64,000 nucleotides of DNA, taken from the NCBI GenBank assembly GCA_031291645.1, contig JARLIQ010000036.1, positions 1 to 64,000 on the forward strand, in the 5' to 3' direction. The translations under genes were made by a program, and so were the position numbers. Positions 1-64,000 of this stretch are shown here, in pieces. The notes below the pieces were generated by a model that was given only the letters and a program-made list of their open reading frames with translations, was not told the origin of the DNA and ran no database searches. This stretch comes from Caulobacteraceae bacterium. Its GTDB lineage: Bacteria; Pseudomonadota; Alphaproteobacteria; Caulobacterales; Caulobacteraceae. Numbering within the stretch: the first letter of the stretch is position 1; each line of letters opens with the position of its first letter.

Positions 1-713
1 CGCACCATCGTCAGCAGGATGAGCCGCAGCCCCAGCCGGATGGTCGGCAGCGTCGCCACGTGTTCGAGCTGCCTCAGCATGATCCGGATCTCTGTCGCTG
101 ACAGCGCCCGATCCTTGGGGAGGAACGTCGCGATCGACGCCGGCCCGACCTCGTCGGCAGGATTGGCGACCTTTTCGCCGTGCAGGATCGCAAAGCCATA
201 GATTTGTTTGACGATGTCCCGGACGTGTAGCGCCGTCGCCGGTGCCCCGCGATCCTTGACCTTTACACAGTGGGCGCGAAGGTCGTTCGGCGTGATCTCG
301 GTCAAGAGCCGATTGCGGAACACCGTCAGCAGGTCGCGTTCATAGATCGAGCGCCGCATTGCCCGAGTGCTGTCGGCCATGGCCGCTTCCGTGAACCAGC
401 GCTCGGCGAACTCGCCGAAACTCTTGGCCTCCTGAAGGCGGCGCTTCTCCCGCTGTTTCTCCTGGGCGGGCGAAAGCCCCGCCTCGACCGCGCGCCGCGC
501 GTCCAGGCATTTCTCCCGAGCGCGCGCGAGCGATAGGCCGGCGGGCCCATACTTGCCCAACACCACGGTCTCGCGCCGGCTGTGGAGCCGGTAGTCGTAC
601 CGGAAGGTCACCGTGCCGGATGTCGCGACATGGACGTACATGCCGTCGCGGTCGGCGACCTTGTAGGGTTTCCCCTGTGATTTCAAATTCTTAAGCGCGG
701 TGTCGGTGAGCAC
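1..713 (-). CDS. P4-type tyrosine integrase, 3' part outside window
   Basis: Site-specific tyrosine recombinase that would integrate and excise a mobile element. The 237 visible codons hold an N-terminal arm-DNA-binding domain of the DUF4102 type (about residues 1-85, with KVADRDGMYVHVATSG and LGKYGPAGLSLARAR), a core-binding SAM-like domain (about 100-190) and the start of the catalytic domain, ending LRLILLTMV. The first catalytic Arg normally follows this motif, so it lies just outside. The GTG at 713 is chosen because GAGGAGG ends five bases before it. The gene reads away from the guaA 3' end and is preceded by a repeat array that could be its own arm sites. Family assignment is firm; whether the protein is intact cannot be seen. 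Confidence 0.88.
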   Translation of the reverse strand, partial: MLTDTALKNLKSQGKPYKVADRDGMYVHVATSGTVTFRYDYRLHSRRETVVLGKYGPAGLSLARAREKCLDARRAVEAGLSPAQEKQREKRRLQEAKSFGEFAERWFTEAAMADSTRAMRRSIYERDLLTVFRNRLLTEITPNDLRAHCVKVKDRGAPATALHVRDIVKQIYGFAILHGEKVANPADEVGPASIATFLPKDRALSATEIRIMLRQLEHVATLPTIRLGLRLILLTMV

Positions 714-734
714 GCCGGCCTCCTCGGATCGAAA

Positions 735-892
735 ATACCGTCAGCCAAATTCGGCCGCCCGAGGCGCCATTTTCATCAATATTTTCCGATATTTAGGTAT
801 CAAAAAATACCGTCATGACCTCGATTTGGCTGACGGTATCTGCGTCGAGCGCCTTGGACAAGCGGAGCCGATACCGTCAGAACTACCGTCAG
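735..892. repeat. TACCGTCA repeat array with 16-bp inverted repeat (putative integrase arm sites)
   Basis: The 9-mer ATACCGTCA or its close variant occurs at 735-743, 807-815, 871-879 and (as CTACCGTCA) 883-891 on the plus strand, and as TGACGGTAT at 831-839. The copies at 735-750 and 824-839 extend to a perfect 16-bp inverted repeat, ATACCGTCAGCCAAAT. The array sits in an AT-rich gap directly upstream of the integrase. Spaced direct and inverted copies next to an integrase are what arm-type binding sites look like; excisionase or repressor operators are the alternative. Confidence 0.6.
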
Positions 893-908
893 ATCGGTTC
901 GGTGCCCC

Positions 909-987
909 GCGATAGAAGGCGATAGATAATGTCAGGAAAGTATTTTATAATCAGGCAGTTAAGGCGATAATCCGATAGTCCGCGATA
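909..987. repeat. GCGATA repeats beside the guaA 3' end
   Basis: GCGATA occurs at 909-914, 919-924, 964-969 and 982-987, with CCGATAG at 972-978, all in direct orientation in an AT-rich stretch between the arm-like repeats and the guaA stop codon. The function is unknown; they could be binding sites for a recombination directionality factor at the element end. The number and spacing are seen; the role is inferred. Confidence 0.35.
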
Positions 988-1006
988 CCCCGCGAACCAC
1001 GTTGAA

Positions 1007-2572
<1,566 letters not shown>

Positions 2573-2603
2573 GGCCGTCCCTTAAGGCGGAATCGCGATT
2601 TCG

Positions 2604-3917
2604 TCACGAGCCCCGCTCCAGCACGGCGACGAAGAAGCCGTCCGTGCCCGCGCTGCGGGGCGTCAGGCGCAGGAAGCCCTCCGGCGTCGCCCATTGCGCG
2701 AGCGCGGCCTGTCCGGCGGGGTCGAGCTGGTGCGAGGCCGCGATCGCCTGGACCGCCGGAACGACGGCGAAGCTTGGCTCGGCCGCCAGCAGCGCCGCGA
2801 CGCGGTCCTCGTTCTCCTCCTTCAGCAGCGAACAGGTGACGTAGACCAGCCGTCCGCCGGGTTTGACGTAGCGCACCGCCTCGGCCAGCACCGCGTCCTG
2901 CTCGGCCATGCGGCGTTCGAGCTGGGCCGCGGTCAGGCGCCACTTGGCGTCCGGATGCCGCCGCCAGGTGCCCGAACCGGTGCAGGGCGCGTCGGCGAAC
3001 ACCAGGTCCATCCGCCCTTCCAGCTCGGCCAGCGCGTCCGCGCGCAGCGGCGACCTGACCTGCAGGTTGCGCACGCCTGCCCTCTGGCTGCGGGTGACCG
3101 TGTCGGACAGCCGGCGCGCCTCGGCGTCATAGGCGTAGAGCTGGCCCGAATTGCCCATGGCCGCCGCCAGCGCCAGGGTCTTGCCCCCGCCGCCGGCGCA
3201 CAGGTCCAGCACCTGCCGGCCCTTGATCTCGCCGGCGGCGGCCGCGGCGATCTGGGAGCCCAGGTCCTGGACCTCGAACCAGCCCTTGGCGAACTCGGGC
3301 GCGGCCTCGACCGCGGCGGCGCGCTCCGCGGCGGCGGGCGCGGGCGCGCGCAGGGTGTTGACCAGCAGTCCGGCCGGCGCGAGGCCGAGCCCCTGCACCG
3401 CCTTCAGCGCGCGGGCCGCATCGGTCTTCAGCGTGTTGACCCGCAGGTCCACCGGCGCGCGCTGGGCCAGGGCGGCGGTCTCGCCGACCCGCGCCTCGCC
3501 GAACGCCCGCGCGAGCGGCGCGTCGAGCCAGTCCGGATAGTCGCCGCGCACGGCCGCCGGCGCCTCGTCGAGCGGTCGCGGCTGGGCCAGGACGGCCGTT
3601 TCGACCTCGCTGAGGGCGCCAGGGCCGTGCGGCGCTTCGGCGGCCGCCTCGGCGATCCGTTCGATCGGCCAGTCCCAGCAAAGGCGTAGCGCCGCGAGCG
3701 CCAGGGCGCGATGGCTCTCCTCGCCCATGCGCCAGGCCAGCGAGCGCCGGCGGCGCAGCACGTCGAGCACCAGGCCCGAGACGAAGGCCCGGTCCTTGGC
3801 CCCGGCGTAGCGCGCGCCCTCGCCCCAGTGCTTCAACGCCATGCGGACCGGCTTGTGGCGCTCGTCGATGTCGGCCAGCACCCCGACGGCCGCCGTGATG
3901 CGGGCGCCGTCACGCAT
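2604..3917 (-). CDS. rsmB: RsmB-family 16S rRNA (cytosine-C5) methyltransferase
   Basis: SAM-dependent RNA m5C methyltransferase of the RsmB/NOP2 family, expected to modify 16S rRNA C967. The 437 aa include an N-terminal NusB-like helical region (about 1-130) and a Rossmann methyltransferase domain with VLDLCAGGGGKTLALAAAMG for SAM binding, motif IV DAPCTGSGTWRRHPDAKW and motif VI YVTCSLLKEENE, whose Cys is the usual nucleophile. It lies 9 bases downstream of guaB and 31 upstream of guaA, so it is probably co-transcribed with them. The family is certain; the exact target nucleotide is inferred from homology. Confidence 0.9.
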   Translation of the reverse strand: MRDGARITAAVGVLADIDERHKPVRMALKHWGEGARYAGAKDRAFVSGLVLDVLRRRRSLAWRMGEESHRALALAALRLCWDWPIERIAEAAAEAPHGPGALSEVETAVLAQPRPLDEAPAAVRGDYPDWLDAPLARAFGEARVGETAALAQRAPVDLRVNTLKTDAARALKAVQGLGLAPAGLLVNTLRAPAPAAAERAAAVEAAPEFAKGWFEVQDLGSQIAAAAAGEIKGRQVLDLCAGGGGKTLALAAAMGNSGQLYAYDAEARRLSDTVTRSQRAGVRNLQVRSPLRADALAELEGRMDLVFADAPCTGSGTWRRHPDAKWRLTAAQLERRMAEQDAVLAEAVRYVKPGGRLVYVTCSLLKEENEDRVAALLAAEPSFAVVPAVQAIAASHQLDPAGQAALAQWATPEGFLRLTPRSAGTDGFFVAVLERGS

Positions 3918-3926
3918 GGAACGGGC

Positions 3927-5516
<1,590 letters not shown>

Positions 5517-6224
5517 TTATCGCCCCTTGAAGCCGGTCGCCACGAGATAGACTTCGCTCGATTCCGCCCGACTGGCCTTGGGTTTGACGTGACGGACCTC
5601 GGTGAAGTGGGCTTTCAGCAGCCGGATCACCCCGGCCGTCTCGCCGCCCTGGAAGGCCTTGGCGACGAATCCCCCGCCGGGTTTCAGCACCTCGACGGCG
5701 AAATCGGCGGCCGCCTCGATCAGCCCGATGATTCGCAAATGGTCGGTCTGGCGATGGCCGGTGGTGTTGGGCGCCATGTCCGACAGGACCACGTCCGGCG
5801 GCCCGCCCAGCGCCTCGATCAGCCGCGGCCCGCAGGCGGGGTCGGTGAAGTCCATCTGCAGCAGCACCGCCGGCGGCAGGGGATCGACCGGGAGCAGGTC
5901 GACGCCGACCACCCCCGCCGCGCCCCGTTCCAGCGCCACCTGCACCCAGCCGCCCGGCGCGCAGCCCAGGTCGACCACGCGCGAGCCGCGGCCAATCAGG
6001 CGGAACTTGTCGTCGATCTCGGCCAGCTTGAACGCCGCGCGGGACCGATAGCCCTTGGCCTTGGCCTCCACGACGAAGGGATCGTTCAGCTGCCGCTCCA
6101 GCCAGGCCTGGGACGACGGGGTCCGGGTCTTGGCGCTCTTCAGCCGGACGGCGGAGGTGCGCGCGACCTCGCCGCCGCGGGTGGGCGGGCGGACCAGGCG
6201 GCGCTTCGGAGGTTCGTCGTTCAT
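5517..6224 (-). CDS. rlmE: 23S rRNA (uridine-2'-O) methyltransferase RlmE (FtsJ/RrmJ)
   Basis: Methylates U2552 in the A loop of 23S rRNA, a late 50S maturation step. The 235 aa from the ATG at 6224 show the RrmJ fold: the [15 protein letters not shown] entry, SAM motif [16 protein letters not shown], the acidic motif [12 protein letters not shown] and [10 protein letters not shown]. These hold the K-D-K-E catalytic set of the family. The N-terminal extension of about 40 residues is basic and typical of alphaproteobacterial forms. The start ATG overlaps the stop of the upstream phosphatase gene (ATGA), so translation is probably coupled. Confidence 0.94.
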
Positions 6225-7324
6225 GCCGCGCCCGCCATGGCTGGGGCGGCGCCCGGCCGCCGACGGCGCCGGCGACGCCGCTTGGGCTTGTCGGCCATCA
6301 GCGACAGCAGAAGGCCCTCCCGCAGGCCCCGATCGGCGACCCGCACCCGCTCGCAGGGCCAGAGCTCCTGCACGGCCTGCAGGATCGCCGCGCCCGCGAG
6401 CACCAGGTCGGCGCGTTCGGGGCCGATGCAGGGCTGGGCCGCCCGGCCGGGCTGGTCCAGGTCCAGCAGCCGCTCGGCCATGGCGTCGCAATCGGCCTTG
6501 GTCAGCCAAAGCCCGTCGACCCGCGAGCGGTCATAGCGGTCCAACCCCAGGTGCAGGCCCGCCAGGCTGGTGATGGCGCCCGAGGTGCCGATCAGGTGCG
6601 CCTGGCCGTTCTCAAACAGGGGCCGCAGCGAATCGGCGTGGCGGAAGCCGGCGATCTGCGCCTTGACCGCCTCGACCATGGCGCGGAACCAGGCCTGTTC
6701 GCCGGGCCGCACCTCGGGGAACTGCTCGGCCAGGGTGACCACGCCGACCGGGATCGAGAGCCAGGCGCGAATCGGCGGCATCCGGCCCGATGGCCCGCCG
6801 CCCTCCCCGTCCAGCTCGACCCAGGACAGCTCGGTCGAGCCGCCGCCCACGTCGATGACCAGGGCCGCGCGCATGCGCCGGTCCAGCAGCCCCAGGCAGC
6901 CGGCGACCGAGAGCCTGGCCTCTTCGCGCGGGCTGATCACCTGCAGGCGAAGGCCTGTCTCGCGCTCGACCCGGTCGATGAACTCCGGCCCGTTCTCGGC
7001 CATCCGGCAGGCCTGGGTGGCGATAGCGCGCAGGCGCGGGTCGCCGCGCCGGCGAATCCGGTCGGCGCAGACCTTGAGCGCGTCCAGGGCGCGGTCCATC
7101 GCCGCCGGCTGCAGCCTGCCGGTCTGCGACAGCCCCTCGCCCAGCCGCACGATGCGCGAATAGGCGTCCACCACGCGAAAGCCCTGCCGTACTGGGGTGG
7201 CGACCAGCAGGCGGCAATTGTTGGTGCCGAGGTCGAGCGCCGCATACAGCTGCCCGCGGCCCTCTCCAGAGCCCGCCAGGCGGTCCGTCCGACGGCGCTC
7301 GCCTGGCGCATCCGCGTCAGACAT
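6221..7324 (-). CDS. Ppx/GppA family phosphatase
   Basis: ASKHA-fold phosphatase acting on polyphosphate ends or the 5'-phosphate of pppGpp. The 367 aa include the phosphate-1 motif AALDLGTNNCRLLVA, an acidic DPRLRAIATQACR region and the phosphate-2 motif ALVIDVGGGSTELSWVEL. The length is that of the short GppA-like form without the C-terminal HD domain, so exopolyphosphatase versus pppGpp phosphatase cannot be decided. The C-terminus is a run of Arg/Lys (KPKRRRRRRRRPGAAP). It is in a two-gene unit with rlmE, as in other Caulobacterales. Confidence 0.88.
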   Translation of the reverse strand: MSDADAPGERRRTDRLAGSGEGRGQLYAALDLGTNNCRLLVATPVRQGFRVVDAYSRIVRLGEGLSQTGRLQPAAMDRALDALKVCADRIRRRGDPRLRAIATQACRMAENGPEFIDRVERETGLRLQVISPREEARLSVAGCLGLLDRRMRAALVIDVGGGSTELSWVELDGEGGGPSGRMPPIRAWLSIPVGVVTLAEQFPEVRPGEQAWFRAMVEAVKAQIAGFRHADSLRPLFENGQAHLIGTSGAITSLAGLHLGLDRYDRSRVDGLWLTKADCDAMAERLLDLDQPGRAAQPCIGPERADLVLAGAAILQAVQELWPCERVRVADRGLREGLLLSLMADKPKRRRRRRRRPGAAPAMAGAA

Positions 7325-7458
7325 GCGGCCGACCTGATCCCCAGGCGCGGATTGCGCCTTGTTCGGAACGACTCTAGCAAGCCAGGCCGGCGGCTGAAAG
7401 CGCGGCGGCGCATACCGCGCCCGTGATGTTCGTTCACTTTCCAGTCAGCCAGGATGTG

Positions 7459-7464
7459 TAATAT
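7459..7464 (+). promoter_or_regulatory. -10-like TAATAT just before hspQ
   Basis: TAATAT ends nine bases before the hspQ ATG (7474). If used, transcription would begin at or next to the start codon. No Shine-Dalgarno sequence is visible in between, which is consistent with a leaderless mRNA. No convincing -35 box or heat-shock sigma consensus was found upstream. Confidence 0.35.
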
Positions 7465-7473
7465 TCCCGCATT

Positions 7474-7803
7474 ATGAGTACGCGACTCGCAAAATTCGCG
7501 ATCGGGCAAGTGGTCCGCCACAGGATTTTCGATTTCCGCGGCGTGATCTTCGATGTCGACCCGGTGTTCGCGAACACAGAGGAATGGTGGCTTTCCATTC
7601 CGGAAGACGTTCGCCCGCGCAAGGACCAGCCGTTCTACCACCTGCTGGCTGAAAACGACCAGGGCAGCTACAACGCCTACGTGTCCGAGCAGAACCTGCT
7701 GGCCGACGACAGCGGCAAGCCGGTGGGCCACCCCCACACGGCGCTGATCTTCGACGGCTTCCGCAATGGCCTCTACCACCTGCGTCCCCGCATCACGCAT
7801 TGA
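7474..7803 (+). CDS. hspQ: Heat shock protein HspQ
   Basis: Small YccV-like protein, also described as a hemimethylated-DNA-binding domain. In enterobacteria HspQ enhances Lon-dependent proteolysis. The 109 aa align along their full length, from AKFAIGQVVRHRIFDFRGVIFDVDPVF (split: AKFAIGQVVRHR, then FRGVIFDVDPVF) through the PFYHLLAE motif to NAYVSEQNLL. It is the only plus-strand gene in the first 14 kb and is divergent from the ppx-like gene. The start has no visible ribosome-binding site. Heat regulation is known for the family but no sigma-32 promoter is obvious here. Confidence 0.93.
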   Translation: MSTRLAKFAIGQVVRHRIFDFRGVIFDVDPVFANTEEWWLSIPEDVRPRKDQPFYHLLAENDQGSYNAYVSEQNLLADDSGKPVGHPHTALIFDGFRNGLYHLRPRITH

Positions 7804-7824
7804 GCGCGTGGCCGCCGGCTGCGT

Positions 7825-10800
7825 TCAGGGCTTCGGCGCAGCGGGTTTGCCCACGGCCTTCATCCGCCCGTAGTCGTGCCGCCAGCGCACCGAGAGCTTG
7901 GCGCCGCCGAGGCCTCCGACCTGCGAAATGAACGAGAAGGCGCGGTTGGCCCGGTACTCCACCTGGGCCGAGGCGGCCTGGCGCCCGCCGCCGGTCAGTT
8001 CCAGATAGACGTGGTTGCCGATGTACTTGCCGCCCGAGACGGTGATGCCGGTGCTCTGGTCGCCGCCCAGCGCCAGACGATCCAGCCGGGCGAACTTGCT
8101 CAATCCGCCCATCACGTCGAACCCGCCGCCGGTGGCCAACGCCGTCACCGCGGCCGCCAGCTGGGCCGCCTCGACCGGCGACAGCTGCGACGCGGACGAG
8201 CCGAACAGCACCTGGGACAGGACCTCGTCCTGCGGCAGCACGGGCGTCGAGGTCATGGCGATCTGCGGCCGCGCCGCGGTGCCGGTGATCTTGATCACCG
8301 CCGTCAGGCTCGTGGTCTCCCAGCTGGCGCTCAGGTTCAGCCGGATCCGGTCGGCCGAGGTCGCCAGATAGACCACCCCCTGGTCGTCGATCTCGAACCG
8401 CTTGCCGGCGAAATCGTAGTCGCCCCGAACCACGCGGGCCTCGCCGTTCAGCTGCGGCGAGGCGATCGTGCCGCCGACCTGGGCGTTCAGCGACAGCTCG
8501 GCGTTCAGGCCGAGGCCGCGCACGAAGATGTGGCGCGGCGCCCGCAGCTGGATGTCCAGCACCACGTCCGGCGCGGCCAGACCCGCCGTCGCGGCGACCG
8601 CGCTCTCCTGCGCCGGCCGGTTGCGTTCGACCACGTCCATGCTGACGACGCCGGGCGGCGTGCGCGTCGCGGTCGAGATCGTGGCCTGGTCGATGGTCAG
8701 CGCGCCAGACAGCTTGAGCTTGCCGTCCGCGCCGCGGTCCACCGTCACCACCCCGCTCGCCGTCGCCTTGGCGTCGTCGTTGTCCAGCAACTGGAAGTTC
8801 TTCACGTTCAGCGTCAGCGTGCTCTCGCCGCCCGCCGCCAGGCTGAAGTGGCCGGCGCCGGAGACCGCGCCGCTCTTGGCGTCCGCGCCGCTGAACTGGC
8901 GCACGTCGACCTGGGTCTCGCTGAGGTCGACGTCGGCGGTCAGGTTGCGCAGCTTCAATCCCGTGCCGGCGTCCTCGAAGCGGCCATTGGCCAGCGAGGC
9001 GTGGCCGGTGAGCTTGGGATTGTTCAGCGTGCCGGCGATCTGGCCCTGCGCCACCATCGCGCCACCCAACGATTGCTCGCCGCCGAAGAACAGCTCCCAG
9101 ATCGGCTGGAGTTCGCCATTGGCGTCGAACCGGCCGGAGATCGGCTGGGTCCGGGCGATGGCGATGCGGAACGGCGCGGCCGAGGCTTCCGCCGGCAGCA
9201 CCAGGCTGAGGTTGGCCTTGTCGGCGCTCTGCTCGCCGTTGGCCGTGGCCTCGAGCGTGATTTTCGAGGCGGCGAGAACGGCGTGGATATGCCCGTCCAG
9301 GGCCAGCTTGGTGGACGCATCACGGCTGCGCGCGCCCTGCAGCTGGGCGTCGAGCGTCCCCTCAAGCGCCGCGCCATGGCCGCTGACCGCGACATTGGCC
9401 GAGACCTTCCCGGCGATATCCTCGCCCAGCGCCGCCAGGTCGACGCCCGTCAACACCGCCTTGCCGTCCACGGCCGCGTCGGTCTGTTCGCCGCTGATGT
9501 CGGCCTCGCCGCCGCCGACGGCCACGGCCAGGCGCGCGGTGCGGCGCGGTCCGCCCAGTTCGAGCACCGCCGGCGACAGGGTGCGGAAGTCGGCGTGGCG
9601 CACCTGGCCCGAGCCGTTGAAACTGACCGAAAAGCCCTGGGTCGCCGCCTGGCTCAGCACGCCCGAACCTTTCAGCTTGACCGGCCAGCCTTGGCCGGCG
9701 GCGTCGGCCGAGAGGGTGTAGGGCAGGTGCGACAGCGGTCCGTTGGCGGTGAAGCTGGCCTGGGTGACGACGGTGGTCGAGCCACGGACGGCCATGTTCT
9801 CGGCCGTCAGGCTGACGTTGGCCACCGCGCCGCCGGGCTGGTCGACGATCTTGACCCGCGCCTGGGCGTGGCCCTGGTCCAGGAAGGCGCCGGGCCCGAC
9901 CGCTATGGTCAGGTCGGCGGTCGAGGGCGCGGCGTTGCGCAGGGTCAGCGAGCCGGTCGCGCTCGCCCCGCCCGCCGCCACGTCGAGCCCCGTCAGGCTG
10001 AGCCCGTCCCCGATGAACTGAAAGCCGGTCTTGCCGTGGGCCAGGCCATAGTCGCTGTTCGCCGCCATGGTCAGGAGCCCATCGACCCCGGTGGGCGTGC
10101 GGGCCAGCGAAGCCACGGCGTGCGCCTGTTTGAGGGTCAGGTTGGGGAAGGCGATCTGGTCGAAATCGGCCAGCAGGGCGGCGCGCGGCTGGGCCAGGTC
10201 GCCGGTGACCGCGCCGCTGCCCTTGGCCTGGCCGGTGATCTCCAGCGGCCCGGCGGTGAAGGGCCCGCTGGCGGTCCAGTTCAGGGCGAGCTTGAGTTCG
10301 CCGGCCTTGCCGATCTGGCCCGCGGCGGAGACCTTGGCCGCCGCGCCGGTAAGCACGGCCTTGGACACCGAATTCGCGCCCTTGTCATAGGCCGCGGCCA
10401 GCTGGAGGGTCGGCTTGGGACCCAGGAGACGGTCCAGCTCGGCCTCGCCGGTCGCCAGGTTCGCGCCCGTCGCATCGACCGTATAGGCCCAGGCCGCACC
10501 CGCGCGGGCTTGAGAGGCGGACCAGCGCGCGCCCAGCCCGCCGCGCGCCCCGGGATGGGCCGCCGCCAGGTTCGACAGCTGGGCCTGGCCCTTGAAGTTC
10601 AGGCCCCCGAACAGGCCGCGCTCGCCGCTCGCCTGCAGCTTCAGCCCGGCCCCGTCGGCTTTCAGCGAGCGCAGGAGCAACCGGCCATCGGACAGCCGCA
10701 CCCCGTCCAGCGTCGCGTGGGGCGCGCCGCCGGCCAGGGCCGCGACCAGCCCCTTGCCCTGGCCGCCGGTCCCTGCAAGGTCCGCCTTCAATCGCCATTC

Positions 10801-12048
10801 CCGCTTGGCGTAACCGAGCTCCGCAGGCCCGGCGACCCGCGCCAGCGCGTAGCCGCTCTGGGTGAAGCGCTCGACCGCGACCTGGCCGGCCAGGCGCCAA
10901 TCGTCGATCGCGCCGGACAGCCCCCCGTTGAACGCCCCGCGACCCATGACCGGTGCGGCGACGATGCGTGACAGGTCGCCCACGCTGGCCTGCACCTTGA
11001 GTCCCTTGGGCGAGGCCTGCCGGTCGGCGTCCAGCTCGCCCGCGGCGCTCAGCGTGGCGTTGTCCGAGGCGGCGGCCAGCGTCAGGTCGTAGCGGTTGTG
11101 GCCGAGCCCCCGCCCCGCCCCGTTCAGCCGCAGCTCGGGCCCGAAGGCGTGCATCCAGCTGGCGGTCCAGCGCGATGCGGCCAGGGAGATCCGGCCCTGG
11201 CCCGAGCCGCCGGCCGTGGTCCAGCCGCCGTCGAGCTGGGCCATGCTCTGGTCGCCCGATTGGGCCTTGAGGTGAAGTCGGCCCTTGTCCGGCGCGCCGT
11301 CGGCGTGGGCGTCCAGGTAGAAGGTCCGGTCGGCCGGCAGGCCCGCCAGGCCGGCGATCGCCCCGCCCCGCGCCTCGCGCGCCTGGGCGTCGAGCAGCAG
11401 TCGCCTGTGCAGTCCGAAATTGAAGCGGCCGTCCAGGCCGTCGCCCGGGTGCAGAAGGCTGCGGCCGTGCAGCTCGCCGCCCAGGCCCCCGCGCCGCTCG
11501 ACGTCCAGCCGGCCCGCCACCTGGAACAGGCCGCGCTGGACGCTGATCGCCGGCAGGGTCTCCAGCCGGAAGCGGACCTCGTCCAGCGTGAGCGACACCG
11601 GCAGCGGCCCGGAGGGCGGACCAGCCGAGGGCGTCACCAGGGGCGAGCGGCTGATCAGGAGGTCCTGGATGGTCAGCTCGTCCACATGCACCCGCCGGAC
11701 CAGCAGCTGCGGCCATTCCCAGCGGACCTGAACCTGGCGCGCGTCGAGCCAGGCGCCGCGGGCGTCGATGATCTCGACCCGCCGAAGGCCGAAGTCCCGC
11801 CAGAGGTCGCCCTCCAGCCCCTCGACGTGCAGCTTGCCGACCGGACCGAGGGGCAGGCCATCCAGGCGCGCGACGACGAACGCCCGGCCAGCCGGCGTCA
11901 GGACGGCGTACCGGACCGTCAGCGCCGCCACCGCCACGAGGCAGACAACCGCCGCAACCGCGACGCCGAGCGCCCTGAACAGGCGGCGGCGTTTCTGAGA
12001 AGGCCGCAGGGGCGAGGGCTTGGCCGGGTCTTCGGGGGGCTGCGTCAA
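7825..12048 (-). CDS. tamB: Translocation and assembly module inner-membrane protein TamB
   Basis: AsmA-like lipid-transfer or autotransporter assembly protein bridging inner and outer membranes. At 1407 aa it has an N-terminal membrane anchor (about residues 25-48, GVAVAAVVCLVAVAALTVRY), a long repetitive beta-rich region predicted to form a taco-shaped groove, and the C-terminal TamB (DUF490) domain, where GEARVVRGDYDFAGKRFEID and the DEVLSQVLFG motif are recognisable. Its start ATG overlaps the stop of tamA (ATGA), the standard tamA-tamB arrangement. The C-terminus runs on past the conserved beta end with a short KPAAPKP tail. Confidence 0.94.
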   Translation of the reverse strand: MTQPPEDPAKPSPLRPSQKRRRLFRALGVAVAAVVCLVAVAALTVRYAVLTPAGRAFVVARLDGLPLGPVGKLHVEGLEGDLWRDFGLRRVEIIDARGAWLDARQVQVRWEWPQLLVRRVHVDELTIQDLLISRSPLVTPSAGPPSGPLPVSLTLDEVRFRLETLPAISVQRGLFQVAGRLDVERRGGLGGELHGRSLLHPGDGLDGRFNFGLHRRLLLDAQAREARGGAIAGLAGLPADRTFYLDAHADGAPDKGRLHLKAQSGDQSMAQLDGGWTTAGGSGQGRISLAASRWTASWMHAFGPELRLNGAGRGLGHNRYDLTLAAASDNATLSAAGELDADRQASPKGLKVQASVGDLSRIVAAPVMGRGAFNGGLSGAIDDWRLAGQVAVERFTQSGYALARVAGPAELGYAKREWRLKADLAGTGGQGKGLVAALAGGAPHATLDGVRLSDGRLLLRSLKADGAGLKLQASGERGLFGGLNFKGQAQLSNLAAAHPGARGGLGARWSASQARAGAAWAYTVDATGANLATGEAELDRLLGPKPTLQLAAAYDKGANSVSKAVLTGAAAKVSAAGQIGKAGELKLALNWTASGPFTAGPLEITGQAKGSGAVTGDLAQPRAALLADFDQIAFPNLTLKQAHAVASLARTPTGVDGLLTMAANSDYGLAHGKTGFQFIGDGLSLTGLDVAAGGASATGSLTLRNAAPSTADLTIAVGPGAFLDQGHAQARVKIVDQPGGAVANVSLTAENMAVRGSTTVVTQASFTANGPLSHLPYTLSADAAGQGWPVKLKGSGVLSQAATQGFSVSFNGSGQVRHADFRTLSPAVLELGGPRRTARLAVAVGGGEADISGEQTDAAVDGKAVLTGVDLAALGEDIAGKVSANVAVSGHGAALEGTLDAQLQGARSRDASTKLALDGHIHAVLAASKITLEATANGEQSADKANLSLVLPAEASAAPFRIAIARTQPISGRFDANGELQPIWELFFGGEQSLGGAMVAQGQIAGTLNNPKLTGHASLANGRFEDAGTGLKLRNLTADVDLSETQVDVRQFSGADAKSGAVSGAGHFSLAAGGESTLTLNVKNFQLLDNDDAKATASGVVTVDRGADGKLKLSGALTIDQATISTATRTPPGVVSMDVVERNRPAQESAVAATAGLAAPDVVLDIQLRAPRHIFVRGLGLNAELSLNAQVGGTIASPQLNGEARVVRGDYDFAGKRFEIDDQGVVYLATSADRIRLNLSASWETTSLTAVIKITGTAARPQIAMTSTPVLPQDEVLSQVLFGSSASQLSPVEAAQLAAAVTALATGGGFDVMGGLSKFARLDRLALGGDQSTGITVSGGKYIGNHVYLELTGGGRQAASAQVEYRANRAFSFISQVGGLGGAKLSVRWRHDYGRMKAVGKPAAPKP

Positions 12049-13925
12049 AAGCTTTGCCCGATGCTCAGATAGACCTGCACGATCGAGTCGCCGCGGCGCG
12101 GATTGAGCGGCGTCGCCAGGTCGATGCGGATCGGCCCAAAGCCGAGGTTGTAGCGCACGCCGACGCCGACGCCGATCTGGGGCTCGCGAAAGTCCGGATA
12201 GACGTGCACGCCGACCGAGCCGGCGTCGATGAAGGCCGCGACGCCCCAGGTCTTGGTCAGCTTGCGGCGCAGCTCGAGCGAGGTCTCGAACAGCGAAAGC
12301 CCGCCTTCCGGCGTGTTGTCGGAATAGCGCGGGCCGACGTCCTGGTAACCATAGCCGCGCACCGAGCCGCCGCCGCCGGCGAAGAAGCGGTTCTGGGCCG
12401 GCACGCGCGGAATGTCGCCGCCGGCGATGCTACCCAGCTTCACGCGCGCGGCGATCACCGTCGCGCCGCCGGCGTCCAGCGGCAGATAGGCCGACGCCTG
12501 GCTGGTGGCCTTCAGATAGAGGATCGAGCCGTCGCCCTCGGCGACCGTTGGTTCGACCCGGGCGTCCAGCTTCCAGCCGCGGATCGGGTTGAGCGGGTCG
12601 TTGGAGCGGTCCAACGAGAAGGCGCCGAGCAGGGCGAAGGTCACCAGTCGCCGGTCGCGACGGCCGAGCACATAGTTGACGGACTCGATCTCGGTGGTGT
12701 CGGTGCCGTCGAGCGAGACGCCATAGGTCAGGTACGACGTCTTGCCATAGCGGTGGGTCAGGTCCGCGCTGATCCCCAGCCCGACGTCGTCATAGGCGTC
12801 GGTGCGGTCGCGGTAGAGGGCCGCGGTCAGCTTCAGAGTCTCTTGCGGCTTACGCCAGTCGGGCAAGGCGAGCTGGGCCTGCAGGCGACTGTCGATCTGG
12901 GCGATGCGCAGGGTGTTGGTCAGGGTGTCCGCGCGGCCGAGCCGGTTGTAGAGGATCCAGTTCGAATCGACGCCGGCGCCTTCCGTGCTCGAGTAGCTGG
13001 CGCCCAGTTCGATCGTTCCCTTGGGCCGGTCGGCGAGGCTCACGATCACCGGCCGCTCGCCGTTCACCGCCTGGTCGGCGGGCGCGAGGGCCACGGTCAC
13101 CGAATCATACACGCCGGTGTCGGCCAGCCGCCGCTCCAGCTCGGCCACCGCGTTCGGCCGGTAGACCTGGCCCTTGCGCCAGGGCGCCAGCCTGGCGACC
13201 CAGCGCGCGCTGGTCCGGCCCTTGCCCTCCACCTTGACGCCGTCGAGCCGGACCAGCGGTCCCGCGGCGATGTGGAAGGTCGGGCGCATGCTCTGGTCGG
13301 CGTGGTCGACCACCACTTCGCGCGGGCGGGCGGCGGCGTCGGCGTAGCCGCCCTTCTCCAGCGCCGCCAGGATGCGGCCTTCCGCGGCGATCACGCTTTC
13401 CGCTCGCCCGGCCGAGCCCGTCTTCAGCGCCATGGCCGCTTCGGCGGCGGCCCCGACCGCGTCGTCGGGCGTCGCGCCGACCCACTTGATGGCGGGCGCG
13501 GCGATCTTGGTGACCGGGCCTGGAATGATGGCGACGTAGGAAACCGGCGCGTCGCCCTCGCCGATGTCCGGCTCAACGTCGTAGTCGTAGTAGCCCTCGG
13601 ACCTGAGGACGGCGACCGCCTTGTCGGCGGCGTCCTGGGCGCGGCGCCGGGCCTCGATGCGGCTGGTCGAGCGGTTGGGCGCCTCGCCGATCGCCTGCTG
13701 GATCAGCGTCCGCAGCGCCTTGTCCTCCACGCCCCGGATCTCGGCGCGCGGAACGGCCGCCTGGGCGGCGCCGGCGGTCAAGCCGGCGGCCGCGCCGGCC
13801 ACCGAGACGGCGACGGCGAAACCGAGTCGTCCCAAACCTTCGTCCTCCGGCGTCCCCACGCCCGGCATAACCGCCGCGAGGGCGGCTGTCACGGCTGCGA
13901 CGCACGCCCGCGACAAAGCAGGCAT
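12045..13925 (-). CDS. tamA: Outer-membrane assembly protein TamA (BamA family)
   Basis: Omp85-family beta-barrel with POTRA domains, partner of TamB in building outer-membrane proteins. After the N-terminal export signal come POTRA-like segments (about residues 60-310) and a 16-strand barrel ending in VQVYLSIGQSF, with the terminal Phe of the beta-signal. FFAGGGGSVRGYGYQ is the conserved barrel loop (VRGY). The open frame starts at 13925, but a TTG at 13835 follows GGAGGACGAAGG and would give a cleaner signal peptide (GFAVAVSVAG to AAQA), so the mature start is uncertain by 30 residues. Confidence 0.92.
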   Translation of the reverse strand: MPALSRACVAAVTAALAAVMPGVGTPEDEGLGRLGFAVAVSVAGAAAGLTAGAAQAAVPRAEIRGVEDKALRTLIQQAIGEAPNRSTSRIEARRRAQDAADKAVAVLRSEGYYDYDVEPDIGEGDAPVSYVAIIPGPVTKIAAPAIKWVGATPDDAVGAAAEAAMALKTGSAGRAESVIAAEGRILAALEKGGYADAAARPREVVVDHADQSMRPTFHIAAGPLVRLDGVKVEGKGRTSARWVARLAPWRKGQVYRPNAVAELERRLADTGVYDSVTVALAPADQAVNGERPVIVSLADRPKGTIELGASYSSTEGAGVDSNWILYNRLGRADTLTNTLRIAQIDSRLQAQLALPDWRKPQETLKLTAALYRDRTDAYDDVGLGISADLTHRYGKTSYLTYGVSLDGTDTTEIESVNYVLGRRDRRLVTFALLGAFSLDRSNDPLNPIRGWKLDARVEPTVAEGDGSILYLKATSQASAYLPLDAGGATVIAARVKLGSIAGGDIPRVPAQNRFFAGGGGSVRGYGYQDVGPRYSDNTPEGGLSLFETSLELRRKLTKTWGVAAFIDAGSVGVHVYPDFREPQIGVGVGVRYNLGFGPIRIDLATPLNPRRGDSIVQVYLSIGQSF

Positions 13926-14081
13926 CGCCTTCGCCCGCAGTTCGGTCTACGGATTCAGGCAGTGGGCGCCTGGAATTTGGGCGCCGGACCCGCAGGCGGC
14001 CGTTGGCGCGACATGGCGCGTGCGTTCGGCCGGCTCGGCCCTAGCTTGGCGAGAATGCAAGTGCGCAGCACGGAAACCGCC

Positions 14082-15587
14082 ATGAGCGCCGTCCGAGGAT
14101 TGAACGGCGCGGGTCCCCAGTCGGAGGCGCCGCCCCAGGCGACGCCCGAGTTTTACCGCCCCGCCATCTCGTACGACGAGATGCTGACCCCCGACGGCGG
14201 GGTCCGGCCCAACTATGCGGCGCTGCACGCGCGGCTTTCGACGCTGAACCCGTCGGACCTCGCCGAGCGCCAGCGGACGCTGGAGCAGTCCTTCCTGCTC
14301 CAGGGCATCACCTTCACCGTCTACGGGGCCGAGAACACCACCGAACGGATTATCCCGACCGACCTGCTGCCGCGCATCATCCCGGCCGCCGAGTGGGCCC
14401 GGATCGAGGCCGGCCTGATCCAGCGACTGCGGGCGCTGAACGCCTTCCTGGCGGACATCTACAGCGACCGGCAGATCCTGCAGGACGGCGTCGTGCCGCG
14501 CGAACTGGTGCTGGGCGCGCCCTCCTACCGGCGCGAGATGATCGGCCTCTACGTACCGCACAACGCCTATGTGAACGTCTGCGGCTCGGACCTCATCCGC
14601 GGCCAGGACGGCGAGTTCGCTGTGCTGGAGGACAATCTGCGGGTGCCTTCGGGCGTCTCCTACATGCTGGCCAACCGCGACGCGGCCAAGCGGACCTTCC
14701 CCGGCACCTACCGCACCGCCGGCGTGCGGCCGGTGGAGCGCTATCCCGACCTGCTGCTCGCCACCCTGAAGAGCATGGCCGCCGAACTAAGAGCCAATCC
14801 CCAGGTCGTGGTGCTGACGCCCGGCGTCTACAATTCGGCCTATTACGAGCACGCCTACCTGGCCCGGCTGATGGGCGTTCCCCTGGTCGAGGGGCGCGAC
14901 CTCGTGGTGCTCGACAACATGGTCTACATGCGCACCACCCAGGGCCTTCGCCGGGTGGACGTGATCTACCGCCGGGTGGACGACGACTTCATCGACCCCC
15001 TCACCTTCCGGCGCGACTCGGGCCTGGGCGCGGCCGGCCTGTTCAACGCCTATCGCGCCGGCAATGTGGTGATCGCCAACGCGCCGGGCACCGGGGTCGC
15101 CGACGACAAGGCCGTCTACGCCTATGTGCCGGAGATCATCCGCTACTACCTCGGCGAGGACGCCATCCTGCCGAACATCGAGACCTATCTGTGCCGCGAG
15201 CCGGCCCAGCTCAGCCACGTCCTGGCCAACCTGGACAAGCTGGTGGTCAAGGCGGTGGGCGCGTCGGGCGGCTACGGCATGCTGGTCGGGCCGCATGCGA
15301 GCGCGCGCGAACGCGAAGCCTTCGCCGAACAGCTCCGCGCCGATCCGGCCAACTACATCGCCCAGCCGACCATCCAGCTCTCGACCGCGCCCTGCCTGGT
15401 CGACGGGCGGATCGAGCCGCGGCACATCGACCTTCGCCCCTTCATCCTGTCGGCCGAGCAGACGATCGTCACGCCCGGCGCCCTGACCCGGGTCGCCCTG
15501 CGGCGCGGCTCTCTGGTGGTCAACTCCAGCCAGGGCGGCGGCTCGAAGGACACCTGGGTTCTGTGGGACGACGAGGCCCAACCATGA
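14082..15587 (+). CDS. Circularly permuted ATP-grasp protein (COG2308 family)
   Basis: Predicted ATP-dependent carboxylate-amine ligase of the circularly permuted ATP-grasp class. The 501 aa begin FYRPAISYDEMLTPDGGVRP and carry family blocks such as QGITFTVYG, FAVLEDNLRVPSGVSYML, VYNSAYYEHAYLARLMGVPL, and the nucleotide-binding KLVVKAVGASGGYGMLVGP region, ending WVLWDDE. An ATG at 14055 is also in frame; 14082 fits the family start better. The next gene begins inside its stop codon, so the pair is coupled. Family members occur with alpha-E and transglutaminase genes and are thought to make peptide bonds; the substrate is unknown. Confidence 0.9.
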   Translation: MSAVRGLNGAGPQSEAPPQATPEFYRPAISYDEMLTPDGGVRPNYAALHARLSTLNPSDLAERQRTLEQSFLLQGITFTVYGAENTTERIIPTDLLPRIIPAAEWARIEAGLIQRLRALNAFLADIYSDRQILQDGVVPRELVLGAPSYRREMIGLYVPHNAYVNVCGSDLIRGQDGEFAVLEDNLRVPSGVSYMLANRDAAKRTFPGTYRTAGVRPVERYPDLLLATLKSMAAELRANPQVVVLTPGVYNSAYYEHAYLARLMGVPLVEGRDLVVLDNMVYMRTTQGLRRVDVIYRRVDDDFIDPLTFRRDSGLGAAGLFNAYRAGNVVIANAPGTGVADDKAVYAYVPEIIRYYLGEDAILPNIETYLCREPAQLSHVLANLDKLVVKAVGASGGYGMLVGPHASAREREAFAEQLRADPANYIAQPTIQLSTAPCLVDGRIEPRHIDLRPFILSAEQTIVTPGALTRVALRRGSLVVNSSQGGGSKDTWVLWDDEAQP

Positions 15588-16528
15588 TGCTCGCCCGGGT
15601 CGCCGACAGCCTCTACTGGATCGGCCGCTACGTCGAACGGGCCGAGCACGTCAGCCGTCTGTCCGACATCATGCTGAGCGCCACGCTCGACCAGAACGAG
15701 GCTGCGATCAACGTCGCCCACGTGGCCCTGGCCGCCGTCGGCGAGGAAGAGGACGACAAGACCGGCCGCGCGACGCTGGAGGCGGTCCACGACCTGATCT
15801 TCGACCGCGAGGATGCAGGCTCGGTGGTCAACTCCCTGGCCCGCGGGCGCGAGAACGCCCGCCAGGTGCGCGACCAGATCACCACCGAGATGTGGGAGCG
15901 GCTGAACCTGCTCTATCTGCGGGTCACCGGACCGGACGCCGAACACGCCTTCACCCAGCGCTCCTCATCCTTCCTGCACGAGATCATCGCCGACCTGCAC
16001 CTGTTCATGGGCGCCACCGACGCGACCATGAGCCACGGCGAAGGCTGGCGATTCCTGCTGCTTGGCGTCCACCTGGAGCGGGCCCAGCTGATCGCCCGGC
16101 TGCTGGAGGTCTGCTTCGGCGAGGCGGAGGGCCGCCTGCCGCTCGCCGACCACCTGACCCAGATGTCCGTGCTCAGGATGGCCTGCGCGCTGGAGCCCTA
16201 TCTGCGGGTCTACACCGCCGAGCTGGAGCCCAAGCACCTCTTGGAATTCCTCATGTTCGACCAGGAGTTCCCCCGCTCGATCCGCTACGCCACGCTGCGG
16301 ATGGAGGAGCACCTGACCAGCCTGGCGCGCCACACCGAGCATCCCGCCCATTCCGGCCCGGAGCGGCTGGCCGGCCGCCTCAGTTCGCGTCTGGAGTTCG
16401 CCGACATGGAGGAACAGCAGGGCGCCGGGCCGCTGCTGACGGCCGTGGTCGCCGAGTGCTCGCGCATCCATCACGCCATCTACGAGACCTTCGTCGCCTA
16501 TCCCCTCGAACAGCGACTACCGGCCTGA
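15584..16528 (+). CDS. Alpha-E domain protein (COG2307)
   Basis: All-helical protein of the alpha-E family, 314 aa, starting MLARVADSLYWIGRYVERAE, the family signature. No enzymatic motif is visible. Conserved acidic and His positions recur in helices (HLERAQLIARLLEVCF; LLEFLMFDQEFPRSIRYA). Family members accompany circularly permuted ATP-grasp proteins and are thought to serve in the same peptide-forming or modifying system. Two adjacent ATG codons (15584 and 15587) are possible starts; the first overlaps the stop of the ATP-grasp gene (ATGA). The transglutaminase gene starts 4 bases after its stop, so all three form one unit. Confidence 0.9.
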   Translation: MMLARVADSLYWIGRYVERAEHVSRLSDIMLSATLDQNEAAINVAHVALAAVGEEEDDKTGRATLEAVHDLIFDREDAGSVVNSLARGRENARQVRDQITTEMWERLNLLYLRVTGPDAEHAFTQRSSSFLHEIIADLHLFMGATDATMSHGEGWRFLLLGVHLERAQLIARLLEVCFGEAEGRLPLADHLTQMSVLRMACALEPYLRVYTAELEPKHLLEFLMFDQEFPRSIRYATLRMEEHLTSLARHTEHPAHSGPERLAGRLSSRLEFADMEEQQGAGPLLTAVVAECSRIHHAIYETFVAYPLEQRLPA

Positions 16529-16532
16529 CCCG

Positions 16533-17519
16533 ATGTTCCTAGAGATCCGTCACGTCACCCAGTACCAGTACGCCGCCCCGGTCCGGGAGAGCGTCATGGA
16601 ACTGCGCCTGCAGCCACAGAAGAGCGGGCGCCAGCGGGTGATCAGCTTCGACCTGGAGTTGGACCCGTCGGGCAAGCTGTTCTCCTACGTCGACGCCTTC
16701 GGCAACGCCGTCTACCACTTCGACCAGCCCCAGCCGCACGACCGGCTGACCATCGTCTCGAAGGCCGCGGTCGAGACCGAGCCGGCGCCGGAACTGCCCG
16801 AGGCGCTAGACCTCGGCGAGTGGGACCGGTTGAGGAGCGAGTTCGTCAGGGGCGAGTGGTTCGACTTCCTGCACCCGCACGGCTTCGCCGCGAGCAGCCC
16901 GATGCTGGAGGCCTTCATCGGCGCGCACGGCCTGGACGGCGCCCATCTGCGGGACCCGCTGACCGCGGTGCGGCGGCTGTCGGGCACGCTCTACGAGGCC
17001 CTGGGCTACGACAAGAGCGTCACCGAGGCCGACAGCCCGATCGACCATGCGCTGGAGGCCCGGCGCGGCGTCTGTCAGGACTTCGCCCATATCATGATCG
17101 CCGTCTGCCGCGGCTGGGGCGTGCCCGCGCGCTACGTGTCCGGCTATCTCTTCACCGACCGATCGCACGCCAGCGACCGCTCCGACCCCGACGCGACCCA
17201 CGCCTGGGTCGAGGTCTTCCTGCCCTCGCTGCGCTGGGTCGGATTCGACCCGACCAACAACACCGTCGCCGGCGAGCGCCATGTGGTCGCCGCGGTGGGC
17301 CGCGACTACGGAGACGTTCCGCCCTCGCGCGGGGTCTACAAGGGCGAGGCCGATTCGGAGCTGGCGGTAGCCGTCTCGGTGCGCCAGGCCCGCTCCGCCA
17401 CGGCCGAGCCCGAGTTCATGCGCTTCGCCCGCCCCTCCTTCTCCAGCGCCGGCCATCGGCGGCCCAGCGCCAAGGGCTTCGACCAGCAATTGCAGCAGCA
17501 ACAGCAACAACAGCAGTAG
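16533..17519 (+). CDS. Transglutaminase-fold protein with C-terminal glutamine tract
   Basis: Papain/transglutaminase-like cysteine protease or ligase, 328 aa. The N-terminal beta domain (1-100, FLEIRHVTQYQYAAPVRES) is followed by the catalytic domain with Cys181 (RRGVCQDFAHIMIAVC), His223 (THAWVEVFLP) and Asp239 (VGFDPTNN). It lies directly after the ATP-grasp and alpha-E genes, the usual trio. The protein ends with QQL followed by eight Gln, encoded by a mix of CAG and CAA codons. That tail is outside the fold and unusual; it might be a substrate, a linker or noise. No signal peptide is seen, so it is probably cytoplasmic. Confidence 0.9.
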   Translation: MFLEIRHVTQYQYAAPVRESVMELRLQPQKSGRQRVISFDLELDPSGKLFSYVDAFGNAVYHFDQPQPHDRLTIVSKAAVETEPAPELPEALDLGEWDRLRSEFVRGEWFDFLHPHGFAASSPMLEAFIGAHGLDGAHLRDPLTAVRRLSGTLYEALGYDKSVTEADSPIDHALEARRGVCQDFAHIMIAVCRGWGVPARYVSGYLFTDRSHASDRSDPDATHAWVEVFLPSLRWVGFDPTNNTVAGERHVVAAVGRDYGDVPPSRGVYKGEADSELAVAVSVRQARSATAEPEFMRFARPSFSSAGHRRPSAKGFDQQLQQQQQQQQ

Positions 17520-17564
17520 ACCCGCCCGGGCCTTGCCGCGCTGCGCATCGATCGGACTGAGGGT

Positions 17565-17639
17565 TGGTAGGCCGGCTGGGAATCGAACCCAGGACCATTC
17601 GATTAAAAGTCGAATGCTCTACCGCTGAGCTACCGGCCC
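17565..17639 (-). tRNA. tRNA-Lys (anticodon TTT)
   Basis: Read on the minus strand the sequence folds as a full cloverleaf: acceptor GGGCCGG paired with CCGGCCT (one G-U), D arm with GCTCAGCGGTAGAGC, anticodon loop CTTTTAA giving anticodon TTT, T arm CTGGG-TTCGATT-CCCAG, and an encoded CCA end. It lies between the transglutaminase gene and the palindromes before tgt. Confidence 0.96.
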
Positions 17640-17733
17640 GCTCGCGGCGGCCAGCGTAAGGCCCCGAGACGCGGCGCGGACCATAGTCGCGGCGTCGTCC
17701 AGCGGCAAGGGCGCCGGGGCGCGCAAGCCCAAG

Positions 17734-17786
17734 CTAGAGCACGATGCGATCAGACGGAAACGTCTGATCGTTGAATCGTGCTCTAG
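17734..17786. repeat. Nested palindrome 1 (REP-like)
   Basis: Outer arms CTAGAGCACGAT (17734-17745) and ATCGTGCTCTAG (17775-17786) are perfect complements. Inside them CGATCAGACG (17747-17756) and CGTCTGATCG (17761-17770) form a 10-bp stem closed by a GAAA tetraloop. From memory, palindromes of this type are scattered between genes in Caulobacterales and Rhizobiales. It has no T-run after it and so is not a typical terminator. Confidence 0.75.
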
Positions 17787-17798
17787 ATTCAAAAGTTT

Positions 17799-17845
17799 GA
17801 GCGCGTTCTTGTCGCAAAACCGGCTCCACTTTTGCGGAACGCGCT

Positions 17846-17846
<1 letters not shown>
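17799..17846. repeat. Nested palindrome 2 (REP-like), touching the tgt stop codon
   Basis: Outer arms GAGCGCGTTC (17799-17808) and GAACGCGCTC (17837-17846) are complementary, with inner arms CGCAAAA (17813-17819) and TTTTGCG (17830-17836). Its last base is the first base of the tgt stop codon read on the plus strand, so the element forms the end of that gene. Together with the palindrome at 17734 it makes a two-hairpin unit. Confidence 0.7.
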
Positions 17847-20037
<2,191 letters not shown>

Positions 20038-20059
20038 GCGGCTGCTCGCGCCGCTCGCC

Positions 20060-20527
20060 TCAGGCGTCGACGGCGATCTTGGCCGAGACGATCTTGCCCG
20101 GATTGCGCGGCGGCTCGCCCTTGGGCAGGGCGTCGACGTGTTCCATGCCTTCGACCACCTCGCCCCAGACCGTGTACTGGTTGTCCAGGAAGGTCGCGTC
20201 GTCGAAGCAGATGAAGAACTGGCTGTTGGCCGAGTGCGGATAGCTGGTTCGGGCCATCGAGCAGACGCCGCGCACGTGCGGCGCGGACGAGAACTCCGCC
20301 TTCAGGTCCGGCTTGTCCGAACCGCCGGACCCGGTGCCGGTCGGATCGCCGCCCTGGGCCATGAAGCCCGGGATCACGCGGTGGAACACCACGCCGTCGT
20401 AGAAGCCCTCGCGGACCAGTTCCTTGATGCGCTCGACGTGGCCGGGCGCCAGGTCGGGACGCAGGGCGATGACCACCGGCCCCGATTCGAGGGTCAGGAT
20501 CAGGGTGTTTTCGGGGTCTTGGGCCAT
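20060..20527 (-). CDS. ppiB: Cyclophilin-type peptidyl-prolyl isomerase
   Basis: Cytoplasmic prolyl isomerase. From the ATG at 20527 it is 155 aa, starting [16 protein letters not shown] as close relatives do; an upstream ATG at 20572 is in frame and would add 15 residues. The active-site blocks are [37 protein letters not shown] and [15 protein letters not shown]. No signal peptide is seen. It is 22 bases upstream of queA on the same strand and may be co-transcribed. Confidence 0.93.
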
Positions 20528-20609
20528 GGGTCCGGCTTTCGATTTGATCAGCAACGGCGCGCTTTTAGCCATCTTGCAGGCCGTCCGTAACCCCCCTGTT
20601 CAAGCCCCT

Positions 20610-20638
20610 TTGCGGACGGGGCCCGGCGCGCCTACATT
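20610..20638 (+). promoter_or_regulatory. Housekeeping-type promoter for the 22-codon ORF
   Basis: TTGCGG (20610-20615) and TACATT (20633-20638) are 17 bases apart, and the -10 sits in the context CCTACATT, close to the GCTANAWC form described for Caulobacter housekeeping promoters. Predicted start of transcription is about 20645, which leaves a leader of about 30 bases before the ribosome-binding site of the small ORF. Confidence 0.5.
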
Positions 20639-20675
20639 GCGAGTCCCTGTTCAACAGCTGAAAGGAGGTGGTCCA

Positions 20676-20744
20676 GTGTCTCATTGTCTCCAACCGCGGT
20701 CGCAAAGCGTGACCTGGAGCCTCAAGACCGAGGTTCGCGCCTGA
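20676..20744 (+). CDS. 22-codon ORF with extended Shine-Dalgarno match, not recognised
   Basis: A GTG-started ORF of 22 codons beginning MSHCLQPRSQ and ending SLKTEVRA. I do not recognise it. It is preceded by GAAAGGAGGTGGTCC (20660-20674), which matches the complement of the 16S rRNA 3' end at 14 of 15 positions with the one difference still able to pair G-U; the GGAGG is 7 bases before the GTG. A promoter lies upstream at 20610-20638 and a terminator hairpin downstream at 20818-20850, so it has its own transcript of about 200 nt. The peptide has no membrane segment and carries Cys, Trp and several basic residues. It could be a real small protein, or the RNA could act through its ribosome-binding site. 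Confidence 0.55.
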   Translation: MSHCLQPRSQSVTWSLKTEVRA

Positions 20745-20817
20745 CAGCGCTCTAAGCCTGATAGGCAAGGTCTCGCGATGGGCTGGGGAAACCCGGCCGG
20801 CCGCGGTCCGACGATGG

Positions 20818-20850
20818 AGGGGCGGTTCCAGAGATGGGGCCGCCCCTTTT
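20818..20850 (+). terminator. Intrinsic terminator after the 22-codon ORF
   Basis: AGGGGCGG (20818-20825) pairs with CCGCCCCT (20840-20847), followed by TTT. A second small stem (GGGCTGGG-GAAA-CCCGGCC, about 20780-20797) lies just upstream. The T-run is only on the plus-strand side, so it terminates the small-ORF transcript and not the DUF3574 gene. Confidence 0.6.
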
Positions 20851-20882
20851 CGCTGGCGTCGTCAGCGAAATATTTCAGGCGG

Positions 20883-21353
20883 TTAGAGCGAGACGCAGGC
20901 CTGATGCGTCATCTCGATCACCGACTGCTGATTGAAGCGGCGCCTGTAGGCGACCCGGATGGCGTCGAGCTGGGCGCCGTCGTCGGGCCGGCCCGGCAGG
21001 ACGATCATCACCACCTTGGCCGGGCCGTAGAAGGCCCCGCCATCAGGCCGTGGCGCCAGGTCCTGGGCGTCCAGCACGGTCAGGCCGTCGTGGAAGCGGG
21101 ACACGATCTCGTCATTGATGAAGCGGGCGAACTCGGACTCGCTGACGCCCGGACCGGGCGTTTCACCGGCGATCCGCGCGAACACCAGCTCGGCGGTCGC
21201 CCGCTCGCCTCCGGTCAGGCACGGCGGGGGCTCGGTCTGGGCGAGCTTCGGCGCATGGGCGCAGGCGGCCAGAGCCGACGAGAGCGCCGCAGCCGCCAAG
21301 GCCTTGCCGATCCGCCCCAATCCGTCCCCCTTCGCGCCGCCGCCGGCGGCCAT
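20883..21353 (-). CDS. DUF3574 lipoprotein
   Basis: Predicted lipoprotein of the DUF3574 family, function unknown. From the ATG at 21353 it is 156 aa with a signal ending in the lipobox LAAC (ALSSALAACAHAP). The family blocks are PPCLTGGERATAELVFAR, VSESEFARFINDEIVSRF, DGLTVLDAQ and FNQQSVIEMTHQACVSL. The open frame extends upstream to 21440, but that part is Arg-rich and would spoil the signal peptide. It is convergent with the small-ORF unit and stands alone on its strand. Confidence 0.8.
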   Translation of the reverse strand: MAAGGGAKGDGLGRIGKALAAAALSSALAACAHAPKLAQTEPPPCLTGGERATAELVFARIAGETPGPGVSESEFARFINDEIVSRFHDGLTVLDAQDLAPRPDGGAFYGPAKVVMIVLPGRPDDGAQLDAIRVAYRRRFNQQSVIEMTHQACVSL

Positions 21354-21539
21354 GAATCGTGCGCGAGCATCATACCGCGGCCGCGGCGACCCCGGCAGGC
21401 GCGCGATCTTCCTGCGTCGATCGGTCCGGGCGCTGAGCAAGCCGCCGCACCGAAGGCTGCGCTCCTACTCTTCGGATAGCGGAAAGCCCGAGTCCGCGGC
21501 AGCGGCGCCGCAAACACCTCTGCGTGATCGGGCCAGAGC

Positions 21540-22697
21540 CTAGATGTCGCGGCCGGCGAGGCCTTCGAGGAAGAAGTAGACGGCGCTCGCCACGCACAGG
21601 ATGCCGATGAAGCCCACCAGCACCACCCCGACGCCAAGCGGCGCGCCGGCGCCCGGCGGCTTGGCGCGGAAGGCCCAGACGATGGCCCCGACGAACACCG
21701 CAAGCCCCGCCCCGCCAAGCAGGGCCAGCGGCCAGACGCCGCCCAGCCACCGCTTCGGCGCCGGCTTGGGCTCGGGTTTGCCGAAGATGACGCGGCGCAG
21801 GGTTTCGGGATCGGTGGCGGCCTGCGCCGAGGGCTCGGCGGCGAAGGGCGCAGGCTCGTGCGGCGCCTCGGCGACCAGCGCGCCAAGGGTCGGGAACGGT
21901 TCGGGTTCCGGTCCGAATTCCAGTCCTGATTCCGGCCCCGATCCCGCCCCTGGTTCCGGCCCTGGCGGGACGCTTGGCGCGGCCTCGCCGAGCGCGGCCG
22001 GTTCGGGCTCGCGCGGCGCCTCCTCCGCCTCGGGCAAAAGCGCCTTGAGCCGCGCGGCGAGGTTGGCGGCGGCGCGCTGGCTGGGCGACGACGCCTCGTC
22101 CCCATCGGCCGGAAGGGGCGCCGCCAGCGGCCCTTCCAACGGCAGGGTCAGTTCCGCGGCGGGTTCGAGAGGCGCGCCGATGTCGAGGCCGAAGTCGGCC
22201 TTGGGCTCGACCACAGAGGACGGCGCGGGCACGAATCCGCCCTGCGGAGTCAGGAACAGCGCCTTCTCGGCCGCTCGGCGGCGCACCAGGGCGTCGACCA
22301 CGATCCGCTCGCCGCCGAAATCGGCCTTGCGCCACATCTCGAGCGTGAAGGCCGCCTCCAGCACCGCGCCCTCGTTGATCCGCCGCAGGACCGCCGAATG
22401 GCGGAAGTTCTCGATGCCGATGTTGAAGACGAACGAGGCCAGGGCGTCGAACTGGTTCTGGCTCAGGGGCGTGAAGACCGCCGCGTCGATGGCCGCGGCG
22501 ACCGCGTCCAGGTCGTAGATCAGCAGCGCCTCGGCGTCGTCCGGCGACACCGAAGCCCCCTCGCGCGCGCTGCGGGTATGGCCATGGCCGATCGTCCAGC
22601 GCCCGTCCGGAAGCTGGGCCGCGTCGCGGCGATAGCCCTCGAAGCGCTTGATCAGGTCGATGGCGACCCGGGAGGCGTGGTGACGCGGCGTGTCCAC
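21540..22697 (-). CDS. GH24 lysozyme-like protein with C-terminal membrane anchor
   Basis: A 385-aa protein whose first 150 residues are a phage-type lysozyme (GH24) domain: LIKRFEGYRRDAAQLPDG, then WTIGHGHT, then QFDALASFVFNIG. Glu20 and Thr35 of the usual E-D-T set are present, but the Asp position nine residues after Glu is Leu29, with Asp31 nearby. Residues 150-310 are Ala/Pro/Glu-rich and probably disordered. The C-terminus holds two hydrophobic segments (WPLALLGGAGLAVFVGAIVW and VGVVLVGFIGILCVASAVYF). No phage genes are next to it, so it is a domesticated or chromosomal wall enzyme rather than a prophage endolysin. Orientation in the membrane is not clear. Confidence 0.83.
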   Translation of the reverse strand: MDTPRHHASRVAIDLIKRFEGYRRDAAQLPDGRWTIGHGHTRSAREGASVSPDDAEALLIYDLDAVAAAIDAAVFTPLSQNQFDALASFVFNIGIENFRHSAVLRRINEGAVLEAAFTLEMWRKADFGGERIVVDALVRRRAAEKALFLTPQGGFVPAPSSVVEPKADFGLDIGAPLEPAAELTLPLEGPLAAPLPADGDEASSPSQRAAANLAARLKALLPEAEEAPREPEPAALGEAAPSVPPGPEPGAGSGPESGLEFGPEPEPFPTLGALVAEAPHEPAPFAAEPSAQAATDPETLRRVIFGKPEPKPAPKRWLGGVWPLALLGGAGLAVFVGAIVWAFRAKPPGAGAPLGVGVVLVGFIGILCVASAVYFFLEGLAGRDI

Positions 22698-22763
22698 CCT
22701 TCTGGTCCAGTTTGAAACAGACGCGAAGTCGTCGGCTCACAGCCCCGCAAGATCAGGGCCGGC

Positions 22764-24179
22764 TCACCGGAGAATGATCACCGTGGCGAGGCCAAGGAAA
22801 CTGAAATAGCCGACGCAGTCGGTCACCGTGGTCAGAAACACCACCGACGAGGCCGCTGGGTCGAAACCCAGCCTGTCCAGCGCCAGCGGCAGGAAGATGC
22901 CGGCCACCGCGGCGGCCAGCAGGTTGATGATCATGGCCAGGCCCGCCACCACGGCCATGGCCGGATCGTGGAACCAGAAGAAGGTGATCAGGCCGATCAC
23001 GATGAAGAAGGCGACGCCGTTCAGGAGGCCGACGGCGATCTCGCGCCAGACCGTCACGAGCATGTTGGCGGCGTTCAGCTCCTTGGTCGCCAGGGCGCGC
23101 ACGGCGACCGTCAGGGTCTGGGTCCCGGCGTTTCCCCCCATGGAGGCCGCGATCGGGTTGAGCACGGCCAGGGCCGCGAGCTTGGCGATCGAGCCCTGGT
23201 AGAGGGCGATGACGCCGGAGGCCAGGATGGCGGTGCCGAGGTTGATCAGCAGCCACCAGAACCGCGAGCGGGTGATCTCCATGATCGAGGCGCCGCGCCC
23301 CGGGTCGGACACCCCGGCCAGGGCCAGCATGTCCTCCTGGCTCTCTTCCTGGATGACCGCGACGATGTCGTCGACGGTGATCTGGCCGACCAGCCGCCCG
23401 CCCGGCTCGACCACCGGGGCCGAGATCAGGTGGTACTTGTCGAAGATGTAGGCGACCTCTTCCTGGTCCATGTCGACCGGGATCTCGATCACCGGCTCCA
23501 TGATCTCGGACAGGGGCGCGTCCAGCCGGGTCTTCAGAAGGCGGCTGACGGTCGCCGCGCCCAGCGGCTTGTTGGCCGGATCGACCACATAGACGTCGAA
23601 GAACAGCTCGGGCAGGTCGACGCCGGCCTCGCGCACATGGTCCATGGTCTGGCCGACGGTCCAGAACTGCGGCGCGGCCAGCACCTCGCGCTGCATCAGG
23701 CGGCCGGCCGTCTCATCGTCGTAGGCCAGCGCCGTCTCGATCGAGGCGCGGTCGATGTCCGACATCGCCGCCAGAACCTCGCCCTTCTTGTCCTCCTCCA
23801 GGTCGTCGACCACGTCGGCCGCGTCGTCGGAGTCCATCTCGCCCAGGGCCTGGGCCAGCCGCGCCGCGTCGATGAGTTCGAGGATCTCCTCGCGGATCGC
23901 GCCGTCCAGTTCGGACAGCACCTCGCCGAGGTCGTCGGCCGACAGCAGCGGCACGATGACTTCGCGGTAGTTCGCCGAGAGGAAGCCCATCAGGTCGGCG
24001 ATGTCGGCCGGATGCAGGGCGTCGATCAGTTCATGAAGGCGGACCGTGTCGCCGCGGTCGGCGGCGTCGACCACCATTTCGACGAAGGCCGGGTTGAGCG
24101 CGTAGTCGTCGCGAAGGGCGAGGTCTTCCAGGTCTTCGGCTGGGGCCGCGGCCGTGGGCTCGTCCGTCGCTCGGGCCAT
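22764..24179 (-). CDS. mgtE: Magnesium transporter MgtE
   Basis: Mg2+ channel of the MgtE family, 471 aa. The N-terminal superhelical domain (about 30-145, ALHPADIADLMGFL, LDGAIREEILELI) is followed by two CBS domains (about 150-270) and five membrane helices, with the conserved NPIAASMGGNAGTQTLTVAV pore helix and the final TDCVGYFSFLGLA. The cytoplasmic domains close the channel when Mg2+ is high, as known for the family. No M-box riboswitch was seen upstream. It is transcribed toward the lysozyme-like gene with a 66-base gap. Confidence 0.95.
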   Translation of the reverse strand: MARATDEPTAAAPAEDLEDLALRDDYALNPAFVEMVVDAADRGDTVRLHELIDALHPADIADLMGFLSANYREVIVPLLSADDLGEVLSELDGAIREEILELIDAARLAQALGEMDSDDAADVVDDLEEDKKGEVLAAMSDIDRASIETALAYDDETAGRLMQREVLAAPQFWTVGQTMDHVREAGVDLPELFFDVYVVDPANKPLGAATVSRLLKTRLDAPLSEIMEPVIEIPVDMDQEEVAYIFDKYHLISAPVVEPGGRLVGQITVDDIVAVIQEESQEDMLALAGVSDPGRGASIMEITRSRFWWLLINLGTAILASGVIALYQGSIAKLAALAVLNPIAASMGGNAGTQTLTVAVRALATKELNAANMLVTVWREIAVGLLNGVAFFIVIGLITFFWFHDPAMAVVAGLAMIINLLAAAVAGIFLPLALDRLGFDPAASSVVFLTTVTDCVGYFSFLGLATVIILR

Positions 24180-24337
24180 ACGCTCGTTCCTGTCTAGTTC
24201 GCCTCGGCGCCAGAGCCTTTCAGCTTCGGACGGGATCGCCCGAAGCGTCGAATAAGGTTTGCTTTCACACTGGAACGCGACGGCCAGCGATGGCGGCTTG
24301 CGCCGCCGGCTGTCGCGCCCTGCTCCTGCCCATCCAC

Positions 24338-24422
24338 TGGTGCGGTCGAGAAGACTCGAACTTCCACGGGTTGCCCCACAGCGACCTCAACGCTGCGCGT
24401 CTACCAATTCCGCCACGACCGC
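24338..24422 (-). tRNA. tRNA-Leu (anticodon GAG)
   Basis: On the minus strand: acceptor GCGGTCG paired with CGACCGC, D arm GGCGGAATTGGTAGACGC, anticodon stem-loop CAGCG-TTGAGGT-CGCTG giving GAG, the long variable arm of class II tRNAs, T arm GAAGT-TCGAGTC type, and an encoded CCA. It lies alone between mgtE and the esterase gene; the remaining bases on either side show no other feature. Confidence 0.95.
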
Positions 24423-24549
24423 GACGTGGTGAGGCGCGGGGCGTAGCAAACCCGATCGTCTTTGTGAAGGGCGCTGGCTGGCTCGACAACCGCAAGCGGC
24501 CAAGCCGATAGTGACGAAGCGCCCCAGCCTGCAGCCCGGAGCCGCTCTG

Positions 24550-26076
24550 ATGATCCGATACGCTGTCGCCGTCGCGGCCTGGCTCGTCCTGCTCGGCGCC
24601 GCCGCGCGGGCCGATCCTGCCCCGCTCACGGCCCCCGTCACGGCCAGGATCGAATCAGGCGTGCTGGCCGGCCGCTCCGACGGTGTGGTCGACATCTACA
24701 AGGGCGTGCCGTTCGCCGCGCCGCCTGTCGGCGCCCTGCGCTGGGCGCCGCCCCGGCCCGCGCCGGCCTGGAGCGGCGCTCGCGACGCCTCGGCCTATGG
24801 CCCGGCCTGTCCCCAGCCTCTCGACCCCTACGGCAAGCCCAACGGCGGCGGCTATGCGGGGCCGACCAGCGAGGACTGCCTGAACCTCAACGTCTTCGCC
24901 CCGCACGGCGCGCGCCATGCGCCGGTGATGGTCTGGATCTTCGGCGGCGGCAACGTTTACGGGGCCAACGCCGTGCCGTCCAACGACGGGACCAATTTCG
25001 CCCGCGACGGGGTGATCCTGGTGTCGATCAACTACCGGCTGGGCGCCCTGGGCTTCTTCGCCCACCCCGCCCTCACCCGCGCGGCCCGGCCCGGCGAGCC
25101 CCTGGCCAACTACGGGACCCTCGACCAGATCGCCGCACTCACCTGGGTCAAGCGTAACATCAAGGCCTTCGGCGGCGATCCAGACAACATCACCATCTTC
25201 GGCGAATCGGCCGGCGGCATGGACGTCCTGACCCTGATGGCCACGCCGGCGGCCCGCGGCCTGTTCCAGAAGGCCTCGGTCGAATCGGGCGGGGGCTGGG
25301 AGGCCGAGATCAGCCTGGCCCAGGCCGAGGCCTCCGGCGCGGCCCTGGCCCAGAGCCTTGGCCTGCCGACGGACGCCACCGTCGAGCAGCTGCGCGCCCT
25401 GGCGCTGGACAAGCTCGTAGGCGCGCCAGGGCGCTACGGCCCGGTCGTCGACGGGCGGCTGATCACCGAGGGCTATACGCGGGCGTTCGCGCGGGGCGAC
25501 CAAGCCCACGCGCCGCTGATCATCGGCTCCAACGACTACGAGGCCTCGCTGCTGCCGCAGGCGGGCGCGGCCGCCTACCTGGCCAGGTTTCCGGCCGAGA
25601 CCAGGAGCGTCTACGCCGCCGAGGCCCCAACCGACGAGGCTCTGGCCGACGCCCTCTTCACCGATGCGTTCGGCGGCGGCCCGGCCCGGTGGATCGCCCG
25701 TAAGGCCTCCGCCGGCGCGCCCGCCTGGCTGTACCAGTTCACCTATGTGCGGGTGACGCGGCGCGGCAAGATTCCCGGCGCCAACCACACCTCCGAGATT
25801 CCATATGTCTTCGACAGCCAGATGGCCGTGCCGGTCTACAAGCTGGAGATCCAGGACGAGGACCGGGCGATGGCGGCCCGGGTCCATTCCTGCTGGGTGG
25901 CCTTCGCCAAGACCGGGAAGCCGGTCTGCGCGGGCGGTCCGGCCTGGCCGGCCTATACGGCCGGGAGCGACATGATGATGGACTTCGGCCGGACGCTGGT
26001 GGTGCTGCAGCACTGGCGCAAGCCCGAGCTGGACGCGGTCGAACGCGCGCAGGGCGCCCGGCTGGACGGCGAATAG
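24550..26076 (+). CDS. Secreted type B carboxylesterase
   Basis: Alpha/beta-hydrolase of the carboxylesterase/lipase type B family, likely periplasmic. From the ATG at 24550 it is 508 aa with a signal peptide (MIRYAVAVAAWLVLLGAAARA); an ATG at 24511 would add a hydrophilic leader and is less likely. Family blocks: YKGVPFAAPPVGALRW, SEDCLNLNVFAP, the oxyanion motif VWIFGGGNVYG, the nucleophile FGESAGGMDVL, SNDYEASLL with the acid and GANHTSEIPYVF with the catalytic His. The natural substrate cannot be told. It stands alone on its strand, convergent with the small FliN-like gene 2 bases away. Confidence 0.9.
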   Translation: MIRYAVAVAAWLVLLGAAARADPAPLTAPVTARIESGVLAGRSDGVVDIYKGVPFAAPPVGALRWAPPRPAPAWSGARDASAYGPACPQPLDPYGKPNGGGYAGPTSEDCLNLNVFAPHGARHAPVMVWIFGGGNVYGANAVPSNDGTNFARDGVILVSINYRLGALGFFAHPALTRAARPGEPLANYGTLDQIAALTWVKRNIKAFGGDPDNITIFGESAGGMDVLTLMATPAARGLFQKASVESGGGWEAEISLAQAEASGAALAQSLGLPTDATVEQLRALALDKLVGAPGRYGPVVDGRLITEGYTRAFARGDQAHAPLIIGSNDYEASLLPQAGAAAYLARFPAETRSVYAAEAPTDEALADALFTDAFGGGPARWIARKASAGAPAWLYQFTYVRVTRRGKIPGANHTSEIPYVFDSQMAVPVYKLEIQDEDRAMAARVHSCWVAFAKTGKPVCAGGPAWPAYTAGSDMMMDFGRTLVVLQHWRKPELDAVERAQGARLDGE

Positions 26077-26078
26077 AT

Positions 26079-26330
26079 TTAGAGCGAGCCGGCCATGTAG
26101 TCGTAGACGTTGGCCTCGCGGGTCACGGTGATCGCGATCTTCTCGTCGTTGATCTGGATCTCGCCGCGGGCGACCGGATGGTTGTTGGCCAGGATCCAGA
26201 CCTCGTCGGTGGCCTTGGCGTCGAGGGGAATCACCGCGCCCCGGCCCATGCGCAGAAGTTGCTGCATCGGCAGGACCGAACGCCCCAGAACGACCGAGAT
26301 CTCGACATTGACCGCCTTGACCTGACCCAA
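26079..26330 (-). CDS. Small FliN/FliM C-terminal-type (SpoA) protein
   Basis: An 83-aa protein consisting of one SpoA domain as in flagellar switch protein FliN: VKAVNVEISVVLGRSVLPMQ, LLRMGRGAVIPLDA and NHPVARGEIQINDEKIAI. I place the start at the TTG at 26330 because GGAG lies 7 bases before it; the open frame runs up to 26408, but those residues do not resemble the family. It is not in a flagellar operon here, being between an esterase and lipB. It could be a second FliN, or work in another complex. Confidence 0.75.
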   Translation of the reverse strand: MGQVKAVNVEISVVLGRSVLPMQQLLRMGRGAVIPLDAKATDEVWILANNHPVARGEIQINDEKIAITVTREANVYDYMAGSL

Positions 26331-26396
26331 GCGCCTACTCCACGTGCACCGACGCGACCGTTGCATCGGTCCGCTGGACCCCCAGATTGAGGGCAC

Positions 26397-27128
26397 ATGC
26401 TTGACCACTCCTTAAGCTTGGCGCTGGCGCCGCCGCTTTTGCCGAGGCCCGATGGCCGGCCGGTCGGCTGGGCGGTGTCGCGCGCGCCAGTCGCCTATCC
26501 GGATGCGGTGGCGGCCATGGAGGCCCGGGCGGCGGCGATCGCCGAGGGAACCGCCGGGGAACTGGTCTGGCTTTTGGAACATCCGCCGCTCTACACCGCA
26601 GGGGTCTCAGCCAAGCCGGACGACCTGGTCTCGCCCGACCGGTTTCCCGTCTTCGAGAGCGCCCGCGGCGGCCAGTACACCTACCACGGCCCCGGCCAGC
26701 GCGTGGCCTATGTGATGCTGGACCTGCGCGAGCGCGGCCGCGACGTGCGCGCCTTCGTCACGGCCCTGGAGGCCTGGATCATCGACGCCCTGGCCGCCTT
26801 CAACGTCGAGGGACAGATACGCCCCGGCCGGGTCGGGGTGTGGGTGGAGCGCCGCGCGCCGGGCGCGCCGCCGCGCGAGGACAAGATCGCCGCCATCGGC
26901 GTGCGCATCCGCCGCTGGGTTTCCTTCCACGGCGTCAGCCTGAACGTCGAGCCGGACCTGAGCCACTTCGAGGGCATCGTACCCTGCGGCATCCGCGAGC
27001 ATGGCGTCACCAGCCTGGTGGACCTCGGCCTACCGGTGACCATGGACGAGGCCGACGCGGCGCTGAAAGCCAGCTTCCGCCGCATCTTCGGCCCCGTGGC
27101 CGAGGCCGAGGCCCCGGCGACCGGCTGA
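26397..27128 (+). CDS. lipB: Lipoyl(octanoyl) transferase
   Basis: Moves octanoate from acyl carrier protein to lipoyl domains of dehydrogenases; LipA then adds sulfur. The 243 aa show the family blocks [57 protein letters not shown] and [14 protein letters not shown], where the Cys is the acyl-thioester nucleophile and the Lys of the KIAAIG motif is its partner. It is divergent from the FliN-like gene with a 66-base gap. The N-terminal 25 residues are variable and the real start may lie a little further in. Confidence 0.95.
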
Positions 27129-27135
27129 GCGGGCC

Positions 27136-27546
27136 TCAGGCCGCCGCCGGCGGGCTCAGCGGGTTCGGCCCATAACGGTTAGCCCCCTGTTCGCCCGGCA
27201 TCACCCCAAGCTCGATGACCGTCCAGAGCAGGACGAGCGAGAACAGAAAGTCCAGGAACCCGACCGGGTGCGGCCAGACGACCAGCACGGCGAATAGGAT
27301 CAGCGCCGACCACCAGCCGGACCGTCCGCGGTCGTGCAGCCGCTTGGACAGCACCGAGGCGGCGCAGAAGACCAGCACCGGATAGACGAACCAGCCGGTG
27401 ATCCAGTGCAGCACCCGCCCGACGATGCCCTCGTAGAGCGCCGTGACCGAGATGAGCACCGCCGCCGCGACCAGGAAGGGCGCGCGCGAAATTCGACCCG
27501 CCGATGACAGGAAGAGGTCCTTCCAGTCGTTCCGCATCCCGTCCAC
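27136..27546 (-). CDS. DUF805 family membrane protein
   Basis: A 136-aa membrane protein of unknown function. It opens with GRISRAPFLVAAAVLIS, the DUF805 signature (GRxxRxxF), has about four hydrophobic segments, and contains the conserved SKRLHDRGRSGWW loop; the C-terminus GEQGANRYGPNPL is also typical. It is convergent with lipB, 7 bases away. Upstream (27547-27827) I see no gene. Confidence 0.87.
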   Translation of the reverse strand: MDGMRNDWKDLFLSSAGRISRAPFLVAAAVLISVTALYEGIVGRVLHWITGWFVYPVLVFCAASVLSKRLHDRGRSGWWSALILFAVLVVWPHPVGFLDFLFSLVLLWTVIELGVMPGEQGANRYGPNPLSPPAAA

Positions 27547-27827
27547 CGCCGGCTCCGTCTCGCGCTACCGCTTCCAGCGGCTGCTTTTAGGGGTCCGACG
27601 GCGGATGTGGAAGGGCGAGCGCCGCCGGCCCGGGTCGGCGCAGGCGCCGGGCGCCAGTCGTGGGGCCCGCGGATTCGACCGTCGACGTTGAAAAGCGCGC
27701 GCGAGGTGTCCATGCTGCCCCCTCGATCAGCTCCCCCGCCGCCGAGGCCACACTCGAATAGCGCCGTTCGCCAGAACGCGCGCCCCGGCCTCTGGCGCCC
27801 GGGCCTGCGAGGACGCACATTCCGCCC
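27547..27827. other. Intergenic region without recognisable feature
   Basis: The 281 bases between the divergent DUF805 and msrB genes hold only low-complexity open frames with no ribosome-binding site and no similarity that I recognise. Promoters for both neighbours must lie here, but no clear -35/-10 pair could be assigned. Confidence 0.4.
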
Positions 27828-28310
27828 ATGACAGACACATCCGCCCCCACCCGCTCCGCGACCGGCTTCGACCTCACGCCGCCGTCGCCCGAGGACCTGA
27901 AGCGCCTGGAAGCCGACCTGACGCCCGAAGAGAGCGAGGTCCTGCTGCGCCATGGCACCGAGGCGCCGTTCTGCGGCGGCCTTCTGAACAACAAGACCGA
28001 CGGGGTCTATTGCTGCCGTCTCTGCGGCCTGCCCCTGTTCCGCGCCAAGACCAAGTTCGACAGCGGCACCGGCTGGCCGAGCTTCTATGCGCCGATCGAC
28101 GAGGCGCACGTGCGGGCGGTGAAGGACACCAGCTACGGCATGGTGCGGATCGAGACCCGCTGCGCGCGCTGCGACAGCCACCAGGGCCATGTCTTCCCCG
28201 ACGGCCCGCCGCCGACCCGGCTGCGCTACTGCATCAACTCGGTGTCGCTGAGCTTCGTCGGGGACGGCCAGCCCCTGCCCGACCCGCTGCACCGGGGCGA
28301 CCACCTCTAG
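27828..28310 (+). CDS. msrB: Peptide-methionine (R)-S-oxide reductase
   Basis: Repairs methionine-R-sulfoxide in proteins with a catalytic Cys and thioredoxin. The 160 aa contain the zinc-binding CxxC pairs (CRLCGLPLF and [16 protein letters not shown]), the [11 protein letters not shown] block and the catalytic [11 protein letters not shown]. It has no signal peptide and is therefore cytoplasmic. A short lipoprotein gene follows after 87 bases on the same strand. Confidence 0.96.
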
Positions 28311-28397
28311 CCGGCCGGCCAAGGGCGAACGGCGAGGCTAGCTCGGCGAACGCCGGCATGCGAAACCGGGGCGCCACAGCCCGTTGGAGACCAATCC

Positions 28398-28898
28398 GTG
28401 ACGCTTCGCCTTCGTCCTGCCCTGGCGCTCGCCCTCCTGCCGCTCGCCGCCTGCCACCCCAAGACCGGCGCGTCGAGCGCCGACAGCCACGCGCCCGGCA
28501 CCACCACCGCCAGCCAGCCGGCCGCTTGCGGCAAGTATCCGGCGGGGGCGCCGGGGGTGATCCGCACCTTCTGCGACGGGCCGGCCGTGGTGAAGGTCAC
28601 CGTCGCGGGCGTGCAGCACACCCTGACCGGCGGCGTCTGCTCGACCGAGGGAGGGATCTTCGCCCTGAATCTCGGGGTGGTCGCAGGGCCGGACCTAGCC
28701 GGGCCCAAGCCCGACTACGTCGGCCTCAGCGCGCCGATCACCAGCGGCCATTTCACCAACGCCACCCTGGCGGTGAACGTCGACGGCAAGGGCTACGCCC
28801 TGACCGAGAACAGCGGCGACCTGACCCCGGCCGGCGGCGCGTTCACCGGCAAGGCGTTCGGCGGCGGCGAGGCCGTGACCGGGTCCTTCACCTGCTGA
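28398..28898 (+). CDS. Predicted lipoprotein, function unknown
   Basis: A 166-aa protein with a signal peptide ending in the lipobox LAAC (ALLPLAACHPK). After a Ser/Thr/Ala-rich linker comes a domain of about 120 residues containing four Cys (AACGKYPAG, IRTFCDGPA, GGVCSTEGG, and the terminal SFTC), which could form two disulfides in the periplasm. Gly and Val content suggests a small beta sandwich. I do not recognise the family. It is downstream of msrB and convergent with pccB. Confidence 0.7.
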   Translation: MTLRLRPALALALLPLAACHPKTGASSADSHAPGTTTASQPAACGKYPAGAPGVIRTFCDGPAVVKVTVAGVQHTLTGGVCSTEGGIFALNLGVVAGPDLAGPKPDYVGLSAPITSGHFTNATLAVNVDGKGYALTENSGDLTPAGGAFTGKAFGGGEAVTGSFTC

Positions 28899-28936
28899 GC
28901 CACAAGACCTGCTGACGCACAGGCGCTCCCGGCCGG

Positions 28937-30469
28937 TCAGAGCGGGATATTGTCGTGCTTCTTCCAGGGGTTGGAGAGCTGTTTTCCCTTCAGCGACTTC
29001 AACGCCCGCACGATCCGCCGGCGGGTGCCGTGCGGCATGATCACGTCGTCGATGTAGCCGAGGCTGGCGGCCACGAACGGGTTGGCGAAGCGCTGCTTGT
29101 ACTCCGCCTCGCGGGCGGCGATCGCCTCGGGATCGTTCAGGTCGGCGCGGAAGATGATCTCCACCGCCCCCTTGGCGCCCATCACCGCGATCTCGGCGGT
29201 CGGCCAGGCGTAGTTGAAGTCGCCGCGGATGTGCTTGGAGCTCATCACGTCATAGGCGCCGCCATAGGCCTTGCGGGTGATCAGGGTGATCTTGGGCACG
29301 GTCGCCTCGGCGTAGGCGAACAGGAGCTTGGCGCCGTGCTTGATCAGGGCGCCCTGCTCCTGCTTGGTCCCGGGCATGAAACCCGGCACGTCGACCAGGG
29401 TCACGATCGGGATGTTGTAGGCGTCGCAGAAGCGGACGAACCGCGCCGCCTTGCGCGCCGCGTCGATGTCCAGCACGCCGGCCAGGACCTGGGGCTGGTT
29501 GGCGACGATGCCGATCGGTTCGCCGTCCATGCGGGCGAATCCGCACACGATGTTCTTCGCCCAATCTTTTGAAATCTCGAAGAAGTCAGCCTCGTCTACG
29601 ATCTTGTAGATCAGTTCCTTCATGTCGTAGGGCTTGTTCGGGTTGGCCGGCACCAGGCTGTCCAGCGACGGCTCCTGGCGATCCGGATCGTCGAAGCTCT
29701 CGCGCACCGGCGGCTTTTCCCGGTTGGACAAGGGCAGGAAGTCGATCAGCCGGCGCACCTGGGTCAGGGCTTCCAGGTCGTTCTCGAAGGCGCCTTCGGC
29801 CACGCCGGACTTCAGGGCGTGGACCCGGTAGCCGCCGAGTTCCTCGTGGCTGACGTCCTCGTTGGTGACCGTCTTCACCACGTCCGGACCGGTCACGTAC
29901 ATGTAGCTCGTGTCCTTCACCATGAAGATGAAGTCCATGATCGCCGGCGAGTAGACGTCGCCGCCGGCGCAGGGGCCCATGATCACCGCGATCTGCGGGA
30001 TCACCCCCGAATAGAGGGTATTGGCCAGGAAGATGTCGGCATAGCCGGCCAGGGCCTCGACCCCTTCCTGGATGCGGGCGCCGCCGGCGTCGAACAGGCC
30101 GATCACCGGCGAGCCGACCTTGGCCGCCTGCTCGTACAGCTTGACGATCTTCTTGGCGTGCGCGCCCGAAAGAGATCCGCCGAAGACCGTGAAATCCTTG
30201 GAGAAGACGAACACGACCCGGCCGTTGACGGTGCCCCAGCCGGTGACCACGCCGTCGCCGGGGATCTTCTGCTCGGCCATGCCGAACTCGGTCGCCCGGT
30301 GCTCGACGAACATGTCGAACTCCTCGAACGAACCCTCGTCGAGCAAGAGGTCGATCCGCTCGCGCGCCGTCAGCTTGCCCTTGGCGTGCTGGGAGGCGAT
30401 CCGCCGGTCTCCGCCGCCCTTGCGGGCCTGCTCGCGGCGCTTCTCGAGCTCGTCCAGGATATGCTGCAC
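28937..30469 (-). CDS. pccB: Propionyl-CoA carboxylase beta subunit
   Basis: Carboxyltransferase subunit that moves CO2 from biotin to propionyl-CoA, giving methylmalonyl-CoA. I take the GTG at 30469, preceded by AGAGGTGA; it gives 510 aa, the usual length, and starts [18 protein letters not shown]. Motifs: [53 protein letters not shown] and [16 protein letters not shown]. The final [20 protein letters not shown] is the family C-terminus. The biotin-carrying alpha subunit is not in the window, so pccA must be elsewhere or beyond it. Confidence 0.94.
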
Positions 30470-30532
30470 GGGGTCACCTCTTCCGTCGATCGGCGAACGC
30501 CTAGACGGGTGAAGGGGCGATGACAAGTTGCC

Positions 30533-31252
30533 TCAACGTAAGGCCTGAAACCAGCGGTCCAGCATCCGGACCTCTGCCGCAAGGTGACCCCTGCGGGCCG
30601 CCGCCTCGGCGTCAACGCCCCATTTTTCCTCCTGAAATTCCTCGTCCAGGCGGGAAAGGTCGAACGCGGCGGCGCCGTCCAGCTGGTCGCGCTGCAGCGC
30701 CAGCGCCAGGATGGCCGAGCCGAACAGGCCGGCGGCGAAGGCGAGCCCGGCCAGGGCGAAGTCGTCCAGCGCCAGCGCCAGCGCCTCGACCCTGGCGATG
30801 GTCTGCGGCGGCTGAGGCCGGTGGATGATCCCGACCGTGCGATGGAACTCGAGATTCAGCGCCTCGCGCGCCCAATCCAGCAACGACCCCCAGCGCTGGG
30901 TCTGGCGTGCGATCAGGGCGTCGGGCCCGTCCGCGAAATAGCAGAGCAGGTCGGCGCCGGCGTAGCGGCCGACCTCGGCGGCGGTCTCCTCCCGCGCCCG
31001 CGCCACCCGGTCCGCCGCGGCGAAGGCGAGGCGCGTGGCGGCCATGGCGGCCATGTCGATCGTCTGCTCCTGCGCGGCCCATTCCTCGGCCAGGAGGGCC
31101 GCCAGGGCCTTCGTAGGGACCACCAGGCGCGGACCGGACGGCGTGCGCGCCGCCCGCCCGTCCAGCAGCACGCCCCACCCCTGCTCCACCGGCCCGGCCT
31201 CGGCGGCGGCGTAGAAGCGTCTGGGGCGATCCTGGAGGTCTGGCGGGGGCAT
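30533..31252 (-). CDS. ATP12-family F1-ATPase assembly chaperone
   Basis: A 239-aa ATP12-like protein, which in mitochondria binds the F1 alpha subunit during assembly and has alphaproteobacterial counterparts. Blocks: RFYAAAEAGPVEQGWGVLLD, GRAARTPSGPRLVVPTKALA, LLAEEWAAQEQTIDMAAMA, the DLLCYFADGPDALIARQ motif and the C-terminal LSRLDEEFQEEKWGVD. It lies 63 bases upstream of pccB on the same strand and may be co-transcribed. Confidence 0.92.
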   Translation of the reverse strand: MPPPDLQDRPRRFYAAAEAGPVEQGWGVLLDGRAARTPSGPRLVVPTKALAALLAEEWAAQEQTIDMAAMAATRLAFAAADRVARAREETAAEVGRYAGADLLCYFADGPDALIARQTQRWGSLLDWAREALNLEFHRTVGIIHRPQPPQTIARVEALALALDDFALAGLAFAAGLFGSAILALALQRDQLDGAAAFDLSRLDEEFQEEKWGVDAEAAARRGHLAAEVRMLDRWFQALR

Positions 31253-31327
31253 GGGACGGTCGCGACGGAAGCCTTTGGCGCCGGCGTTGAAGGCGCAGGG
31301 ACGATCAGCTAGCCGGGAGAGCCCGAC

Positions 31328-32773
31328 GTGTCGATAGACCGCGACCTTTCAGCCTCCATCGCCGTCACCCGCTTCGGCCTCGGCGCCAAGCCCGGCGAGA
31401 TCGCGGCCGCGCGCGGCGATCCGGCCGGCTACCTGAGGGCCCAGATCCGCCCCGCCGGCGCCGACCAGCCGGACGGCGCGTTCGAATCCGCCGCCCAGCG
31501 CATCGCCGACCTGCGCCAATTCCAGGCGATCCGCCGCGAGGCGCGCCAGGCCCAGGTCCAGTCCGGCGTCCCCATAGATCCCAAGGCCGACGCCAAGGAC
31601 GATCCGGTCAAGCAGGCGCGCAACCTGATCCGCGACGACACCGGCGAGGAGTTCCTGGCCCGCATGCGCCTGGCCGCCACGACGGACGCCGGCTTTCGCG
31701 AGCGCTGGGCCCTGTTCTGGTTCAACCACTTCACCGTCTCGGCGGTGAAGCTGCAGACCGCCGTGGTCGTCGGGCCGTTCGAGCGCGAGGCGATCCGTCC
31801 CCGGGTGTTCGACCGGTTCGAAAACCTGCTCGTCGCCTCGACCATGCATCCGGCCATGCTGCTCTATCTCGACCAGGCGCAGTCGGTCGGGCCGGACAGC
31901 CGGGTCGCCGGCATGGGCCGCGCGGGCGCGCAGGGCCCGAAGCGGCTCAACGGCCTCAATGAGAACCTGGCCCGCGAGGTCATGGAGCTGCACACCCTGG
32001 GCGTCGGCTCCGGCTACACCCAGGCCGACGTCACCGAGTTCGCCCGCGCCCTGACCGGCTGGAGCATCGTGGGGCCGAACGAGCACCCCTATGCCGCCGG
32101 CAAGACGCCCGGGGAGTTCGTCTTCCGCCCTGGCTTCCACGAGCCGGGCGCGCGCCGCATCCTGGGCAAGACCTATGCCGAGGGCGGGATCGAACAGGCC
32201 CACGCGGTGCTGACGGACCTCGCCCGCCACCCCGCCACCGCCCGCCACATCGCGGTCAAGCTGGCCCGGCACTTCGTGGCGGACGATCCGCCGCCGGCCC
32301 TGACAGCCAGGCTGGAAGCGAGCTTCAACGCCAGCGGCGGGCGTCTCGACGCGCTCGCGGCGACCCTCATCGACTCCCCCGAGGCCTGGGATCCCCGGCA
32401 GCGCAAGTTCAAGACGCCGTACGAGTTCCTCGTCTCCGGCTATCGCGCCGCCGGCCTGGCGCCGGGCGAGCTGAAACAGGTCGCGCCCGTGCTGACCGGC
32501 CTTGGACAGAAGCCGTTCAGCGCCCCCTCGCCCAAGGGCTGGGACGAGACGGCTGGCGACTGGGCGGCGCCGGACGGGATCGTCAAGCGGATGAGCTGGT
32601 CGGAAGCCTTCGCCCAGGCCACGGCCCCGGTGGCCGGCCAACCGCTCGAACTGGCCCGCAACACGCTCGGCGCCCGGCTGAGCCCGGCGGTGGCCACCGC
32701 CATCGCCCACGCCGAGAGCCGGCCCGAAGCCTTTTCCATCCTGTTGATGAGCCCGGAGTTCCAACGCCGATGA
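31328..32773 (+). CDS. DUF1800 family protein
   Basis: A 481-aa member of DUF1800, function unknown. It starts at GTG 31328 behind GGGAGAG and opens AVTRFGLGAKPGEIAAARGD as the family does; other blocks are RWALFWFNHFTVSA, NENLAREVMELHTLGVGSGY (the acidic/His cluster), TQADVTEFARALTGW and HPATARHIAVKLARHFVADD. No signal peptide is seen, although its partner is exported. Its stop overlaps the next start (ATGA). DUF1800 and DUF1501 genes are widely found together. Confidence 0.9.
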   Translation: MSIDRDLSASIAVTRFGLGAKPGEIAAARGDPAGYLRAQIRPAGADQPDGAFESAAQRIADLRQFQAIRREARQAQVQSGVPIDPKADAKDDPVKQARNLIRDDTGEEFLARMRLAATTDAGFRERWALFWFNHFTVSAVKLQTAVVVGPFEREAIRPRVFDRFENLLVASTMHPAMLLYLDQAQSVGPDSRVAGMGRAGAQGPKRLNGLNENLAREVMELHTLGVGSGYTQADVTEFARALTGWSIVGPNEHPYAAGKTPGEFVFRPGFHEPGARRILGKTYAEGGIEQAHAVLTDLARHPATARHIAVKLARHFVADDPPPALTARLEASFNASGGRLDALAATLIDSPEAWDPRQRKFKTPYEFLVSGYRAAGLAPGELKQVAPVLTGLGQKPFSAPSPKGWDETAGDWAAPDGIVKRMSWSEAFAQATAPVAGQPLELARNTLGARLSPAVATAIAHAESRPEAFSILLMSPEFQRR

Positions 32774-34062
32774 CCGCTCAGCTCCCTCTCGACCGCCGGT
32801 CGGCCCTGCGCGCCGCGGCGGGCCTTGGCCTTTCCCTGACCTTCCTGGGCCGCCAGGCCTTCGCCGCGTCGGACGAGGCGCTTTCCAGGCGCAAGCTGGT
32901 GGTCTTCGTCTGCCGCGGGGCGATGGACGGCCTGTCCGTCTCCCCGCCGGTGGGCGACCCGGACTACGCGGCCCTGCGCGGCGAGATCGCCATCGCCAGC
33001 TTCGGCCAGCCGAACGGCGCGCTCCCGTTGGACGACACCTTCGGCCTGCACCCAAAGCTGGCGACGGTCCACGCCCTCGCGCTGAAGGGCCAGGCCCGGA
33101 TCGCGCCGGCGGTGGCGACGCCGGACCGCGCCCGCTCGCACTTCGAGGCCCAGGACGTGCTGGAGAGCGGAACCGCGGCGGTCTACGCCGAAAGCTCGGG
33201 CTGGCTGAACCGCGCGATGCAGGCCATGGGCCCGGCGCGCAAGGTCCAGGCCCTGTCGGTCGGCGGCCAGGCGCCCCTGATCCTGCGCGGGGCCATCCAG
33301 GCCGCGTCCTGGTCGCCCGGCGGCTACAAGGACCGCGACGCGCGCCTGCCCGCCATCCTGGCCGACCTCTACGCGGACGACCCCCTGCTCGGCCCCGCCC
33401 TGGCCAGCGGGCTCCAGACCGAAGCCATGGCCAAGATCGCCACCGCGGCGGGCGGGCCGGCGATGGCGGCGAACGGCCCGCAGGCGCCCACCACGCCGCC
33501 GAGCGGAGCGTCGCCGCCCCAGACGCCCGCCGGCTACCAGCGCGCCGGCCAGGCCGCCGCCCGGGACCTCGGCGTCACCCTCGCCCACTTCATGACCGAG
33601 CCCGGCGGCCCGCAGATCGCCGCCGTCTCGCTGGACGGCTTCGACACCCACGCCAACCAGGGCGGCGCCGATGGGCAGCTGGCCAACCGGCTGGCCTATA
33701 TGGACGCGGCGATCGACGGCCTTTCCAGCGGCCTCGGCGCGGAATGGCGCAACACCGTCGTCCTGGTCGCGACCGAGTTCGGCCGCACCGCGCGGATCAA
33801 CGGCACCAAGGGCACCGACCACGGCACGGGCTCGACCGCCCTCGTGCTCGGCGGCGGGCTGAAGCGCGGCGGGATCATCGGCGACTGGCCGACCCTGCAG
33901 CAGGCCCGGCTGTTCGAAAACCGCGACACCTATCCCGCGCTGGACATGCGGGCCCTGTTCAAGGGCGTGCTGGCCGAGCAGATGGGCGTCGAGCGCCGCG
34001 CCCTGGACACCACGGTGTTTCCCGGCGCAGCTACTGTCGAGCCGGTGCGGGGGATCGTGTGA
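32770..34062 (+). CDS. DUF1501 family protein with Tat signal
   Basis: A 430-aa protein of the alkaline-phosphatase/sulfatase-like DUF1501 family. The N-terminus carries a twin-arginine-type signal (DRRSALRAAAGLGLSLTFLG, then AFA cleavage region). Conserved blocks include LVVFVCRGAMDGLSVSPPVG, SLDGFDTHANQGG, VVLVATEFGRTARINGTKG and TDHGTGSTALVLGGGLK, with metal-binding Asp and His candidates in SLDGFDTH and TDHG. It is translationally coupled to the DUF1800 gene. The pair probably works in the periplasm on an unknown substrate. Confidence 0.9.
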   Translation: MTAQLPLDRRSALRAAAGLGLSLTFLGRQAFAASDEALSRRKLVVFVCRGAMDGLSVSPPVGDPDYAALRGEIAIASFGQPNGALPLDDTFGLHPKLATVHALALKGQARIAPAVATPDRARSHFEAQDVLESGTAAVYAESSGWLNRAMQAMGPARKVQALSVGGQAPLILRGAIQAASWSPGGYKDRDARLPAILADLYADDPLLGPALASGLQTEAMAKIATAAGGPAMAANGPQAPTTPPSGASPPQTPAGYQRAGQAAARDLGVTLAHFMTEPGGPQIAAVSLDGFDTHANQGGADGQLANRLAYMDAAIDGLSSGLGAEWRNTVVLVATEFGRTARINGTKGTDHGTGSTALVLGGGLKRGGIIGDWPTLQQARLFENRDTYPALDMRALFKGVLAEQMGVERRALDTTVFPGAATVEPVRGIV

Positions 34063-34136
34063 GAATGGATTAGAAAATTCCGTTAATCGACAAGATTAAT
34101 TGGATATTCCCGCACACCCATGAAGGCGCTGATCAC

Positions 34137-35126
34137 TCAGCGCTTGCGCCGCGGCGCGTTGAACGGATCGGCGTCGGCCTCGTGCTCGTCGAAGCCGAAG
34201 CGCGCGAAGCCGGCCTTCATCTCCGGGCTGAGCGGCGCCTCGACGACCAGCAGGCCGCCGCCGGGATGCGGCAGGGAGACCCGCCGGGCGTGCAGCTGCA
34301 GCTTCAGTCCTTCAGACAGGCCGGCCGAGGTCTCGTCGCCATATTTCGGATCGCCCAGAATGGGATGGCCGATCGCCTTCATGTGCGCTCTGAGCTGGTG
34401 GGTGCGGCCGGTGAGCGGCCGAAGCGCCATCCAGGTCGCCTTCTGGCCGGCCCGGGAGACGGTGACGTATTCGGTGTCGGCGGGTTCGGCCCCGAACTCC
34501 TTGGGATCGGCCGGGACCACCAATTCGCGGTCGCCGACGCCCTTTTTAACCAGGGGCAGTTCGATCACCCCCTCGGGCGGCTTGGGCGCGCCCGCGACGA
34601 TGGCCCAATAGGTCTTCTGCGCCCGCCGCTTGGCGAACGCGCCCGAGAGCCGCGCCGCGGCGGCCGGCGTCTTGCCGAGCAGCAGCACGCCCGAGGTGTC
34701 GCGGTCCAGCCGATGCACCAGGCGCGGCCGCGTGAGCCCCTCGCCCCAGGCGCTGAGCAGGCGGTCGATGTGGTGGCTGGTCTTGGTGCCGCCCTGGACC
34801 GCCAGGCCCGAGGGCTTGTTCAACGCCAGCACCTGATCGTCCTCGTAGAGCACGAGGGAGCGGGCGAAGGCCGCGTCGCGCGGCGAGATTCCCTCGCGCT
34901 TATCGGCCGTCTCCTTGGCGTCCGGGAAGGGCGGGACGCGCACCTGCGAGCCGGCGGCCAGCCGCGTGTCGGCCTTGGCCCGCCCGCCGTCGACGCGAAT
35001 CTGGCCCGAGCGCAGCAGCTTGTTGAGCTGGATATGGTTCAGGTGCGGCCAGCGCCGCTTGAACCAGCGGTCGAGCCGGCTGCCGTCCTCGCCGGCGTCG
35101 ACGTAGAGGGTGCGGACTTCCCTCAT
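34137..35126 (-). CDS. rluC: RluC/RluD-type 23S rRNA pseudouridine synthase with S4 domain
   Basis: RluA-superfamily pseudouridine synthase of 329 aa. The N-terminal S4 RNA-binding domain (about 12-65, RLDRWFKRRWPHLNHIQLNK) is followed by the catalytic domain with LALNKPSGLAVQGG, RLVHRLDRDTSGVLLLGKT (catalytic Asp) and LTGRTHQLRAHMKAIGHPIL. RluC is the better guess from the S4 spacing and the alphaproteobacterial naming, but RluD cannot be excluded. Its start overlaps the crcB stop (ATGA). It closes an operon that also contains a second synthase without S4. Confidence 0.9.
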   Translation of the reverse strand: MREVRTLYVDAGEDGSRLDRWFKRRWPHLNHIQLNKLLRSGQIRVDGGRAKADTRLAAGSQVRVPPFPDAKETADKREGISPRDAAFARSLVLYEDDQVLALNKPSGLAVQGGTKTSHHIDRLLSAWGEGLTRPRLVHRLDRDTSGVLLLGKTPAAAARLSGAFAKRRAQKTYWAIVAGAPKPPEGVIELPLVKKGVGDRELVVPADPKEFGAEPADTEYVTVSRAGQKATWMALRPLTGRTHQLRAHMKAIGHPILGDPKYGDETSAGLSEGLKLQLHARRVSLPHPGGGLLVVEAPLSPEMKAGFARFGFDEHEADADPFNAPRRKR

Positions 35127-35518
35127 GCGAACAGCCGGCGCGAGACGCTCAGTCCGACAAAGACCGCGGTGATGGCGAGCAGGAAGGAGGCGGCGACATA
35201 TCCGGCCGCGTTGGCGTATGCCCGTCGCTCGATCATCAGCGCCACCTCGACCGAGAAGGCCGAGAAGGTGGTGAAGCCCCCCAGCACGCCCACGCCCAGC
35301 AGCACGCGCCAGCGGTCCTGGTCGACGCCGCCGCGGTGGGCCAGGAAGCCGACGAGCGAGCCCATCAGGAAGCCGCCCACCACGTTCACCGTGAACGTGC
35401 CGTAGGGCCAGCCGCTGCCGAACAGCCGCAAGGTCTGCATCCCCACCAGATAGCGCGCGATCGAGCCGGTTCCGCCGCCGAGGAAGACCAGGACGAGTTC
35501 GAGGGAAAGCTTGTTCAT
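35123..35518 (-). CDS. crcB: Fluoride exporter CrcB/Fluc
   Basis: Small dual-topology fluoride channel of 131 aa from the ATG at 35518. It has four hydrophobic helices and the family motifs GGGTGSIARYLVG, PYGTFTVNVVGGFLMG (Asn-containing pore helix) and GVLGGFTTFSAFSVE (the Phe box and TTFS). There is only one crcB, so it would form a homodimer. No fluoride riboswitch is visible in the 44-base gap upstream. It is embedded among RNA-modification and repair genes and coupled to rluC. Confidence 0.94.
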   Translation of the reverse strand: MNKLSLELVLVFLGGGTGSIARYLVGMQTLRLFGSGWPYGTFTVNVVGGFLMGSLVGFLAHRGGVDQDRWRVLLGVGVLGGFTTFSAFSVEVALMIERRAYANAAGYVAASFLLAITAVFVGLSVSRRLFA

Positions 35519-35562
35519 GAACGACTTATGCGACAGGGAGCGAAGCGGGAAAAGACGGGGTT

Positions 35563-36051
35563 TCAGGCGGCCGCGCCGAAGCTCTTGCGGACCTCGCGGG
35601 CATCGTAGGCGTCGGGCTCGCGCGGCGCGGGCCCGTGACCCATCAGGACCTCCAGAGTGACGCTCGCCCCTGCCCCGCCGCCGAACTCGAAGCCGAGGCC
35701 GCCGCCGGCGCCGAAAGCGGTCCCGCCGCCGAAGTTCGCGCTCCCCATGCCCAAGGAGACGGTGGGACGCGCCCCGCCGCCACCGCCCTCGACCTCGCGC
35801 TCGGTGACCCTGAACCAGTCGTAGCCCTTGGCCAGGGTCAGTTCCGCCGCGCGCTGCAGCGCCAGGTCGCCCACGCGCTGGACGTTGGCCCCGTCGCCGC
35901 CGTGGAATCGCACACGCCAGCGGTCGTTCTCGATCGGGGTCTCCGCATAGCCCACCGCGCCGGGTCCGCTCGCCGGCTGGTAGACCGTCGGCGTCGAAGC
36001 GCAGGCGCCAAGCGCCAGGACGGCGGCGAGCCACAGGTGGCGAAGTCTCAT
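35563..36051 (-). CDS. CC0125/CC1285 family lipoprotein
   Basis: A 162-aa lipoprotein with signal LWLAAVLALGACASTPT (lipobox LGAC) and the family block TVYQPASGPGAVGYAETPIE followed by NDRWRVRFHGG. The centre has the stretch RAAELTLAKGYDWFRVTERE, and then a Gly-rich segment (GGGTAFGAGGGLGFEFGG). This family name comes from Caulobacter loci and the function is unknown. Its ATG overlaps the stop of the RluA-type gene (ATGA), so it is coupled to it. Confidence 0.87.
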   Translation of the reverse strand: MRLRHLWLAAVLALGACASTPTVYQPASGPGAVGYAETPIENDRWRVRFHGGDGANVQRVGDLALQRAAELTLAKGYDWFRVTEREVEGGGGGARPTVSLGMGSANFGGGTAFGAGGGLGFEFGGGAGASVTLEVLMGHGPAPREPDAYDAREVRKSFGAAA

Positions 36052-36857
36052 GAACGTGCTCCGGACGGGGTTTGAGCGAAGTCGGGCAGGACGAGGCCGG
36101 CGTGGCGGGCCAGCGCCTCGAAATCGGCCGGCGGCGGCGCGACGATCCGCTTCAGGCCGCCGGCGGGATGCGGAAACTCCAGCGCCGCAGCGTGCAGCAT
36201 CAGCCTGGGCGCCGGCTCGCCCGCCACCGTCAGGGCGCCGCCGTAGCGCGCGTCGCCGGCGATGGGCCGGCCGATCGAGGCCAGGTGGACGCGGATCTGG
36301 TGCATGCGTCCGGTCTCGGGGCTCACCTCGACCAGCGCCGCGCCGGCACCCTCGGCCAGGGTGCGATAGCGGGTGCGCGCGGCCTCGGCGTCGGGATGGT
36401 CGGGCTCGCACACCCGCATGAACGCCTCGCGGCCGGTCTCGTCGCGCCGCAATGGCGTTTCGATCAGCCCCGCCGCGGGGACGGGCGCGCAGGGCGTGAC
36501 GATGGCCAGGTAGGTCTTGCGAAAGCGCCTGTGCATCAAGGCTTTGCCGAGGAAAGCTGCAGCAGGCTTGGTGCGGCCCGTGAGGATCACGCCGGAGGTG
36601 TCGCGGTCGAGCCGATGGACCAGCCGGGGCCGGTTGCCGCTGGCCTTGGCGAAGGCGAACAGCAGTTCGTCCAGGGTGTGGACCTGCCCTCGCCCGCCCT
36701 GACTCGAGAGCCCGGCCGGCTTGTTCAGCGCCAGGATGTCGGCGTCCTCAAAGATCACCAGCGAGCGGACGAAGGCCGTCTCCTCGGCGCTCAGGCTCGG
36801 CGCCGCGCGGACCTTCTTCGCCCCTCCGGCCGGCGGACGTCTCGCCGGCGGCCTCAC
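36048..36857 (-). CDS. RluA-family pseudouridine synthase without S4 domain
   Basis: A 269-aa pseudouridine synthase consisting only of the catalytic domain: LALNKPAGLSSQGGRG, RLVHRLDRDTSGVILTGRT with the catalytic Asp, KTYLAIVTPCAP and ETGRMHQIRVHLASIGRPIA. The lack of an S4 domain makes it RluA-like, with a tRNA and/or 23S rRNA target in related proteins; the target here is unknown. It begins in the stop codon region of rarA (ATGA) and its own stop overlaps the lipoprotein start, so three genes are coupled in a row. Confidence 0.9.
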   Translation of the reverse strand: MRPPARRPPAGGAKKVRAAPSLSAEETAFVRSLVIFEDADILALNKPAGLSSQGGRGQVHTLDELLFAFAKASGNRPRLVHRLDRDTSGVILTGRTKPAAAFLGKALMHRRFRKTYLAIVTPCAPVPAAGLIETPLRRDETGREAFMRVCEPDHPDAEAARTRYRTLAEGAGAALVEVSPETGRMHQIRVHLASIGRPIAGDARYGGALTVAGEPAPRLMLHAAALEFPHPAGGLKRIVAPPPADFEALARHAGLVLPDFAQTPSGARS

Positions 36858-38164
36858 TCCGTGCGCCCCTTGCGCGAGCGCAGCTCCGCCCAGCGTTCCA
36901 GCCGCTCCCGCGTCCGCGCCTCGGCGCCCTCGCCCTTGGGCCGATAGAAGGTCTGCCGCGCCATGCCGTCCGGGAAATAGTTCTGGCCGGAAAAGCCCCC
37001 CTGGGCGTCGTGGTCGTACTCGTAGCCCTTGCCGTAGCCCAGTTCCTTCATCAGCCGGGTCGGGGCGTTGCGGATATGGGCCGGCGGCGCCAGCGAGCCG
37101 GTCTCCTTGGCCGCCCGCATGGCCGCGCCGAACGCCTTGTAGACGCTGTTGGACTTGGGCGCGGCGGCCAGGTGCACGGTCAGCTGGGCCAGCGCCAATT
37201 CACCCTCGGGCGAGCCCAGGAAGTCGTAGGTGTCCTTGGCGGCGTTGGCCAGCACCAGGGACATGGGGTCGGCCGCGCCGATGTCCTCGCTGGCCGCCCG
37301 CACCAGCCGCCGGGCGATGAACAGCGGATCCTCCCCGCCCGCCAGCATGCGCGCCAGCCAATAGAGGGCGGCGTCGGGGTCCGAGCCCCGGATCGACTTA
37401 TGCAGGGCCGAGATGAGGTTGTAGTGCTCCTCGCGGTCCTTGTCGTAGGCCGGGCTGCGCTTCTGCAGCAGGCGGCCGAGCTCGGCGGTGGACAGGGGCT
37501 CGGACGGACCGATGTTGAACAGGGTCTCGACCAGGGTCAGAAGATAGCGCCCGTCGCCGTCGGCCAGGGCCAGCAGGGCCTCGCGCGCCTCCGGCTCCAG
37601 CGGCAGGCTGCGCTTCTCATAGGCCTCGGCCTTGGCCAGGAGCTGGCCCAGGGCCTCATCGTCCAGCCGCTTGAGCACGAAGACCTGGCAGCGCGACAGG
37701 AGCGCCCCGTTCAGCTCGAACGACGGGTTCTCGGTCGTCGCCCCGACCAGCGTCACCACCCCCTGCTCGACGAATGGCAGGAAGCCGTCCTGCTGGGCGC
37801 GGTTGAAGCGGTGGATCTCGTCGACGAACAGCAGCGTCGACTGGCCGGCCAAGCGGCGGGCCCGGGCGGTCTCGAACGCCTTCTTCAGGTCCGCGACGCC
37901 GGAGAAGACGGCCGAAAGCTGGTCGAACTGATAGTCCGCCGCCTTGGCCAGCAGGCGGGCGATGGTGGTCTTGCCGGTGCCGGGCGGACCCCACAGGATC
38001 ATGGAGGCCAGCCGGTGCGCCTCGGCCATGCGGCGGATGGGTCCGTCGGGGCCCAGCAGGTGGTCCTGGCCCACCACCTCGTCCAGCGACTGCGGACGCA
38101 GGCGGTCGGCCAGGGGCGTGGGCGCCGACGGCGTCAGGCCCGCGGCTTCGAATAGATCGCTCAT
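36854..38164 (-). CDS. rarA: Replication-associated recombination protein A (RarA/MgsA)
   Basis: AAA+ ATPase acting at stalled replication forks, 436 aa. Blocks: PLADRLRPQSLDEVVGQDHL, Walker A WGPPGTGKTTIARLLA, Walker B STLLFVDEIHRFNRAQQDGF, sensor 1 LVGATTENPSFELNGALLSR and the C-terminal DPDAALYWLARMLAGGEDPL, GYEYDHDAQGGFSGQNYFPD. It follows the degP-like gene after 64 bases. Its stop overlaps the next gene start. Confidence 0.96.
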   Translation of the reverse strand: MSDLFEAAGLTPSAPTPLADRLRPQSLDEVVGQDHLLGPDGPIRRMAEAHRLASMILWGPPGTGKTTIARLLAKAADYQFDQLSAVFSGVADLKKAFETARARRLAGQSTLLFVDEIHRFNRAQQDGFLPFVEQGVVTLVGATTENPSFELNGALLSRCQVFVLKRLDDEALGQLLAKAEAYEKRSLPLEPEAREALLALADGDGRYLLTLVETLFNIGPSEPLSTAELGRLLQKRSPAYDKDREEHYNLISALHKSIRGSDPDAALYWLARMLAGGEDPLFIARRLVRAASEDIGAADPMSLVLANAAKDTYDFLGSPEGELALAQLTVHLAAAPKSNSVYKAFGAAMRAAKETGSLAPPAHIRNAPTRLMKELGYGKGYEYDHDAQGGFSGQNYFPDGMARQTFYRPKGEGAEARTRERLERWAELRSRKGRTE

Positions 38165-38228
38165 CCCGGCAAACTATCAGAACCTGGACGCCGGAGACGA
38201 TGGCCGACGACGGCGAAACCCGCCCGGA

Positions 38229-39662
38229 TCAAAGCCGCAGTTGCGCGGTGATGGTCTGCCCCCCGCGCTGGATCACCAGCCGCCAGGCGCCGCCTGTGTT
38301 GGCGGCCAGGGTCGCCTCCAGCTCGCGCACCGAGTGCGGGGTGACGCCGTTGACGCTGCGGATGATGTCGCCCTCCTGCAGGCCGATCCCGGCCGCCACG
38401 CCCGAGCCCACCTTGGTGACCAGCACGCCCTCCCGCGCGGCGAACGGATCCAGGCCCATCTCCTCGGCCACCGCCGGCGTGAGGCTGGAGACCGTGGCCC
38501 CGCCCAGCGGATTGCGGCCGGTGATGGTCCGCGCCTCGCCGGCGCCGCCGGGCGGCGGGGCGGCGCGCACGCGCACGGTCTGGGTCGCGCCGTTCCCGCG
38601 GCGCACGGCCAGGCTCACCTCGTCGCCGGGCCCCCGGGTGACGACCCGGTAGTTCAGCGTCGATTCGTCGTTCACCGGCTGGCCGTCGATCGAGAGGATC
38701 AGGTCGCCCTGCTTCAGCCCCGCCCGCGCGCCCGGGCCATCGGGATAGACGTCGGTGATCAGCACCCCCTGCGGCCGGTCCAGGCCCAGCGAGCGGGCGA
38801 TGTCGGCGCTCACCTCCTGGGTCTTGATCCCGAGCCACGGCCGCACGGACGAGACCGAGCCGCCGGACAGGGCGGTCTCGACCACCCGTTTGACCAGGGC
38901 GGCCGGGATGGCGAAGCCGACGCCGGACGAGGTGCCCGACTGGGACAGGATGGCGGTGTTCATGCCGATCATGTCGCCGTTCATGTCCACCAGGGCGCCG
39001 CCGGAGTTGCCTGGATTGATCGCCGCGTCGGTCTGGATGAAGTAGGAGACGTCGGTGATGCCGACGCCGCTGCGGGCCAGGGCCGAGACGATGCCGTTGG
39101 TCACCGTCTGGCCGACCCCGAACGGATCGCCGATGGCCAGCACCAGGTCGCCGACCTGGGCGTCGTCGCGGCTGTCGAGCGCCAGCACCGGCAGCTTCTC
39201 GGCCCCCACGTCGATCTTCAGCACCGCCACGTCCGCCCGCGAGTCGGCCAGAATGACCTTGGCCGGGAACTCGCGGCGGTCGCCCAGCACCACCATGATC
39301 TCCTGTCCGCCGGCGATGACGTGGTTGTTGGTGACGATCACCCCGTCGCCCCGCACGATGACGCCGGAGCCGAGCGACTGGGCGATGCGCTCGCGCGGCA
39401 CGCCCACGCCGCCGAAGAAGTCCCAGAAGGGGTCGACGGTCTGGCGCACCACCCGGCGGCTGTAGACGTTGACCACGGCCGGCGCGGCCTTGCGCACCAC
39501 GGGCGCAAAGGACAGGCGCATGCTGGCCGCATCGGCCGGAACCATCCGCCCGGGCTCGGCCAGGCCGCCGGGCGCCAGGCCCTGGGCGCTCGACTTGCTG
39601 ACGGGCTGGGAGCAGGCGGCCAGGAGGCAGAGGGCCGGCAGGATCAGTCGATAAGGTCGCAT
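38229..39662 (-). CDS. degP: DegP/HtrA-type serine protease, predicted lipoprotein
   Basis: Periplasmic Do-family protease/chaperone with trypsin-like domain and two PDZ domains, 477 aa. Catalytic His114 (VTNNHVIAGG), Asp144 (RADVAVLKID) and Ser220 (INPGNSGGALVDMNGD) are all present. The PDZ domains lie at about 275-365 and 385-470. The N-terminus reads LCLLAACSQP, a lipobox with Cys17, so the enzyme may be anchored to a membrane rather than soluble. It is first in the run leading to rluC. Which Deg type it is (P, Q or a Caulobacter paralogue) cannot be fixed. Confidence 0.92.
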   Translation of the reverse strand: MRPYRLILPALCLLAACSQPVSKSSAQGLAPGGLAEPGRMVPADAASMRLSFAPVVRKAAPAVVNVYSRRVVRQTVDPFWDFFGGVGVPRERIAQSLGSGVIVRGDGVIVTNNHVIAGGQEIMVVLGDRREFPAKVILADSRADVAVLKIDVGAEKLPVLALDSRDDAQVGDLVLAIGDPFGVGQTVTNGIVSALARSGVGITDVSYFIQTDAAINPGNSGGALVDMNGDMIGMNTAILSQSGTSSGVGFAIPAALVKRVVETALSGGSVSSVRPWLGIKTQEVSADIARSLGLDRPQGVLITDVYPDGPGARAGLKQGDLILSIDGQPVNDESTLNYRVVTRGPGDEVSLAVRRGNGATQTVRVRAAPPPGGAGEARTITGRNPLGGATVSSLTPAVAEEMGLDPFAAREGVLVTKVGSGVAAGIGLQEGDIIRSVNGVTPHSVRELEATLAANTGGAWRLVIQRGGQTITAQLRL

Positions 39663-39842
39663 TGGGGCTCCAAGCTGGCGGCTTTCCGCCGCCGGTGGAC
39701 ATGTCCGAAGCGTCGAAACGGCCCTGGTCTACGGGTTCCAGGGCGCGCCGGCGACAGTACAGGCGCCTACTACTCCCGGCTGTCGCGCGCCAGCGCCGCC
39801 AGAAGACAGCGAAGTTTTCGGGCGCAAAAATGGCGCCGCTTG

Positions 39843-41123
39843 CTAACCGGTAGGCGCGGCGACGGGCAGAGGTCTTGCGACCCTCAGGGCGATAAGGAAG
39901 GCCAGCACCATGAAGGCCGCCGCGATCAGGATCGCCAGGCCGGGCATGTGCAGGGTGGCGTCACGCCGCACGGCCCAGGCGAAGGTCAGCGGGAAGATCA
40001 GCGGCCCGATGATCGAGGCGATGCCCTGCAGCGACTGGCCGGCGCCCTGCAGCTGGCCCTGCTCGTTGGGCCGCACGCGCCGGCTCATCAGCCCCTGCAG
40101 CCCCGGCTGCATCAGGCCGATCAGGGCGAAGACCGGCATGCCGATGAAATAGAGCGATCCGGTTGGGGCCAGGGCGTAGATCGTGAACCCCGCCGCCCCC
40201 GCCAGCGCCCCGGCCAGCACCGCGCCGCGCTCTCCGATCCGCTTGACCGCCGGGCCGACCAGGGCCGCCTGCACGACGACGCCCAGCGCGCCGGTGACCA
40301 TGAAGGTCAGGCCCAGGAACGGCAGCGACCAGTGGTAGCGATAGGTGGTGTAGAAGACGAAGATGTTCGGCAGCACGCTCTGCGCCAGCTGGAACAGGAA
40401 GTTGATCGTCGCCAGGCCCATCAGGCTCTGATGCGCCAGCAAGAGGCGCAGACTGCCGACCGGGTTGGCCCGCCGCCACATGAACTTCGCCAGCCGCCGC
40501 TCAGGCGCGAGCGACTCCGGCAGGACGAACAGGCCGTAGAGGCCGTTGACCAGGCAGAGCGCCGCCGCGGCGATGAACGGCAGGCGCAGGCTGATCGCCG
40601 CCAGCACCCCGCCCAGCAGCGGCCCGCCGAGGAAGCCGATGCTGAAGGCCGAACTCATCAGGCCGAAGTTGCGCGCCCGGTTCTCCAGCGGCGTCACGTC
40701 GGCGACATAGGCGTTCGCGGTCGAGAAACTGGCCGCGGTCATGCCGTTCAGCACCCGCCCCGCCAGCAGCCACCACAAGCTCGGGGCGAAGGCCATGACC
40801 AGGAAGTCGCCACCGAGGCCAAAGATCGAGATCAGCAGCACCGGCCGGCGGCCGAACCGATCGGACAGCATGCCCAGCACCGGCCCGACGATGAACTGCA
40901 TCGCGCCCCAGGTGACGCCGAACACCGCCTGCCAGCTCGCCGCCGAGGCCGTGTCGCCGCCGACGAACGACTTGATCAGGCTGGGCAGCACCGGGATCAT
41001 CAGGCCGAACGACAGGGCGTTCATCACTGCCGTCGCATAGATGAAGCCGAACGCCGGGGCGCGGCCGGGCCTGGGCGCCGGCGCGGCGGCCGGCCGGTCG
41101 AGGCTCGCGGAGCCCTGCGTCAT
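39843..41123 (-). CDS. TetA-like MFS exporter
   Basis: Proton-driven multidrug-type efflux protein of the DHA1 group, 426 aa. From the ATG at 41123 (behind AGGGGGAGGGG) it starts before helix 1 (FGFIYATAVMNALSFGLMIP). The motif A loop GPVLGMLSDRFGRRPVLLIS is between helices 2 and 3, and about twelve hydrophobic segments are seen. The family contains tetracycline exporters, but the substrate cannot be inferred. It has no regulator next to it and stands between degP and the VOC-ArsR-SRPBCC unit. Confidence 0.87.
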   Translation of the reverse strand: MTQGSASLDRPAAAPAPRPGRAPAFGFIYATAVMNALSFGLMIPVLPSLIKSFVGGDTASAASWQAVFGVTWGAMQFIVGPVLGMLSDRFGRRPVLLISIFGLGGDFLVMAFAPSLWWLLAGRVLNGMTAASFSTANAYVADVTPLENRARNFGLMSSAFSIGFLGGPLLGGVLAAISLRLPFIAAAALCLVNGLYGLFVLPESLAPERRLAKFMWRRANPVGSLRLLLAHQSLMGLATINFLFQLAQSVLPNIFVFYTTYRYHWSLPFLGLTFMVTGALGVVVQAALVGPAVKRIGERGAVLAGALAGAAGFTIYALAPTGSLYFIGMPVFALIGLMQPGLQGLMSRRVRPNEQGQLQGAGQSLQGIASIIGPLIFPLTFAWAVRRDATLHMPGLAILIAAAFMVLAFLIALRVARPLPVAAPTG

Positions 41124-41216
41124 CCCCTCCCCCTTTTCGTTATCCCGCCCGAACGGCGGGGCGGGGACAATGCCGACGCGAGGCCACGAGCGCCAGCGCA
41201 AACCGCCGCCGGGACG

Positions 41217-41696
41217 TCATGACGCCCGCGCCCTCATCGACACCAGCAGCGCGCGCCACCATTCGCCGTGGCGCTGCAGGAAGACCAGGTCGGGGAAGCC
41301 GTGCCGCGCCACGTGCTCGGCCGGGACGCTGTCCCAGCCGGAATGCTCGACGGTGACGCGGGTCTCCGCCCCGACCGCCTCGAAGCGCACCTCGACCTCG
41401 GTCTCTTGGCCAGGCGCGAACGTCGCCTGGCGCCAGCCGAACACCAGCCGCTCGCCCGGCGCCCAGATCCGCACCTCGCCGATCTCGAACACCTTGCCGT
41501 CGGGCAGAACCTCGACCAGCCGGCCTCCGCGGCCGTCCGGTCCGGGCGGCTCAAACGACAGCACCCCGGGGCTGCGCGGGGTGAAGTTGAACAGCGGGTT
41601 CGCGCGCCACCACAGGCCGATCTCGCCGGTGAACACCGCGAAGGCGTGCTCGGGCGCGGCCGCGACGCGGATCGAGACCAGGACCTTGGAATTCAC
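41217..41696 (-). CDS. SRPBCC (AHSA1-like) domain protein
   Basis: A 159-aa START/Bet v1-type hydrophobic-pocket protein, started at GTG 41696 in the stop of the ArsR gene (GTGA). Blocks: VLVSIRVAAAPEHAFAVFTG, IGLWWRANPLFNF, KVFEIGEVRIWAPGERLVFG and ETRVTVEHSGWDSVPAEH. Proteins like this are often paired with small ArsR repressors. The ligand is unknown. It is the last gene of a three-gene unit. Confidence 0.87.
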   Translation of the reverse strand: MNSKVLVSIRVAAAPEHAFAVFTGEIGLWWRANPLFNFTPRSPGVLSFEPPGPDGRGGRLVEVLPDGKVFEIGEVRIWAPGERLVFGWRQATFAPGQETEVEVRFEAVGAETRVTVEHSGWDSVPAEHVARHGFPDLVFLQRHGEWWRALLVSMRARAS

Positions 41697-42034
41697 CCGC
41701 CCGCGCTCCGCTCGAGGTGGGCCTTGAAGGCCCCGAGCTGCGCGCTCCACAGACGCTCGGTCTCTTCCAGCCACGCCTTCAGGTCGGCCATCGGTTCGGG
41801 CCTCAGGCGATAGACGCGCACGCGGGCGTCCAGGCCGTCGTGGTCCTCCTCCACCAGCCCGCTCTGGCGCAGGGTGCGCAGATGCCGGCTCATCGCGGGC
41901 GGCGACAGGTCGGCCCGCGCCGCCAACTCCCCGGCCCGCAGTGGCCGCTCGCTCAGCAGGTCGATCACCCGCCGCCGATTCGGATCGGCCAGGGCCGCCA
42001 GGGTGCGGTCAATCCGCGCCGCGCGCGCCGTCAC
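41693..42034 (-). CDS. ArsR-family transcriptional regulator
   Basis: A 113-aa winged-helix repressor. RTLAALADPNRRRVIDLLSE opens the domain, and the recognition helix region reads AARADLSPPAMSRHLRTLRQ, SGLVEEDHDG. No Cys cluster for metal binding (such as ELCVCDL) is present, so it is probably not a metal sensor. It starts at GTG 42034 in the stop of the VOC gene and ends in the start of the SRPBCC gene, so the three are translated together. It may regulate its own operon. Confidence 0.9.
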   Translation of the reverse strand: MTARAARIDRTLAALADPNRRRVIDLLSERPLRAGELAARADLSPPAMSRHLRTLRQSGLVEEDHDGLDARVRVYRLRPEPMADLKAWLEETERLWSAQLGAFKAHLERSAGG

Positions 42035-42489
42035 AGGCGCTGGCGCACGGTGACGCCGCCCGCCTTGGTCCACTCGTCCTCGCTCAACACCTGGACGGTC
42101 TGGCCGAAGGTCCAGATGTGGCCCTCCAGGTCGCGCGCGCGATAGGTCCGGTCGCCATAGAATTGGGTCTCCGGCGGCTGGATGATCTCCGCCCCGGCGC
42201 GGCGGGCCCGTTCGCAATGGGCGTCGACGTCCTCGTCGAGCTGCACGTGGATCGTCTGGGTGTTGCGACCCTCGAGCCGCAGCGGGCTGCTGTGGTTCTC
42301 GCTCCACTCGTTGCCGACCATGATCAGGCCGTCGCCAAATCGCATCTCCGAATGGGCCACCTCGCCGTCCGGCCCGAGGATGACCATGGACGGCTCGAAG
42401 CCGAAGGCTTCCTCCAGCCAGACCAGGGCCGCCTTGGCGTCGCGATAGCAGGGGCAGGACGTCAGGCTGGGACGCCGTTCTTCGCTCAT
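42031..42489 (-). CDS. VOC (glyoxalase-like) family protein
   Basis: A 152-aa protein of the vicinal oxygen chelate superfamily, of the PhnB-like type: LTSCPCYRDAKAALVWLEEA, HSEMRFGDGLIMVG, DEDVDAHCERARRAGAEIIQ, and the YGDRTYRARDLEGHIWTF block with its acidic position. The start at ATG 42489 is preferred over the longer frame, which runs upstream into the promoter. It is first in the VOC-ArsR-SRPBCC unit. The substrate is unknown. Confidence 0.88.
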   Translation of the reverse strand: MSEERRPSLTSCPCYRDAKAALVWLEEAFGFEPSMVILGPDGEVAHSEMRFGDGLIMVGNEWSENHSSPLRLEGRNTQTIHVQLDEDVDAHCERARRAGAEIIQPPETQFYGDRTYRARDLEGHIWTFGQTVQVLSEDEWTKAGGVTVRQRL

Positions 42490-42554
42490 GACCGCTCTCC
42501 CTGACGGACGCCGGCCAGGCCGCTCGGCGCCAGTTAATTGTGGATCAACGAAAT

Positions 42555-42584
42555 ATTTAACGCATTCCGCAATCATATGGTCAA
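42555..42584 (-). promoter_or_regulatory. Promoter for the VOC-ArsR-SRPBCC unit
   Basis: On the minus strand TTGACC (42584-42579) and TTAAAT (42560-42555) are 18 bases apart, in an AT-rich stretch unlike its surroundings. The -35 lies in the bases that follow the rplQ terminator stem, so the two elements touch. The distance to the VOC start (42489) is about 60 bases. Confidence 0.45.
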
Positions 42585-42611
42585 ACGAAATGCGCCCGAT
42601 CGCTCGGGCGC
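42585..42611 (-). terminator. Intrinsic terminator of the alpha operon
   Basis: GCGCCCGA (42592-42599) and TCGGGCGC (42604-42611) form an 8-bp stem with a 4-base loop, followed on the minus strand by ATTTCGTTTGA. It lies 31 bases after the rplQ stop and fits the end of the ribosomal protein cluster. The T-run is interrupted, so efficiency may be partial. Confidence 0.55.
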
Positions 42612-42642
42612 CTCGCAGATTCGTCGGCCGGTCGGCCGCGGC

Positions 42643-43056
42643 CTATTCGTCGTCGTGCGAGAAGTTCACCGGACCGGAGTCCTTGCCTTTTTCGCTTTCG
42701 TCGCGGTCGACGAACTCGATCACGGCAAGCGGGGCGTTGTCGCCATAGCGGAAGCCAGCCTTGAGCACGCGGATGTAGCCGCCCTGACGGGCCTGGTAGC
42801 GCGGGCCCAGGGTGGCGAACAGCTTGCCGACCTGGTCGTTGTCGCGCACGCGGCTGATGGCGATGCGCCGGGCGTGCAGGTCGCCGCGCTTGGCCAGGGT
42901 CACCAGCTTCTCGACGAAGGGCCGCAGTTCCTTGGCCTTCGGCAGGGTGGTGACGATCTGCTCGTGCTTGATCAGGCTCGCGGCCATGTTGGCGAACATG
43001 GCGGTGCGATGGCTGGTCGTGCGGCCCAGTTTGCGGTGCGCATTGCCGTGGCGCAT
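42643..43056 (-). CDS. rplQ: 50S ribosomal protein L17
   Basis: Large-subunit protein near the tunnel exit, 137 aa. It opens [20 protein letters not shown], the family signature, and has [20 protein letters not shown] and [19 protein letters not shown]. The acidic tail [18 protein letters not shown] is longer than in E. coli, as in other alphaproteobacteria. Last gene of the rpsM-rpsK-rpoA-rplQ unit, before the terminator at 42585. Confidence 0.97.
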
Positions 43057-43105
43057 GGGTCTCTCTCCTTCAGCGGGCCGTCTCGCGACGGGCCGGATAC
43101 GATGA

Positions 43106-44122
43106 TCAGATCTGGTCTTCGAACTTCTTGGCCAGGTCTTCGATGTTCTCGGGCGGCCAGTTCGGCACGTCCATGCCCAGGTGCAGGTTCATGCCCGCCA
43201 GCACTTCCTTGATTTCGTTCAAGGACTTGCGGCCGAAGTTCGGGGTGCGCAGCATCTCGGCTTCGGTCTTCTGGATCAGGTCGCCGATGTAGACGATGTT
43301 GTCGTTCTTCAGGCAGTTGGCCGAACGGACCGACAGCTCCAGCTCGTCGACCTTCTTGAGCAGCGCCGGGTTGAACGGCAGCTCGGGCTTGGCCTCGCCC
43401 TCCGTCTTCTTCTTCGGCTCTTCGAAGGTGATGAAGATCTGCAGCTGGTCTTGCAGGATGCGGGCGGCGTAGGCCACCGCGTCCACCGGCGAAACCGCGC
43501 CGTTGGTCTCGACCTCGATGACCAGCTTGTCGTAGTCCAGGCTCTGGCCCTGACGGGTCGGCTCGACACGATAGGCGACGCGCTTGACCGGGCTGTAGAG
43601 CGAATCCACGGCGATCAGGCCGATCGGCGCGTCTTCGGGCCGGTTGAACTCGGCCGCCACATAGCCCTTGCCGTTCTGGACGGTGAACTCCATCCGCACC
43701 TGCGCCCCGTCGTCCAGGGTGCAGAGGATGTGGTCGGGGTTCAGGATCTCGATGTCCGACGGCGCGTCGATCTGGCCGGCGGTGATCACGCCCGGGCCCG
43801 AGGCCCGCAGCGTCATCCGCTTGGGGCCTTCGGCGTGCATGCGCAGCGCCAGCTGCTTGATGTTCAGGACGATGTCGACGACGTCCTCGCGAACGCCCTG
43901 CATCGATGAGAATTCATGCACCACGCCGTCGATCTGGACGGAGGTGACGGCGGCGCCTTGCAGCGATGACAGCAGGACCCGGCGCAGGGAATTGCCGAGC
44001 GTCACGCCGAAGCCGCGCTCGAGCGGCTCGGCGACGATGCGGGCCTTGCGGCTGGCGTCGGCGCCGGTCTCGATCTGCGGCTTTTCCGGGCGGATGAGCT
44101 CGTTCCAGTTTCGTTCAATCAC
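43106..44122 (-). CDS. rpoA: RNA polymerase alpha subunit
   Basis: Assembly and activator-contact subunit of RNA polymerase, 338 aa. The N-terminal dimerisation domain has [20 protein letters not shown]; the C-terminal domain (about 255-330) has [20 protein letters not shown], then [20 protein letters not shown] for UP-element and activator contacts. The linker is rich in Lys and Glu. It lies between rpsK and rplQ in the alpha operon. Confidence 0.98.
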
Positions 44123-44195
44123 GGATGATATCCCTCGGACGCGGCAGGCCGGCCACGCAGATGGGGCCGGCGAAGGGGACTCTAGAAATAGGTAC

Positions 44196-44585
44196 TCAGA
44201 CGCGCCGGCGCTTGGGCGGGCGGCAGCCGTTGTGCGGAATGGGCGTCACATCGCGAATGGTGGTGATGGTCATGCCGGCGGCCTGCAGCGCTCGAAGCGC
44301 CGATTCGCGGCCGGAACCCGGACCCGACACGTTCACTTCCAGGGTGCGCACACCGTGCTCGGCGGCCTTCTTGCCCGCGTCCTCGGCGGCCATCTGGGCG
44401 GCGTACGGGGTCGACTTGCGCGAGCCCTTGAAGCCCATCATGCCGGCCGACGACCAGGAGATGGTGTTCCCCTGCGCATCGGTGATGGTGATCATGGTGT
44501 TGTTGAACGAGGCGTTCACATGCGCCACGCCCGAGGTGATGTTCTTGCGTTCGCGCTTTTTGACGCGCGCCGGTTCCTTGGCCAT
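44196..44585 (-). CDS. rpsK: 30S ribosomal protein S11
   Basis: Platform protein of the 30S subunit, 129 aa. Blocks: [59 protein letters not shown] and the C-terminal [15 protein letters not shown]. It starts 12 bases after rpsM and precedes rpoA by 73 bases, the usual order. Confidence 0.97.
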
Positions 44586-44597
44586 TGAGTGTGCGCC

Positions 44598-44966
44598 TTA
44601 CTTCTTCTTGCCGGCGATCGGCTTGGCCGGACCCTTGCGGGTGCGGGCGTTGGTGTGGGTGCGCTGGCCGCGGACCGGAAGGCCCTTGCGGTGGCGCAGG
44701 CCGCGGTAGCAGGCGAGATCCATCAGCCGCTTGATGTTGACCGCGGTCTCACGGCGCAGGTCGCCCTCGACGGTGTAGTCGCGGTCGATGGCCTCACGGA
44801 TCTGCAGGACCTCTTGGTCGGTGAGCTGATTCACCCGGCGGGCGTCTTCGATTCCCACCCGGTCGACGATTTCTCGCGCCTTGGCCGCACCGATGCCGTG
44901 GATGTACTGGAGCGCGATGACGACGCGCTTGTTGGTCGGGATATTGACGCCTGCGATGCGGGCCAC
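44598..44966 (-). CDS. rpsM: 30S ribosomal protein S13
   Basis: 30S head protein that contacts the 50S and P-site tRNA, 122 aa from GTG 44966, which is preceded by AGGAGAG. It starts [20 protein letters not shown] and has [20 protein letters not shown] near its end. The open frame extends 8 codons further, but the family length supports the GTG. It is the first gene of the alpha operon, with its own promoter about 110 bases upstream, and is separated from adk by the opposite-strand PilZ gene. Confidence 0.97.
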
Positions 44967-45073
44967 GCCTGGACTCTCCTGATCACGCACTCAAGCGCGA
45001 ACGACGCACCCGGCCCTTGCGCCAATGCGGCAGGAACCGGCGCGTCCTTCGCGCCCTTTCGCGGAAGCGGCCC

Positions 45074-45101
45074 GTTATAGTGATAGCGACGCTCCCGTCA
45101 A
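45074..45101 (-). promoter_or_regulatory. Promoter of the rpsM-rpsK-rpoA-rplQ operon
   Basis: On the minus strand TTGACG (45101-45096) and TATAAC (45079-45074) are 16 bases apart, matching 5 of 6 at both housekeeping boxes. Transcription should begin near 45067, giving a leader of about 100 bases that includes GGCGCG-AAGGA-CGCGCC as a small hairpin. It explains how this part is expressed after the PilZ gene interrupts the superoperon. Confidence 0.65.
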
Positions 45102-45245
45102 TGGGGGGTATCGGCAAAAGCGCTCGATTTTCCCGGGTTGGGACGATCGGCCCGCCTTGCGCGCCCAAAGATCGTGGTCCGCGTTTTGCTCTCGCTGGTT
45201 GCGCCCCTCTGCGGCGGGGTGACGCATAAGGTTAGGAGCGTGTTA

Positions 45246-45608
45246 ATGTCCCACCACGACCCAGTCAACGACAACGTCAGTCCGCCGCTCCGGGAGCGCC
45301 GCAGCGAGCCACGCACGCGCGTGTTGTTCAAGGGCAAGATCGTCTACTCGCACAACAGCTTCAGCGCGGACTGCGTGATTCGCGACCTGTCGGTCGGCGG
45401 CGCGCGCATCGTCATCGGCCCCGAAGCCGTCTGCGACGATCCCTATCTGGTCGTCATCCGCAACGCCGTCGCGCACCGCTCGCGCGCCGTCTGGCGGACC
45501 GGCCAACAGCTGGGCATGCGGTTCCTCACGAGCATCGACCTCAGCCGCGAGACGCCGCTCCAGCTGCGCGCGATCCAGCGACTGTGGCTTGAGCTGGCGC
45601 CGCGCTGA
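45246..45608 (+). CDS. PilZ domain protein
   Basis: A 120-aa single-domain c-di-GMP-binding candidate. Both binding motifs are present: RSEPR (RxxxR, in LRERRSEPRTRVLF) and DLSVGGARI (D-x-S-x-x-G). The ATG at 45246 follows TTAGGAGCG, a good ribosome-binding site. It is on the plus strand inside the minus-strand ribosomal cluster, convergent with adk (10 bases apart) and divergent from rpsM. The output partner is unknown. No membrane segment is seen. Confidence 0.9.
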   Translation: MSHHDPVNDNVSPPLRERRSEPRTRVLFKGKIVYSHNSFSADCVIRDLSVGGARIVIGPEAVCDDPYLVVIRNAVAHRSRAVWRTGQQLGMRFLTSIDLSRETPLQLRAIQRLWLELAPR

Positions 45609-45618
45609 GCCGGGACGC

Positions 45619-46191
45619 TCAGACCTTCACGCCGTCCAGGGCTTCGTCGATCTCGCGGGCGACCTCATCGATCGCGCCCATGCCGTCAACCTCGACCAGC
45701 TTGCCCTGCGCCAGGTAGTGCGGCAGCAGCGGCGTGGTCTGGGCGTTGTAGGCGGCGAGCCGGACCTTGAAGGACTCCGGATTGTCGTCCGAACGCCCCT
45801 CCTCCGCGAAACGTTTGGCCACGCGCGCCAGCAGGGCGTCGTCGTCGACGCGCAGGCGCAGCACCAGGTCGATCCGCGAACCGCGCGCGGTCAGCATGTC
45901 GTCCAGCGTCTCGGCCTGGGCCACGGTGCGCGGAAAACCGTCGAAGATCGCCCCGCCGGCGGCTTCGGCCGCGGGCAGCGCTTCCTCGATCAGGGCGATG
46001 ACGATCTCGTCCGAAACCAGCTCGCCCCGGTCCATGATGCCCGCCACGCGCTGACCCAGCACCGAGCCGGACGAGCGCGCCGCGCGCAGCATGTCGCCAG
46101 TGGAGAGCTGCACCATGCCCCGCTGGTTGACGAGCCGCTTGGCCTGGGTCCCCTTGCCGGCCGCCGGCGGCCCGAACAGGATCAGGTTCAT
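45619..46191 (-). CDS. adk: Adenylate kinase
   Basis: Reversibly converts ATP plus AMP to 2 ADP. The 190 aa are of the short type with a reduced LID and no zinc Cys. P-loop GPPAAGKGTQAKRLV, the AMP-binding LSTGDMLRAA and FDGFPRTVAQAETLDDML are all present. It follows secY with ATGA overlap, the conserved secY-adk link. Its stop faces the PilZ stop. Confidence 0.97.
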   Translation of the reverse strand: MNLILFGPPAAGKGTQAKRLVNQRGMVQLSTGDMLRAARSSGSVLGQRVAGIMDRGELVSDEIVIALIEEALPAAEAAGGAIFDGFPRTVAQAETLDDMLTARGSRIDLVLRLRVDDDALLARVAKRFAEEGRSDDNPESFKVRLAAYNAQTTPLLPHYLAQGKLVEVDGMGAIDEVAREIDEALDGVKV

Positions 46192-47546
46192 CGGTTACGG
46201 CCTCCCCTTAGTTTTGATTTCTTGATCAGCCCTTCATACTGGTGCTGCAGCAGGTGCGACTGGATCTGCGCCACGGTATCCATGGTGACGGTGACCACGA
46301 TCAGGATCGACGTGCCGCCGAAATAGGCCCCGCTGGTCGGGGTGTTGCCCCCGCCGTACAGGAACTCTGGCAGCAGGCACACCAGGGTGATGTAGGCGGC
46401 GCCCAGCACGGTCAGCCTGGTCAGCACCTGGTCCAGGTACTCGGCCGTCCGCTTGCCCGGTCGGATGCCCGGCAGGTTCGCCCCGTACTTCCTCAGGTTC
46501 TCGGCCACCTCGTCCGGATTGAACACGATCGAGGTGTAGAAGAACGAGAAGAAGATGATCATCACCGCATAGAGCAGCATGAAAGTCGGCTGGCCATGCT
46601 GCAGCTGCAGCGCCACGCCGGGCACCCATTGGGCCCAGTTCGGCAGGTTGGCCTTGGCCAGGAAGCTCACCGCCATGCCCGGCATCGACAGGAGGCTCGA
46701 GGCGAAGATCGGCGGGATCACGCCGGCGGTGTTGATCTTCAGCGGCAGGATGGAGGTATCGCCGCCGAACATGCGGTTACCCATCTGCCGCTTGGGATAG
46801 AGGATCAGGATCCGGCGCTGCGAGCGTTCGATGAAGACGATGAAGACGATGATCGCCACCGCGACCGCGGCGATGGCGAACAGCGTGAAGCCTGAGATCT
46901 GGCCCGTCCGCGCCTGGCTCAGGAGCTGGGCCGCCGCGATCGGCAGGCGCGCGACGATGCCCGAGAAGATGATCAGCGAAACGCCGTTGCCGACGCCGCG
47001 GGCGGTGATCTGCTCACCCAGCCACATCAGGAACATGGTCCCGCCGGTCAGGGTCGCAACCGTCGAAAGGATGAAGAAGGCGCCGGGCTGGCTGACCAGG
47101 CCCTGGGTCGACGAGAGGCCGACCGCGATGCCGAACGACTGGAAGATCGCGAGAACGACCGTCAGGTAGCGCGTGTACTGGTTCAGCTGCTTGCGGCCCG
47201 CCTCCCCGCCTTCCTTGCGCAGCTTCTCCCAGGGCGGATAGACCGTGCCCAGCAGCTGCACGATGATCGAGGCCGAGATGTACGGCATCACGTTCAGCGA
47301 GAAGATGGCCATCCGCTGGACGGCGCCGCCCGAGAACATGTCGAACATGCCCAGAAGGCCCTTGGACTGGCCTTCGAACAGCTTGGCGAACTGGTCGGGA
47401 TCGATCCCGGGGATCGGGATGTAGGTCCCGATGCGATAGACCACCAACGCGATCAGCGTGAACCAGAGACGCTTGTGCAACTCCGTCGCCTTCTGGAAGG
47501 TGGCGAAGTTCATGTTGGCGGCTAGCTGTTCTGCGGCCGAGGCCAT
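46188..47546 (-). CDS. secY: Preprotein translocase subunit SecY
   Basis: Central channel of the Sec translocon, 452 aa with ten membrane helices. Blocks: RLWFTLIALVVYRIGTYIPI, GGAVQRMAIFSLNVMPYISA, GGEAGRKQLNQYTRYLTVVL, and GIRPGKRTAEYLDQVLTRLT in the C5 loop region. It is between rplO (63-base gap) and adk (ATGA overlap). rpmJ, which follows secY in enterobacteria, is not found here. Confidence 0.98.
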   Translation of the reverse strand: MASAAEQLAANMNFATFQKATELHKRLWFTLIALVVYRIGTYIPIPGIDPDQFAKLFEGQSKGLLGMFDMFSGGAVQRMAIFSLNVMPYISASIIVQLLGTVYPPWEKLRKEGGEAGRKQLNQYTRYLTVVLAIFQSFGIAVGLSSTQGLVSQPGAFFILSTVATLTGGTMFLMWLGEQITARGVGNGVSLIIFSGIVARLPIAAAQLLSQARTGQISGFTLFAIAAVAVAIIVFIVFIERSQRRILILYPKRQMGNRMFGGDTSILPLKINTAGVIPPIFASSLLSMPGMAVSFLAKANLPNWAQWVPGVALQLQHGQPTFMLLYAVMIIFFSFFYTSIVFNPDEVAENLRKYGANLPGIRPGKRTAEYLDQVLTRLTVLGAAYITLVCLLPEFLYGGGNTPTSGAYFGGTSILIVVTVTMDTVAQIQSHLLQHQYEGLIKKSKLRGGRNR

Positions 47547-47609
47547 AGCCCCTCCCCTTGCATCCGACGCGTCTCAGATAGGGGTTTGCAGTCCCCCTGG
47601 CGAGGCCGT

Positions 47610-48098
47610 TCAGGCCTCGGCGGCAGCTTCGGCGACCTTTGCGGTCGTGGTCAGGGCGCCGCCGGCCGCTTCGACGGCCTTGGCCGCGGAGACGCTGGCC
47701 GAATAGACCGTGATGTCCAGCTTGGTCTTCAGCTCGCCCTGGCCCAGCAGCCGCACGCCGTCGCGCACGCGGCGGATCACGCCGGCGGCCAGCAGGGCCG
47801 CGTCGTCGATCGGCTTGCTCGCGTCGAGCTTGCCGGCCTCGATCGCCTGGGCGATGCGCCACAGGTTCACCTCGACCAGCTTCTTGGCGAAGGGATTGTT
47901 GAAGCCGCGCTTGGGCATGCGCATGTGCAGCGGCATCTGGCCGCCCTCGAACCCGGCGATGGCCACGCCCGTACGGGACTTCTGGCCCTTCACGCCGCGG
48001 CCGGCGGTCTTGCCCTTGCCCGAACCCGGGCCGCGGCCGACGCGCATGCGCTTCTTGTGCGAGCCTTCGTTGTCGCGGATTTCGTTCAGCTTGGTCAT
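47610..48098 (-). CDS. rplO: 50S ribosomal protein L15
   Basis: Late-assembling 50S protein, 162 aa. Begins [20 protein letters not shown], then [20 protein letters not shown], and [20 protein letters not shown]. The C-terminus is Ala-rich (KVAEAAAEA), beyond the conserved core. It is 91 bases downstream of rpmD and 63 upstream of secY. Confidence 0.97.
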
Positions 48099-48189
48099 CT
48101 CGGCCTCTCCTTGGAGATCATCGCCGGGCGGACGCCCGACTCGGCTCTGTGAATGTGTGGGACGCTAAGGACGCCGCAGACGCGCGTCC

Positions 48190-48381
48190 CTACGCTTCCT
48201 CGACCACGGCGACCATGTGGGCCACCTTGGCGATCATGCCGCGCACCGCGGGCGTGTCCTTCAGGACCGAGACCCGACCAACGCGGTTCAGGCCCAGGCC
48301 GACGAGGGTCGCACGCTGGTCGCTCTTGCGGCGGATAGGGCTCGCGGTCTGGCGAACCGTGACGGTCTTTACGTCGGACAT
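48190..48381 (-). CDS. rpmD: 50S ribosomal protein L30
   Basis: Small 50S protein, 63 aa: [40 protein letters not shown] and [19 protein letters not shown]. It is between rpsE (11-base gap) and rplO in the normal spc order. Confidence 0.96.
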
Positions 48382-48392
48382 TGTCGCTTTCC

Positions 48393-48992
48393 TCAGCCTT
48401 CGGTCACGTCGGCCGAGGCGCCGTCGTTACGGCGGCCCAGGATGTCGCCGACCTTCTTGCCACGCTTGTTGGCGATCTGGCGGGGCGAAGATTGGGCCTT
48501 CAGCGCGTCGAACGTGGCGCGGATCATGTTGTAGGGGTTGGACGAGCCGACCGACTTGGCCACCACGTCCTGGACGCCCAGGGTTTCCAGCACCGCCCGC
48601 ATCGGGCCGCCGGCGATGACGCCCGTGCCGGCCGGAGCCGCGCGCAGCATCACCTTGCCCGCGCCGTGACGGCCAGCGCCGTCGTGGTGCAGGGTCCGCG
48701 ACTCGCGCAGGGGCACGCGGATCATCGTCTTCTTGGCTTCTTCGGTCGCCTTGCGGATGGCTTCCGGCACTTCGCGCGCCTTGCCGTGGCCGAAGCCGAC
48801 ACGGCCCTTCTGGTCGCCCACCACCATCAGGGCGGCGAACGAGAAGCGCCGGCCGCCCTTCACCGTGGCCGCCACGCGGTTGATGTGCACCAGCTTCTCG
48901 ACGATGTCGCTGTCGGCGCGTTCTTCCTGCGTCCGCTCGCGCCGGTCCCGCCGGTCACCGCCGCCGCCGCGCTGTTGCTCGCCTCGGGCCAT
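48393..48992 (-). CDS. rpsE: 30S ribosomal protein S5
   Basis: 30S accuracy protein, 199 aa. The N-terminal extension (about 1-33) is Arg/Gly-rich ([20 protein letters not shown]), common in alphaproteobacteria. The core has [40 protein letters not shown] and [20 protein letters not shown]. It is between rplR and rpmD. Confidence 0.97.
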
Positions 48993-49003
48993 GCTGTTCG
49001 TCC

Positions 49004-49360
49004 TCAGAAATTCAAGCCGGCTTCGCGCGCGGCTTCGGCCAGGGCCTTGACCCGGCCATGATAGATGTACCGACCGCGATCGAAGACGACGTCCTTGACG
49101 CCCTTCTCCAGCGCCCGTTCGGCGACGAGTTTGCCCACCGCGGCCGCGGCGTCCTTGTTCGCGCCCTTGGCGCCCTTGCCGCTTTCCAGCGACGAGGCCG
49201 CCGCCACCGTCACGCCGCCGGCGTCATCGATGATCTGGGCGTAGATGTTCTTGTCCGACCGGAAGACCGACAGCCGCGGGCGGCCGTTGGCCAGCTTGCG
49301 CAGACGGGTGCGGTTGCGCTGAGCGCGCCGGTTGTTGGATTCACGAGCAGAGAGGGCCAT
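49004..49360 (-). CDS. rplR: 50S ribosomal protein L18
   Basis: 5S rRNA-binding protein, 118 aa. Blocks: [40 protein letters not shown] and the terminal [20 protein letters not shown]. It begins 3 bases after rplF. Confidence 0.97.
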
Positions 49361-49363
49361 GGC

Positions 49364-49897
49364 TTACTTCTTCTTGCCTTCCTTGCGGCGGACCGCTTCG
49401 CCGGCGTAGCGCACGCCCTTGCCCTTGTAGGGCTCGGGGGGCCGCAGGCGGCGGATGCGGGCGGCGACTTCGCCGACCAGCTGCTTGTCGATGCCGGCGA
49501 TGCGGATCTCGGTCTGCTTCGGCACGGCGAAGGTGATCCCGGCGGGCGGGGGCACGTCGACGTCGTGCGAATAGCCGAGCTGCATGCTCAGCGCCTGGCC
49601 CTTCAGCGCGGCGCGGTAGCCGACGCCGACCAGCTCGAGGGTCTCTTCGTAGCCTTGGGTGACGCCGTGCACCAGGTTGCCGACCAGGGTGCGCGAGAGG
49701 CCCCACATGGCCTTGGCGCGCTTGGAGTCGCTGCGCGGGACGAAGGTCAGCTCGTTGTTCTCGTGCTTGACCTCGATCTCGTCGACGACGGTCCAGGCGA
49801 GCTGGCCCTTGGGTCCCTTCACCGTGATGGCCTGGCCGTCGAGCGTGACGGTGACCCCGGCGGGGATAGCGACGGCCTTCTTGCCGATCCGTGACAT
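49364..49897 (-). CDS. rplF: 50S ribosomal protein L6
   Basis: 50S protein near the factor-binding centre, 177 aa. Opens [20 protein letters not shown]; has [20 protein letters not shown] and the signature [20 protein letters not shown] near the end. It is between rpsH (22 bases) and rplR. Confidence 0.97.
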
Positions 49898-49919
49898 GAC
49901 TTACTCCTTCTCCCCGGGC

Positions 49920-50318
49920 CTAGTAGACGCGGCAGAGCACTTCGCCGCCGACGTTGGCGTCGCGGGCGGCGGAGTCGGACATCACGCCCTTGGGCGTCGA
50001 CAGGATCGAGATCCCGAGGCCGTTCTTGATCGGCTTCAGGTCCTTGATCGACGAATAGACGCGACGGCCCGGCTTGGACACGCGCGAGATTTCCGCGATG
50101 ACCGGCTCGCCGTCGAAGTACTTGAGCTCGATCTCGAACTGCGGGAATTCGCCGGGCTTCTGCACCACGGCGTAGCCGCGGATGTAGCCTTCGTCGCGCA
50201 GCACGTCGAGGACGCGCTCGCGCAGCTTCGAGGCCGGGCTCAGCACCTTCGAGCGCCGACGCATCGCGGCGTTCTTGATCCGGGCGATCATATCGCCGAT
50301 GGGGTCGTTCACAGCCAT
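49920..50318 (-). CDS. rpsH: 30S ribosomal protein S8
   Basis: Primary 16S rRNA-binding protein, 132 aa. In E. coli it represses the spc operon by binding at rplE; no matching mRNA structure was checked here. Blocks: [40 protein letters not shown] and [20 protein letters not shown], ending VLCRVY. Confidence 0.97.
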
Positions 50319-50327
50319 GGGACCCTC

Positions 50328-50633
50328 CTACCAGCTCGACTTGACGAGGCCGGGGATCTGGCCGTGCGAACCCAGTTCGCGCAGCGCGATCCGCGACATC
50401 TTCAGCTTGCGATAGAACGCACGCGGACGTCCGGTGACCTCGCAACGATTGCGGATGCGGGTCTTGGACGAGTTCCGCGGCAGCTTCGCCAGCTTCAGCC
50501 GGGCGGCGAACCGCTCTTCGAGAGGACGAGCCTCGTCGTTGGCGATATCCGTCAGCGCCTGGCGCTTGGCGGCGAATTGTTTGACGAGACGCTTGACCAT
50601 CTCGTTACGGTTGACGGCGCTTTTCTTGGCCAT
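50328..50633 (-). CDS. rpsN: 30S ribosomal protein S14 (zinc-free type)
   Basis: 30S head protein, 101 aa, the long form without the CxxC zinc ribbon. Blocks: [40 protein letters not shown] and [17 protein letters not shown] at the C-terminus. It is between rplE and rpsH. Confidence 0.97.
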
Positions 50634-50652
50634 TGCTTGTCTTTCCCCCCGC

Positions 50653-51213
50653 TCAGTTCACGGTGAACGGGAATTGGAATTCCTTCAGAAGCGCACGCGC
50701 TTCGTCGTCACTCCGAGCCGTGGTGCAGACGATGATGTCCATACCCCAGATCTGATCGATCTCGTCGTAGTTGATCTCGGGGAACACGATGTGCTCCTTC
50801 AGACCCATGGCGTAGTTGCCGCGTCCGTCGAACGAGGTCGGCTTCAGGCCACGGAAGTCCTTCACCCGCGGCAGGGCCACGGTGATCAGGCGGTCGAGGA
50901 ACTCGTACATCCGATCCTTGCGCAGGGTCACCTTGGCGCCGACGACCATGCCTTCGCGCAGCTTGAAGGCGGCGATGGAGGTGCGGGCCTTGGTGGCGAC
51001 GGGCTTCTGGCCGGTGATCGCGGCCAGGTCCTTCATCGCGGCCTGGGCCTTCTTGGAGTCCGACACCGCCTCGCCGATGCCCATGTTCACGACGATCTTT
51101 TCGATCTTCGGGATCTGCATCTCGTTGGTGTAGCCGAACTGCTCCTTCATCGCAGCGCGGATGCGCGCGCGATAATCGGACTTCAGCCGCGGTTCATAGG
51201 TCTGCTCAGCCAT
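50653..51213 (-). CDS. rplE: 50S ribosomal protein L5
   Basis: 5S rRNA and P-tRNA contact protein, 186 aa from ATG 51213. Blocks: [59 protein letters not shown] and [20 protein letters not shown]. Its start lies 8 bases inside the end of rplX, so the two are translationally coupled. Confidence 0.97.
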
Positions 51214-51523
51214 CGATGACCTCGCCTGATTTCTTGGCCACGCGCACCTTCTTGCCGTTTTCGACCCGGAAGCCGACGCGGGTCGGCTCACCGGACTTGG
51301 GGTCCACGAAGGCGACGTTGGAGATATGCAGCGCCGCTTCCTTGTTCTTGATCCCGCCTTGCGGGTCGGCCTGGGTCGGGCGGGTATGGCGCTTGACCAT
51401 GTTGATCCCGGCCACCACCAGGCGCTCGTCCTTGGGCAACACCTTCAGGACCTGGCCCTGACGGCCCTTGTCCTTGCCGGCGAGCACGACGACGCGATCG
51501 CCCTTCTTGATCTTCGCAGCCAT
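51206..51523 (-). CDS. rplX: 50S ribosomal protein L24
   Basis: Assembly-initiating 50S protein, 105 aa. KOW motif [20 protein letters not shown] is at the N-terminus and [20 protein letters not shown] follows. The ATG at 51523 shares one base with the rplN stop (TGATG); a GTG one codon before it is less likely. Its 3' end overlaps rplE by 8 bases. Confidence 0.97.
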
Positions 51524-51891
51524 CACAGCACCTCGGGGGCGAGCGAAATGATCTTCATGTGGTTCTTGGCGCGAAGCTCGCGCGGAACCGGTCCGAAGAT
51601 GCGGGTGCCGATCGGCTCGCCCTGCTTGTTGACGATCACGGCGGCGCTGCGGTCGAAACGGATCAGCGAGCCGTCCTTGCGCTTGATGCCTTGGCTGGTG
51701 CGCACGACGATGGCGCGCAGCACGTCGCCCTTCTTCACGCGACCGCGCGGGATCGCCTCCTTGACGGAGACGACGATGGTGTCACCGACGCTGGCGTAAC
51801 GGCGCCCAGCGCCGCCCAGCACCTTGATGCACATGACCCGGCGTGCGCCCGAATTATCGGCGACTTCCAGGTTAGTTTGCATCTGGATCAT
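51523..51891 (-). CDS. rplN: 50S ribosomal protein L14
   Basis: 50S interface protein, 122 aa: [40 protein letters not shown] and [20 protein letters not shown]. It starts the second half of the superoperon after rpsQ and is coupled to rplX by a TGATG junction. Confidence 0.97.
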
Positions 51892-51909
51892 GGTCTTAGC
51901 CTTCCAGAA

Positions 51910-52161
51910 CTAGTTGGCGGAAGCCTGGGCGTCCTTCGGCAGGACCTCCCAGGTCTTCAGCTTCGACTTCGGCGCGCACTCCACGATGCGGGCGATCTCG
52001 CCCGCCTTGTAGGTGTTGGCCTCGTCATGGGCGTGATACTTCTTCGACCGGCGCACGGTCTTCTTGAGCACCGGGTGCAGGAAGGTCCGTTCGACCTTCA
52101 CCACCACGGTCTTGTCGCCCTTGTCGGAGACGACCACGCCCTCGAGAATTCGTTTCGGCAT
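51910..52161 (-). CDS. rpsQ: 30S ribosomal protein S17
   Basis: Early-assembling 30S protein, 83 aa: [40 protein letters not shown] and [20 protein letters not shown]. It is between rpmC and rplN in the normal order. Confidence 0.96.
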
Positions 52162-52172
52162 CGTTTGGTCCT

Positions 52173-52364
52173 CTAGGCCGCCGTCTTGGAGCGCAGCACG
52201 GTCTTGATGCGCGCGATATCCTTGCGGACCTCGTTCACACGGTGGGTCTTTTCGATCTGACCGGTCGCCGCCTGGAAGCGCAGGTTGAACTGCTCCTTCT
52301 TGAGCTTCAGCAACTCGTCGGCGAGTTGGTCTTGGGTCAGGGCCCGAACGTCATCGATCTTCAT
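52173..52364 (-). CDS. rpmC: 50S ribosomal protein L29
   Basis: Tunnel-exit protein, 63 aa from ATG 52364, opening [20 protein letters not shown] and containing [20 protein letters not shown]. Its start shares one base with the rplP stop (TGATG). Confidence 0.96.
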
Positions 52365-52795
52365 CACGCGTGCTCCACCGCCACGGCGTCGATGCGGGTG
52401 ACGACGCGGGTCTTGATCGGCAGCTTGGCCGCGCCAAGGCGCAGCGCCTCGCGGGCCACGTCGTCGGCGACGCCGTCGATCTCGAACATGATCCGGCCCG
52501 GCGCGACGCGCGCGGCCCAGTACTCAACCGCGCCCTTGCCCTTGCCCATCCGCACTTCGGCCGGCTTATCGGAGACCGGCAGGTCCGGGAACACCCGGAT
52601 CCACACCCGTCCCTGGCGCTTCATCTGGCGCGTGATCGCGCGGCGGGCCGCTTCGATCTGGCGCGCGGTGATCCGCTCGGGCTCCAGGGCCTTCAGGCCG
52701 TGCGAGCCGAAGTTCAACAGGGTGCCGCCCTTGGCCAGGCCATGGATGCGGCCCTTGAACTGCTTGCGGTACTTGGTCTTTTTCGGTTGCAGCAT
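52364..52795 (-). CDS. rplP: 50S ribosomal protein L16
   Basis: 50S protein near the A site, 143 aa: [40 protein letters not shown] and the R-rich [20 protein letters not shown] segment. It lies 11 bases after rpsC and is coupled to rpmC. Confidence 0.97.
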
Positions 52796-52806
52796 GACTT
52801 AGGCCT

Positions 52807-53559
52807 TTAGCTCGCGCGCTCGCGGCGCCCGCCGCGGCCTTCCCGGTCGCCGCGATCGCGGTCACGTCCGCCGCCCTCACCGGCCGGGCCGGACTCGCTG
52901 GCCAGACGCTTGTCCTGCGCCATCGGGTCGTGCTCGAGCACCTCGCCCTTGAACACCCAGGTCTTCACACCGATGATCCCGTAGGTGGTCTTGGCTTCGG
53001 CGAAGCCGTAGTCGATGTCGGCGCGCAGGGTGTGCAGCGGAACGCGTCCCTCGCGATACCATTCCATCCGCGCGATTTCCGCGCCGCCCAGACGGCCCGA
53101 GACGTTGATCCGCACGCCCTTGGCGCCGAGACGCATGGTCGACTGGATCGAACGCTTCATGGCGCGGCGGAAGGCGACCCGGCGCTCGAGCTGCTGGGCG
53201 ATGTTCTCGGCCACCAGCTGGGCGTCGGTTTCCGGCTTGCGGACTTCGACGATGTTCAGGTGAACCTCGCCCTCGGTCATCGCGGCCAGATCCTTGCGCA
53301 GCTTGTCGATGTCCGCGCCCTTCTTGCCGATGATCACGCCAGGGCGCGCGGCATAGATGGTCACGCGGCACTTCTTGTGCGGGCGCTCGATGATGATGCG
53401 CGAAACGCCGGCCTGGCCGAGGCGCTTCTTCAGCTCCTTGCGGACCTTGATGTCCTCGTGCAGCAGCTTGGCGTATTCGTGGCCGTCGGCGAACCAACGG
53501 CTATCCCAGGTGCGGTTGATGCCGAGGCGCAGGCCAATCGGATTGACTTTCTGACCCAT
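52807..53559 (-). CDS. rpsC: 30S ribosomal protein S3
   Basis: 30S head protein with KH domain, part of the mRNA entry helicase, 250 aa. Opens [22 protein letters not shown] motif [20 protein letters not shown]; and [20 protein letters not shown]. The C-terminus is an extended R/G/D-rich tail ([18 protein letters not shown]). Its ATG overlaps the rplV stop (TGATG). Confidence 0.97.
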
Positions 53560-53939
53560 CAGGCGGCCTCACCAAGTTCACGGACCACGATGGTGATCTC
53601 CGAGAAGGGCTTTTGGATGCGCGAGGAACGGCCGCGCGCACGGGACGCGAAGCGCTTCATCACTAGGTTCTTGCCCACATAGGCCTCGGCGACGACCAGG
53701 GAGTCGATGTCCAGGCTGTGGTTGTTCTCGGCGTTGGAGATCGCCGAGTTCAGCGCCTTGCGCACGTCCTGGGCGATCCGCTTGTGGCTGAATTCCAGCT
53801 CGTTCAGCGCCCGTTGGACCTTCAGGCCACGGATCGACTGGGCGACCAGGTTCAGCTTGCGCAGCCCGGTCCGCAGCGTGCGCACCTTGGCGACCGCTTC
53901 GACGGGCTTGAGCCGGCGTTCGTTGGCTTTCTGTCCCAT
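53559..53939 (-). CDS. rplV: 50S ribosomal protein L22
   Basis: Tunnel-wall protein, 126 aa from ATG 53939. Blocks: [40 protein letters not shown] and [20 protein letters not shown], the last in the loop that lines the exit tunnel. Longer in-frame starts upstream overlap rpsS and are not used. Confidence 0.96.
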
Positions 53940-53941
53940 GG

Positions 53942-54220
53942 CTACTTCCTCTTGGCCTTCTTGTCGGCGGCGTGGCCGGGGAAATAGCGGGTCGGAGCGA
54001 ACTCGCCGAGCTTCATGCCCACCATGTCTTCGCTGATCAGCACCGGGATGTGCTTCTGGCCGTTGTGCACGCCGAAGGTCAGGCCCACGAACTGGGGCAT
54101 GATCGTCGAGCGGCGCGACCAGGTCTTGATCACGTCCTTGCGGCCCGATCCTTGCGCGACTTCCGCCTTCTTCAGGAGGTAGCCGTCGACGAAGGGGCCT
54201 TTCCAAACCGAACGGGTCAT
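53942..54220 (-). CDS. rpsS: 30S ribosomal protein S19
   Basis: 30S head protein near the A site, 92 aa: [40 protein letters not shown] and [20 protein letters not shown]. It is 3 bases downstream of rplB and 2 upstream of rplV. Confidence 0.97.
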
Positions 54221-54223
54221 GGG

Positions 54224-55060
54224 TTAGCGGGCCTTCTTAACGTGACGCGAACGAATGATGAACTTGTCCGTCGCCTTGTTGGTGCGGGTCTTGCGGCCCT
54301 TCGTGGGCTTACCCCACGGGGTGACCGGGTGACGGCCGCCCGAGGTGCGGCCTTCACCGCCGCCGTGCGGGTGGTCGATCGGGTTCATGGCGACGCCGCG
54401 GACGTGCGGGCGGCGGCCCTTGTGGCGGCTGCGCCCGGCCTTGCCGAGGTTCTCGTTCATGTGGTCCGGGTTGGACACCGCACCGACCGTGGCCATGCAG
54501 CCGTCCGGCACCATGCGCAGCTCGCCCGAGCCGAGACGTATCTGGGCGTAGCCGCCGTCACGACCGACCAGCTGGGCGTAGGCGCCGGCCGAACGGGCGA
54601 TCTGGCCGCCCTTCTCGGGCTTCAGCTCGACGTTGTGCACGATCGCGCCGATCGGCAGGGCGCGCAGCGGAGCGGCGTTGCCCGGCTTCACGTCCACCTT
54701 CTCGGCTGAGATCACTTCGTCGCCGACCTTCAGCCGCTGCGGAGCCAGGATGTAGGCCAGCTCGCCGTCGGCGTACTTGATCAGGGCGATGAACGCCGTG
54801 CGGTTCGGGTCGTACTCCAGCCGCTCGACCACGGCCGGCACGCCGAACTTGCGGCGCTTGAAGTCGACCACGCGATAGAGGCGCTTGGCGCCGCCGCCGC
54901 GGAAGCGGACCGCGATGCGGCCGTTGCCGCCCCGGCCGCCGGACTTGGTCAGGCCCTCGACGAGGCTCTTGACCGGCCCGCCCTTGTGCAGCTCGGACTT
55001 GTCGACCAGCACCAGGGCCCTGCGGCCCGGCGAGGTGGGATTGAAGGTCTTCAAGGCCAT
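54224..55060 (-). CDS. rplB: 50S ribosomal protein L2
   Basis: Peptidyl-transferase-centre-adjacent protein, 278 aa: [40 protein letters not shown] and the signature [20 protein letters not shown] followed by [17 protein letters not shown]. It is between rplW and rpsS. Confidence 0.98.
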
Positions 55061-55064
55061 CGGA

Positions 55065-55358
55065 TCAGAGCCCCGTCGTGATGTCGATCGACTGGCCTTC
55101 GGCCAGCGTCACGATCGCTTTCTTGACGTCCGAACGACGTCCCTTGATGCCGCGGAAGCGCTTGGTCTTGCCCTTGGTGATCAGGGTGTTGACCTTGGTC
55201 ACGGTGACCTTGAACAGCTCTTCGATGGCGGCGGCGATCTCATCCTTGCTCGCATCCATGGCGACGCGGAAGACGACCTTGTTCTGCTCGGAGAGCAGGG
55301 TCGCCTTTTCGGTGATCACCGGCGAGAGGATGGTGTCGTAGTGGCGAGCGGTGGCCAT
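55065..55358 (-). CDS. rplW: 50S ribosomal protein L23
   Basis: Tunnel-exit docking protein for trigger factor and SRP, 97 aa from ATG 55358: [40 protein letters not shown] and [20 protein letters not shown]. The start shares a base with the rplD stop. Confidence 0.96.
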
Positions 55359-55996
55359 CACGCGGCTTCCTTGTCAGCGAAGCGGGCTTCGATCGCCTCG
55401 ATCGCGGCCCGGGTCAGCACCAGGGTGTCGCGGCGCAGCACGTCGTAGACGTTCAGGCCGGCGTTGGGCAGCACGTCGACCTGCGGGATGTTGCGGGCGG
55501 CGAGCTTGAAGGCGCCGTCCACTTCGGGGCCCGCGATGATCAGCGCGTTCTTCAGGCCCAGCTTGGCGAACTGCGCGCGCAGGGCGGCGGTCTTCGGCGC
55601 GTCGAGCGCGGCGGCGTCCAGCACCAGCAGCGAACCGGCCTTGGCCTTGGACGACAGGGCGTGGCGCAGGGCCAGCGCCCTCACCTTCTTGGGCAGGTCG
55701 AAGCCGTGGTCGCGCACGATCGGGCCGAACGCGCGGCTGCCGCCGACGAACTGCGGCGCGCGCCGCGAGCCGTGACGGGCGCCGCCGGTGCCCTTCTGCT
55801 TGTACATCTTCTTGCCGGTGCGAGAGTTCTCGTTCCGGGTCTGGACCTTGTGCGTGCCGGCGCGGCGCTTGGCCAGCTGCCAGTTGACGCAACGGGCCAG
55901 GATGTCGCCGCGGATCTCGTCGATGCCGAAAACGGCGTCGGACAGTTCGATCTGGCCGGCCTTGTCGCCGGAAAGGGTGATGACGTCGAGTTTCAT
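55358..55996 (-). CDS. rplD: 50S ribosomal protein L4
   Basis: 50S protein and, in E. coli, the autoregulator of the S10 operon; 212 aa. Blocks: [40 protein letters not shown] (tunnel loop) and [20 protein letters not shown]. It is coupled to both neighbours by TGATG junctions. Whether it acts on the rpsJ leader here is unknown. Confidence 0.97.
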
Positions 55997-56742
55997 CAGG
56001 CTTCACCCTCGGCTTCCGGGACTTCCGCCGCCGGGGCTTCGACTTCGGCCGCCGCGGGCGCAGCGCCAGCGGTCTTGAACGCGCCGGGCTTCGGCAGGTC
56101 GGCCGGGGCCGCGCGCTTCACGGCGTCGCGGATCTTCACGTAGGTGCCTTCGGTGCCGGGCACCGCGCCCTTGATCAGGATCAGGCCACGCTCCACGTCG
56201 ACGCGGAACACGGTCAGATTAAGGGTGGTCACGTTTTCCTGGCCCAGGTGGCCGGCCATCTTCTTGCCCTTGAAGGTCCGGCCGGGGTCCTGGCGGTTAC
56301 CGGTCGAGCCGAGCGAGCGGTGCGACAGCGACACGCCGTGGGTGGCCCGCAGGCCGCCGAAGTTCCAGCGCTTCATACCGCCCTGGAAGCCCTTGCCGAC
56401 GGTCAGGCCCGATACGTCCACGGCCTGGCCCGGCACGAAGTGGTCGGCGGTGAATTCCGCGCCCACGTCGATCAGGTTGTCCTCGCTGACCCGGAATTCC
56501 ACCAGATGGCGCTTGGGTTCGACCAGCGCCTTGGCGAAATGGCCGCGCTCGGCCTTGGAGGTGTTCTTGGCCTTCTTCGCGCCGGCGCCAAGCTGAAGGG
56601 CGACATAGCCGTCCTTGTCCTTGGTGCGGTGCGCGGTGACCTGGCAGCCGTCCAGCGACAGCACGGTCACAGGCACGTGCACGCCGGCTTCGTCGAAGAA
56701 GCGCGTCATGCCCAGCTTTTTGGCGATCACGCCCGTACGCAT
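55996..56742 (-). CDS. rplC: 50S ribosomal protein L3
   Basis: Early-assembling 50S protein, 248 aa: [40 protein letters not shown] and [20 protein letters not shown] with the Gln that is methylated in E. coli. The C-terminus carries an acidic Ala/Glu tail ([20 protein letters not shown]) absent from shorter homologues. It is 14 bases downstream of rpsJ. Confidence 0.97.
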
Positions 56743-56756
56743 TGGCGGGGTCCCCC

Positions 56757-57065
56757 TTAGAGCTTGATCTCGACGTCCACGCCGGCGGACAGGTCGAGCT
56801 TCATCAGCGCGTCCACGGTCTGCGGGGTGGGGTCGACGATGTCGAGCACGCGCTTGTGCGTGCGGATTTCGAACTGCTCGCGCGACTTCTTGTCGATGTG
56901 CGGCGAACGGTTGACGGTGAATTTTTCGATCAGGGTGGGCAGCGGGATCGGACCACGCACGGTCGCGCCGGTGCGCTTGGCCGTGTTGACGATCTCACGT
57001 GTGGAATGATCCAGCACCCGGTGGTCGAAGGCTTTGAGCCGGATGCGGATATTTTGTCGATCCAT
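56757..57065 (-). CDS. rpsJ: 30S ribosomal protein S10
   Basis: 30S protein and transcription antitermination factor NusE, 102 aa from ATG 57065. Blocks: [40 protein letters not shown] and [20 protein letters not shown]. The start at 57065 fits the family length; the frame extends to 57113. It is the first gene of the S10 operon. tuf, fusA and rpsL, which often precede it, are not here. Confidence 0.98.
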
Positions 57066-57207
57066 CTCGCTCGAGTTCCCTAAAGCGCTCGCCACGCCCG
57101 AATACTGTTTCAAAGACCAGTCCGAAGCCGAAACTCCGGGTTAGACGCGCGAGACTCGCAAAACGAAATCGGCCCATGCGGCTACCGCCTGGGCCTGCCC
57201 ATCTGAA

Positions 57208-57227
57208 GTCCGGCGCACATGCCGGAC
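57208..57227 (-). promoter_or_regulatory. Hairpin in the S10 operon leader
   Basis: GTCCGGC (57208-57214) and GCCGGAC (57221-57227) form a perfect 7-bp stem with a 6-base loop within the 5' leader of the rpsJ transcript. It has no T-run. It may be part of a leader structure for ribosomal protein feedback, as L4 does in E. coli, but no family motif is recognised. Confidence 0.4.
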
Positions 57228-57294
57228 CGTGTAAGGTCGTCTCGCGAACCGCGTCTAAGCCCAAAAGCTTACAGCCGGTCCAACAGAGGCGCGG

Positions 57295-57323
57295 TAATTA
57301 CGCGCGCCGGCGACTCGCGTCAA
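57295..57323 (-). promoter_or_regulatory. Promoter of the S10 operon
   Basis: On the minus strand TTGACG (57323-57318) and TAATTA (57300-57295) are 17 bases apart. The predicted start near 57288 gives a leader of about 220 bases before the rpsJ ATG, long enough for regulation. It lies between the rpsJ leader and the end of the GIN-domain gene. Confidence 0.6.
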
Positions 57324-57352
57324 GGCGTAACCGTGCGCAAATCCGCACGCCC

Positions 57353-58213
57353 CTAGGGCCCCACTTCGATGCGGCCCGAGCCGGCGATCGATTTGCTGAC
57401 CGGCCCGGTCACCTTGGCCGCGTAGACGTCGCCGGAGCCGGCGATCGAGGCGGTCAGGCTGTCGGCCACGCCATTGTATTTGACGTCGCCGGAGCCGGCG
57501 ATCTTGACGGTGAGCTCGCTGGCGTGGCCGCCGCCGATGTTGACGTCGCCGTCACCGGCGACCTCGAGCTTCACCGGACCCGAGACCGAAGCTGCGCTCA
57601 CCTCGCCCGAACCAGCGATCTCCACCGTCAGGCCGTTCGCGACCTGATTGGCCGAGAAATCCCCCGACCCCACGATCTTGACCGTCATGCGCCCGGCCGA
57701 TCCGGCGCGCACCCGGCCGGAGCCGACGTAGTGGACCTTGAGCTCGTCGCGGACGTTGGCCACCGTCCACCGGTCGCATCCGGCGATCAGCAGGTCGACG
57801 TCGTCGGCCCGGCCGATCGCGCCCAAGACCACGCCGCGCGTGTGGACGTGCGTCTCGCGCGGCGTGCGGATCACGATCTGCGGCAGTTCGTCATAGTCGA
57901 AGGTTCCGACGCCCAGCACCTTGATCGACGGCCGATCCCCGTCGCTGGGACAGCTGGCGATCCGGCCGCCCAGCCACATCCGCATCCAGTTCTGTCCGAC
58001 GTCGCCGTCGATCCTGATGTCGCCGCCAGCCTCCTGGCGCACCTGCAGCGGCAGCTTGGGATTGGTCCTGACCATGGTGACCGCGATGTCGCTGCGATCC
58101 TCCGGGATCACCGTCACCCGCGCGGCGACGTCGCGCAGCTCGACCGTCGCGGCCTCGGCCGATCCGGCCAGGGCCAGCGCGCCCAGCGCGCCGCCGATCA
58201 AGGGTTTGAGCAT
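57353..58213 (-). CDS. Secreted GIN-domain (DUF2807) protein
   Basis: A 286-aa exported protein with signal peptide MLKPLIGGALGALALAGSAE and a C-terminal beta-helical domain of the putative auto-transporter adhesin (GIN) type. Repeats of about 20 residues each carry a GSGDV-like turn: VGSGRV, VGSGDF, AGSGEV, AGDGDV, AGSGDV twice and AGSGRI at the end. The N-terminal half (PEDRSDIAVTMVRTNPKLPL) is a separate region. Start is ATG 58213. It is upstream of the S10 promoter on the same strand. Function is unknown; a cell-surface or periplasmic structural role is likely. Confidence 0.82.
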   Translation of the reverse strand: MLKPLIGGALGALALAGSAEAATVELRDVAARVTVIPEDRSDIAVTMVRTNPKLPLQVRQEAGGDIRIDGDVGQNWMRMWLGGRIASCPSDGDRPSIKVLGVGTFDYDELPQIVIRTPRETHVHTRGVVLGAIGRADDVDLLIAGCDRWTVANVRDELKVHYVGSGRVRAGSAGRMTVKIVGSGDFSANQVANGLTVEIAGSGEVSAASVSGPVKLEVAGDGDVNIGGGHASELTVKIAGSGDVKYNGVADSLTASIAGSGDVYAAKVTGPVSKSIAGSGRIEVGP

Positions 58214-58321
58214 ATGGACCGCCTTCCAAGCCTGAGCGGTGCGCAAGCTACGCGGCCGGCGCGCTCGCCGCAGCTTAATTCGCGGTCATCTGCGCCCCCT
58301 GACCGGCCCTATTGCCCGGCC

Positions 58322-59983
58322 CTATTGGCCGGCCGGCAGGACCAGGGTCGGGTCGATCGGCCGGGCGCGTTCGCGCGGCGATGGCGCGTAGCGCACCTCG
58401 AAGTGCAGCTGCGGCTGGTCGACGCCGCCGCTTGAGCCGACCGCGCCGATCTCGGCGCCCTGGACGACGTGGTCCCGGATCTTGACCTCGGTCCGGGACA
58501 GGTGGGCGTAGGCCGTCACCCAGCCGTCCTCGTGCTTGATCAGCACCAGGTTGCCGAAGCCAGGCACCAGGTTGCCGGCGTAGACCACGTCCCCGGCCGC
58601 CGAGGCGCGCACCGGCGCGCCGTCGGCCGCGGCGATGTCGACCCCGTCATTCCGCTGGCCGCCCGGCTTGGGTCCGAAGCCGGAGAGCACCGCCCCCGGG
58701 GTCGGCCATATGAAGCGGCCCTTGCCGGCGGCGGCGACCTGGGCGTCGGTGGGTCCGGCGGCGACGCCGGGCTCGGGAACCGGTTGGGCGAAAGGCGGCC
58801 CGGCGGGCGCCAGGGGCTCGGTGCGGACCGGCGGCGGATAGGCCGGCTGGCCGCCCTGGCCGGGCAGGGCATAGATCGACGGCGGCGCGGCGGCGGGCGG
58901 GGGCGGCGGGGTGTAGCTCGGCGGCGGCGGCGCACGACCGGTCAGCGAAGTGTAGGGAATCGGCTGACTGGGCCCGGCGGCGCCGGACGCGACCGGTGGC
59001 GGCGCTGTGGGCGGCGGCGGGGCCGCGGCGGGCTGCTCGCTGAAGGCGGGGCCGGTCTCCGAGCGGGTCGGCGGCTCGGGCCTGTTCCGGGACGAGGACC
59101 GGGTCCGCGCAGGGCGGGCGGGCGTCTCCTCGGGCGGCGGCGCTTCGGCTTCCTGACCCGGAAGGTCGATCTTCTGCCCCGGATGCAGGCGCGCGGCGGA
59201 CTCCAGGCCGTTGAGGGACTTCAGCGCATCCACCGGCACGTCGAACCGGCGGCCGATGCTGTAGAGGGTGTCGCCCGGTTTGACGACATAGGTCTTGGCC
59301 GTCGGCACCTTGAGCTTGCCGCCGACCTTCAGGTCGCGCGGATGGCGCAGGTGGTTGGCCTTGAGGATCGCTTCGGGCGTGGTTCCGAACTGGTCGGCGA
59401 TCGAATTGACGGTGTCGCCGCGGCGCACGGTGACAGTGTGGGCCGACTTGGCCGCCGGCTGCACGTCGCCGCTGGCGTGCTCGACCTGATGACGCCGGCT
59501 CGCGCGCCGGCCCCGGGCCGCCTTCTGGCTGTGCGACGAATGGCTACTGGACGCGGCCGCGTCCTGCTCGGGTCGCAGCCGATGGCGATGGACGACATCG
59601 GTCCGCTCGACGGGCTCGGCGTCGGCGTTCCAGACCAGGGGCGTCAGCGCCAGCCGGCCGCCGTCATAGCTGGCGGGCGTGCGTTGGGCGGGCGCCTCGT
59701 CGACCGGCGGCAAGGCCTGGGACCCGACGGCGTGGGTCGGCGCGGGCTGAGGACCGGGGCCCTCGGGATCAGCGGCGGGATTGGCCGGGGGGGCCGCCGG
59801 CGCGGCGGCCGGAGCCGGCGCCTGTTCAGCCTGCCTCACCGGGTATTGCGGCCGCCAAGGATCGTTCGGCGGCGGCGGTTTGTAGCCGGCGTAGGGCGCA
59901 TATTCGGAACGCGCCTCGATGCACCCCGTGAGGCTGGCGGCGGCCAAGGCGATCGCCAAGGCCCGGATCGAGCATGCCGTCAT
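58322..59983 (-). CDS. dipM: LysM/M23 cell-division protein DipM (NlpD-like)
   Basis: Envelope protein that in Caulobacter localises to the division site and activates amidases. The 553 aa have a lipoprotein-like signal (AAASLTGC), a Pro/Ala-rich stretch, two LysM domains (about 183-228, VRRGDTVNSIADQFGTTPEA, and 230-275, YVVKPGDTLYSIGRRFDVPV), a second Pro-rich linker and a C-terminal LytM/M23 domain (about 425-545). In the M23 domain the usual zinc motif HxxxD reads NDGVD, so the first His is lost; AYAHL and LHFEVRY keep theirs. That makes peptidase activity unlikely and fits a regulatory role. The known DipM of Caulobacter has more LysM repeats. Confidence 0.85.
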   Translation of the reverse strand: MTACSIRALAIALAAASLTGCIEARSEYAPYAGYKPPPPNDPWRPQYPVRQAEQAPAPAAAPAAPPANPAADPEGPGPQPAPTHAVGSQALPPVDEAPAQRTPASYDGGRLALTPLVWNADAEPVERTDVVHRHRLRPEQDAAASSSHSSHSQKAARGRRASRRHQVEHASGDVQPAAKSAHTVTVRRGDTVNSIADQFGTTPEAILKANHLRHPRDLKVGGKLKVPTAKTYVVKPGDTLYSIGRRFDVPVDALKSLNGLESAARLHPGQKIDLPGQEAEAPPPEETPARPARTRSSSRNRPEPPTRSETGPAFSEQPAAAPPPPTAPPPVASGAAGPSQPIPYTSLTGRAPPPPSYTPPPPPAAAPPSIYALPGQGGQPAYPPPVRTEPLAPAGPPFAQPVPEPGVAAGPTDAQVAAAGKGRFIWPTPGAVLSGFGPKPGGQRNDGVDIAAADGAPVRASAAGDVVYAGNLVPGFGNLVLIKHEDGWVTAYAHLSRTEVKIRDHVVQGAEIGAVGSSGGVDQPQLHFEVRYAPSPRERARPIDPTLVLPAGQ

Positions 59984-60083
59984 CGCCGGTTCACCCTCGG
60001 CTTGTCGGAATCAAATGCGCTGCGGACGTCACTGTCGGCCAAGCGAACCTCCCAAGCCGCCAGCAATGGCGGCCAATGGCGCG

Positions 60084-60746
60084 TCACAGTTCCCGTGCGA
60101 CGCCTTCCAGCAGCGGTACGAACCGAACGTCGCATAGAACTTCTTCCTTAAAGCCGCCTTTACCATCGCCCGCATAGCGCTTCAGGGTCTGGACCGGACC
60201 GCGGCCGATCGGCGCGACCAGGATTCCCGACGGTTTCAGCTGGGCGAGCAGCGCCTTGGGCTCGCTCGGCGCCGCCGCCGTGACCAAAATGCGGTCGAAA
60301 GGCGCCTGCTTGGGCCAACCCTCGGCCCCGTCGCCGAAACGAGTGATGATATTTCCAAGCTGCAACTGCTTGAACCGCGCCTCCGCCTCACCCAGCAGCG
60401 TGCGGTATCGCTCCACCGTATAGACCAGACGCGCCAAGCGCGAGAGCACGGCGGTCTGATAGCCCGAACCGGTGCCGATCTCCAGCACCCGGGCCCGCGG
60501 CTCGATGTTCAGGGCCTGGGTCATCAGGCCGACGATGAAGGGCTGGCTGATGGTCTGGCCGCAGGCGATCGGCAGCGCCGAGTCCTCCCAGGCGCGCTCC
60601 TTGAACAGCTCCGGCGTGAACAGCTCGCGCGGGGTATGCTCCAGCGCCCGCAGCACGGCCGGCTCGCTGACCCCTTGCGAGCGCAGGCCCAGGATCAGCC
60701 TGGCGCGGCGGGTCTCCGGCGTGTCGTCGGGATCCGTCTCGGTCAT
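60084..60746 (-). CDS. pcm: Protein-L-isoaspartate O-methyltransferase
   Basis: SAM-dependent repair enzyme for isoaspartyl residues, 220 aa. Blocks: [40 protein letters not shown] (SAM motif), and [20 protein letters not shown]. It overlaps surE at its start (ATGA), the common surE-pcm coupling, and is 100 bases upstream of dipM. Confidence 0.96.
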
Positions 60747-61534
60747 CGGTCGCGCTCGGCCTTGGGCGGCGGCCCGCCCAGGGTGGCCTTCAGGTCATGG
60801 ACAGTCGGCATATGCGTCAGATCGATGTGCAGCGGCGTGACCGAAATACGCCCCTCGTACACGGCGCGCAGATCGGTGCCCTCCTCGGGCTTGGACGGCA
60901 GGTTACGGTAGCCCAGCCAATAGTACTCCCGTCCGCGCAGATCGGTGCGTCGTTCCGCGTAGCGCGTGCGCACATCCCGAAATCCCTGGCGCGTCACCTC
61001 GACCTCGGTGACGTCCTCGGGTCGCACGGCGGGGAAGTTCACGTTCATAACCACCCCCGCCGGCCAGCCGACCTCCACCAGGCGGCGGATGACGCCCGGC
61101 GCGAAGGCCTCGGCCGTGTCGAACCTCGGCTCCTCGCCCTCGACGAAGGCCATGGACTGGCTGAGCGCGATGCCGGGGATGCCCAGCGCCATGCCCTCGA
61201 TCGCCCCGGCCACGGTGCCGGACATGGTGACGTCCTCGGCAAGGTTCTGGCCGCGGTTGACCCCGGAGAGCACCAGGTCGGGCTTGGCGCCCTCGACCAG
61301 GTGCTGCACCGCCAGGGTCACGCAGTCGGTGGGCGTGCCGGTCACCGCGAAGCGCCGCTCGTCCAACCGCCGCACCCGCAGCGGCTCGGTCAGGGTCAGG
61401 GAGCGACTGGCGCCGGACTGCTCATATTCCGGCGCGACCAGCCAGACGTCGTCCGACAGGACGCGCGCGATCCGCTCCAGCGATTGCAGGCCCTCGGCGT
61501 GGACGCCATCGTCGTTGGTGACCAGGATGCGCAA
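60743..61534 (-). CDS. surE: 5'/3'-nucleotidase SurE
   Basis: Metal-dependent nucleotidase and exopolyphosphatase, 263 aa. The N-terminus [20 protein letters not shown] holds the metal-binding Asp pair; [14 protein letters not shown] and [20 protein letters not shown] carry the Ser and Asn ligands. It ends in the start of pcm and begins 3 bases after serS. Stationary-phase survival is the known phenotype in E. coli. Confidence 0.96.
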
Positions 61535-61537
61535 GGT

Positions 61538-62809
61538 TCAGCCGATGTGGGTCAGCCCGCCCATGTAGGGCTGCAAAGCTTGAGGAACGGCGATTCGGCC
61601 GTTCTCGTCCTGATAGTTTTCGATCACCGCCACCAGGGTGCGTCCGACCGCCAGGCCCGAACCGTTCAGGGTGTGGACGAAGCGCGTGCCCTTCTCCCCC
61701 GATTTACGGCAGCGTGCGTCCATGCGCCGGGCCTGGAAATCCCCGCAGTTGGAGCAGGAGCTGATCTCGCGATAGGCGCCCTGGGACGGAATCCAGACTT
61801 CCAGGTCGAAGGTCTTGCGGGCCGAAAAGCCCATGTCCCCGGTCGAAAGCAGCACGGTGCGGAACGGCAGGTCCAGGCGCTTGAGCACCGCCTCGGCGCA
61901 CTCGACCATTCGTTCGTGCTCGGCGTCCGACTGCTCGGGCGCGGTGATCGAGACCAGCTCGACCTTATAGAACTGGTGCTGGCGGATCATGCCGCGGGTG
62001 TCGCGGCCGGACGCGCCCGCCTCGGAACGGAAGCAGGGCGTGAGCGCGGTCAGCCTCAGCGGCAGCGCCTCTTCCGCCGTGATCTGCTCGCGCACCAGAT
62101 TGGTCAGCGAGACCTCGGCGGTCGGGATCAGCCAGCGGCCGTCGGTGGTGCGGAACAGGTCCTCGGCGAACTTGGGCAGCTGGCCGGTGCCGAACACCGC
62201 GTCGTCCCGCACCAGCAGCGGCGGCGAGACCTCGAGGTAGCCATGCTCGCGGGTCTGGAAGTCGAGCATGAACTGGCCGAGCGCCCGCTCCAGCCGGGCG
62301 AGCTGGCCCTTCAGCACGGTGAACCGCGCGCCGGACATCCTGGCCGCAGCCTCGAAGTCCATCAGGCCGAGCGTCTCGCCCAGCTCGACGTGGTCCCTGG
62401 GCTTGGCGATGGCGAAGGGCTCGCCCCAGCGCCGGACCTCCTGGTTGGCGCTCTCGTCCTCGCCGACCGGCACGTCCTCGGCCGGCAGGTTGGGCAGGGC
62501 CGCAAGCAGGCCGCGCAGCGCCTCGCCGGAGACCCGCTCCGCCTCCCCTTCCCGCGCGATCTCGGTCTTGAGCAACTCGACCTCGGCCATGAGCTGGGCC
62601 GCGCCGACTTCGTCCTTCTTGCCCTTGGCGATGCCGATCAGCTTGGAGACGTCGTTGCGCCGGCTCTGCGCCGCCTGCAGCGCCGTCTGGGCGGTGCGCA
62701 GCTGCTGGTCCAACTCCAGGATCGCCGGGGTCTGCGGCGACAGCCCCTTCGAGGCCCAGGCGCGGTCGTAGGCGTCGGGGGTCTCTCGGATGGCCTTGAT
62801 GTCGTGCAT
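61538..62809 (-). CDS. serS: Seryl-tRNA synthetase
   Basis: Class II synthetase charging tRNA-Ser and tRNA-Sec, 423 aa. The N-terminal antiparallel coiled coil (about 30-105, [20 protein letters not shown]) binds the long variable arm. The catalytic domain has motif 2 [20 protein letters not shown], the [10 protein letters not shown] block, motif 3 [20 protein letters not shown] and the serine-binding [15 protein letters not shown]. It is 71 bases downstream of tatC. Confidence 0.98.
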
Positions 62810-62880
62810 GGGGATGGCGCCGGAACAGAGGGTAAGCGGCCTTCCTTAAGGCGCGTCGCGGGGGGCGCCAAGCCGCCGGC

Positions 62881-63771
62881 TCAGGCGGCGACTGCTTCGC
62901 GCGCCGCCTCGCGCTTTTGCCGCAGCTCGATCAGCCATACGCAGAGGATCGAGATCTCGTAGAGCAGCAGCCCCGGCAGGGCGAGCGTCATCATGCTGAT
63001 CGGATCGGGCGGCGTCAGGATGGCGGCGACCACGAACACCGCGACGATGGCGTAGCGCCGCCCCGACGACAGCATCTTGGCGTTCACCAGCCCGGCCATG
63101 CCGAGCAGGGACAGGACGACCGGCAGCTGGAAGCAGAGGCCGAAGGCGAGCAGCAGGGCCGTCACCAGGGTCAGATAGTCCGAGACCTTGGGCAGCAGCT
63201 CGACCGAGACCGTGCCGACGCCGACGATCTGCTGGTTCAGCGAGAACCACAGGACGAACGGCAGCATGATGAAATAGACCAGCGCCGCCCCCATCAGGAA
63301 CAGCACCGGCGAGGCCACCAGGAACGGCAGGAAGGCCTTGCGCTCGCGCCGATAGAGGCCGGGCGCCACGAACCGGTAGAGCTGGAAGGCCAGGACCGGG
63401 AAGGTCACGACGATGGCCCCGAACCCGGCCAGCTTGATCTTGGTGAAGAAGAACTCCAGCGGCGCGGTGAACACCAGGTGGATCGACGGCGCGTGGGTGA
63501 TCGGCACGGCCTTCAGCCCCAGCACCGCCAGCAGGAGGTCGAAGGCGCCGTGGTGGACCCCCGGCGTCTTCTGCAGCGCGATCATCCCCGCCGCGCGCTC
63601 GAACGGCGCCAGCAGCAAGAGGTAGATCTGGGTCGAGAAGGCGAAGCAGACCAGAAAGCCCACCGTCAGCGCCAGGGCGCTGATGATCAGCCGGCCGCGC
63701 AGCTCGATCAGATGATCCAGCAGCGGCGCGCGCGAGGCCTCGATCTCGTGTTCTTCGTCCACCGCGCTCAC
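62881..63771 (-). CDS. tatC: Sec-independent translocase TatC
   Basis: Receptor for twin-arginine signal peptides, 296 aa from GTG 63771 with six membrane helices. Blocks: PLLDHLIELRGRLIISALAL (the N-terminal signal-binding Glu region), VFTAPLEFFFTKIKLAGF, APGLYRRERKAFLPFLVASP and ALLLAFGLCFQLPVVLSLLG. It starts in the tatB stop (GTGA). It would export the Tat-type DUF1501 protein found at 32770. Confidence 0.97.
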   Translation of the reverse strand: MSAVDEEHEIEASRAPLLDHLIELRGRLIISALALTVGFLVCFAFSTQIYLLLLAPFERAAGMIALQKTPGVHHGAFDLLLAVLGLKAVPITHAPSIHLVFTAPLEFFFTKIKLAGFGAIVVTFPVLAFQLYRFVAPGLYRRERKAFLPFLVASPVLFLMGAALVYFIMLPFVLWFSLNQQIVGVGTVSVELLPKVSDYLTLVTALLLAFGLCFQLPVVLSLLGMAGLVNAKMLSSGRRYAIVAVFVVAAILTPPDPISMMTLALPGLLLYEISILCVWLIELRQKREAAREAVAA

Positions 63772-64000
63772 GACGGCTCGCCGGCGGAGCCGGCCTTGGC
63801 GGCGGTTTTGCCGGAGGACTTGCCTGAGGACTTTGCGGACGCCGCCTTGACCCGCGGCTTGCGGACGGGCTTGGTCGGCGCCGGGGCGGGTTCGGGGGTG
63901 GCGGGCTCCGACACGGCTTCAGCGGGCGCCTCGATCGGCGCGGGCGACGGGATCTGACCCGACGAGGGCGGGCTGAACTGAACCCCGGACAGTCCCTGGT
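63768..64000 (-). CDS. tatB: TatB C-terminal part (5' end outside window)
   Basis: The last 77 codons of the gene upstream of tatC. They form a Pro/Ala-rich then Lys/Ala/Ser-rich hydrophilic tail (PTKPVRKPRVKAASAKSS, then GKSSGKTAAKAGSAGEPS) with no fold motif, as expected for the cytoplasmic C-terminus of TatB. The call rests mainly on position: it overlaps tatC by GTGA in the tatABC order. The membrane helix lies beyond the right edge. Confidence 0.75.
   Translation of the reverse strand, partial: QGLSGVQFSPPSSGQIPSPAPIEAPAEAVSEPATPEPAPAPTKPVRKPRVKAASAKSSGKSSGKTAAKAGSAGEPS

Follow-up and report, generated by a model that had tools for sequence, protein, structure and literature searches.

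The STAB-SD of Bacillus thuringiensis cry3A is a strong Shine-Dalgarno (SD) sequence near the 5′ end that binds the 30S subunit (PMC4113751), and in this respect it resembles the RNA described here, a member of the CC2171 family. The cry3A element lies in a long mRNA and acts without translation initiation, whereas the CC2171 RNA is small and ends in a terminator, with a start codon at normal spacing and a conserved short ORF. Dual-function sRNAs such as rnTrpL/peTrpL of Sinorhizobium meliloti are comparable in that rnTrpL, too, is a small RNA of an alphaproteobacterium and its translated ORF is very short (PMC10117765). It differs in that it attenuates a downstream gene and its peptide is functional, whereas neither a conserved downstream gene nor a constraint on the peptide sequence was detected for CC2171. 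Extended SD sites in Staphylococcus aureus likewise form SD:aSD helices beyond the canonical length (PMC13009471), but the gain there is two base pairs, in mRNAs of the ordinary kind, compared with 14–15 pairs in a dedicated short RNA. In Caulobacter, 75% of coding sequences have no SD (PMC4117421), and a class-wide small RNA with a 14–15-nt SD therefore begs an explanation. The same ribosome profiling study describes two previously predicted ncRNAs that are in fact translated, and the CC2171 RNA is a good candidate for being one of them. Among the open-access papers searched, two mention CC2171, both as table entries (PMC11701678, PMC5596092), and none describes its 16S complementarity, its length-conserved ORF, or its spread across the class.

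The stretch of Caulobacteraceae DNA that was analyzed (64,000 nt, referred to as the window) contains a complete small transcription unit at 20645–20850(+), with −35 and −10 elements, an extended SD, a 22-codon GTG ORF, and a terminator (Table 1). The lined-up order of these elements reported in the first-pass annotation was borne out by the coordinates on the sequence, as was its placement of the unit between ppiB (PF00160) and a DUF3574 gene (PF12098), both of which lie on the minus strand. The same annotation called the unit unrecognized and undescribed, a label that has to be withdrawn because the RNA matches Rfam family RF01867 (CC2171), with a score above the gathering score and over positions 1–159 of the 159 in the covariance model; for the ORF itself, though, no annotation came to light. 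The genome has one copy of RF01867, which is catalogued as a Caulobacter sRNA of unknown function. None of the RF01867 features tested at the locus failed, and the helix linking the 5′ region with the terminator base (P1) is present, as indicated by its pair probability of 0.9 and by covariation. Judged from sequence, the locus is best explained as encoding an RNA of ~205 nt from the CC2171 family that stands alone, is structured, and is translated.

Table 1. Features of the CC2171 unit and their positions in the window.
Feature	Position	Strand	Basis
Predicted promoter, TTGCGG-17-TACATT	20610–20638	+	Sequence; position of the −10 peak in homologues; start expected near 20645
Short 5′ leader with CAACA, conserved just 5′ of the SD	20645–20659	+	207 distinct upstream regions
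Extended SD, GAAAGGAGGTGGTCCA (GAAAGGAGGTGGTCC = 20660–20674)	20660–20675	+	Complementarity to the 16S 3′ end of at least 15 nt, one G·U
22-codon ORF, GTG 20676–20678, TGA 20742–20744 (MSHCLQPRSQSVTWSLKTEVRA)	20676–20744	+	Sequence; comparative tests
Helix P1, 5′ arm, CAUUGUC, ORF nt 7–13	20682–20688	+	Pair probability; covariation
Helix P2, 5′ arm, ACCGCGGUC, family-level	20693–20701	+	Minimum-free-energy fold; pairs counted on alignment A1
Helix P2, 3′ arm	20799–20807	+	Fold; alignment A1
Helix P1, 3′ arm, GACGAUG, immediately 5′ of the terminator	20810–20816	+	Fold; probability; covariation
Intrinsic terminator, GC-rich 14-bp stem, 4-nt loop, T-rich tail (TTTT)	20817–20850	+	Sequence; fold
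RF01867 (CC2171), full match	20652–20846	+	106 bits, gathering score 75, E 3.5e-22

A scan of the window for consensus sigma-70 promoters called no promoter. Among 207 distinct upstream regions of homologues, the best −10 element ends 17–22 nt before the SD in most, with a peak at 18–22 nt, a T-rich −35 element is located at about −50 to −47, and the TACATT of the window sits at the position of the −10 peak. The leader is conserved in the same set, with A at −7/−6, C at −5, and A at −4/−3 relative to the SD each found in 70–88% of the regions. The −10 peak and the conserved CAACA before the SD therefore place the SD ~15 nt from the predicted 5′ end. A conserved CAACAAC-like element between the predicted transcription start and the SD (window 20652–20659; −8 to −2 from the SD in homologues) looks like a pair of A-R-N triplets from Hfq-binding motifs. 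At the other end of the unit, the terminator was missed by the scanner because of the limits it sets on loop and stem; a terminator was detected in 225 of 238 distinct loci. No co-directional downstream neighbor conserved across orders was seen, and the most frequent downstream neighbor among family members lies on the other strand. A leader of a downstream gene, such as an attenuator leader, was ruled out, as the downstream gene in the window is convergent and no conserved co-directional gene of the kind an attenuator would have was seen. Elsewhere in the window, 21540–22697(−) encodes an N-terminal phage-lysozyme domain (PF00959) followed by a long low-complexity tail and a possible C-terminal membrane segment.

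The assembly to which the window belongs does not contain a 16S 3′ end, and the 16S tail was therefore taken from a relative (L272; ...CUGGAUCACCUCCUUUCU). Against this tail, GAAAGGAGGTGGTCC forms 14 Watson-Crick pairs and one G·U pair over 15 nt. The 15-base anti-16S match proposed in the first-pass annotation is thus of exceptional strength, as claimed, but is not paired by Watson-Crick pairs throughout. The duplex predicted to form with this tail, at −34.4 kcal/mol, is 8.7 kcal/mol stronger than that of the next-best site in the 64 kb (−25.7 kcal/mol), and the 14-mer GAAAGGAGGTGRTC has a single exact occurrence in the 4.4-Mb assembly. An A-to-G change in the SD of many relatives retains a G·U pair with 16S. 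In the fold of the isolated RNA the SD is only partly unpaired. An antisense piece of an rRNA operon was rejected as the source of the complementarity, given that the match does not extend beyond the 16S 3′ tail and that a conserved ORF and a terminator come after it, between two protein genes. The short distance of ~15 nt between the strong SD and the predicted 5′ end would also suit an RNA stabilizer comparable to the STAB-SD, in which a 30S subunit held by the SD blocks 5′ decay and makes the RNA very stable, and the short ORF only lets ribosomes leave. The cry3A element works in this manner, through 30S binding against RNase J1 and with no initiation (PMC4113751), whereas the start of CC2171 at a fixed spacing and its conserved frame and ORF length argue for initiation, making a role limited to stabilization quite improbable. 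The SD could alternatively be a sponge for sRNAs bearing CCUCC. The Caulobacter sRNAs SisA-D, for example, have an anti-SD-signature motif (PMC12559287), and GAAAGGAGGUGRUC would pair with motifs of this kind. A sponge appears very improbable, as the complementarity extends past CCUCC over the whole 16S 3′ end (GAAA...GAUCC) in species of several orders and both start codon and ORF are retained.

A search for the SD-start signature GAAAGGAGGTGRTCNNNTGTC found it in 74 of the 385 alphaproteobacterial genomes sampled and in 64 of 119 genomes of the family (Caulobacteraceae; 54%), nearly always once per genome, and the reversed-pattern control was found in 0 genomes. A looser pattern, which requires nothing after the start codon, matched in 75 of 372 class genomes; the extra places found with it are all ORFs of 18–57 codons and none is an ordinary gene. 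The signature occurs in about 20% of the sampled alphaproteobacterial genomes, and in many genomes of the class the signature search detected no copy. Matches of a shorter pattern across the phylum fall mostly in Alphaproteobacteria, and the orders represented among the named loci are Sphingomonadales, Rhizobiales (Hyphomicrobiales), Caulobacterales, and Rhodospirillales. This class-wide recurrence with no hits for the reversed pattern, together with the duplex energy and the uniqueness in the assembly, rules out a chance SD. The lack of conservation in relatives against which the first-pass annotation had cautioned was not encountered, both the frame and the ribosome-binding stretch being kept. 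A phage origin was rejected, because the matches in phages were limited to chance hits of 26 nt in two Vibrio phages. Among plasmid records there were two alphaproteobacterial hits, both partial, with no gene listed under either in a gene table that is incomplete.

An ORF of 17–28 codons is found in frame 0 in 143 of 145 loci (98.6%), compared with 12–21% for other frames or shuffles. As a 29-base pattern extending to ORF nucleotide 13 had supplied most of these loci, the test was repeated on 72 groups that were drawn from all searches and whose ORF bodies have no recognizable sequence in common. An ORF of 17–30 codons is present in 58 of these 72 groups versus 24% in shuffles (P about 1e-23), and the third-position G+C content exceeds that of the first and second positions by 0.11 (P 3.5e-8), an excess that would be 0 if it came from stop avoidance alone. 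The conserved length and the third-position bias therefore indicate that the ORF is very probably translated. Start codons are GTG in 155 cases, ATG in 66, and TTG in 4. The CV is 0.13 for the interval from start to stop and 0.42 for that from stop to terminator; on the comparative evidence, the length of the ORF is set from its start and not from the 3′ end. Codon 2 (ORF nucleotides 4–6) is TCT in 205 of 225 loci, some of which were found by patterns that fix TGTC, even though most of the genomes are GC-rich. This codon may reflect a nucleotide-level constraint beside the start codon.

The codon-level conservation that had been suggested as a check was found in part, in that frame and length are kept and an excess of synonymous changes is absent. 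Comparison of 58 independent close-homologue pairs gave 131, 153, and 127 substitutions beyond codon 5 at codon positions 1, 2, and 3, respectively, with a synonymous fraction of 0.30, compared with 0.274 ± 0.026 for the null of random placement. Synonymous changes are thus not enriched in these pairs, and no purifying selection on amino acids was detected in them. Indels of 1–2 nt within the ORF outnumber those in multiples of three; pairwise alignment of divergent pairs can create some of these 1–2-nt indels. The ORF has a slightly higher identity (0.86) than the linker (0.81), and this and the excess of GC3 over GC1 and GC2 leave room for a constraint on the composition of the peptide. The divergent-group ORFs (L022, L026, L215–L218, L221, L227, L232, and L234) often end in EQP or QPP a few codons before the stop, which may reflect a constraint on the RNA or on the peptide. 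A small-protein gene, in which the extended SD drives high expression of a peptide of 20–26 residues whose action depends on its composition or length and not on its exact sequence, would account for the conservation of frame, start, and stop, for the third-position G+C bias, and for the recurrence of a pattern MSHC...PRS...TW...EVR-A in Caulobacterales and Rhizobiales. We consider it unlikely, since the open frame of conserved length is accompanied by an even codon-position spectrum, by no synonymous excess that would mark purifying selection on the residues, and by tolerance of 1–2-nt indels, and since the apparent N-terminal motif MSHC overlaps the P1 arm and changes along with P1. The peptide matched no Pfam or NCBIfam family, which also rules out a known peptide family. 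At first pass it had been proposed that either the peptide is made in high amount or the RNA itself modulates initiation. The former is weakened by the lack of measurable purifying selection and by the 1–2-nt indels tolerated in the ORF, and an RNA that acts through initiation fits better. In the loci compared, frame and length (about 20–26 codons) are conserved and amino acid identity is not; in our reading, selection would act on frame and length and leave the sequence free.

The RNA of the window has a predicted folding energy of −108.5 kcal/mol (z −4.7 versus dinucleotide shuffles), and the pair probability of helix P1 is about 0.9. In A1, a sequence-based alignment comprising 46 homologues from the family, P1 and P2 together have a covariation score of 0.177, compared with 0.125 ± 0.009 for shuffled and at most 0.093 for slid controls; the pair 33–205 in this alignment varies between U-G, U-A, A-U, and C-G. 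The arms of P1 co-vary across the class, as seen in CAUAGUU/GACUAUG, CAAUGUC/GACAUUG, CACCAAA/UUUGGUG, and AUGAGAUU/AAUCUCAU, with further compensated arms including CAUGAAU/AUUCAUG, CAUGGUU/GACCAUG, CGAGAUC/GAUCUCG, and others. In a fixed register, a solid P1 is found in 52% of 82 non-canonical loci versus 16% when the arms are taken from other loci, and some divergent loci of this set yielded no P1. Taken across the alignments, the predicted helix is maintained by compensatory changes. P1 joins ORF nucleotides 7–13 to the base of the terminator, and the ORF is therefore positioned inside a closed loop, with P1 in the path of the initiating 30S subunit. The stop codon precedes the 3′ arm of P1 in most loci, and the distance from stop to terminator has a median of 44 nt and a minimum of 14 nt. 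A stand-alone, strongly structured, and terminator-ended RNA from a family catalogued as an sRNA might instead act in trans by base pairing, with an exposed segment that pairs with target mRNAs and with the SD and ORF as accessories that, for example, protect the RNA. This is unlikely, as the anti-16S stretch and the start are the most conserved part, no conserved unpaired segment outside them was seen in alignment A1, and the conservation of the frame would be left unexplained. A non-coding sRNA would also have no translated ORF, whereas the frame length and GC3 bias point to translation.

We favor, with a probability of roughly 0.45, a translated structured RNA that acts by engaging ribosomes and has no defined peptide, that is, a 30S-docking and start-gated RNA serving as a trap or gauge for 30S subunits; it is the very tight docking ahead of a gated start that leads us to prefer a trap or gauge. 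The 30S subunit would dock on the SD, and opening of P1 would be required for initiation. Approximately 22 codons would then be read and the ribosome released within the P1 loop, which would keep ribosomes on the RNA and away from the terminator, and P1 would re-form once the ORF is idle or ribosomes are absent. In this manner the RNA would sequester free 30S subunits or signal their level while shielding its own 5′ end, its work being ribosome engagement rather than the making of a defined peptide, and 30S titration, self-stabilization, and loop exposure are candidate downstream effects. We hold the anatomical part of this model with much greater certainty than the regulatory part. So strong an SD might do no more than support high translation, and a trap needs an abundance of the RNA comparable to that of free 30S subunits; both points speak against a 30S trap, as do the SD that is only partly unpaired in the isolated fold, the divergent loci that yielded no P1, the many genomes in which no copy was detected, and the room left for a constraint on peptide composition. 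Only tentatively do we extend the model to a class-wide regulatory RNA that may have as its function to be bound and translated. Such an RNA would capture 30S subunits through its near-complete 16S complement and pass them through an ORF selected for length but not for sequence, with P1 as the gate, and would in effect gauge or buffer the pool of free 30S subunits in bacteria most of whose genes do without an SD. If the ORF is selected for its translation and not for its peptide, such RNAs would be a third category beside sRNAs and small-protein mRNAs, and conserved short ORFs would no longer be evidence for functional peptides.

The extended SD also precedes ORFs of 54–57 codons with signal-peptide-like N termini (VSKSMKTLAVASVLMFGSAISGAALAEC...) at L158:1500, L236, L237, L300, and L301. 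These ORFs may constitute a distinct family of small secreted proteins that shares the initiation signal. In one genome (G012) two copies are present (L016 and L225), one with the ORF start CATTGTC and the other with the P1 arms CATGGTT/GACCATG, which suggests paralogues with an independently evolving helix.
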